Below, in pieces: positions 1 to 31,812 of a DNA stretch of 31,812 nt. Made by a program: the position numbers and the translations under genes. Position 1 is the first letter of the stretch, and every line of letters begins with the position of its first letter. The notes beneath the pieces are model-generated. The model had not been told where the DNA came from. It saw only the letters and a list, made by a program, of their open reading frames with translations, and searched no databases. Source of the stretch: a virus; IMG/VR virus record IMGVR_UViG_3300044530_000759, positions 1 to 31,812 of that record; one strand, 5' to 3'.

Positions 1-50
1 AAACCCTGCACGAATTGAAGCAGCAAGTGAAGGACCTTAACTGCGAGTAA
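1..50 (+). CDS. 3' end of zinc-motif protein (duplicate of the gene at 31307-31735)
   Basis: The reading frame that ends with TAA at 48-50 is the last part of the cysteine-rich protein whose full gene is at 31307-31735. It appears here only because the contig ends overlap. It should be counted once in the circular genome. Its stop codon lies inside the upstream A-rich element of the promoter at 71-100. Confidence 0.95.
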   Translation, partial: TLHELKQQVKDLNCE

Positions 51-70
51 AAAATATTTTCAGTTAGCTA

Positions 71-100
71 TTGACATTTGAAAAAAGTGTTTTATCTTTG
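71..100 (+). promoter_or_regulatory. Strong Bacteroidota-type promoter P1
   Basis: TTG at 71-73, then 19 bases, then TATCTTTG at 93-100: a full match to the -33/-7 pattern of Bacteroidota. A 15-base A/T tract at 48-62 lies just upstream and recurs identically, at the same distance, in the promoter at 1834-1864. Transcription should begin near 107. No coding gene follows for 500 bases, so the product is a non-coding transcript at least as far as the terminator at 180-210. Confidence 0.8.
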
Positions 101-106
101 ACCACG

Positions 107-210
107 TATTAAAGGCTTGCCCCTTGTTTGTCTATCACCGAACAAGGGTTAAGCATCAGAAGTGAGAGCTTTTGACCTTAGCCCCAGAGTGATAGCTGGG
201 GCTTTTTTTT
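107..210 (+). ncRNA. Candidate small RNA of about 104 nt ending at a terminator
   Basis: The stretch between promoter P1 and a perfect intrinsic terminator holds no plausible ORF. It contains one clear hairpin: GCTT at 115-118 pairs with AAGC at 151-154, and CCCTTGTT at 121-128 pairs with AACAAGGG at 141-148, around a 12-base loop. A second hairpin is the terminator. The layout (promoter, hairpin, terminator) is that of a small RNA. It could instead be a leader whose terminator is sometimes read through into the structured segment downstream. I do not recognise it as a known RNA family. Start estimated from the -7 box. Confidence 0.5.
180..210 (+). terminator. Intrinsic terminator of the small RNA
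   Basis: AGCCCCAG at 180-187 pairs perfectly with CTGGGGCT at 196-203 around an 8-base loop, followed by an unbroken T run to 210. Confidence 0.85.
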
Positions 211-490
211 GCTCATTATCGGAGGAAGACAGTAGCACACAGTGGCGATAATGTTCTAAGCCGTACCACGGTAGGATTGACACACGGCAGAAATGGTATT
301 AAGCGGGGAGTTTCAGAGGTCAATAGGCGTGAATACAACGTCTTAAAGTAGCCCGCAGGTTGTAGGACGTATTCGATCACTACAAAACTCTTAAAAGCGA
401 GTAACGGCTCCGAAAGCAGTACCGACTTAAAAGAGAGATGCCTATCCTAAACATAACAGTTTGGGTAGGGATTCTTATTCTCTCTTTTAG
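211..490 (+). other. Structured non-coding segment, candidate RNA or replication/packaging region
   Basis: No ORF with coding character is visible on either strand. Several inverted repeats are: CATTATCG 214-221 with CGATAATG 246-253; GCCGT 260-264 with ACGGC 284-288; GAGTTT 308-313 with AAACTC 385-390, enclosing two mutually exclusive stems (GAATAC 331-336 with GTATTC 369-374, or TACAAC 334-339 with GTTGTA 359-364); and a long hairpin with an 11-bp perfect stem (428-438 with 479-489) and inner stems 441-447/463-469 and 449-452/459-462. This density suggests a folded RNA made by read-through from P1. A replication or packaging site is an alternative. Positions 491-534 hold nothing I can name. 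Confidence 0.5.
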
Positions 491-534
491 CTCATAACCC
501 ACCAAAAGCAGTTAAGTAATAAATAACATAAAAT

Positions 535-558
535 GTAGAAATCAATTGTTTATTCTAC
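535..558. promoter_or_regulatory. Palindrome just upstream of a promoter, possible operator
   Basis: GTAGAA at 535-540 is mirrored by TTCTAC at 553-558, and the spacer contains the palindrome CAATTG at 543-548. It ends 5 bases before the -33 element of the promoter at 564-593, a usual place for a regulator site. No T run follows, so a terminator is less likely. The small HTH protein encoded at 28552-28764 is one candidate ligand, without direct evidence. Confidence 0.3.
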
Positions 559-563
559 CTTAC

Positions 564-593
564 TTGACTTATTAACAATTTTGTCTATTTTTA
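564..593 (+). promoter_or_regulatory. Promoter of the metallophosphoesterase gene
   Basis: TTG at 564-566, 19 bases, then TATTTTTA at 586-593, one base off the TAnnTTTG consensus. The start codon at 619 is about 20 bases beyond the expected transcription start, with an A-rich leader between. Confidence 0.6.
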
Positions 594-618
594 CCGCGAA
601 TACTTAAAACAAATAAAA

Positions 619-1572
619 ATGAGAAAAACATCCAAGTGGATTGAAGTCTTTAAAGACAATCCAAAACCAAAAGACCAATCGGTAGACAACTACTTAAATC
701 AATTAGCCGCTGACTTCAAAGTCTCCTCTGGCACAATGAGGAGAGCCTATCACGTCCACGTTACAAGTAAGAAAAAACCACATTTTGACACGTCAACTCC
801 CGTTTTCCGTAATTTACCCAAGAGTGATGCCACGGAAAAGTATGTTTTGGAAATTGAAGGATCCCGAATTTTGTGCTTGTACGATGTTCACGTTCCTTAC
901 CACGATATAAAAGCACTTCACTGTGCAATCAATGAAGGTGTCCGCAGAAATTGTGACACTATTTTTTTAGGCGGCGACTGCGTGGACGCTTACGAAATAA
1001 GCTCATTTGAAAAAAGCAAGTACAAGCGCAGGTGGGCTGAGGAAGTTCAGTTAACAAAACAGTTCTTTAGTTACTTACGATATAAATTTCCAAAATCAAA
1101 AATATATTTTTTGTATGGAAACCACGAGATGAGATACTTATCATACATCCGCAGGAATGCTAGTGCGCTTGAGGGAATTGAATCAATAAATTTTGCTAAC
1201 TTATTTGATTTCGAAAAGTTTGGAATTATAGAAATTGATCCAATGGCAACCGCCCGATACAAGGGATTGAATTTAGTACACGGACACGAGTTCGGTAAAA
1301 GTACTTTCAGCCCGGTCAATGTCGCAAGAGGACTTTATATGCGTGCTAAGACTTCCGCGATGTGTGGTCACAGTCACCAAACTTCCGAACACACAGAAAC
1401 TGATATGAATGGTAAAATAACAACGTGTTGGAGTGTCGGGTGCTTGAGTGAGCTTCGTCCAGATTACTCGAAATACGCAAAATACAACCATGGGTTTGCA
1501 ATCATTCAAAGCAAATCAAAGGACAAATACCACGTTACTAACTATCGTATTTTAAATGGGGAGGTCTTGTAA
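619..1572 (+). CDS. Metallophosphoesterase with N-terminal HTH-like region
   Basis: A 317-residue protein of the calcineurin-like phosphoesterase superfamily. The metal-binding motifs appear in order: D89-V-H91, GGD at 118-120, GNHE at 167-170, HGHE at 221-224 and GHSH at 250-253. Such enzymes hydrolyse phosphomonoesters or diesters using a two-metal centre; the substrate here is unknown. Residues 1-50 look helical and resemble a small helix-turn-helix (a leucine-rich stretch followed by VSSGTMRRAYH), so DNA or nucleic acid may be the target. The gene has its own promoter (564-593) and an A-rich leader, and overlaps the next gene by one base (TAATG). Roles in phage DNA processing or in removing nucleotide signals are both possible. 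Confidence 0.85.
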   Translation: MRKTSKWIEVFKDNPKPKDQSVDNYLNQLAADFKVSSGTMRRAYHVHVTSKKKPHFDTSTPVFRNLPKSDATEKYVLEIEGSRILCLYDVHVPYHDIKALHCAINEGVRRNCDTIFLGGDCVDAYEISSFEKSKYKRRWAEEVQLTKQFFSYLRYKFPKSKIYFLYGNHEMRYLSYIRRNASALEGIESINFANLFDFEKFGIIEIDPMATARYKGLNLVHGHEFGKSTFSPVNVARGLYMRAKTSAMCGHSHQTSEHTETDMNGKITTCWSVGCLSELRPDYSKYAKYNHGFAIIQSKSKDKYHVTNYRILNGEVL

Positions 1573-1775
1573 TGTATAGCCATGAAATTAAGGTAAAATT
1601 TAAAATCGGTCAGATAGTTTATCTTAAGACCGATGCCGAAAAAAACGCTTATGTCGTTATCGGCTATACTATACGGGAATCTCAAGTGAGGTATTTACTC
1701 AAATACAACGAATACGAGGGCGAATTTTTGAATATGGAAATTGATCCTAATAATTTAGGAATCTCAGCGAATTGA
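1572..1775 (+). CDS. Small beta-rich phage protein of unknown function
   Basis: A 67-residue protein whose start codon shares its A with the stop of the metallophosphoesterase gene, so the two are translationally coupled. The pattern (FKIGQIVYLKTD near the start, then alternating hydrophobic strands ending in an acidic segment) is that of small SH3-like barrels common in Bacteroidota phages. No catalytic motif is visible. Function unknown. It is the last gene before an intergenic stretch with a new promoter. Confidence 0.6.
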   Translation: MYSHEIKVKFKIGQIVYLKTDAEKNAYVVIGYTIRESQVRYLLKYNEYEGEFLNMEIDPNNLGISAN

Positions 1776-1811
1776 AAAAACAATAAACAAATAAAAATCA
1801 ATAGAAGATTC

Positions 1812-1864
1812 TAAAAAATATTTTCAAAAATAATTTGCAAGTGTCGAAACTTCAATTATCTTTG
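1812..1864 (+). promoter_or_regulatory. Strong Bacteroidota-type promoter P3 with A-rich upstream element
   Basis: TTG at 1835-1837, 19 bases, then TATCTTTG at 1857-1864. The 15-base A/T tract at 1812-1826 is identical to 48-62 and sits at the same distance from the -33 box. The two promoters align without gaps at an offset of 1764. This promoter rules out a TTG start at 1835 for the following gene. Confidence 0.8.
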
Positions 1865-1888
1865 CCTTACAAATTAAAATTTAAAGCG

Positions 1889-2104
1889 ATGAACAAACAA
1901 TCCGCACTAATCGTGTTAATCCTTTTCACCGCGCTTTCAGCCGTTCTACTGCTGGGGCAAAAAGAGGAAATCAAACAATATAAGAAGCAGTACGAGGTGG
2001 CTTCTGAAAAGCTAGAAATCTACAAGACGGCTTATAAGCTGAAAGTGGATCAACTGAGGGAGTGTCAGGGTGGTGGCGTGACAATTAAGACTAATCAGAA
2101 ATAA
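1889..2104 (+). CDS. Small membrane-anchored coiled-coil protein
   Basis: A 71-residue protein. The ATG at 1889 is preferred over an upstream TTG because that TTG is the -33 box of a promoter. Residues 5-22 form a hydrophobic membrane segment with only a short N-tail, followed by a charged helix (about 23-58) rich in Lys, Glu and Gln that should form a coiled coil, then one Cys and a Gly-rich end. The topology (N-in anchor, periplasmic coil) resembles inner-membrane spanins and also short host-takeover membrane proteins. The lysis cluster already has a spanin candidate at 22591-23118, so a different role is more likely. Function unknown. Confidence 0.6.
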   Translation: MNKQSALIVLILFTALSAVLLLGQKEEIKQYKKQYEVASEKLEIYKTAYKLKVDQLRECQGGGVTIKTNQK

Positions 2105-2115
2105 CAAATAAACAA

Positions 2116-2619
2116 ATGAACAAAGACATCACAAACGCGACCCTCCTAATGATTGCAGAACTAGCGGGAGAACACACTATGCCAGACGGCAGAAAAGTAC
2201 AAATCACGGTTTTAGAACAAGCCAGCACGGAAACGGAGTTATCCGCGAAGTTTGAGGATTGTTTTATGCGTGTTGAGCCTACGCATTACATAAGCGGTTA
2301 TAATACTGCGACAAAAACTACATCTTCGGATTATAATAATGAAGCACACCACAACCAAGTGCCAACCGAACGCAACGCGAAACAACTCCAAGCCTTTGCA
2401 AAACTTCTTGTAATCATGCACGACTTGAATAGCGGGGAGTGGGTGTCGAAGGATGAGGAAAGCATTTACAAACTTGTTTATCTTCGTGAAACAGATGATT
2501 TTTATACGCGAAAAGCTACTCTAACAAATGAGTCTCCAATCTACTTCCGCACTAGTGAACTCGCCCAAAAAGCCCTCGAAGCCAACGAACAAATTTTCAG
2601 AGACTTCTACGGCATCTAG
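2116..2619 (+). CDS. Hypothetical phage protein
   Basis: A 167-residue soluble protein with no recognised domain. It starts 11 bases after the previous gene, with an AACAAATAAACAA leader. The C-terminal third (IYFRTSELAQKALEANEQIF) follows a pattern often seen in phage proteins of this host group, where a short strand is followed by an amphipathic helix. The acidic, Thr-rich middle looks flexible. No function can be assigned. A weak -7-like element (TACCTTG at 2630-2636) follows the gene and may serve the lipoprotein gene. Confidence 0.55.
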   Translation: MNKDITNATLLMIAELAGEHTMPDGRKVQITVLEQASTETELSAKFEDCFMRVEPTHYISGYNTATKTTSSDYNNEAHHNQVPTERNAKQLQAFAKLLVIMHDLNSGEWVSKDEESIYKLVYLRETDDFYTRKATLTNESPIYFRTSELAQKALEANEQIFRDFYGI

Positions 2620-2654
2620 TTTAATTTATTACCTTGCAGTAAATTAGCAAAACA

Positions 2655-3065
2655 ATGAAAACACTTTTACTCACTTGCATCACCATAGTCCTAATGTCTT
2701 GCACCCGCGACACAGAGGATCAACCGCGCTCGGCATCGGTTACCCCGCCCGTGTTCATCACGATTGATAACATCGCGTTTAACACGGCGTACGACTGGAA
2801 CGAACAGTTCAACGAGTACTGCGGGTATGAAATTAGAGTCAACGGGCAGACACGGTACATGGCAGACGATATGAGCAACCAAACGTTCAGCCACGATCCG
2901 AACTGGACGGTTGAAGCAAGTGAGTTAGAGGTGTACCTATACGACATCGACGGGGGAATATGGATCAACAGAGATACATTCTACTTTGACCTCACCGCCG
3001 TTGACACAACGTATGTATCGGTATTTAGACACGGCGGGGCGTGTGAAATGTATTTGAGTTATTGA
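2655..3065 (+). CDS. Phage-encoded lipoprotein
   Basis: A 136-residue protein with a lipoprotein signal peptide: a basic start, a hydrophobic core and a lipobox L-M-S-C with the modified cysteine at residue 16. The next residues (TRDTED) are acidic and polar. The rest is rich in Tyr, Trp and Asp with predicted strands, and has further cysteines near residues 56 and 130. It should be exported and lipid-anchored, probably in the outer membrane. Phage lipoproteins outside the lysis cluster often block receptor binding by later phages; that role here is inference. It could also be a host-surface modifier. It does not resemble o-spanins, which are usually shorter and Pro-rich. Confidence 0.65.
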   Translation: MKTLLLTCITIVLMSCTRDTEDQPRSASVTPPVFITIDNIAFNTAYDWNEQFNEYCGYEIRVNGQTRYMADDMSNQTFSHDPNWTVEASELEVYLYDIDGGIWINRDTFYFDLTAVDTTYVSVFRHGGACEMYLSY

Positions 3066-3084
3066 ACAATAAACAATTAAGAGT

Positions 3085-3270
3085 ATGGAACGGAAAGATA
3101 AAAGCATCAAATGGTATAAAACACTTAGCGTAAACCAAAGAATAGAGTTAAAGGAATGCTCTAATTTGATATGTGGTATACGTTGGGAAGATTTTACTAT
3201 TCTATTTACACCACGACAGAGAATAGATATTTTATATCAAAAACTACAACTAGAAGGATTTTTAGTTTAA
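3085..3270 (+). CDS. Hypothetical small protein
   Basis: A 61-residue charged protein with no recognised family. It follows the lipoprotein gene by 19 bases behind a leader of the AACAATAAACAATT type typical of this genome. It is Lys- and Glu-rich at the N-terminus and ends in a helix containing RQRIDILYQKL. Unlike most neighbours it uses AT-rich codons, which may point to separate acquisition. Function unknown. Confidence 0.5.
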   Translation: MERKDKSIKWYKTLSVNQRIELKECSNLICGIRWEDFTILFTPRQRIDILYQKLQLEGFLV

Positions 3271-3289
3271 TTAAAAACAATCGTAAGTA

Positions 3290-3565
3290 ATGAAAACATT
3301 TAAAAAAATAGCAACGGTACAAGCAAAACTTTTCGAGAGGGGGGATGAAGATGGGTTTATGCATCCAGATGGATTTATAGGTGCAATGGAGGACTTTCGA
3401 TATAATATTGAATCGCAAGCAGTACCTTATGTTTCCACCCTTGAGAATCAATATCATCAAGGCGAGTTTGGTAAGCATTACTTATGTGTTGGAATTAAGG
3501 GCGAGAAATGGCTTGTAGAAAAAGAAATTTTTGAATCCACTTACGAAGAAGTAAAAACTGAATAA
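3290..3565 (+). CDS. Hypothetical small protein
   Basis: A 91-residue protein starting 19 bases after the previous gene. The first half contains FMHPDGFIGAMEDFRYNIE and the second half LCVGIKGEKWLVEKEIFESTY, the latter looking like a beta hairpin followed by a helix. Its AT-rich codon use resembles that of 3085-3270 and differs from the NinB-like gene downstream, so these two may be a recently inserted pair. No function can be named. Confidence 0.5.
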   Translation: MKTFKKIATVQAKLFERGDEDGFMHPDGFIGAMEDFRYNIESQAVPYVSTLENQYHQGEFGKHYLCVGIKGEKWLVEKEIFESTYEEVKTE

Positions 3566-3581
3566 AATAAACTCGTACCCA

Positions 3582-4040
3582 ATGCCAACCCAGACTAAAC
3601 TAGAAACAACCGCGCGGTGTGTGGAAAGCAAACTCAGAACCAACTCGCGCAGTCAGGTGGAGCAGTTCACCAAGCTACACGAGGGTAAGGTACTGAAGGT
3701 TACCTACCAAGTCTTAAACCAACGGAGCAACAACCAAAACGCGTACTACTGGGGTGTGCTAGTGAACGAGGTACACGCGCGGCTTGTAGAGTTAGGACAC
3801 GAGATCAGCTTGAACGGAACACACGCACTACTTAAAGACCGCTTTTGTTACCGTGAACACGTGTTGACAGATACGGGGGAAGTGCTGAAAGAGCCGTTAA
3901 GCACGAGCGATTTAAGTAAGCAGGAATTTAACGAGTATATTGATAAAATCATTAGATTTGCGGCGGAGGTGCTGGATATTCAAATCAAGTACCCGAACGA
4001 ACAAACGGAAATGTATTATGAAGAACCGACCAATAACTAA
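3582..4040 (+). CDS. NinB-like recombination protein
   Basis: A 152-residue protein matching the pattern of NinB-type proteins in Bacteroidota phages: a RSNNQNAYYWGVLV segment near residues 48-61, a central segment with LKDRFCYRE, a run of Ser/Thr with STSDLS, then EFNEYIDKIIRFAAEVLDI and a short IKYPN end. Lambda NinB (Orf) helps load recombinase onto single-stranded DNA and can replace host RecFOR. The product probably acts with the SSB-like protein encoded at 28873-29556. It overlaps the next small gene by 23 bases. Confidence 0.7.
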   Translation: MPTQTKLETTARCVESKLRTNSRSQVEQFTKLHEGKVLKVTYQVLNQRSNNQNAYYWGVLVNEVHARLVELGHEISLNGTHALLKDRFCYREHVLTDTGEVLKEPLSTSDLSKQEFNEYIDKIIRFAAEVLDIQIKYPNEQTEMYYEEPTNN

Positions 4041-4149
4041 AGAAGTACTAGAGAATTTAGGTAAAGGCAAGTACACGCTAGGTTACCCCACGCGGAAGCA
4101 ACGGAGGATGTTAGAGAAGCAGTTGAAGAAGAAGGGCAAAACTAACTGA
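4018..4149 (+). CDS. Small basic protein overlapping the NinB-like gene
   Basis: A 43-residue basic protein whose ATG at 4018 lies inside the end of the NinB-like gene in another frame. A longer reading from 3940 is only the shadow of that gene. The C-terminal half, with YPTRKQRRMLEKQLKKK, is a strongly basic helix that probably binds nucleic acid or protein. Short proteins with a TRKQRR stretch recur beside recombination genes in related phages as I remember them; no precise role is known. Confidence 0.55.
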   Translation: MKNRPITKEVLENLGKGKYTLGYPTRKQRRMLEKQLKKKGKTN

Positions 4150-4181
4150 TAATCACTTAGGTATAAATTATATATTTTTAT

Positions 4182-4463
4182 ATGCCGTTCACAAAAGGAC
4201 ATAAAGGACACAAGCCAAAGGGAGCAACTTCCGCCAAGACAGAAGCGTGGAAGAAGTTTCAGGCGGACTTTCTGGGTGGTCACACCGAGAAGTTCAATGA
4301 AACCCTCGTTAGACTCGCGGAGAGTGACGATCCTGAGGAGGTGGCACTATTTGTAAATACTTACACCAAGATGGTGCAGTACTTCAAGCCACAGATGCAG
4401 CGCGTGCAGCACACGGGTGACGAGAAGCAGCCCGTGGTTATTAAGATACCAATGCAGGTATAA
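4182..4463 (+). CDS. Putative terminase small subunit (DUF5681-like)
   Basis: A 93-residue protein with a basic Gly/Lys-rich start (KGHKGHKPKGATS) followed by a helical region and a short C-terminal strand (PVVIKIPMQV). This resembles small DUF5681-type proteins often annotated as small terminase subunits. A small subunit would recognise phage DNA and present it to the large subunit, which here is encoded far away on the other strand (24493-25848). No separate small terminase gene is evident next to the large one. The assignment rests on pattern and need, not a diagnostic motif. Confidence 0.4.
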   Translation: MPFTKGHKGHKPKGATSAKTEAWKKFQADFLGGHTEKFNETLVRLAESDDPEEVALFVNTYTKMVQYFKPQMQRVQHTGDEKQPVVIKIPMQV

Positions 4464-4479
4464 CTAAAACATAAACAAA

Positions 4480-4743
4480 ATGAATTTTGGACAAGCGACT
4501 GAAGCCGCAAAAAGCGGTAAAAAAGTAGCCCGCGAGGGTTGGAACGGTAGTGGTATGTTTGCATACATTGTACCCGCAGCAAGTTACCCTGCGCAAACAG
4601 GTGTTGCTAAAGAATACTTTGGGGAAAATGCTTTAGTACCATATCGAGCCTATTGGGCTTTAAAAACTGCACAAGAAGATATTGCTACATGGGCGCCTAG
4701 CGGTAGCGATTCTCTTGCGGAAGATTGGGTAATTATTGACTAA
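4480..4743 (+). CDS. tad2: DUF2829 protein, Thoeris anti-defence Tad2 family
   Basis: An 87-residue protein with the DUF2829 signature: an N-terminal FGQATEAAKSGKKVAREGWN segment, then GMFAYIVP, a middle segment with YWALKTAQ, and the C-terminal DSLAEDWVIID. The paired REGWN and LAEDW motifs are what I relied on. Tad2 proteins of this family bind and sequester the cyclic ADP-ribose isomer signal made by Thoeris TIR proteins, and some also bind CBASS cyclic dinucleotides. The length fits the family. The gene sits at the end of the accessory block, before a terminator, as expected of an anti-defence gene. Not every DUF2829 member has been shown to be active. Confidence 0.8.
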   Translation: MNFGQATEAAKSGKKVAREGWNGSGMFAYIVPAASYPAQTGVAKEYFGENALVPYRAYWALKTAQEDIATWAPSGSDSLAEDWVIID

Positions 4744-4776
4744 GCAAGTTTAGTGTGTTTATAGTTTAATAAGGTT

Positions 4777-4830
4777 ATGATTGAAACGCGCAGACCGTTA
4801 AAAAGTCTGAGGAGAAATCTGAGTAATTAA
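4777..4830 (+). CDS. Possible 17-residue basic peptide
   Basis: An ATG at 4777 opens a short frame (MIETRRPLKSLRRNLSN) that ends exactly where the terminator stem begins. The peptide is strongly basic. The position between the Tad2-like gene and the terminator, and the fit to the terminator boundary, make translation possible, but so short a frame can arise by chance. Confidence 0.25.
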   Translation: MIETRRPLKSLRRNLSN

Positions 4831-4855
4831 AAGGGTGGCGGTTGCTACCCTTTTT
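4829..4855 (+). terminator. Intrinsic terminator before the tail module
   Basis: AAAAGGGTGGC at 4829-4839 pairs with GCTACCCTTTT at 4844-4854 around a GGTT loop (one G-T pair), followed by T. It separates accessory genes from tail genes. Confidence 0.8.
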
Positions 4856-4884
4856 GTATTTTTACCCGTGCAAATCTATCTATA
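4854..4884 (+). promoter_or_regulatory. Candidate promoter of the tail module (TATCTATA type)
   Basis: TTG at 4854-4856, 20 bases, then TATCTATA at 4877-4884, 7 bases before the ATG at 4891. The -7 variant TATCTATA also occurs before the protease and scaffold genes with 19-base spacing. The short leader is a weakness; an alternative -7-like TATTTTTA at 4857-4864 lacks a matching TTG. Confidence 0.45.
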
Positions 4885-4890
4885 TAAGTA

Positions 4891-5511
4891 ATGAATATCA
4901 GATCATTTTTCAGACGCAAACAGAAAGTAACTACTGAGGCATCCAAAACCTACCACGTGCCAATGTACTACGAACACCTAACAGTGGGGCAGTGGTGTGA
5001 TTACCACCTAGCTAAGACAGACGTGCAGCGCGTGGCGGCAGCTTTACAGATACCCGTGGAGGAGGCGGCGCGTATTGACCGTGAAACGGGTGAGAAGGTT
5101 CTGAAAGTGTTTACCAACGCACTAATAGGTGAGGCAAAGTTTAAACACCGCTTTGACCTAAAGACCAAGCAGGTGGGCTTTGTTCCAAAACTCGACGGGA
5201 TTACCTACGGTGAACACGCCGACATTGTGAACAACGCTAAAAAAGAAAACGTGTATAAGACACTACCTAAAGTGCTGGCTATCCTATACCGACCCGTGAC
5301 CAAGACGCTGGGCAAACGGTATGAGATTGAGGAGTACAACAGTGAACGTCACTTATGTGAGGACAACATCGCTTTGTTTAGAGATATGCCTATGCAGTAC
5401 GCCGACGGTGCGCTCGCTTTTTTTTTGACTATCTCACGCGAACTACGCGCAAATTTGGAATTATCTTTACTGAGGCAGACGAAGAACCAAGTGATGGAAG
5501 CGGTGCAATAA
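4891..5511 (+). CDS. Tail assembly chaperone, short form (gpG-like)
   Basis: A 206-residue protein at the head of the tail module. Segments such as HLTVGQWCDY (about 29-38), AALQIPVEEAARID (about 50-63) and the conserved-looking end with YADGALAFFLTISRELRANLE resemble tail assembly chaperones of Bacteroidota phages, which coat the tape measure protein while the tube polymerises around it. Two -1 slippery sites near its end (5418-5427 and 5451-5457) allow a second, longer product. In most siphophages this gene is directly before the tape measure; here the tape measure is 7 kb downstream. Confidence 0.6.
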   Translation: MNIRSFFRRKQKVTTEASKTYHVPMYYEHLTVGQWCDYHLAKTDVQRVAAALQIPVEEAARIDRETGEKVLKVFTNALIGEAKFKHRFDLKTKQVGFVPKLDGITYGEHADIVNNAKKENVYKTLPKVLAILYRPVTKTLGKRYEIEEYNSERHLCEDNIALFRDMPMQYADGALAFFLTISRELRANLELSLLRQTKNQVMEAVQ

Positions 5512-5690
5512 CGCACACCCCGAAAGGACTTGAGAAATACGGCTACTACCACCTCGCTATGGAGATAGTGAAGGATGATGTGACAAGGCTAGACGGGCTA
5601 TTTAAGATGGGAGCGCACGAAGTGTTTTTCGCCGCGTGCTACCTCAAAGAAAAGGATCAGATACGTGCTATGAAATTAAGAATGAAATGA
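4891..5690 (+). CDS. Tail assembly chaperone, -1 frameshifted long form (gpGT-like)
   Basis: After a -1 shift near 5418-5457 the frame stays open to TGA at 5688-5690, giving about 266 residues. The extension contains ADEEPSDGSGAITHTPKGLE and then LFKMGAHEVFFAACYLKEK, which reads as real protein and fills the otherwise unexplained gap of 176 bases before the next gene. The -1 frame ends with an ATGA overlap onto the start of the following gene at 5687, as do other genes here. The frame lacks a good start codon of its own. This matches the lambda G/GT arrangement, in which the ratio of the two forms controls tail assembly. Confidence 0.6.
5418..5457 (+). promoter_or_regulatory. Candidate -1 programmed frameshift site
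   Basis: Two slippery heptamers lie in the correct zero frame: T_TTT_TTT within the nine-T run at 5418-5426, and A_AAT_TTG at 5451-5457. Both would place ribosomes in the -1 frame, and that frame is open between them. I see no obvious stimulating hairpin. The second site is a canonical X_XXY_YYZ heptamer; the first is the longer slippery run. Confidence 0.55.
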
Positions 5691-7528
5691 GAAACTCAAC
5701 GGTCAATCAGTTAATAGATAAGTTTAAGGCGTTCGCCGTCGGTCACAAGTACATCCGCACTTTCCACGTCGGGGAGTTGCAGGACACCGACCTCACCAAG
5801 AACATGACTTATCCGATTATGCGGGTGCAGTACAACGGGGTGAACCCAGTACCCAAGCAAAACACGTACAACTTCACGTTGTGGTTTGCGGACTTGCCGC
5901 GTCGTAAGGATGAAAAGAACCAAAACATCCAAGAGATACACAGCGATATGACGCTCCTTGCCCTTGACTTCCTCAAAGAAGTACACAACGGGCTAGTGTT
6001 GTTTGGTGACAACGTTCAAGTTGGTACTACCACGATTGAAGCGTTTACCGACGAACAACACCACTTTGTCAGCGGTGTGGCGATGGACGTTCAGCTACTT
6101 GTACCCGACGATTGGAACGCGTGTATCATACCCGCCGACTATGCACCGGGTGGCGCGGGTTATCCAAGTGAGAATATGAACGTGCTTGCCCTACCTATTT
6201 ACGATGAAGGAAACTTTATTGTGGATGCATACGACATCAACTTCGTTGGCTCAGGGGTGACAGTAACCAAAACGGGCAACCGCGCAATCGTGACTATCAC
6301 GGGTGGCGGCGGGGGTGGTGGTTTAACTTGTGATGACCTAACCACTTGCACTATTATAACCACCATTAACAGTAATATTAGCGCGCTTGATTCACGCCTA
6401 GACGCTGCCGAGTCTGATATTGACTCGCTTCAAACGCAGGTATCAGGTAAGGAAAACACAGGGGTTGCCGCGTCCTTACTTTCGGCACACGTTGCAGCAG
6501 CAGATCCGCATCCTCAGTACCTACTTGAAGCAGACTTACCAAGCTCACTACCTCCAAGTGGTTCAGCGGGTGGTGACTTAAACGGAAGTTATCCGAACCC
6601 AACGGTTCATAAGGTACATGGTATTGACGTTCAGAACGGAACGCCTAGTAATGGTCAAGTATGGCAGTACCAAACACCTGAAAACAAATGGAAGCACCAC
6701 ACACTTACTAAATCGGATGTAGGGTTAGGCAACGTGGATAACACGAGTGATGCGGATAAACCGATTAGCACAGCAACGCAAACGGCACTCAACGCAAAAG
6801 AGAACACAATCACCGCAGGCACTACTTCTCAGTACTACCGAGGCGACAAGACATTTCAAACGCTTAACGGTACGGCAGTTTCCAATGATTCTAATGTGGT
6901 TGGATCAACTGTTAAAGACGCATTAAACACCACCAAGCAAGTAATTTACTTCAAGGCTGGCATACCGACAACGACGGATGATGTAAACGCGGGGTATGTT
7001 GTTGATTCAATTATACATGATACGGTTACAAATATCCTTTACAGATGCACAAGCAACACGGCAAGTGCGGCTACTTGGACGGTATTGTATGATCCGTCAA
7101 AAAATAAATCGTATGAGTTTTTCTCGTGTTCTACTGCTATTGGATTACAATTCCCCGCGAGTGCAACCCGTTTCTTTGCGGTTACGGGTATCTTAGCAAA
7201 TAACACGATTACTAATAGCGCGTTTGCTTCTACTAGGGTAGGTGCGGCGGGTACACTTGAAGGATTACAAGTTGTGACTACGACGGCGCAACCCGCTAGT
7301 GGATCACAAGTATGGGAAATATACTACGGCAGTAACCCCGCGTCTATGGCGGGTACGGGTGTGACTGTGACTATTGCAGCAGGTAGCGCGGCGGGAACCT
7401 TTACTTCTTTGGGTACTTTTGCGATTAGCGCGGGTGATTACATTGCTTTCAGAGAAGTAAACAATGCAACAGCTAATAGTGCTACCCTAGCGGTAGTTAG
7501 TACAATGCTAGTAATAAACAACGTATAA
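5687..7528 (+). CDS. Tail terminator-like domain fused to a fibre protein
   Basis: A 613-residue protein. The ATG at 5687 is chosen for its ATGA overlap with the frameshifted chaperone; an earlier in-frame start would lie inside that frame. Residues 1 to about 155 form a compact mixed alpha/beta domain resembling tail completion/terminator proteins of this phage group. A seven-glycine linker at 206-212 follows, then a short coiled coil (about 222-255) and repetitive fibre segments: HVAAADPHPQYL at 268-279, DVGLGNVDNTSDADKP at 344-359 (a known tail-fibre repeat type) and a beta-rich C-terminal domain rich in Ala, Thr and Gly. The architecture suggests a fibre anchored near the head-tail junction, but a baseplate location cannot be excluded. 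Confidence 0.6.
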   Translation: MRNSTVNQLIDKFKAFAVGHKYIRTFHVGELQDTDLTKNMTYPIMRVQYNGVNPVPKQNTYNFTLWFADLPRRKDEKNQNIQEIHSDMTLLALDFLKEVHNGLVLFGDNVQVGTTTIEAFTDEQHHFVSGVAMDVQLLVPDDWNACIIPADYAPGGAGYPSENMNVLALPIYDEGNFIVDAYDINFVGSGVTVTKTGNRAIVTITGGGGGGGLTCDDLTTCTIITTINSNISALDSRLDAAESDIDSLQTQVSGKENTGVAASLLSAHVAAADPHPQYLLEADLPSSLPPSGSAGGDLNGSYPNPTVHKVHGIDVQNGTPSNGQVWQYQTPENKWKHHTLTKSDVGLGNVDNTSDADKPISTATQTALNAKENTITAGTTSQYYRGDKTFQTLNGTAVSNDSNVVGSTVKDALNTTKQVIYFKAGIPTTTDDVNAGYVVDSIIHDTVTNILYRCTSNTASAATWTVLYDPSKNKSYEFFSCSTAIGLQFPASATRFFAVTGILANNTITNSAFASTRVGAAGTLEGLQVVTTTAQPASGSQVWEIYYGSNPASMAGTGVTVTIAAGSAAGTFTSLGTFAISAGDYIAFREVNNATANSATLAVVSTMLVINNV

Positions 7529-8046
7529 TGGACGTCAACGAACTACTAACCATCCTAGCCGACGAAGTCATCGAGGCGGCACAACGTAACATCGGAGCGA
7601 CCCGCTCGGTGCGTGGCTTCGATGGCAAGGTGCGCCGACGCCGTATTGACTCAACGGGTACGCTCAGAAATAGTTTAGGGTACTCGATTGTTGAGAATGC
7701 AGACACGGCCAACATCGTGTTTAGCGCGGGGGGTAGGGCAAAGAACTATTTTTTAGCAGTCAACGACGGCAGACGTCCCGGCAAGATGCCGCCGACTACC
7801 GCGATACTCGATTGGATGAAAGCTAAACCCGTTCGCCTCAGAGGTGCAGGGGGTGGCTTTATAAAGTCAACGGAAAAGGGCAGAATACGCGCGGCGTTTG
7901 CGATTGCAAAGGCTATTGAGAAGCGGGGTATAGCACCGACCTACTATTACACCGACGCGATCCAAACGGTACTTGAAAGGAAAGGTCAGGAGTTCACGGA
8001 TAATTTAGCAAAACAACTTGAAACAGGATTAAAGCAATGGCAATAA
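7528..8046 (+). CDS. HK97 gp10-like tail/neck component
   Basis: A 172-residue basic protein overlapping the previous stop by one base. The pattern STGTLRNSLGYSI (about 42-54), then YFLAVNDGRRPGKMPP (about 74-89) and ILDWMKAK, with a C-terminal helical part containing AFAIAKAIEKRGIAPTYYY, is that of HK97 gp10-like proteins, which act at the head-tail connection or tail completion. This location fits its neighbour's terminator-like domain. The GRRPGKMPP turn is the clearest motif. Confidence 0.65.
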   Translation: MDVNELLTILADEVIEAAQRNIGATRSVRGFDGKVRRRRIDSTGTLRNSLGYSIVENADTANIVFSAGGRAKNYFLAVNDGRRPGKMPPTTAILDWMKAKPVRLRGAGGGFIKSTEKGRIRAAFAIAKAIEKRGIAPTYYYTDAIQTVLERKGQEFTDNLAKQLETGLKQWQ

Positions 8047-9362
8047 CGATACAAGAACGCCCGTACACCATGACGAGGCTAGGTCAAAAATTAATAGTGA
8101 GAGCAACAAGCACCAATGTGGGGAACACGGGGTTTAAGTATGTTGTTAACGTACTGCAAGGGTCAGATGTTATAGGTCAATACTATGTGTCGCCCAACCC
8201 TGAAAGTGAGCTAGTCTTTGACTTGATGGACGCGCTAAAAGATGTTGTTTCAGTAGATGTAAACGGAAATATTTTAAAAGCATCTGAAATACTCAACAGC
8301 AGTATAGCGCCTAACTATCCTTTCTTTGGGTACTCAGTTAATCTGTACGAAGGTTGGTTAGTTGATGGTATTTTTGAAATTCAAGAAGCAAGCGAAGAAT
8401 CATTAAGCGGTTACATCATTCCTTGCTCTTATTCCGTTGCCGATGGTTACAGACCTGATCCCGTGGATAGTTACGGGTTTGAAGCAATACCACCATTTAA
8501 CGTGGTTAGCACGTCGCTATTTATGGGCGACCGAAACCAATACACCCACCGTCCGCAGGTCAACCTTGACGGGGTCACCAATTTAGGAAGTGAATATTAC
8601 GTGGCTATTCCAACCCGCAAAAGCGAGAAAGATTGGGGTGTTCTAAATGATATTATTTATTTCTCAGGGGGTAACCAATTTGCAGCGGGTTTGTATGTAA
8701 AATGGACTCTGAAAAAAGCAGATGGTACAACCGTCACTTATAACGTGCAACACACGGATGAAATTTCTATTTCGCACATCCCTGCCTACCCCGCCAACCT
8801 AAACGCTGGGGATTTGTCACCCGTTATTCCCGCAGACTTCCCCGATTGGCAGTGGTACTCGATTCAGTTATTTGAAGACGCGCTACTAACCATAGTTAGA
8901 AGCGCGCTATACGTGTTTTACCCCGTCGAGGACGATTGCATCTATGACAACGTGCGCGTGTGTTGGTGGTCACCCGTTAAGGGCGGGTTTGACTTCTTTA
9001 ACTTCAGCAAGGTCAACGAGCAGTCCGTGGAAGTAGAACGCAAGCGGATTAAGAAAATAGTAGGTAACTACGCGGGTGCATCCACGGGCTTCACTTTCAA
9101 CACATCGGATCGCGGCCTAGCCGAAACAAGCGTGTCACCGACTACCTCGATTGAAATCACAAGTGATTGGATTCAGGAGGGTGAGTACGAGCTACTGAAA
9201 AACATGGTGATGTCGCGTTACGTTTGGATCATTAATGACAACGGCAGCGCGACGGCGGTAGTAGTTGACACCAATTCATTCAGACTAAACAAGCAGCGAA
9301 ACGGTAAACTTACCCGCGTCACCTTTAAACTCACGTACTCAAACGAAAACTTCTATTTCTGA
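8037..9362 (+). CDS. Structural tail protein, distal-tail candidate
   Basis: A 441-residue beta-rich protein overlapping the previous gene by 10 bases and the next by one. No catalytic motif is present. It combines an N-terminal domain (about 1-170) with strands and a second part ending in a domain around 330-441 with TSDWIQEGEYELLKNMVMS and FKLTYSNENFYF. Proteins with this build recur between gp10-like and hub-like genes in Bacteroidota siphophages. A distal tail or tail-tip role fits the position, but this is inference from order. Confidence 0.5.
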   Translation: MAITIQERPYTMTRLGQKLIVRATSTNVGNTGFKYVVNVLQGSDVIGQYYVSPNPESELVFDLMDALKDVVSVDVNGNILKASEILNSSIAPNYPFFGYSVNLYEGWLVDGIFEIQEASEESLSGYIIPCSYSVADGYRPDPVDSYGFEAIPPFNVVSTSLFMGDRNQYTHRPQVNLDGVTNLGSEYYVAIPTRKSEKDWGVLNDIIYFSGGNQFAAGLYVKWTLKKADGTTVTYNVQHTDEISISHIPAYPANLNAGDLSPVIPADFPDWQWYSIQLFEDALLTIVRSALYVFYPVEDDCIYDNVRVCWWSPVKGGFDFFNFSKVNEQSVEVERKRIKKIVGNYAGASTGFTFNTSDRGLAETSVSPTTSIEITSDWIQEGEYELLKNMVMSRYVWIINDNGSATAVVVDTNSFRLNKQRNGKLTRVTFKLTYSNENFYF

Positions 9363-12232
9363 TGTCAGATGTAATGCTTAAACTCACGCGCGACGACAAG
9401 TTCGTAATTCTGGACACGTTTCAGAACGACAGCATCGCGGTGAACAAATTATTCAGTGATGTAGAAACGTTTGAAACACGCGGCAGTTTCTCTCAGACGT
9501 TTAGAATACCACTCACCGCCAACAACGCAGAGTTCTTTGGCGCGGTTGATAATCCTAATTTCACATCGTTTGACTTTCAAACCAAGATTGAAGCGGAGTT
9601 ATGCGTCGGTACAATCCCGATTTACAACGGGTACTGTCAGATTAAGAAGGTGGTGAGCAAAGAAATGGTTGATACCGAGTTAGAGTTGATATTTTTTGCG
9701 GACACACCGAGCCTCACCGCTTCACTCAAGGAAAAAAAGATAAGTGAGTTATCCGCATTATCGTCACTTAACCACGAAATGACACACGCGAACGTGGTGT
9801 CACCACCCGCTAACACACTATGGACGCTTATAGAACGTGGACAGAAGTTTTCTCAAGACATTGAAACGCCATCCACCCGCCAAATATTCAACACGAATAC
9901 CCCGCTTTACGTTGGTGACTTGACGCCAGCGGTGAACGCGTTATTCCTTTGGAAAAAGATATTTGAGGAAGCGGGCTTTACTTACAATAGCACGTTCATA
10001 GATGACACCCTAGTGGATTATTGGATCGTGTTTAATAACTCAGAAGCGGTCAAAACAACACTTACGCCTGAGGCGGTTACGTTCGCGGTTACCAACGCGG
10101 CAGACTACGACTTCGACGCGCTAACTGGAACGGTGCTAAACCTAACGTCAGGCAACGGGTTTACCGAAGCGTTTGACAACGGCGGCAACGTGGTAGGCGG
10201 GGTATTTACCGCGCCGTATTACGCGCAGTTTACTTTTCGATTTTTGATTAAAGTTAAAAAGGCGACGGTAGGTACTGCGGCGAGTAGTTTGGGGGCAAGG
10301 CTTATTAACCCCACTACCAACGAGGTGCACATCGCGATCGACGGAACGAGCAACTACTCGTGTCTAGTGTATGAGGACGACACATTTTATACCTATCAAT
10401 TCACCAAGACCTACTTATTTAACGAGGGGGAAGAAGTAGCATTAGCCGTGCGCGTTCAAAACAACTTAACCAACGGTAACGGGTGGACGATTGAAGCAAG
10501 CAGCGGGTTTGAACTTGTCACCACTTCAACACCTATTCAAGGCGCGGATGTGGATATGAACGCGAATGCACCCGATTATAAGCAGGTGGACTTTATCCGA
10601 GATATGATTAAGGCGCATTACCTCGTGTTTGTGCCCGACATAAACGAACCGAAGAAAATAACGGTTGAACCGTTCTCTACTTACATAGGCAGTGGATCAA
10701 CACGCGACTGGACAAAACTTATTGAAGTAGGTAGAGATAAGGACATTGTAATCTACCCAACGTCTGACATCCAAAACAAGAACTTGAAGTTTACTTACAC
10801 GGCAGGCGGAGAATACTTGTCTGAGATATTCACCAAGCAAGGCAGCCGCGTGTATGGTCAAAAGGAAATCAACAACACAAGTAACGATTTTGCAACGGGT
10901 GAGAAACGGGTAGAACTTACGCTTCGCTCAACACCGTGTAATGAAATACCCGGCACGTCCATCCCTGTTCCTAAATTCGTGAACGAGTCAGGTGCGTACA
11001 TTGTGCCGGGCGCACGTATGCTTTACAGCGCGGGTACTGCTTCGATTGCTTTGTTTAACGAAGTGAGTGAGGCGGGGGAACTTACGGAAGTACCCATCCT
11101 ATCCCACTACTCAAACATTTTGCCGAGTGTTACCGACTACGATCTAAACTTCGCGCCTGAAACGGCACTGCAAGTTATTAACTCTAGTCCGTTCAACAAC
11201 CTATACAACTTGTACTATTCACGTTCTTACAACGAGTTATACAGTCCAGAGTCTAGGATAATGGAAGCTTACTTTAGTTTACCACTCACCGAGTTTAGGC
11301 AGCTACAGTTTAGCGACAAAATATTTATCAAAGACACCTACTGGCGGGTTCTTGAAATCGGTAGCTACTTTGTAGGTAGAACAGAACTAACGTTTATCAA
11401 GCTGGCTAAATTAGTGGGTGAGATACGCGAGTGTGAGTTTATTCCATACGCCATCACAACGGCGGGCAAGGTGCTATTTAGAAACGGCGCAGACGAGTCG
11501 GTTGCAGGAAACCAAACCTGCTGCACCCGTTACGGTTATCAATGGGATGCGGATAGAGGCGAGTGTTTTGCTTCGGCGTTAGGGGGTAGAGAAAGAACTC
11601 AGTTGCCATCACCGCAGGACGTCACCGCGTCACTCAGCAAAGGGTTCAACAACTCAGTGAGTGGTAGCAGTAACAACCCAATTATAACTGGCGATAACAA
11701 CACTATCGGTATCAACTCTCCAAATAGCGGGGTGCTAGGTAGTGGCAACGAGATAGCGGACGACGCGGGTACTACCCTAGTGGTCGGTCAAAGTGTCAAG
11801 GCGTTGCACTCAGGTGTTCACTACGGAAACTCTGAAACACCGATGCGCGCGCAAGGTGGTGTAATGATATTGCAGGGCGAGGGTGATTACACCGCTTCAA
11901 ACGACGGCATAGAAATTCAGTTTAATGGTAACAGACTGAATATTGACGATGGCAGCGTATGGGCTTGCGAATTATCGGTGGCACTTATCGACGGAGCAAG
12001 CAATCAGCACGCCGCTTCATTTGCTTTTATGATAAATAAGGACGGCACAAGTGGCGCAGGTACGGTTACCACCATCTTTCAGAACGGAGCGTTAAACACC
12101 ATATCTTTGAGCATTGACACGATTAGTGACACGGCGCAGCACCGTTTCAAAATAAACAGTGCGGGTGCTTCTGGCTATCCGTTTAATGACGTGAAAATTA
12201 GTGGCTCACTCAAATACACTCAAGTAAAATGA
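9362..12232 (+). CDS. Large tail-tip protein with adhesin-like C-terminus
   Basis: A 956-residue protein, the largest in the genome. The N-terminal 700 residues begin with LKLTRDDKFVILDTFQNDSI and contain segments typical of tail hub-like proteins of this phage group (ETRGSFSQTFRIPLTANNAEFF near 36-57). Around 745-800 there are Asn/Gly/Ser-rich repeats (SGSSNNPIITGDNNTIGI, NSGVLGSGNEI) like the head repeats of trimeric adhesins, then a 140-residue beta domain that may bind the receptor. There is a cysteine cluster (CCTRYGYQWDADRGEC) near 721-736. No hydrolase motif is recognised. Function is inferred from order and composition. Confidence 0.55.
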   Translation: MSDVMLKLTRDDKFVILDTFQNDSIAVNKLFSDVETFETRGSFSQTFRIPLTANNAEFFGAVDNPNFTSFDFQTKIEAELCVGTIPIYNGYCQIKKVVSKEMVDTELELIFFADTPSLTASLKEKKISELSALSSLNHEMTHANVVSPPANTLWTLIERGQKFSQDIETPSTRQIFNTNTPLYVGDLTPAVNALFLWKKIFEEAGFTYNSTFIDDTLVDYWIVFNNSEAVKTTLTPEAVTFAVTNAADYDFDALTGTVLNLTSGNGFTEAFDNGGNVVGGVFTAPYYAQFTFRFLIKVKKATVGTAASSLGARLINPTTNEVHIAIDGTSNYSCLVYEDDTFYTYQFTKTYLFNEGEEVALAVRVQNNLTNGNGWTIEASSGFELVTTSTPIQGADVDMNANAPDYKQVDFIRDMIKAHYLVFVPDINEPKKITVEPFSTYIGSGSTRDWTKLIEVGRDKDIVIYPTSDIQNKNLKFTYTAGGEYLSEIFTKQGSRVYGQKEINNTSNDFATGEKRVELTLRSTPCNEIPGTSIPVPKFVNESGAYIVPGARMLYSAGTASIALFNEVSEAGELTEVPILSHYSNILPSVTDYDLNFAPETALQVINSSPFNNLYNLYYSRSYNELYSPESRIMEAYFSLPLTEFRQLQFSDKIFIKDTYWRVLEIGSYFVGRTELTFIKLAKLVGEIRECEFIPYAITTAGKVLFRNGADESVAGNQTCCTRYGYQWDADRGECFASALGGRERTQLPSPQDVTASLSKGFNNSVSGSSNNPIITGDNNTIGINSPNSGVLGSGNEIADDAGTTLVVGQSVKALHSGVHYGNSETPMRAQGGVMILQGEGDYTASNDGIEIQFNGNRLNIDDGSVWACELSVALIDGASNQHAASFAFMINKDGTSGAGTVTTIFQNGALNTISLSIDTISDTAQHRFKINSAGASGYPFNDVKISGSLKYTQVK

Positions 12233-12429
12233 TAAACGAAGAAAGGATAAAAGGATTAGAAAGCATCGAGTCGGTTTTAAACTTGTACGACAACGGCGCG
12301 AAAGGCTTAAGCGTGTGGTGCAGTTTCGCACAAGGCTCACACAAGCTGCGCCAAAGATGGCTATTTAGGGCTATCAAGGCTGCTTGCTTTATTGTATTTT
12401 TTGGGGTACTTTATTATCTATTCAGTTAA
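12229..12429 (+). CDS. Small tail-anchored membrane protein
   Basis: A 66-residue protein that overlaps the previous gene by ATGA and abuts the tape measure gene. The N-terminal two thirds are soluble and slightly basic. Residues 47-65 (AIKAACFIVFFGVLYYLFS) are a hydrophobic C-terminal segment. It could be a membrane protein made with the tail genes, or a tail component that inserts at infection. Function unknown. Confidence 0.55.
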   Translation: MINEERIKGLESIESVLNLYDNGAKGLSVWCSFAQGSHKLRQRWLFRAIKAACFIVFFGVLYYLFS

Positions 12430-14358
12430 ATGGCTACATCAAATCTTGATATAAAAGTAACGGGAGTCGGTGACCTTGACAAAGCCACGCAAGCGATCAA
12501 CAACGGCGCGGGTTCGGTTACTAATTTAAAGACTCAGCTGCGAACTCTCCAACAAGAGTTACAAACGCTCGATCCGTCAAGTGATAAGTTTATTCAACTG
12601 TCACAACAAGCGGGTGAGCTACGTGATAAAATTAAAGACACTTCGGAAGCAGTCAACGCGAATGCTGGTCCTGCCTTTGAACGTCTTGGAAATAATGCGT
12701 CGTTACTTACATCAAAGCTAGGTTCTCTTGATTTCGGGGGCGCAGCTGAAAGCGTTAAGGCACTCGCGGCAAACGTCAAAGGAGTTGACTTTAAAACACT
12801 AGGGGCTGAGATTGGAACATTTGGTAAGTCGCTGCTATCGCTTGGAAAAGCACTACTCGCAAACCCGATATTTTTATTAGCTGCCGCCGTTGCTGCTATC
12901 ATTGTCAACTTTGATACGCTGATTAAAATTATACCCGGATTGAACGGGCTGCTTACGGGAGTTACCGACGAGTTAGCTGCCGCCGTTATTAACAGTGAGA
13001 AGTTGACTGCAGAAGCTAAAGCACAGCTTGAGGCAACAACGGCAAGCGAAAACTCATTAAAACTTAGAGGGTTAAGTGAGAGAGAGATATTAGGGTTAAA
13101 GAAGTTGCAAACCGACGAGGTTATAAATTCTTTGAAGGCTCAACAGTCGTTGCAGGATCAAATAACTATGTCGCAGATTGAAACAGCTAAACGAAACCGT
13201 GACATCCTAGCAGGCGTGCTTGAGTTTATTGCTATTCCTATTCGCGCCTTACTCACTCAAATTGACTTAGTAGGTGAAGCAGTCGGGCAAGAGTTTGGTT
13301 TAGTTGAGAAATTTCAAAGCGGCGTCAAGTCGATTGCAGAACTCGCGTTTAACCCAGATGAGATTTTAGCAAAAGCAAAAGAAACACGCGCGGCAACTGA
13401 TAAGGAAATTCAAGGATTAATTAATGCACGCGACGGATATCAAATACAACTTACCGCGATAGACCGTAGAGGCGCGGAAGAACGCGACAAGCTGGCTAAA
13501 TCGGAAGCAGACAAAAGAAAAAAGGAGCAAGAAGAACTCGCTAAAAACGCCGAGGAAATTAGCGATATTATAAGACAGTTAGAGGAGCAGACTGCTGAGG
13601 AAGAACGTAAGGCACAGTTTGAAGCTAACCAACGACGTCTAAAGCAGGAAGAAGATTATTATAACCTTTTCAACGAACTAACTCAAACGGAGCAAGAAAA
13701 AGAAATAGCAGCACTCACGGCGGCATACGACGAAAAGTTTTTACTAGCACAAGGCAATGCCGACCTAGAAAAACTACTTGCTGAAAAGCAGGGCGAGGAC
13801 ATTGCCAAGATTAACGAGAAGTACGCAAAAACAGAAAAAGAAAAACAACGCGATCTTCAACGTCAAAAAATTGAACTAGCGGGTAGTGCTATTGACGCGC
13901 TAATCCAGCTTAACGATGCGTTCGCGGGTTCGTCTGAGAAGTCAGCGCGTAAAGCCTTTGCAATCAACAAGGCATTGTCACTTGTTCAAGCACTTCAAAA
14001 CACCTATCTAGGTGCTACATCCGCGTTCGCTCAAACACCCGGCGGCATCGGTATTAAAATAGCCGCGGCGTCTATCGCAGTGGCAGCAGGTCTAGCCAAC
14101 GTTGCGCGTATTGCACGCTCTAAATTTGAACCAAGTGGTGGTGGCGGCGGTGAAACGGGTGGAGGTGGTGCACCGAGTATTAGTAATGGTGGAGGTGGTG
14201 CGGTAGCGGATGCTAGTACACCGCAGTTTAGCGCGCTGAATACGGGCTTTTTGCAAGGCGGCACACAGACACCGCCCGTGCAAGCCTATGTGCTTGGTCA
14301 AGACGTTGCAGATACGCTTCAAGCGAGCGAGAAAATACGGGATCAATCGACTTTGTAA
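12430..14358 (+). CDS. Tape measure protein
   Basis: A 642-residue largely helical protein. The start (LDIKVTGVGDLDKATQAIN, then a coiled coil to about 80) is typical of tape measures. A strongly hydrophobic segment lies at 141-169, as in tape measures that insert in the membrane for DNA entry. A long charged coiled coil (about 345-500, rich in EEERKAQFEANQRRLKQEE-type sequence) follows, then a second Ala-rich helical region and a Gly-rich stretch near 565-600. At about 1.5 angstrom per residue it predicts a tail near 95 nm. It is the last gene before a terminator and the first cargo cassette. Confidence 0.85.
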   Translation: MATSNLDIKVTGVGDLDKATQAINNGAGSVTNLKTQLRTLQQELQTLDPSSDKFIQLSQQAGELRDKIKDTSEAVNANAGPAFERLGNNASLLTSKLGSLDFGGAAESVKALAANVKGVDFKTLGAEIGTFGKSLLSLGKALLANPIFLLAAAVAAIIVNFDTLIKIIPGLNGLLTGVTDELAAAVINSEKLTAEAKAQLEATTASENSLKLRGLSEREILGLKKLQTDEVINSLKAQQSLQDQITMSQIETAKRNRDILAGVLEFIAIPIRALLTQIDLVGEAVGQEFGLVEKFQSGVKSIAELAFNPDEILAKAKETRAATDKEIQGLINARDGYQIQLTAIDRRGAEERDKLAKSEADKRKKEQEELAKNAEEISDIIRQLEEQTAEEERKAQFEANQRRLKQEEDYYNLFNELTQTEQEKEIAALTAAYDEKFLLAQGNADLEKLLAEKQGEDIAKINEKYAKTEKEKQRDLQRQKIELAGSAIDALIQLNDAFAGSSEKSARKAFAINKALSLVQALQNTYLGATSAFAQTPGGIGIKIAAASIAVAAGLANVARIARSKFEPSGGGGGETGGGGAPSISNGGGGAVADASTPQFSALNTGFLQGGTQTPPVQAYVLGQDVADTLQASEKIRDQSTL

Positions 14359-14378
14359 GCATAAAAAAACCGCCTTTG
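14359..14378 (+). repeat. 20-base repeat, intact copy (with terminator arm)
   Basis: These 20 bases recur exactly at 15401-15420. Here they include the left arm of the terminator that closes the tape measure gene; at the other copy the right arm is gone. Confidence 0.85.
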
Positions 14379-14390
14379 TGGGGCGGTTTT
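14366..14390. terminator. Bidirectional terminator after the tape measure gene
   Basis: AAAACCGCC at 14366-14374 pairs with GGCGGTTTT at 14382-14390 around a 7-base loop, with A and T runs on the two sides, so it can serve both the + strand tail genes and the - strand gene at 14405-14632. Confidence 0.85.
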
Positions 14391-14404
14391 AAAATTGTTT
14401 GGCA

Positions 14405-14632
14405 TTATTTCTTTTTATGTTTTTCAAACCATTCGTCTAACGTGCAAGGTTCTTTTTTGAATAATTCAATAGTGTGCTCTACTAAGATGTTGTAAACCTC
14501 TTCCTTGCTATACATTTTTTCAATTTGTTTATCTCTATCTTCTAAAGCCTTTTCCAAGCTAGCTAAAATTCTTTTTGTGTTTTTGAGTTCGATTTCCATT
14601 AAGCCGAACTCTAGTGTGTCGTTGTTTTTCAT
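14405..14632 (-). CDS. Small coiled-coil cargo protein
   Basis: A 75-residue minus-strand protein placed inside the plus-strand structural genes, with its own promoter (14660-14688) and a bidirectional terminator. It is a charged helix for most of its length, with a coiled coil at about 12-42 (LKNTKRILASLEKALEDRDKQIEKM), followed by MYSKEEVYNILVEH and a C-terminal LDEWFEKHKKK. The MYSKEEV plus EWFEKHK pattern is common in small phage proteins of Bacteroidota; no function is known. The orientation and flanks mark it as an accessory gene (moron). Confidence 0.65.
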   Translation of the reverse strand: MKNNDTLEFGLMEIELKNTKRILASLEKALEDRDKQIEKMYSKEEVYNILVEHTIELFKKEPCTLDEWFEKHKKK

Positions 14633-14659
14633 TGTCTTAATTATTTATTTGTTACCCTA

Positions 14660-14688
14660 CAAATATACAAAACCTCACATCACTACAA
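14660..14688 (-). promoter_or_regulatory. Promoter of the minus-strand cargo gene
   Basis: Read on the minus strand: TTG (complement of 14686-14688), 18 bases, then TATATTTG (complement of 14660-14667). This fits the Bacteroidota consensus and lies 28 bases before the start of 14405-14632. Confidence 0.65.
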
Positions 14689-14705
14689 AATTGTTTATAA
14701 CTATA

Positions 14706-14735
14706 TTGCAACACATTTGATAAATATTATCTATA
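14706..14735 (+). promoter_or_regulatory. Late-type promoter before the protease gene
   Basis: TTG at 14706-14708, 19 bases, then TATCTATA at 14728-14735, 5 bases before the ATG at 14741. Both boxes and their spacing are conserved in the copy at 15986-16015. The very short leader is unusual and fits an A-rich, SD-less start. Confidence 0.6.
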
Positions 14736-14740
14736 AGGAT

Positions 14741-15319
14741 ATGGAAAAGAAGCAAGTTAAACAGATGGTAATGGACGAAAACGGAAACCTCGGTGTTTAC
14801 GCGATTTCGTTCGTGGATATGCCAGCGATAGAAAGTGATTTCGTGTTTCTCAGTAAACAACACATTCAGCTAGAAAACACCAACGAGGAAAAACGGATGG
14901 TGTACGGCGCGGTGTTAATACCCGACAAACTAATACTCAGGGCGGGCAAGGACGGGGAAGATGACTATTACATCCAGTTCCCCAAAGAAACCGTGAGGGC
15001 GGCTGCTTATGCGTTTATGAAGCAAGGCAATCAACACGAACACACGCTTCAACACGCTATGAAAGTGGCGGGATGCACAGTTGTAGAGTCTTGGATCAAA
15101 GAAGCGGACGACGATAAAAGCAAGGCTTTAACTATTGACGTTCCTGTTGGCACTTGGCTAGTAGGCATCAAGGTTGATAACGACTCAGTGTGGGAGCAGG
15201 TGAAAGCGGGGGAAGTGAAAGGGTTTAGCATCGAGGGCTTTTTTGACACGATGGAAAAAATGTCAAGTTTAGAGAGTCAAATTCTAGAAGAAGCGCGTAC
15301 ATTTGTGCAATCTATGTAA
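14741..15319 (+). CDS. Prohead protease-like protein (XkdF family)
   Basis: A 192-residue protein. The ATG at 14741 is used because an earlier TTG at 14717 lies inside the promoter. The XkdF-type pattern is clear: MVYGAVLIPDKLILR (about 53-67), YYIQFPKETVRAAAYAFMK, an EHTLQHAMKVAGCTVVESWI segment (about 105-124), and VPVGTWLVGIKVDN followed by VKGFSIEGFF (about 137-170). XkdF domains are described as putative serine proteases that act in capsid maturation. The position before scaffold and capsid genes supports that. It is framed by the two cargo cassettes. Confidence 0.75.
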   Translation: MEKKQVKQMVMDENGNLGVYAISFVDMPAIESDFVFLSKQHIQLENTNEEKRMVYGAVLIPDKLILRAGKDGEDDYYIQFPKETVRAAAYAFMKQGNQHEHTLQHAMKVAGCTVVESWIKEADDDKSKALTIDVPVGTWLVGIKVDNDSVWEQVKAGEVKGFSIEGFFDTMEKMSSLESQILEEARTFVQSM

Positions 15320-15362
15320 CGCTAACTCTAGCGTATTCATACTTTAATTTTTATTTGTTCAG

Positions 15363-15388
15363 AGCGCGTCACAATGGTGGCGCGTTTT
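15363..15388 (+). terminator. Terminator after the protease gene
   Basis: AGCGCGTCAC at 15363-15372 pairs with GTGGCGCGTT at 15377-15386 (two wobble pairs) around a 4-base loop, followed by Ts. Confidence 0.7.
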
Positions 15389-15400
15389 GTTTTGGTAGAG

Positions 15401-15420
15401 GCATAAAAAAACCGCCTTTG
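15401..15420 (+). repeat. 20-base repeat, degenerate terminator copy
   Basis: Identical to 14359-14378, but the matching right arm of the terminator (GGCGGTTTT) is absent downstream. It marks the outer edge of the second cargo cassette. Confidence 0.8.
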
Positions 15421-15457
15421 AGTGGGCATAAAAATATTCTTCTGCTTTCATCGTGTG

Positions 15458-15913
15458 TTATTGTTTATTCCTAATTATTTCAATCAATTTTTTTATTTCA
15501 ATCAATCTTTTAAGACAAGCGAGTTCGGCTTCTTCGTGGGTTTTAAACGGGGTTTCTTCGGTATTAATCCATCCTTGTTCTACTCTTGAAGATAACGTTC
15601 CAATAGGCTTGATTTTAAAATATCCATAATAACCTAATATGCCAGCATCTATCGAAGTGTGTAGATTATGGTTTTCTCTAAACCATCTAAATGCTTGTTG
15701 GTATAGTGGTGCGATCACTATAAAGTCGTGAGAACTCAAATCATCAGTATTTTCTCTGCCTAATACCCATCCGCACATATTTTGGAAAGATCCGCTTGTT
15801 CCTTCCTTATCGTTATCTTCACAAATTTCATTATAAAAACCAAAACAAGGCTCATCAAAACCTAAGTCTCGAAGTTCTAGTGCAATGTTGTATGGTACAA
15901 ATTCTTTTTCCAT
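15458..15913 (-). CDS. Cargo protein of a family common in Bacteroidota phages
   Basis: A 151-residue minus-strand protein with its own promoter (15940-15968). The pattern FVPYNIALELRDLGFDEPCFGFYN at the start, IAPLYQQAFRWFRENHNL in the middle and EEAELACLKRLIEIKKLIE at the end is one I know from many genomes of this phylum, in phages and in mobile regions, without an assigned function. It is intact. Its placement between duplicated flanks, against the direction of the structural genes, marks it as a moron. It may act on the host or on competing phages. Confidence 0.65.
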   Translation of the reverse strand: MEKEFVPYNIALELRDLGFDEPCFGFYNEICEDNDKEGTSGSFQNMCGWVLGRENTDDLSSHDFIVIAPLYQQAFRWFRENHNLHTSIDAGILGYYGYFKIKPIGTLSSRVEQGWINTEETPFKTHEEAELACLKRLIEIKKLIEIIRNKQ

Positions 15914-15939
15914 AATTCAATTATTTATTTGTTACGCTG

Positions 15940-15968
15940 TAAATATAAAAACAATCCCCGACACTCAA
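15940..15968 (-). promoter_or_regulatory. Promoter of the second cargo gene
   Basis: Minus strand: TTG (complement of 15966-15968), 18 bases, then TATATTTA (complement of 15940-15947). The spacing is the same as in the other cassette. Confidence 0.6.
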
Positions 15969-15985
15969 AATTGTTAATAACTATA

Positions 15986-16015
15986 TTGTTTTACTTCTGA
16001 TAAATTCTATCTATA
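15986..16015 (+). promoter_or_regulatory. Late-type promoter before scaffold and capsid genes
   Basis: TTG at 15986-15988, 19 bases, then TATCTATA at 16008-16015, 23 bases before the ATG at 16039. The boxes are identical to those at 14706-14735. Confidence 0.6.
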
Positions 16016-16038
16016 ACAGAAGTAACAATACTAGTAAA

Positions 16039-16641
16039 ATGAAAAAAGAACAAGTAATCGGGGGTTTTAACGCGATCTTGGAGAAAGCAGGCGCGAAGTT
16101 CCGCGTGGCTTTACAGAAAGAAGCCGTTAAAATGTCCGCAGAAACCAAGACGGTGGATGGCGTGGTAATCGCTACACCTGCCGACGCATTCGCGGAAGGC
16201 GTCGAAGTTTTCGTAATTCCTGAGGACGGCTCTGAACCAATCGTTGCACCCGACGGTGACCACACGCTTGAAAGCGGTGAAGTCGTGACGGTAGCAGATG
16301 GTAAAGTCGTAGCAATTATGGCTAAGCCTGAGGAAACCGAAATGAGCGACGAAATCAAAGAGGTGGTACAAAACCTTTCAGATCGCATCGCGGTACTCGA
16401 AGGTCAAAACACCGAAGCGACAACCGAGTTATCGGCGGTGAAGTCTGAGAACGACACGCTCAAAACGGAACTAGCAAAGTTAAAAGCCGAAAACGCTAAA
16501 CTTTCAAAAGCACCTGCGGCGAAGTCGGTTAAAGAAACTACCGAACTAAGCAAGGAAAAAGAAAAAACAACCGAGAAGCCTAAGAAGTCATTTAAACAAA
16601 TGACCTACCTAGAGCGCATCGAAGCACAATCAAGTAACTAA
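16039..16641 (+). CDS. Putative capsid scaffolding protein
   Basis: A 200-residue acidic protein between the protease and the major capsid gene, the usual place for scaffold. Residues about 36-95 contain beta segments of a turn-rich repeat type (GDHTLESGEVVTVADGKVVAI). Residues about 104-155 form a coiled coil (LSDRIAVLEGQNTEATTEL and continuing heptads). The end is a Lys/Glu-rich tail with KKSFKQMTYLERIEAQ. Coiled-coil scaffolds with a basic C-terminus that contacts the capsid protein are typical. No enzymatic motif is visible. The assignment is from position and composition. Confidence 0.65.
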   Translation: MKKEQVIGGFNAILEKAGAKFRVALQKEAVKMSAETKTVDGVVIATPADAFAEGVEVFVIPEDGSEPIVAPDGDHTLESGEVVTVADGKVVAIMAKPEETEMSDEIKEVVQNLSDRIAVLEGQNTEATTELSAVKSENDTLKTELAKLKAENAKLSKAPAAKSVKETTELSKEKEKTTEKPKKSFKQMTYLERIEAQSSN

Positions 16642-16659
16642 AAAAAAGCCCAATAAGAA

Positions 16660-17565
16660 ATGGCAACAACAACATCTTTAACTACGTCCTACGCGGGTAA
16701 ATACGCGGGGGATTACATTCGTAAAGCGTTTCTCGCTAACGAAACTTTGCAGCACATCACTGTAAAAGAAAACATCGATTACAAACAAGTGGTAAAGCGT
16801 TTGGTAGACGATGTGACATTTGCTGCTCCAACGTGTGACTTCACACCAACTGGAACAGTAACAATCACTGAGCGTATTCTTACGTTGGAAAAATTCCAAG
16901 TACACCGTGAACTTTGTAAAAAAGATTTTCTTGCAGACTGGGCAGCTAACGACGCTCAGAACGGACGCTTAGAGCCAGCACTCGTTGAAACAGTTATCAA
17001 AAATATGCTTGCTGCAATCGCTGCTAAAAACGAAACTGTGATTTGGCAGGGTGTCAACGCAACAACTGGTGAATACGATGGTTTCGAAACATTGTTTGCG
17101 GCTGACGCAACAGTAATCGACGCATCATCTGACGCGGCACTTACAACTTCAAACATCCTTGCGAAGATTGAAGAAATCGTTGGTCTTATGCCAACAGCTG
17201 TAAAACGTTCTACTGAAAAGCCAGTGTTGTATATGAGCAACAAGGCGATGGAAGCATACGTGAACAAGCAAGCTAGCTTGGGTAACGGGTTCTTCTACAA
17301 CTCAGGTGACGCAATCAACCTTACTTGGAACGGTATGTACCAAATGGCGGTTTGTCCGGGTATGTCTGACGACACCATCGTGTTCGCGCAGCCATCTAAC
17401 CTTTGGTTCGGTACTAACCTTCTAAACGATTGGAACAACATCGCGGTGAAGGATATGGAAGAAAGCGACCTTTCTGATAACGTACGTTTCAAGGCAGCGT
17501 TCTTCGCGGCAGTTCAGTACGGGTTCGGAAGCGAAATCGTATTCTACAAGTACGAAGCTGAGTAA
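16660..17565 (+). CDS. Major capsid protein (HK97-like fold expected)
   Basis: A 301-residue protein directly after the scaffold gene. The pattern fits major capsid proteins of Bacteroidota siphophages: TSYAGKYAGDYIRKAF near the N-terminus, a long backbone helix region (about 95-130, ETVIKNMLAAIAAKNETVIW), and the end with VRFKAAFFAAVQYGFGSEIV. Codon use differs from its neighbours: more GCT, CGT and TTG-type codons, consistent with high expression. A terminator 25 bases later fits a separate, abundant transcript. Confidence 0.8.
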   Translation: MATTTSLTTSYAGKYAGDYIRKAFLANETLQHITVKENIDYKQVVKRLVDDVTFAAPTCDFTPTGTVTITERILTLEKFQVHRELCKKDFLADWAANDAQNGRLEPALVETVIKNMLAAIAAKNETVIWQGVNATTGEYDGFETLFAADATVIDASSDAALTTSNILAKIEEIVGLMPTAVKRSTEKPVLYMSNKAMEAYVNKQASLGNGFFYNSGDAINLTWNGMYQMAVCPGMSDDTIVFAQPSNLWFGTNLLNDWNNIAVKDMEESDLSDNVRFKAAFFAAVQYGFGSEIVFYKYEAE

Positions 17566-17589
17566 TCAACAACAGAATAACTAACCAAG

Positions 17590-17622
17590 AAGGGGCGGCG
17601 GCACATCCGCTTGCCCCTTTTT
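17590..17622 (+). terminator. Terminator after the capsid gene
   Basis: AAGGGGC at 17590-17596 pairs with GCCCCTT at 17613-17619, with an inner GCGG (17598-17601)/CCGC (17607-17610) pairing, followed by Ts. Confidence 0.8.
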
Positions 17623-17636
17623 AAATACAGAACAAA

Positions 17637-18182
17637 ATGGCTTGTGAATTAACAACGGGTTTTAGCGTCGATTGCACCGAGGGATCGGGCGGTATTAAAA
17701 CGCTATTCCTAGCAAAACAATCACTTTTCCAAACGGGGGTTACTACCGACAACACAACGGGTGAAGTAGACGCGCTTCCTGAAGCAACACTTTTCAAGTA
17801 CGACTTGAAAGTAGGTCTTGCTTCCAACCTAGTGGAAACACTAAGTAACGAGGCGGCGGGATCAATCGCTTACACTCAAACGGTCAACTTCCAGCTTCGT
17901 GGTTTGACTCAGAAAAAACAAACTGAGTTCCACACGCTTGCAAAGAATCAACTCGCGGTGTTCGTTCAGGATCAAAACAACAACATTTGGTTTATCGGAC
18001 GTTTCAACGGCGCACGTTTGACAACTGCGGAAGGTGCTACGGGTACTGCCCTAGCTGACTTCAATGGTTACACAATGGCGTTTGTGGCTGAGGAGCCAGT
18101 ACGCGCGGTTCGTTTGGAAAGTTTTACAACTACTCCATTCGACAACTTCGCTGACATCACAGTTAGCGGAACACAGGTTTAA
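17637..18182 (+). CDS. Putative major tail (tube) protein
   Basis: A 181-residue protein flanked by terminators on both sides, like the capsid gene before it, which suggests high and separately tuned expression. The N-terminus (ELTTGFSVDCTEGSGGIKTLFLA) is a pattern I recall from structural proteins next to the capsid gene in phages of this host group. A segment of strands (IAYTQTVNFQLRGLTQKKQTE) and a C-terminal EEPVRAVRLESFTTTPF follow. A tube protein is otherwise missing from the genome, so this is the best candidate. A head decoration protein is the main alternative. Confidence 0.5.
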   Translation: MACELTTGFSVDCTEGSGGIKTLFLAKQSLFQTGVTTDNTTGEVDALPEATLFKYDLKVGLASNLVETLSNEAAGSIAYTQTVNFQLRGLTQKKQTEFHTLAKNQLAVFVQDQNNNIWFIGRFNGARLTTAEGATGTALADFNGYTMAFVAEEPVRAVRLESFTTTPFDNFADITVSGTQV

Positions 18183-18192
18183 TAATTGCTTG

Positions 18193-18221
18193 AAAAGGGG
18201 TGGTAATTCTACCCCTTTTTT
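18193..18221 (+). terminator. Terminator after the putative tail tube gene
   Basis: AAAAGGGGT at 18193-18201 pairs with ACCCCTTTT at 18211-18219, followed by more Ts. Confidence 0.8.
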
Positions 18222-18239
18222 TGCTTAATTTTACGCGCT

Positions 18240-18410
18240 ATGTACAAAGCAGAAAACAAAACGGTAACAGTCGGCGGTAGAGAAATTGATTTATCAACTT
18301 GCAGTCAAGAGCAACTTGCTAAACTTGCCCCGCTATTTCCAAAAATCATCAAAAATGATTTACCTAAACCACAACGCAGCAAACCAACAGATCAACCTGA
18401 CGCTGAATGA
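18240..18410 (+). CDS. Small protein overlapping the next gene out of frame
   Basis: A 56-residue protein starting 20 bases after a terminator, with a -7-like TTAATTTTAC just upstream. The start, MYKAENKTVTVGGREIDLS, looks like a beta hairpin, followed by a short helix and a polar tail. It overlaps the next gene by 56 bases in a different frame, so about a third of it is dual coding. Short genes of this kind before the portal are found in related phages as I remember them. Function unknown. Confidence 0.55.
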   Translation: MYKAENKTVTVGGREIDLSTCSQEQLAKLAPLFPKIIKNDLPKPQRSKPTDQPDAE

Positions 18411-18744
18411 GGGTAGAACGTACTTTACCGAGGCGTTCACACACTACCTATTTATTTTGCAGTATGAGGATAACACTAAAACCTCAAACAACCGTTTAGC
18501 TCAGGTGGCTACCATCGTGAGCGAGAACGAAAGAAACACCGAGCTGACGGTTACAACTGTCGGACTCGAATACTCAGGTGATTATTTTTACACCGTGTAC
18601 GGCCAGAATAGCGCATCCAATACCAACCCGTTAAACGCGGCGGTGGTGGGTGAGGTAGAACAAGGACGTGCAATAATTTTGAAAGATGGAGAACAACCAA
18701 CATACGCAGCCACAACAAGCCCCGAAATCATCTACCATAAGTAG
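18355..18744 (+). CDS. Beta-rich structural-region protein of unknown function
   Basis: A 129-residue protein. The start at 18355 (MIYLNHNAANQQINLTLNEG) is preferred to an upstream in-frame start at 18286 because the extra residues are only the out-of-frame reading of the preceding gene. The rest is beta-rich with repeated Tyr and Thr strands (YFYTVYGQNS). It overlaps the portal gene by 59 bases at its end. Possibly a minor head or neck component; no motif decides. Confidence 0.55.
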   Translation: MIYLNHNAANQQINLTLNEGRTYFTEAFTHYLFILQYEDNTKTSNNRLAQVATIVSENERNTELTVTTVGLEYSGDYFYTVYGQNSASNTNPLNAAVVGEVEQGRAIILKDGEQPTYAATTSPEIIYHK

Positions 18745-20485
18745 TATTGAATCTATTTCAATGCAACGCTATGAGGCGGTTAGTACGGTTGAAACAGAAA
18801 ACAAAAAGGGGTGGGTGGACTACGGTATTGATAACCTATACCCTCAGTACCTAATTGACCTCTACTATTCAGCCCCCATCCACAACGCGCTGACCAACTC
18901 CATCATTGAAATGATTGCGGGGAAGGGCTTGTACGGGGACGCGGCGGGTGAAGCATTACTAAAGCAATGGAAGATAAATAGACAAAATCGCTCTATTGCT
19001 TCTGACCTTAAAATGCAGGGTGGCTATTGGCTTGAAGTTATCCTGAGTATGGATAAGAAAAGCGTCGCACGCGTCAATCACTTGCCGTTTGAAAACTGCA
19101 GAATTGCTTTTTCAGAGGAGAGAGAGGAAATAACGGGCGTGTGGTATTCACGCGATTGGAATGACACGAGAAAAGCTAGAAACAAGCCCGAATACATCCC
19201 GCTATTTGAGGCTATGCCTGACGCATCAAATGAAAACGCGGTGGTAAAATATTGCACATACACATTCCGTCAAACGGTGGGAAGTAGTTACTATCCTAAA
19301 CCCGACTACATCGGTTCACTAAACTGGATAGAGCTACAAAGACAGATAGCAATTTACCACGTTAACAATATAATGAACGGGTTTTTCCCGTCGATCATCG
19401 CGCAGTTTAACAACGGTCAACCTGATCCTGAAAAAGCAACACAGATTGTCCGTGACTTTGAGCGCAAAATGAGCGGCGCGGTAAACGCGGGAAAACTGAT
19501 TGCGTTATTCAACGATAACAAAGACGCGGCGGCTACTTTTGAAACGTTCCCGCTTACCGACGCGGATAAGCAGTACGCACTACTAAGTGAGGAGTCAAGA
19601 GAAAACACCCTGATCGCTCACCGCGTTACTACGCCGCTACTATTCGGGGTTAGAGATGGGGGTGGTTTAGGTAGCAATACCGATGAAATGAAAGTGGGGC
19701 TTGAAATCTTTACAGAAAAAGTCATTAAGCCTTACCAACAAATGATTGTTGAGTCACTCGAATACATCGCGCAAATTGCGGGTGTTCCTGCTACTTTCAG
19801 TTACGTAGAAGAAACGGAAATACAAGCGACTGAATTAAAAAAAAAAGTCTGTTGTAGCTTAGAAAAGTCTAAAAACGACTTTAACGACGAAAACGCTATT
19901 GAGTACCTTAACGGCGTTGCCGAGGAAATAGACCTTGAGGAGTGGGAGGAATACGACGCGGATATCGAGGCGCAAGCCTGCTCTACCATTGAGGAAGAAA
20001 ACGAGTACCTTAGAAAACTGAGTGAAAAAGTTACTTCAATGGCTGCTAATCCGGGTGAGTTTGTGAAGCCTGATGATTACAGCAAATGGGGCGACACGGG
20101 GCTGTACAAGGTTCGTTATGCTTACTCAGAAAATATCAGTGCGGACAGCCGTCAATTCTGTAAACAGATGGTGGCACTTGCACAAGCAGGCAAGGTTTTC
20201 AGATACGAAGATATTATAGCAATGGGAAGGGCAGGCGTCAATAAAGATTTTGCACCTGAAGGCGAAGAAACCTACAATATTTTTGAGTGGAAAGGCGGGG
20301 CGTTCTGTCATCATTATTTTAAACGAAAGATTTATTTTCGCAAACGTCAAGGCGGTAAATTTTTACCAAACGACGGGCTTAAAAACGACCAACTAGTGGG
20401 TAACAACCCGTTCGTTGTTCAAAAAGGTTTTGAAGGGGTAGCACCAATTAACACACCAACGCGCGGATCACTTAAATACGGATAA
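18686..20485 (+). CDS. Portal protein with C-terminal head-morphogenesis-like domain
   Basis: A 599-residue protein. The first 430 residues match portal proteins of this phage group: a WVDYGIDNLYPQYLIDLYYSAPIHNAL segment (about 42-68), a long central domain with NIMNGFFPSIIAQFNNGQPD, and VTTPLLFGVRDGGGLGSNTDE (about 311-331), a conserved-looking stretch before the stem helices. Residues about 470-599 form a separate domain (YAYSENISADSRQFCKQMV, then FAPEGEETYNIFEWKGGAFCHHYF and KIYFRKRQGGKFLPN) that resembles the Cys/His-containing end of MuF-like minor head proteins. The portal ring would seat DNA at the capsid vertex. No separate MuF gene is present elsewhere. Confidence 0.8.
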   Translation: MENNQHTQPQQAPKSSTISSIESISMQRYEAVSTVETENKKGWVDYGIDNLYPQYLIDLYYSAPIHNALTNSIIEMIAGKGLYGDAAGEALLKQWKINRQNRSIASDLKMQGGYWLEVILSMDKKSVARVNHLPFENCRIAFSEEREEITGVWYSRDWNDTRKARNKPEYIPLFEAMPDASNENAVVKYCTYTFRQTVGSSYYPKPDYIGSLNWIELQRQIAIYHVNNIMNGFFPSIIAQFNNGQPDPEKATQIVRDFERKMSGAVNAGKLIALFNDNKDAAATFETFPLTDADKQYALLSEESRENTLIAHRVTTPLLFGVRDGGGLGSNTDEMKVGLEIFTEKVIKPYQQMIVESLEYIAQIAGVPATFSYVEETEIQATELKKKVCCSLEKSKNDFNDENAIEYLNGVAEEIDLEEWEEYDADIEAQACSTIEEENEYLRKLSEKVTSMAANPGEFVKPDDYSKWGDTGLYKVRYAYSENISADSRQFCKQMVALAQAGKVFRYEDIIAMGRAGVNKDFAPEGEETYNIFEWKGGAFCHHYFKRKIYFRKRQGGKFLPNDGLKNDQLVGNNPFVVQKGFEGVAPINTPTRGSLKYG

Positions 20486-20487
20486 CA

Positions 20488-21078
20488 ATGGCACAAGTTT
20501 ATTTTATCGATGTAACATACTTTCAACAGAACACCACGATCAACGATCAGGTGGAAAGCAATATGATTACACCCGCGCTGCGCGTCGCACAAGACAAACA
20601 CGCGGAGAACTATCTAGGCACTCGCCTATTTAACAAATTGAAGCAGGATATCGAGGACGACTCATTAACGGGTGTTTATGAGACTATCCTAGTGGACTAT
20701 CTTAAAATCGCTATGGTGTATTGGACGCTTGTAGAACTTTACCCTTCACTACTTGTCAAGCACGATAATACCACACTAACCATTAGAAGCGGTGACGGCT
20801 TCTCGCCCATTTCAGAGGATCAATACAAAATGCTAGTGGATGCAGCACGCAATAACGCGCAGATGTACACTGAACGTCTTATCCGTTACTTATGCGACAA
20901 TAGCGGTAGCATCCCAGAGTACACAAGCTGCGAAACTCCCGACGTGTTCCCGAAGCGCACCGTGTATTCTGAAAACAATATGGTGTTTTCAGGCGGCAAT
21001 ACTGCAATGTCTAACCCGCTACTACGCGGCGGCACGGCGGTAGATAGAGATAGATTAACCTATTTATACTGGAGGTAA
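20488..21078 (+). CDS. Head-tail connector/adaptor protein
   Basis: A 196-residue protein starting 2 bases after the portal gene. It is largely helical, with MITPALRVAQDKHAENYLGTRLFNKL (about 26-51) and LVDYLKIAMVYWTLVELYPSLL. This is the pattern of head-tail adaptor proteins that follow the portal in Bacteroidota siphophages. The C-terminal 60 residues, with SCETPDVFPKRTVYSENNMVFSGG, look extended. The position next to portal supports the call. Confidence 0.6.
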   Translation: MAQVYFIDVTYFQQNTTINDQVESNMITPALRVAQDKHAENYLGTRLFNKLKQDIEDDSLTGVYETILVDYLKIAMVYWTLVELYPSLLVKHDNTTLTIRSGDGFSPISEDQYKMLVDAARNNAQMYTERLIRYLCDNSGSIPEYTSCETPDVFPKRTVYSENNMVFSGGNTAMSNPLLRGGTAVDRDRLTYLYWR

Positions 21079-21080
21079 CA

Positions 21081-21173
21081 ATGGCAAAAAAACTGATAAC
21101 AAAAGAGGTGAAGAAAATCGCGCACGAGAAACTTAAGGCGTATATTAGCAAACAAAAACAAAACAAGAAATGA
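21081..21173 (+). CDS. Small basic 30-residue protein
   Basis: A complete short frame (start MAKKLITKEVKKIAHEKLKA) with ATG at 21081 and an ATGA overlap onto the next gene. A GGAGG at 21071-21075 sits 5 bases before the start, but it is also the last sense codons of the previous gene, so it may be chance. It is a Lys-rich helix. Tight packing with both neighbours supports its being real. Function unknown. Confidence 0.55.
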   Translation: MAKKLITKEVKKIAHEKLKAYISKQKQNKK

Positions 21174-21424
21174 ATATCAAAACTGGCGACACGGTAGTAA
21201 TCCTTGAAGGAAACCCTGCCGAATTTATCGCAATTAACCCAAGAAGCGCGGATGCGCCGTTTACACACAACACAGTAGGTGTGATAACGTGTACACCCGT
21301 GTACTACATTGCTACTGCGGATGACCGCGTAAATGCTTCAACTACCAACCTAGTAACCGACACGAACGGGCAAGTGTTCCGTAATTTGATCGGTGGACGC
21401 CCTAGAAATATCGTGAGAAAGTGA
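21170..21424 (+). CDS. Small beta-rich protein of unknown function
   Basis: An 84-residue protein coupled to its neighbours by 4-base overlaps at both ends (ATGA and GTGA). The start, MNIKTGDTVVILEGNPAEFIAI, resembles a small SH3/KOW-like barrel. The C-terminus is basic (GGRPRNIVRK). It sits between connector and lysis genes; a neck or late regulatory role is possible. No function assigned. Confidence 0.5.
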   Translation: MNIKTGDTVVILEGNPAEFIAINPRSADAPFTHNTVGVITCTPVYYIATADDRVNASTTNLVTDTNGQVFRNLIGGRPRNIVRK

Positions 21425-21771
21425 TAACAAAAGTGCTGGCATATATCGGAGTAGCTGCGTTCTTGACGGCTTACATCGGTTTTAACCTGCACCTGCACGA
21501 GATTATTGCTTTCAACAGTGATGAAGATGCCACGACGTTCTGGATGATCGGAATGGCTACCGCTAAAATGGCTTTATCATATAGCTTTTATAGGCACGTT
21601 GGCTTGAAGGACAAGCACCTACAAGTACCCGTGTTTATCTTTTTTCTTTTCTCTCTTAACGAACTACTTGACGAACTATTTTTTAATCCCTACCCCTTCC
21701 AAGCGAATGAGTTTATACTGCTCGTAAGCATCGGATGGTATTTAACTCGAATTTATGGACGGAAACTTTAA
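21421..21771 (+). CDS. Membrane protein of the lysis region
   Basis: A 116-residue protein with a GTG start that overlaps the previous stop (GTGA). There are about four hydrophobic segments: residues 4-22, 42-58 (weaker), 70-85 and 95-110. A short acidic stretch (LLDELFF) separates the last two. It lies immediately before the holin candidate and overlaps it by 17 bases, so a lysis accessory role such as antiholin is possible, as is a membrane protein of another kind. Confidence 0.5.
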   Translation: MITKVLAYIGVAAFLTAYIGFNLHLHEIIAFNSDEDATTFWMIGMATAKMALSYSFYRHVGLKDKHLQVPVFIFFLFSLNELLDELFFNPYPFQANEFILLVSIGWYLTRIYGRKL

Positions 21772-22096
21772 CTTACTTACAGAGGTTGGCGCGTTCTTTA
21801 GCAAGTCTGCAGCGTGGATATTGTCCATTGGTGTTGGTGTGATTGCTAAGGTATCAACCGAACTTCTGCTAAAAAGAAAACTCAGCATGATGCAATGGAT
21901 TGGAATTATGGGCGTCTCTATTTTTGGCGGCTACATGATGGCTACGTGGTGTCACTCACACGGGTGGGTAACGGAAGGAAACTACCTTGTACCACTTGCC
22001 ACGTTATTCAGTGAAAAGGTTATGATCTACATAACTACTAACTACCGCGCTATTATCGACAGAATCGTGGACGCTTTTTTCAAAAAGAAAGAATGA
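21755..22096 (+). CDS. Holin candidate
   Basis: A 113-residue protein with a short N-tail, a hydrophobic segment at about 18-35 (SAAWILSIGVGVIAKVS), a second at about 47-64 (WIGIMGVSIFGGYMMATW), and a third weaker one near 78-95, followed by a charged C-terminus ending in KKKE. Size, number of membrane segments and charged tail fit holins, which form the membrane lesion that frees the endolysin. It overlaps the amidase gene by ATGA, which strongly supports the role. Confidence 0.75.
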   Translation: MDGNFNLLTEVGAFFSKSAAWILSIGVGVIAKVSTELLLKRKLSMMQWIGIMGVSIFGGYMMATWCHSHGWVTEGNYLVPLATLFSEKVMIYITTNYRAIIDRIVDAFFKKKE

Positions 22097-22536
22097 GAAC
22101 GATTAACAAAATAGTAGTCCACTGCTCTGGTGGTTCTCAGGACGCCACCGTGGAATCAATCAAACGCTACTGGCGCGAGGTCAACAAGTGGAAAACGGTA
22201 GGGTATCACTTTATCATTGATAAGCACGGAATTGAAACGCAATTAGCGGGCATCCCACAAGTCACCAACGGCGTGAAAGGTCACAATGCGGATAGCGTAC
22301 ACGTGTGCTACATTGGCGGGATTGAAAATGGTAAACCAAAGGACACTAGAACACTAGCGCAAAAGCAGAAGTTAAGGCTCAGAGTAAATGCGCTCAAAGC
22401 AATGTTTCCACACGCGAAAGTGTACGGACATCGCGACTTGTCCCCAGATAAAAACGGCGACGGGGTAGTGGAGCAAAAAGAGTGGGTAAAGGTTTGCCCG
22501 TGTTTCGACGCGGTGGCGGAATATTCAAAAAGTTAA
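22093..22536 (+). CDS. Endolysin, N-acetylmuramoyl-L-alanine amidase
   Basis: A 147-residue Amidase_2/PGRP-type enzyme that cleaves the bond between MurNAc and L-alanine in peptidoglycan. Likely zinc ligands are H10 (IVVHCSGG), H113 (YGHRDLSPD) and C135 (KVCPC). Y38 in VGYHFIID matches the catalytic Tyr of T7 lysozyme, and K133 the catalytic Lys. The segment DKNGDGVVEQKEW (119-131) is typical of amidases from Bacteroidota phages. There is no signal peptide, so release depends on the holin encoded just upstream. Confidence 0.9.
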   Translation: MRTINKIVVHCSGGSQDATVESIKRYWREVNKWKTVGYHFIIDKHGIETQLAGIPQVTNGVKGHNADSVHVCYIGGIENGKPKDTRTLAQKQKLRLRVNALKAMFPHAKVYGHRDLSPDKNGDGVVEQKEWVKVCPCFDAVAEYSKS

Positions 22537-22542
22537 ACGAGG

Positions 22543-22564
22543 GCGCAGCGATGCGCTTTTTTTA
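22543..22564 (+). terminator. Terminator after the endolysin gene
   Basis: GCGCA at 22543-22547 pairs with TGCGC at 22552-22556 around GCGA, followed by a T run. A -7-like TATGTTTG at 22566-22573 follows, without a TTG at the right distance, so a separate promoter for the next gene is only possible. Confidence 0.65.
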
Positions 22565-22590
22565 TTATGTTTGTGTAATAAATTGAACAA

Positions 22591-23118
22591 ATGAAACCCC
22601 TATACATTCTCCTAGCCGTCGCGCTGCTCACATCCTGCTCCTCAGTAGAAAAACTAAAAACGCGCGGCAAAGAAACGGTGCGGATCGAACGCGACTCAGT
22701 AGTAAACGAAACGGTAGTTACTGAGGTAGTATTCGACACCATTGTAACCATCGTGCAAGTCACCGACACTGTTACGGTCATCGTGCCTGATACGGTTGAA
22801 ACCACGGTAATAGACACGCCCGAAAAGAAGGTGAGCGTGAAAGTAAACTACAAGACCAAAGAAGTGTTTGTACGCGCCACCACCAAACAAAGAGAAGTGC
22901 CGCTTAAAGCCTACAAAAAGATAGTTGAGAATAGAACGATTAAACAAAGTGAAAGTATCGATAAAAAGGTTGTGAGGGCGTCCAGCGCGGTGGAAAAAAA
23001 GAGTGGTGCTAGGTGGTTGTGGTGGATAGTTTTAGTGATTATATTTGCGGGCATAGTGTGGTTTGTCGTGGTGAAACGGTGGAAGATTGTAGTAGTAAGG
23101 AAACCGCCCGACAGTTGA
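22591..23118 (+). CDS. Probable unimolecular spanin
   Basis: A 175-residue protein with a lipoprotein signal at the N-terminus (lipobox L-T-S-C, cysteine at 16) and a membrane segment near the C-terminus (about 142-162, WLWWIVLVIIFAGIVWFVVV), followed by a basic tail. This puts one end in the outer and the other in the inner membrane, the defining build of u-spanins, which fuse the two membranes at the last step of lysis. The periplasmic part (about 17-140) is rich in Val, Thr and Glu and looks extended, beta-like. The gene follows the amidase, as expected. Confidence 0.8.
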   Translation: MKPLYILLAVALLTSCSSVEKLKTRGKETVRIERDSVVNETVVTEVVFDTIVTIVQVTDTVTVIVPDTVETTVIDTPEKKVSVKVNYKTKEVFVRATTKQREVPLKAYKKIVENRTIKQSESIDKKVVRASSAVEKKSGARWLWWIVLVIIFAGIVWFVVVKRWKIVVVRKPPDS

Positions 23119-23130
23119 TAGTTAGGTAAG

Positions 23131-23160
23131 AAAAAAGCCCCGCGTTTGCAGGGCTTTTTT
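23131..23160. terminator. Bidirectional terminator between converging operons
   Basis: AAAAAAGCCC at 23131-23140 is fully complementary to GGGCTTTTTT at 23151-23160 around a 10-base loop. It closes the late + operon and the long - operon. Confidence 0.9.
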
Positions 23161-23178
23161 ATTGGTTGATTGATTTGA

Positions 23179-24174
23179 TTAGTAAGTTCTTTGCGGTTCT
23201 GCGCCGTCAATCAGTAGGTAGATAGCCTCGCTTCCCCATCCTTTACCCTGCGCTGGCAATTCCTCAAACGTAGCCCAAAGGGTTGCGCCGTCGATGGTTT
23301 TATCATCTGAAATTACATAGGTTGGTGACTGGCTCACTACCTCGCTTGCGCCATACGCCGTGTTATTCACCGCGCCGTTGTATAATCTCCAACGCGTCAC
23401 GTGACCCGGATACTGCTTGTTGTAGCTTGTGATTTTGCCCGACGGTACTTGCTCAATACCATTGTAAAGCACGTGCATTGTAGCAGTGGTAACACCGCTG
23501 TTTCTCTCAAATGTCGCGTAGCACGCTGTTGAAACGATGTGTGTATCAGTATTGACGTTGGTGTCGATAATGTATCTTTCAGCAAGTAGCGAGTCTAGTT
23601 CATCGCGGGTGATGCCTAGCATTGCCGCCACCTCGGTAACTTTAAAGTTGGGATTTGATACGGTTGGTTTCAGTGACTTGCCACCTAGAATGATAACGCG
23701 CTCGCGGCGTACCGTCATTACCCAATCCTCAAACTTAAGCGGCTGCCCGTTTGCCGCTACGTTTCTACCGACGTTGGTGGTGATAGTCATTTCAGTGATA
23801 GCGCCACCGCCTGTGATATGCACTTTTGATCCAGCAAAGGTCACCTCAGTACCCGCCAAATATCCGTATTCGAGTACCGCGTTGTAACGCTCGTAACCAA
23901 ATAGGTAGTTATCTTCAGACTCAGAAGAAATCGCCACTTTCGGGTGGTTAATTCGCTGCTGAATCCAATTCAGAAAGTAACTGCGCGTGTTGTCTACCAC
24001 TTCCCTGAATTTTACCTCAGTAGTGACCGTTGGTTTGCCGTTCACTCGCTTGTCGTAGTTGAGCGTTTCCACGATGGTCACGTTCTTAGTGGTCTTGCTA
24101 GTGATTAGCCCGTCGAAAACTCCGATTGACTCTGGAAGTCTTAACGCCTCAAGCGTTGCTGCCGTGTTGTTCAT
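23179..24174 (-). CDS. Unknown 331-residue protein at the end of the minus operon
   Basis: A large protein without a domain I recognise. The first 160 residues are beta-rich with polar repeats (VTTEVKFREVVDNTRSYFLNW, GGGAITEMTITTNVG). Residues about 178-200 contain a short helical unit (VTEVAAMLGITRDELDSLL). The last part is rich in Tyr, Thr and Asn and ends in AIYLLIDGAEPQRTY. Its codon use (GC-richer, full of CGC and ACC) matches the structural genes more than the small early genes. It could be a structural protein that travels with the large terminase, or a secreted or DNA-binding protein. There is no signal peptide. Confidence 0.55.
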   Translation of the reverse strand: MNNTAATLEALRLPESIGVFDGLITSKTTKNVTIVETLNYDKRVNGKPTVTTEVKFREVVDNTRSYFLNWIQQRINHPKVAISSESEDNYLFGYERYNAVLEYGYLAGTEVTFAGSKVHITGGGAITEMTITTNVGRNVAANGQPLKFEDWVMTVRRERVIILGGKSLKPTVSNPNFKVTEVAAMLGITRDELDSLLAERYIIDTNVNTDTHIVSTACYATFERNSGVTTATMHVLYNGIEQVPSGKITSYNKQYPGHVTRWRLYNGAVNNTAYGASEVVSQSPTYVISDDKTIDGATLWATFEELPAQGKGWGSEAIYLLIDGAEPQRTY

Positions 24175-24206
24175 TGATTTGTTTATTTATTTGGGTGAAA
24201 AAATTG

Positions 24207-24473
24207 TTACTTACCGGCTACGTTTAGTATCTCTTTCTTGACTTCTTGATAAAATTTAATAGTACAATACGCGGCATAATGCTTTTTACCCTCCGTAAGT
24301 GTACCAAAGTTTTCAAGTATCTCGTCAACTGTCATTAACGCACATTGCTTGGCTTGATATAAATTCATTTCTGTGCAATCACAATATCTTTTATTTGGAA
24401 AATGCTCAATACCACAATGCTCCGTATTATACATTTTCTTTACTAACTCATCTGCCTTTTCTTTTGGAGTCAT
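24207..24473 (-). CDS. Small phage protein of a recurrent unknown family
   Basis: An 88-residue protein with four cysteines: one at residue 20 and two close together in the RYCDCTE segment at 29-35, plus one in the helix YQAKQCALMTVDEILEN (39-55). The MTPKEKADELVKKM start and the KQCALMTVDEI helix are common in small phage proteins of this phylum, with no known role. AT-rich codons and an AACAAATAAATAATTG leader set it apart from both neighbours, as if inserted between them. Confidence 0.6.
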   Translation of the reverse strand: MTPKEKADELVKKMYNTEHCGIEHFPNKRYCDCTEMNLYQAKQCALMTVDEILENFGTLTEGKKHYAAYCTIKFYQEVKKEILNVAGK

Positions 24474-24492
24474 ACTTCAATTATTTATTTGT

Positions 24493-25848
24493 TTATCTAA
24501 TCATATAATTACCACGGTTCGGGTATAACTCAAAGAACATCCGCATCATCATCGCGTCCGCGTAGTCTGGACTAAACGCATACTTGCTCTTTATCTCCGT
24601 TTTACCCACTACACTGAGCCGCGTGTCTTTATCCATATTAGCGCGCTTTATCGCTTCTAACTCTCTGATAATTCTACCCTTTAACTCCGTGTTTTCGCGC
24701 TCGAAATGTACGGCTATTTTTCCACTGCTGACAAAATTTGCGAGTAAAAAATAACACTCTGATTTAATGTTCGTGTAGGTTTTCGGTTGAGTGCTTGCTG
24801 ATCCGTTTTTAAAACCCGTGCAGCGCAGTGTGTCAACTACTCCCCCGCCTATACCATCTTCGTCGGCTAGTACGTTTTTAAGGTCAACCCCGTGTGTGTT
24901 CTTCAGTTCGCGGATAACATTTGCCACCTCGTCCACCCGTTTTTTTTCAAGGGTTACTATCTGAATAACGGCTAACCCATCCCACACTAGAATAACCGTT
25001 TTATCTTCACCTAGACGCGCAATGTCGGCAGTGATGTACTTCTTGCCCGTTGACGGTTCGGCGCGGAACATCGCGTTCAAGTCGCTAGTGAAAAACATTT
25101 TAGACACGTCGTCGTCAAACTCCCAGTTGCCGTACAAAAGTCGCTGCTGATCGTAGTCACTCATCCGTTTTAATTCGTCGATGTACGACTGCGGCAAGTG
25201 CGGGTTATCTTGTGGTAACGCTCGAATAAACGCGCGGTTACTTTTGAGTTCGTTATTTTTCCACGGCAAATAAAATTCATTGTACACCCACGTCTTGGAG
25301 GGGTTGCAAGTAAGTAGACCTTTTGGCGTCAACCCAAACTCGTTTAACTTGTAACGGCAACGAGAGGACACTACCGATACTGCACGCTCTGTGACTTGCG
25401 CCACCTCGTCAATAAAATAGTCTGTGATTTCAAGCGAACCGAGGCTGTCAAAATTCGGATCGCTAGGATAAAACTCTACATCTTTGAGTAATATCTCAGA
25501 GCCGTTGTAGAAATTAATCGTGCTTGAATTTTGGTTGTACTCAAACACTTTGCCCGCCTCTAAACCCCAGTCGGTTGTAATCTCAAAGAATGTTTTAAGG
25601 GTGGTCTCTTTGAGCGTCTTAAGCTGCGCCCTGCCAATAAGCCCGCGTGAACCCTCGTATTTTAATCTTCTCATTATTTGCCATTCGCAGCCTAACCTTG
25701 TCTTGCCTCCGCCTGCCGCGCCGCCGTAAAGCACCTGAGAAGTGATGGTGTTGTCCCGCGACAAAAGGGCTAATGACTCCTTTTGCCTAGGAAGCATCGT
25801 CGCGTACGGATCAATCTCTACGTTTCCAAATGTACTCAGGTCGTCCAT
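24493..25848 (-). CDS. terL: Terminase large subunit
   Basis: A 451-residue DNA packaging motor. Walker A is GGAAGGGKT at 42-50, Walker B is YFIDE at 144-148, and the LLTCNPS coupling-type motif is at 179-185. The RNase H-like nuclease domain follows, with acidic residues D275 (ITADIAR), D329/D331 (LADEDGIGGG) and D428/D431 (FSPDYADAMM). It pumps DNA through the portal and cuts the concatemer. It is encoded on the opposite strand from portal and capsid, at the end of the replication operon, and overlaps the wHTH gene before it by 38 bases. Confidence 0.95.
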   Translation of the reverse strand: MDDLSTFGNVEIDPYATMLPRQKESLALLSRDNTITSQVLYGGAAGGGKTRLGCEWQIMRRLKYEGSRGLIGRAQLKTLKETTLKTFFEITTDWGLEAGKVFEYNQNSSTINFYNGSEILLKDVEFYPSDPNFDSLGSLEITDYFIDEVAQVTERAVSVVSSRCRYKLNEFGLTPKGLLTCNPSKTWVYNEFYLPWKNNELKSNRAFIRALPQDNPHLPQSYIDELKRMSDYDQQRLLYGNWEFDDDVSKMFFTSDLNAMFRAEPSTGKKYITADIARLGEDKTVILVWDGLAVIQIVTLEKKRVDEVANVIRELKNTHGVDLKNVLADEDGIGGGVVDTLRCTGFKNGSASTQPKTYTNIKSECYFLLANFVSSGKIAVHFERENTELKGRIIRELEAIKRANMDKDTRLSVVGKTEIKSKYAFSPDYADAMMMRMFFELYPNRGNYMIR

Positions 25849-26083
25849 AGATGCCTATTTTCTTTTTGTTGGTTTTTACAAGGAAGCCCTCAGCAGTCAA
25901 GTCGGTGATGCAGCGGCGAATGGAGGTGATCGGGTACTTGTGGTTTAAGCATCCTAGAACGTCGCTAGGACTTAACTCCCTACCTGCTGCAAATTCCAAT
26001 TTAATAAAGTCGGTTTGAGTGTAGGTGTGGGCGACAAACTGCTCTAGTGTTTTGCCCGTTTCGTTGGTGGTGTTGTAGTGCAT
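25811..26083 (-). CDS. Winged helix-turn-helix protein (HTH_39-like)
   Basis: A 90-residue protein with a phage winged-helix pattern: KLEFAAGRELSPSDVLGCL, then ITSIRRCITDLTAEGFLVKT and a short wing with YGRPEYIWKRR. Such domains bind DNA in phage replication or regulation genes. Its direct overlap with the large terminase gene raises the option that it serves as the small terminase subunit, since these also bind DNA by HTH domains; the wHTH pattern is more typical of a regulator. Confidence 0.65.
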   Translation of the reverse strand: MHYNTTNETGKTLEQFVAHTYTQTDFIKLEFAAGRELSPSDVLGCLNHKYPITSIRRCITDLTAEGFLVKTNKKKIGIYGRPEYIWKRRD

Positions 26084-26085
26084 GG

Positions 26086-26352
26086 TTATGGGTTTAATCT
26101 TTTCGTTAAGTTGCCTATAAGTTTTTCAATGCTTTCCCTGTCGTTTTTAACATGAATAATTAAACTTGAATCACTTACGGGAAACGTAATTTCTCGTATA
26201 GAGTTCTCCGCAAAATAATTTAGAGCAACCGATACGAAGTCATCGGTGATATCTTTTTTATCACCAACCCACATCCCCTTACTTTTATTTTGTTTTCCAA
26301 AATACACCTTTTCACTTAAAGGTGAATATCCGATACCGTTTTCTACTGCCAT
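26086..26352 (-). CDS. DUF7446-like small protein
   Basis: An 88-residue protein whose pattern (YSPLSEKVYFGKQNKSKGMW, then KKDITDDFVSVALNYF and SLIIHVKNDRESIEKLI) I recognise as a widespread family in phages and plasmids of this phylum, which I recall as DUF7446. No function is established. It ends 2 bases before the wHTH gene, so it is in the same operon. Confidence 0.65.
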   Translation of the reverse strand: MAVENGIGYSPLSEKVYFGKQNKSKGMWVGDKKDITDDFVSVALNYFAENSIREITFPVSDSSLIIHVKNDRESIEKLIGNLTKRLNP

Positions 26353-26370
26353 TTTATTTGTTTTTAATTA

Positions 26371-26682
26371 TTATAGTTCAAATGGTTGTTTTTCGTAAAC
26401 TTCCTGCATCAGTTCCTCTATTTCCTCGTTGTATAGGTCGTCGATGGGTTTAAATAATCTATACCCAATCCACCAAATACCATCATCATACATTAAATGC
26501 GTGTTATTTACGCAATAAAAAAGTTGATCTGGAGGATATTCCCTCTGTCTAATTCCAACGTCTAAAACAAAGTTTTTGCAGCAGTCAACTTTCAGGTCTA
26601 ATACCGTATAAATTTCACCTTCTTTAACCGCTCCTTTTGAATGTGTTTTAACACACACTACTTTCTGTCCGATTTCAAACAT
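26371..26682 (-). CDS. Small beta-barrel-like protein of unknown function
   Basis: A 103-residue protein starting with FEIGQKVVCVKTHSKGAVKEGEIYTVLDL, a pattern like a KOW/SH3 barrel seen in many small phage proteins. A CC pair near residue 34 and further cysteines could bind metal. The C-terminal part is acidic (IDDLYNEEIEELMQEVYE). It sits 4 bases from the gene before it. Function unknown. Confidence 0.55.
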   Translation of the reverse strand: MFEIGQKVVCVKTHSKGAVKEGEIYTVLDLKVDCCKNFVLDVGIRQREYPPDQLFYCVNNTHLMYDDGIWWIGYRLFKPIDDLYNEEIEELMQEVYEKQPFEL

Positions 26683-26686
26683 AATT

Positions 26687-26956
26687 TTAAGGGTTTAATT
26701 CAGGTAATTCTATTTGTTCCTCCGTGCCGTCCTCAAACACAAGCACTGATCTAGTCACGTGGTACTGTCTATCAACCTCCACTATCCGCTCCATCTCGTA
26801 GCCGTCACCGTCCTGCTCTACACCGATACTTTCATAAATTTCACCCTCCACCACAAGAAGTCTATCGTCGTCCATCACGTATTCAAACGAAAACGTTTTT
26901 TCACCGTGGCGCATCGCGGCTTCTAGTTCTTTGATTATTTGCTTTTGTAACTTCAT
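26687..26956 (-). CDS. Hypothetical acidic protein
   Basis: An 89-residue protein. The start at 26956 (MKLQKQIIKELEAAM) is chosen because it gives an ATGA overlap with the preceding gene; a longer reading would run 57 bases into that gene. Strongly acidic, with a strand pattern in FSFEYVMDDDRLLVVEGEIYE. It may be a nucleic-acid mimic or a partner of a DNA-binding protein. No family named. Confidence 0.55.
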   Translation of the reverse strand: MKLQKQIIKELEAAMRHGEKTFSFEYVMDDDRLLVVEGEIYESIGVEQDGDGYEMERIVEVDRQYHVTRSVLVFEDGTEEQIELPELNP

Positions 26957-27723
26957 TTGATCAGATTTTTTAGATACCACATATAACACTCTCGTTTCTT
27001 CTCGATGACACAAAGTGCCAAGTACTCGCGGTACTCCGCGCGCCCATCCCGTTTGTACCGTGCTAGTGCATTAGGTCGCCATTTACCCGTAGCGTCCGTG
27101 TCGTTAATAGTTTTACGCGCGGATGCATCCCAAGCCCTTACAAGTTCGTCGGTGACATTTTCAAGCCGTCCTGCTTCGGTTAAGTAGTCCACTATCTTCG
27201 GAGCAAGGTAGAGCGCGGCAAGCATATTCCCGCCGCGCTTTAATGTTTCCAAGTCCTTAGCGATAATTTCCTCAAACGTTCCGCTACTCGTCGCTTGTGG
27301 TAGCGCGGTGGTCTCGGGTTCTTTTCGCTGCTTTGCTTCGAGTAAGGCGGCCTCCCGTTTGTACTCCGTGAAGTTATTTAGAATCATTCCAAGATAACTC
27401 GCGTCGAAACTATTGTAGTGCTCGGTTCTGCTTTTCAGTTTGCCAGCGGCGTTTAACTGAACGGCTAAATAGATTTCGTTGTCGAATAGAAGCGGGTAGG
27501 TGTCTTTCATAAAGTTACATAGTACCATCACCGCCTCCGCGCTTGGAAGTTGGCAACCGATTAGCGTGGTGCATTTGGCAACGAGTGTAACAAAGTCGGT
27601 TGTGCTTATGTCAAACATCTGCACGCCCGATCTGCTATTATTGACCTGCTCCACCAAGCGAGGCAACCTGCTTGTGTAGGTCGCTAAGTTCGCTTTTTGT
27701 AGACCTTGCTCCGAGTTTGTCAT
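26953..27723 (-). CDS. Putative replication accessory protein (helicase-loader candidate)
   Basis: A 256-residue protein next to the DnaT/replication-protein-like gene, which it overlaps by 86 bases. The first half contains MFDISTTDFVTLVAKCTTLIGCQLPSAEAV and IYLAVQLNAAGKLKSRTEHYNSFDASYLG, a pattern recurring in phage replication modules of this phylum. The middle is Thr/Ala-rich and probably flexible. It has no Walker motif, so if it loads a helicase it does so without its own ATPase. The role is inferred from neighbours. Confidence 0.5.
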   Translation of the reverse strand: MTNSEQGLQKANLATYTSRLPRLVEQVNNSRSGVQMFDISTTDFVTLVAKCTTLIGCQLPSAEAVMVLCNFMKDTYPLLFDNEIYLAVQLNAAGKLKSRTEHYNSFDASYLGMILNNFTEYKREAALLEAKQRKEPETTALPQATSSGTFEEIIAKDLETLKRGGNMLAALYLAPKIVDYLTEAGRLENVTDELVRAWDASARKTINDTDATGKWRPNALARYKRDGRAEYREYLALCVIEKKRECYMWYLKNLIK

Positions 27724-28123
27724 TGCTTGGTGTTTTAGGGTTTCTTTTGATCCAGTTACGCGCGGCGGCTTTCCAGTCTTTCATCGGTACTACCCCCACT
27801 TTCCATCCCTTGCTTTCGTAGAAGTCCACAAATTTAGGTGCTTCTGCTTCTGTACCGCCAACGGTAACCATATAATCTGCTACCTCATCAACCGTCGGTC
27901 TTGCCATTCTATTCGTGGGCTGCTTCTCTATTTTCTGCACCGTTTCAAACTCCATCCAGTCTGCCGACCACTCGCCGTCTTTAACCGTGAAGTGACTTAC
28001 AAATTGTCGGTACTGAGCAAATACGCTCACTTCACTTTCAGGTGCTTTGCCGCCGAAATCAATGATTGTATGCGCGATGCCTAAGAACGTTAAGTGTAGC
28101 TGAGGCGGTATCTGCTGAGCCAT
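27638..28123 (-). CDS. DnaT/replication-protein-like protein
   Basis: A 161-residue protein (start MAQQIPPQLHLTFLG; an upstream in-frame start at 28168 would add 15 residues). The C-terminal region, with PTVDEVADYM, then FVDFYESKGWKVG and PMKDWKAAARNWIKR (about 75-130), is the pattern found in phage replication proteins related to the C-terminal part of DnaT and similar loaders, which binds single-stranded DNA. It overlaps both neighbours, so its N-terminus shares coding sequence with the end of the DnaA-like gene. It probably brings the host helicase to the origin. Confidence 0.65.
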   Translation of the reverse strand: MAQQIPPQLHLTFLGIAHTIIDFGGKAPESEVSVFAQYRQFVSHFTVKDGEWSADWMEFETVQKIEKQPTNRMARPTVDEVADYMVTVGGTEAEAPKFVDFYESKGWKVGVVPMKDWKAAARNWIKRNPKTPSNDKLGARSTKSELSDLHKQVASLGGAGQ

Positions 28124-28559
28124 TCTGTAAATAACTCTCGAATTTTTGATTGTTTTTTTCATACTCACTTACTTTTTGTTGGAACAAATTAAACACATTT
28201 TGGTAACCCTTGTCAAATTGAAGCAAAGAATCGTGACGTTTAAGCATAGAAATGATGGTCGCGTGGTTCTTGCGTAAGTACTTTCCAACGTCTGTCAGCC
28301 TCCATCGCTTCTTTCTCACAAGGTATTCAGAAATTAACGTGCGTGCATCCACTACGTTGGTGTGTCGGTCCGCTACAAACAGATCATTATACTTGCATTC
28401 AGTCACTGAACACGCCATATAAGTAATTTCAGTCACTACTTTACCGCGAACGTCCACCGCTTGAGAGTTAAAGTCGGTATGTTTTAGCACAATACCCATA
28501 AACTCCGCGTGTTTTTCCTCTGGGATCAACGCTTTGATTTGGTCGAAAACGTTACTCAT
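28059..28559 (-). CDS. DnaA C-terminal-domain-like protein
   Basis: A 166-residue protein. Residues about 71-120 (ARTLISEYLVRKKRWRLTDVGKYLRKNHATIISMLKRHDSL) match the DNA-binding domain IV of DnaA: a helix, a basic turn and the signature-like KNHATIISMLKR in place of DHTTVLHA. No ATPase domain is present. Proteins like this are proposed origin-binding initiators in Bacteroidota phages. It overlaps the DnaT-like gene by at least 65 bases. Confidence 0.65.
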   Translation of the reverse strand: MSNVFDQIKALIPEEKHAEFMGIVLKHTDFNSQAVDVRGKVVTEITYMACSVTECKYNDLFVADRHTNVVDARTLISEYLVRKKRWRLTDVGKYLRKNHATIISMLKRHDSLLQFDKGYQNVFNLFQQKVSEYEKNNQKFESYLQNGSADTASATLNVLRHRAYNH

Positions 28560-28764
28560 CGCTCAGTATTTTTGCAAGTTCGACAATGCTTATTCCCATA
28601 TCCACCGAGATAAGGTGTAAGTGCTTAACTTTCATTTCAAGTGGAAAGTTAATGTACTTATGGGCGGTAGGGCTGCTAACTGCCAAGCAGCTAGCCAGTC
28701 CCTCCTCGTTTTTAAAGTGGCCAAGCATTAACGCTTTCCACTCTTTTTTCTGCTTACTTGTCAC
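28552..28764 (-). CDS. Cro/CI-like small HTH protein
   Basis: A 70-residue protein with a GTG start at 28764. It holds a small helix-turn-helix: EGLASCLAVSSPTAHKYINF (about 21-40) as helices 2 and 3, then a helix with LHLISVDMGISIVELAKIL. It probably represses early transcription or regulates replication. The start is preceded by AGGAGG within the gene before it, a rare SD-like element in this genome. It overlaps both neighbours. Confidence 0.65.
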   Translation of the reverse strand: MTSKQKKEWKALMLGHFKNEEGLASCLAVSSPTAHKYINFPLEMKVKHLHLISVDMGISIVELAKILSDE

Positions 28765-28861
28765 TTGCCACCTCCTCTTTCTGCACGAGTTGAATAGTGC
28801 TCACGCCGTTCTTGATTGCGTTAATCTGCTCCGCCGTCAATTCAATTTTTATTGTATTCAT
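28754..28861 (-). CDS. Small 35-residue protein
   Basis: A short complete frame (MNTIKIELTAEQINAIKNGV, then STIQLVQKEEVASDK) starting 11 bases after the SSB-like gene and overlapping the HTH gene by 11 bases. It begins with a strand and a helix of a type seen in small phage peptides. Real by packing and composition; unknown role. Confidence 0.6.
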   Translation of the reverse strand: MNTIKIELTAEQINAIKNGVSTIQLVQKEEVASDK

Positions 28862-28872
28862 TGCTTTAATTT

Positions 28873-29556
28873 TTAGAATGGTAAATCGTCTGTTTCGATT
28901 GCTGCTGGTTGCTCAGGTGCTGCCGCGCTGCCGTGTGTTTTAGTCGCGTTAGCGCGTTGCTCTGCTTCTCTCGCTAGTTTCAGCGCGCCGTATTCGGGCG
29001 TATTAGACATCTTTGTTTTTAAGAAGTCAGGCAACGTTTCATAAACATCCCAATCAAACGCCGCGTAAGATAGTATTCTAACTTTGTTGATTGGTTCAGG
29101 CATAACCGCCACCATCGACTTGTGTAGTGGTGTTGCACCTTGAATATTTGCATACACCTTGTCTCCCTTCTCAACGTGTGTCACATTCAACTGACAAGGC
29201 ACGCCCATTAGTTTGGTTATATCAAACTTCTTTGCCTCCTCCTCAGTAAACTTTTGACCTCTCCAAGACTCAAGGAAGGCGCGAAGCGTTGATTTTTCGT
29301 GCATTGATAAGGTAAACTCACGGCTAATGACCATCGGTTGCTCTACATTTTCCTCTTTAAATGTTCTGAGTTCTTCCGGTAGTTCAAAACCAATTCTCAC
29401 TTTCATTGCCGATTTAGTTTGTCCCTCCCAAATGGATGTCTCTGTTCCAATTTGAATCATTTCGTAGCATCGTGCCAGATGCATTCCTGCGGGCACTTGT
29501 TCTCTAGGTGCGCCACCTCCCGTGCTTTCGGCGTAAATTGGTGTGTAATTTGACAT
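28873..29556 (-). CDS. ssb: Single-stranded DNA-binding-like protein
   Basis: A 227-residue protein of a family found in phages of Firmicutes and Bacteroidota, recognised from VPAGMHLARCYEMIQIGTET (about 21-40), KVRIGFELPEELRTF, LSMHEKSTLRAFLESWRGQKFTEEEA (about 83-108, quoted in parts) and LMGVPCQLNVTHVEKGD. It ends in ETDDLPF, the acidic, Phe-terminated tail of bacterial SSB that recruits partner proteins. It probably coats single strands in replication and recombination and may cooperate with the NinB-like protein. Confidence 0.75.
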   Translation of the reverse strand: MSNYTPIYAESTGGGAPREQVPAGMHLARCYEMIQIGTETSIWEGQTKSAMKVRIGFELPEELRTFKEENVEQPMVISREFTLSMHEKSTLRAFLESWRGQKFTEEEAKKFDITKLMGVPCQLNVTHVEKGDKVYANIQGATPLHKSMVAVMPEPINKVRILSYAAFDWDVYETLPDFLKTKMSNTPEYGALKLAREAEQRANATKTHGSAAAPEQPAAIETDDLPF

Positions 29557-29567
29557 TTGATATTTAT

Positions 29568-29957
29568 TTATAGTGAAACTGCAATAGTTGTTTTGCCCTC
29601 GATTTTTACAGCAGGTTCGATGCGTACCCCGTCCTTGTCGTAAACCTCCGCGCCGGAAGCTGCTTGCTTGGCAAGTTCCTGAAACTGCTTGAGTGTTTTC
29701 TCAGCGTCAAGTACCTGGTGCACGTTCTTAAACTCCCAACGGCTCGCCGCGTTTCTTACCTCGATACTTGCGCCGTGTAGTTTAAACGACTTCCCGTAGT
29801 TACCCGCCTCGTCAATAGCGTCCTTTTGAACGGTGTCGATTGCTGCTTTCAATTCCTTTTCAAGTGCCTTAAACTCAATGTATGTTTTAAGTGCCGACGT
29901 CTCCCCGTCGATCACTTGTCCCGCCATACTGCGGATGGTTTCAATTATTGTTGTCAT
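29568..29957 (-). CDS. Hypothetical recombination-module protein
   Basis: A 129-residue protein. The start at 29957 (MTTIIETIRSMAGQVIDGET) is preferred over a longer reading because the extra residues are the out-of-frame end of the neighbouring gene. The pattern LKTYIEFKALEKELKAAID, then KSFKLHGASIEVRNAASRWEF, is common in small phage proteins next to SSB-like genes. It probably works with that protein. Helix-rich N-terminus and beta C-terminus. Unknown activity. Confidence 0.6.
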   Translation of the reverse strand: MTTIIETIRSMAGQVIDGETSALKTYIEFKALEKELKAAIDTVQKDAIDEAGNYGKSFKLHGASIEVRNAASRWEFKNVHQVLDAEKTLKQFQELAKQAASGAEVYDKDGVRIEPAVKIEGKTTIAVSL

Positions 29958-30372
29958 TTGATAAGTCAGATAAAATTCTGTAAGTATTCTCAGCTTGTCC
30001 TGCACGTTCACGAGCCTGCTCCAGTTGGGCGCGAAAAACCTCGCGGAAGTCGATTGCTTGAAATTCAGCAAGTGCAAGCTCCGTCGCTTCAAGTAGGTCA
30101 GGTGTAGTGCATTCGCCCGTCACTAAGTCGTAATGCTCCTCAATATTTAATTTAACTATGTTTGTTTTTGTGTCGATGCTTATTACTATATGTGTGTAGT
30201 AATCTCTTAGCAATGGACGAAACAAGCAGACAATAAAATCATGTTCTTTTTGAGTGGTACTGTCAATGTAAAAAGAACCACTCTTTAATTTTACTTCCAA
30301 GCCGTTAAAATGATCGTTGACTCCTTGTGCTATTGCAAGAAGATTTGATAATACTGTTTCTTTGTTTTGCAT
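29941..30372 (-). CDS. First gene of the minus operon, unknown
   Basis: A 143-residue protein directly after the minus-strand promoter (30399-30430), so likely made very early. It has no recognised domain. The N-terminal half has strands (YIDSTTQKEHDFIVCLFR, HIVISIDTKTNIVKLNIEEH) and the C-terminal half a long helix (LLEATELALAEFQAIDFREVF). Overlaps the next gene by 17 bases. Confidence 0.55.
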   Translation of the reverse strand: MQNKETVLSNLLAIAQGVNDHFNGLEVKLKSGSFYIDSTTQKEHDFIVCLFRPLLRDYYTHIVISIDTKTNIVKLNIEEHYDLVTGECTTPDLLEATELALAEFQAIDFREVFRAQLEQARERAGQAENTYRILSDLSNDNNN

Positions 30373-30398
30373 AACTTTAATTATTTGTTTGTTGTTGA

Positions 30399-30430
30399 CA
30401 AATGTACGGTAACTTTACACCATAATCCAA
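30399..30430 (-). promoter_or_regulatory. Promoter of the minus (replication) operon
   Basis: Minus strand: TTG (complement of 30428-30430), 21 bases, then TACATTTG (complement of 30399-30406). Upstream on the same strand lies an A/T tract very like those of P1 and P3, 9 bases from the -33 box. Confidence 0.6.
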
Positions 30431-30453
30431 ATATTTTTTAAAATATTTTTTGG
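30427..30453. other. AT-rich inverted repeat in the divergent intergenic region
   Basis: A 27-base near-palindrome starting CCAAATATTTT and ending ATTTTTTGG. It holds the -33 box and upstream tract of the minus promoter. As an AT-rich site between divergent operons it could ease strand opening for replication, or bind a regulator. Confidence 0.35.
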
Positions 30454-30479
30454 TCAAATTTATAACTAACTGAAAGTTA

Positions 30480-30839
30480 ATGTATAGAATAATAAAAAAA
30501 GATACAGAAGCCCACATTCAGCAGCTTGTGATCAAGTACCTGAAACTCTCCCAACCAACCGCGCTCTATTGCGCCACCGCAGGCGGCCTCCATACTTCTA
30601 GGTCACAAGCTGTGCGTATGAAAATGACGGGGTATGTCAAGGGTGTGCCTGACCTTCTTATATTTGAGCCAAGAAAAGGCTTTCACGGGCTTATGCTTGA
30701 AATCAAAAAGGATAGCAAGGCAAAGGCTAGTGAGTATCAAAAGGAGTGGATAGAGAAGCTAAAAGCGCGCGGTTACCACGCCGCCGTCGTTCACTCACTA
30801 GATGAAGCCATCAAACAAATAGATGAGTATTTCGCTTGA
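30480..30839 (+). CDS. VRR-NUC domain nuclease
   Basis: A 119-residue protein with the complete VRR-NUC/PD-(D/E)XK signature: E10 in an opening helix, GVPDLLIF with D58, LMLEIKK with E74 and K76, and a later Q87 in SEYQKEW. Stand-alone VRR-NUC proteins of phages cut branched DNA such as Holliday junctions, which helps resolve replication intermediates before packaging. Its own promoter is not clear. It overlaps the sigma-like gene by 17 bases. Confidence 0.85.
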   Translation: MYRIIKKDTEAHIQQLVIKYLKLSQPTALYCATAGGLHTSRSQAVRMKMTGYVKGVPDLLIFEPRKGFHGLMLEIKKDSKAKASEYQKEWIEKLKARGYHAAVVHSLDEAIKQIDEYFA

Positions 30840-31338
30840 TAAATATTATAGGTACTGGATAGCTGCCGCGCTGAAAATAATGGCGGCACGTGACAAGCAC
30901 CTATACATCGACCTTGTTCACCACGCGATTGAGCAAGTGAGCAATAAGCCCGAAAAGTACTCAGAGCTTTGTGCCAGCGGCGACATTAAACCCTACATCA
31001 CCCGCGTCATCACTTTGCAATACTATGACAAGCGCAGTGACTTCCACAAAAACTACATTCAAAGTGCGTCCGAGCTAGTCAAAGACTTACCCGACACCAC
31101 CCCCGACGACACCGAGTGGATCACCCGCGAAGAACTTGATATCGTTATTAGCAGGCTATCACCGTTTGAGCGCGACCTATTCAATAGCTATTTAGAAAGT
31201 GAAAAGACAATGCGGGACTTTAGCCAGGATATAGCTGTTGAAATCGGTGTCACCGCGTCCTTCATTCTGAGGAATTTGCAGTATTCAAGAAAAAAAATAT
31301 TAAACCATGTCCTTTACCGTAACAGAAGAAACGCGTAA
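30823..31338 (+). CDS. Sigma-70-like transcription factor
   Basis: A 171-residue protein with a two-part build like small (ECF-type) sigma factors. Residues 10-75 resemble region 2 (LYIDLVHHAIEQVSNKPEKY, then IKPYITRVITLQYYDKRSDF), and residues about 110-160 resemble region 4 (LSPFERDLFNSYLE, then a helix-turn-helix around FSQDIAVEIGVTASFILRNLQ). It is divergent, so an anti-sigma or activator role is possible. If active, it could direct host polymerase to the TATCTATA-type promoters of the structural genes. Confidence 0.6.
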   Translation: MSISLDKYYRYWIAAALKIMAARDKHLYIDLVHHAIEQVSNKPEKYSELCASGDIKPYITRVITLQYYDKRSDFHKNYIQSASELVKDLPDTTPDDTEWITREELDIVISRLSPFERDLFNSYLESEKTMRDFSQDIAVEIGVTASFILRNLQYSRKKILNHVLYRNRRNA

Positions 31339-31735
31339 GTATCGATACGACACCTGCCTAGCTTGTGAGTTTAGCCATAGAAACGCCGTCGGGTTACTAC
31401 GGTGTGGAAAATATATAGGCGAGATAGTCACCTTTCAAGGAAAAGAAGTAGAGTTATGCGGTTGTTTTATGAAGCTGAAAAGCTCTCTAAAGGGTATGGC
31501 GTGTCCGATTGGTAAGTGGGGTACTGAGAAGATAAGCAAGGAAACCGCGTGTGAGCTTCAGGCGTTTATTAAAGGGCTTGATCCGAATAAACTTACAAGC
31601 GATCAAGTAAGGCGTCTGTATGGCTTTAAATCAAACTTCTCAGGCAAGCGCGAAGATATTACCACTTGCCCCCCGTGCGTGGCTCAAACCCTGCACGAAT
31701 TGAAGCAGCAAGTGAAGGACCTTAACTGCGAGTAA
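31307..31735 (+). CDS. Cysteine-rich zinc-motif protein
   Basis: A 142-residue protein overlapping the sigma-like gene by 32 bases. Cysteines at 17, 20, 33, 51, 53 and 66 (CLAC, RCGKY, LCGCFMKLKSS, MACPIGKW) form a zinc-ribbon-type domain common in Bacteroidota phages. A second Cys pair (TTCPPCVAQTLHELK, 119-133) lies in a C-terminal unit of another recurrent type. It probably binds nucleic acid or protein; function unknown. The 3' end is duplicated at positions 1-50 by the contig overlap. Confidence 0.65.
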   Translation: MSFTVTEETRKYRYDTCLACEFSHRNAVGLLRCGKYIGEIVTFQGKEVELCGCFMKLKSSLKGMACPIGKWGTEKISKETACELQAFIKGLDPNKLTSDQVRRLYGFKSNFSGKREDITTCPPCVAQTLHELKQQVKDLNCE

Positions 31736-31812
31736 AAAATATTTTCAGTTAGCTATTGACATTTGAAAAAAGTGTTTTATCTTTGACCACGTATTAAAGG
31801 CTTGCCCCTTGT
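31686..31812. repeat. Right copy of 127-bp terminal direct repeat
   Basis: Identical to 1-127. See the left copy. It contains the end of the zinc-motif gene and promoter P1. Confidence 0.95.

Follow-up and report, generated by a model that had tools for sequence, protein, structure and literature searches.

Morons are usually explained as carrying a promoter and a terminator for themselves, and promoter-terminator cassettes of T4-type phages, denoted PeSL, have reportedly been described by Arbiol (2010) and Comeau (2014). The moron was defined in lambdoid and P22-like phages (PMC2629481, PMC1524935), and the ant moron of P22 affects transcription into the tailspike gene (PMC2629481). PeSL apparently unites an early promoter and a stem-loop in one composite intergenic motif, the copies of which would act as sites of homologous recombination and may help shuffling (PMC4503421).

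The DNA analyzed here (the window, meaning the whole stretch) is a complete virus record, 31,812 bases long and bounded by direct end repeats of 127 bases. Megablast against annotated phages produced no match to the window; its nearest annotated relative is the cultured Nonlabens phage P12024S (L003), with a protease 44% identical to that of the window. In our reading, the locus between the tape-measure and scaffold genes holds two insertions of the moron type, both built on one regulatory frame, within the late (virion) operon of a tailed phage of Bacteroidota type; we assign this reading a probability of about 0.7.

Like the morons of lambdoid and P22-like phages, the inserts separate late genes that adjoin each other in relatives, deviate in GC content, and include a site where different phages carry different genes. 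A promoter of their own is predicted by consensus only (within chance for cargo 2), and a terminator hairpin is predicted for slot 1, with a decayed copy in slot 2. Unlike those morons, both inserts belong to the same late operon and are framed by homologous regulatory flanks, the flank includes a putative restart element for the interrupted operon, and the cargo is antisense. The locus resembles PeSL, as presented in PMC4503421, in that short repeated regulatory units with an early-type promoter and a stem-loop accompany accessory ORFs. The window differs from PeSL in that its predicted terminator and minus promoter are on opposite sides of the cargo, that the unit adds a plus-strand late restart element, and that the carrier is an unrelated small tailed phage (31.8-kb genome), with no T4-type core among the families found. 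Reversed genes also interrupt the late genes of P12024S, namely the minus-strand inserts gp04, gp07, gp40, gp43, and the gp50-gp59 block, and a copy of one late element follows each; the cargo is different, the junctions are mostly different, and the element sequence has diverged. We regard the window as a well-documented moron case, a variation on known morons whose unusual feature is the shared frame, and not as a new class of element.

Two reversed inserts with duplicated flanks

The plus-strand late genes comprise the tail tape-measure gene (12430..14358; PHROGs tape measure families, E 4.5e-15), the head maturation protease gene (14741..15319; Peptidase_S78_2, Pfam PF14550, E 4e-24), a scaffold-like gene (16039..16641; fused to that of the protease in P12024S, phrog_24921), the major capsid protein candidate (16660..17565; phrog_11320 and phrog_1623), and the portal gene (18686-20485); TerL (24493-25848) is encoded in a minus-strand block. 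Searches for RNA families and tRNAs found none in the window. The capsid gene is 84-89% identical in L251-L255, where protease, portal, scaffold, and tape-measure genes are only about 46-62% identical, which suggests that the capsid gene may have been exchanged horizontally; those of these contigs that reach the two junctions described below contain no minus-strand insert there.

As the earlier note had recorded, two minus-strand ORFs are embedded among these structural genes, at 14405-14632 (cargo 1, 75 aa) and 15458-15913 (cargo 2, 151 aa). The first belongs to slot 1, the whole insert between the tape-measure gene, whose stop codon borders it, and the protease gene (14359..14740); the second belongs to slot 2, which is bounded by the terminator of the protease gene and the restart element of the scaffold gene (15395..15965, bounds approximate). 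The GC content of the inserts is 30.1% and 34.0%, respectively, compared with 46% in the late genes, where segments of the length of cargo 1 show a standard deviation of 3.8 and a minimum of 36.8.

The outer flanks (plus strand, copy A at 14359-14378 and copy B at 15401-15420) are identical over 20 nt, and the inner flanks (copy A at 14639-14736 and copy B at 15919-16016) match without gaps at 74 of 98 positions, exactly the figure previously obtained by hand. None of 2000 dinucleotide shuffles exceeded 50, and apart from these two places the best 98-mer of the window reaches 48. The inner flank includes a 16-nt leader, the core of which, AACAAATAAA, is used genome-wide as a style of start site (20 sites vs 5.9 expected); without this leader, 58 of 82 positions are still identical, against a shuffle maximum of 41. 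The leader is found shortly 5' of many start codons on both strands (window 608, 2103, 24484, 26353, and others). The 18-base core of the outer flank occurs only at these two places in the window, even with up to 3 mismatches allowed. Given that the inner-flank copies differ at 24% of their positions, the duplication is not recent. The proposed duplication of a moron cassette applies to the flanks and not to the cargo genes, which are, as originally noted, unrelated to each other.

No other contig in IMG/VR carries the exact inner flank, and the exact outer flank was found in a single unrelated contig (L085, a terminator-like match) and in no relative. A lack of recurrence of the flanks elsewhere, named in the earlier note as a refutation, holds for the exact sequence but not for the architecture, which recurs in P12024S. 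Among other relatives with a gap of 60-160 nt between tape-measure and protease genes, no strong case of flank duplication was detected (lowest p 0.015, 25 loci).

Junctions and cargo genes in related phages

We surveyed the two junctions in 75 protease groups, of which 64 could be scored for tape measure-protease and 69 for protease-scaffold. The tape measure-protease junction is empty in 63/64 groups and occupied in one (by a plus-strand 83-aa ORF), so that slot 1 has the appearance of a lineage-specific second copy rather than a shared slot. The protease-scaffold junction, which is occupied by various genes in 20 groups and empty in the other 49 of 69, is a variable junction of the whole phage group. 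This survey excludes the case, raised in the earlier note, that all relatives carry the same two genes. In L012 and L013, the proteases of which are 64% identical to that of the window, the gap between tape-measure and protease genes is 2 nt, and the 181-nt gap between protease and scaffold genes contains a terminator-like hairpin and a restart element, with no gene. The absence of the inserts at these sites from most relatives suggests that they may be dispensable for virion formation or lysis.

The genes found in slot 2 include a minus-strand 350-aa gene related to window 23179-24174 (L021, L043, L052, L180), three minus-strand genes (L237), and minus-strand genes of 279 and 94 aa that follow a plus-strand gene (L038). 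In L005, eight minus-strand genes are present, including a DNA methylase next to the scaffold gene; the locus does not include the protease. A plus-strand gene of 683-689 aa occupies slot 2 in L182, L193, L200, L201, L206, L223, and L229; the one tested, that of L182, matches subtilase (Peptidase_S8). Two contigs, L191 (2332-3771) and L264, have an unusual gene order, with a minus-strand TerL between protease and scaffold. Single minus-strand inserts among the late genes of relatives are rare: four were found, two of them in P12024S. At another junction, L038 encodes a lone minus-strand 75-aa gene amid plus-strand genes (10161-10388), which by eye resembles P12024S gp07.

Protease and scaffold are fused in P12024S (179-1228) and separate in the other relatives surveyed, so that slot 2 does not exist in P12024S. 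This fusion, along with phrog_24921, raised the question of whether slot 2 arose by disruption of a fused protease-scaffold gene, which we rejected because the closer insert-free relatives have separate genes.

Homologues of cargo 1 are found in L010, L011, and L013, in all three between TerL and a 331-aa gene, a place occupied in the window by an 88-aa gene (24207..24473, minus strand; phrog_21441, 34% GC) with the same 5' leader as both cargo genes. The L011 gene is 91% identical to cargo 1 at the DNA level over 230 nt, which is exactly the ORF, with the flanks excluded; by comparison, the main aligned stretches of the capsid, portal, TerL, and 331-aa genes are 66-72% identical between the two genomes. 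As judged from these alignments, cargo 1 has relocated between genome sites. In L089, an array of small genes contains distant relatives of all three genes, cargo 1, cargo 2, and the 24207-24473 gene; this array, combined with the location of cargo 1 elsewhere in relatives, indicates that the cargo belongs to a common pool of small accessory genes, which are probably early. Cargo 2 belongs to phrog_25117, a phage family widespread in IMG/VR contigs and represented across a great diversity of phages, some of them with records of 462-642 kb.

The cargo proteins have no match in Pfam, NCBIfam, or PADLOC, and no profile match to solved structures better than E 0.056; when an AlphaFold model of cargo 2 (mean pLDDT 75) was compared with the PDB, no match surpassed E 2.1. 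We rejected a transposon or homing element, given that there are no inverted repeats at the insert ends and no match of the cargo to a recombinase or nuclease family. A defence or anti-defence cassette was also considered; PADLOC gave no match.

The earlier note interpreted the locus as a portable slot, through the very flanks of which related phages would swap cargo by homologous recombination. The unrelated cargo genes between homologous flanks speak for such exchange, albeit circumstantially, as do the presence of a 91% identical cargo 1 in a relative otherwise 66-72% identical and the differences in slot 2 genes among relatives. The analysis supports this proposal as regards the variation of genes between protease and scaffold and the mobility of cargo 1. 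Against exchange via the flanks, the exact flanks are absent from other viral contigs except for the one unrelated match, the homology of cargo 1 ends at the ends of the ORF, almost no relative has a filled slot 1, and no relative searched has another gene between the exact flanks of the window. With the exact flanks present in none of the relatives searched, no instance of homologous exchange was observed; such a route is reasonable, but we consider swapping through these very flanks unlikely.

Predicted terminators, promoters, and restart elements

In slot 1, the outer flank forms half of a predicted bidirectional terminator at 14366-14390 (-14.5 and -12.3 kcal/mol, z -3.3 and -3.8), and the identical 20 bases of slot 2 have lost hairpin folding (z -0.3 to -0.4). 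Immediately before this second copy, a putative terminator of the protease gene (15360..15389, plus strand; -20.1 kcal/mol, z -5.1) is present, which is unrelated to the shared 20-mer.

The inner flank resembles back-to-back promoters: TTTG-N18-TANNTTTG would serve the cargo, and a restart element would serve the plus-strand gene that comes next. This consensus is that of the primary sigma factor of Bacteroidota, and the predicted TAnnTTTG promoters of the window fit a Bacteroidota host (PMC6847099). The only match of the protease profile in the genome collection, a contig of a Flavobacteriaceae MAG (L250), is perhaps a phage contig binned with a flavobacterium and is the only direct hint at the host. 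The candidate promoter of cargo 1 (14660..14689, minus strand) matches the consensus exactly (TTTG-N18-TATATTTG, shuffle p 0.006), and that of cargo 2 (15940..15969, minus strand) has one mismatch (TTTG-N18-TATATTTA, shuffle p 0.12), so that the latter match alone is within chance. For slot 2 cargos, the consensus is also exact in L005 and in L038, with p about 0.001 in either case. It is lacking at the related 350-aa minus-strand genes of L021, L043, L052, and L180, which may be late genes.

The putative restart elements precede the protease gene (14686..14736, plus strand) and the scaffold gene (15966..16016, plus strand; the older site) and are 82% identical. Similar elements are found before the scaffold gene in relatives, in the forms TTCCGTTATA, TTGCTACTATA, or TTCTATTTATA, among others. 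Because insert-free relatives keep it, the element is not specific to insertion, and because it precedes the scaffold gene in relatives with and without inserts, the copy before the protease gene is probably the derived one; relatives such as L012 have no room for it there. At its distance of 2-25 nt to start codons, the plus-strand element might also act in translation or as an operator and not as a promoter.

Low GC content, empty sites in relatives, the consensus minus promoter, the terminator, and the restart element together support the view, already expressed in the earlier note, that accessory genes with what appear to be their own control signals were inserted against the structural genes. 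An alternative origin of the flanks, in which two morons separately brought or evolved like promoter pairs, so that common function rather than copying explains the likeness of the flanks, is compatible with the occurrence of the promoter consensus and the leader at many genes of this genome and with the similar plus-strand elements before the scaffold gene in many relatives. However, the ungapped match of 74 of 98 positions extends through the spacers and is far above the next best in the genome, and the exact outer flanks occur in the same order in both slots. Moreover, the two elements of the window are more similar to each other (44/55) than either is to that of L012 (42/62 for the slot 2 copy and 32/53 for the slot 1 copy). 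We therefore regard independent insertion as improbable. Finally, antisense regulation, whereby minus-strand transcripts tune the levels of the tape-measure, protease, and scaffold products and the ORFs are secondary, draws on the orientation of both inserts against the late direction and on a related idea stated for the P22 ant moron (PMC2629481), but appears highly implausible because the ORFs are members of conserved protein families that also occur at other sites and the slot 1 transcript is predicted to stop at the terminator before the tape-measure gene.

The association of reversed inserts with late elements is apparent in P12024S. The candidate late element of this phage, TTTTCGTTAATATA, occurs seven times, with up to 2 mismatches allowed (1.6 expected), and five of the copies (P12024S 163, 3015, 5396, 23945, 25185) are located exactly 2 nt before the ATG of a plus-strand gene. 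All five genes led by these copies, gp01, gp05, gp08, gp41, and gp44, immediately follow a minus-strand gene, which links late elements with reversed inserts in P12024S. With a spacing of 2 nt, a transcript would have to begin on the ATG or right beside it, and the element may have a translational or operator role instead. The single inserts gp04 and gp07 end in hairpin-like AAACCCC...GGGGTTTTT repeats followed by T runs, and TATATTTG is found upstream of gp04, gp07, and gp59.

A model of insertion into the late operon

Under the favored reading of two insertions in one frame, the order of the unit on the plus strand is a terminator, a minus-strand accessory gene, and a back-to-back pair of host-type promoter and restart element. 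The terminator would halt both late transcription and the cargo transcript, a promoter for the host sigma factor would drive the cargo, probably early, and the restart element would resume late transcription, so that the head genes are not starved by the insertion. We infer that the restart element before the scaffold gene is ancestral. The slot 2 copy is nearer to that of L012, and relatives such as L012 have no room for an element before the protease gene; the simplest history is thus one in which the frame was copied from slot 2 at the protease-scaffold junction to slot 1 at the tape measure-protease junction. The cargo would have been placed or replaced independently of the frame, with cargo 1 taken over as an exact ORF from, or shared with, a relative in the L011 lineage, in which its place is next to TerL.

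These observations suggest that insertion against an operon requires, beyond the promoter and terminator of the insert itself, a restart for the genes that are cut off, and that in this way spare genes can be added without cutting off essential downstream genes. The link between elements and inserts in P12024S, together with the duplicated frame of the window, makes the restart idea testable, and a candidate late-promoter element is gained for an uncharacterised group of Bacteroidota phages. More tentatively, and with less than even probability, a family of small phages might copy a self-insulating unit, consisting of a terminator, reversed cargo, and a host promoter with a late restart, between late-operon junctions within one genome, so that new junctions would accept accessory genes while the downstream virion genes are not starved.
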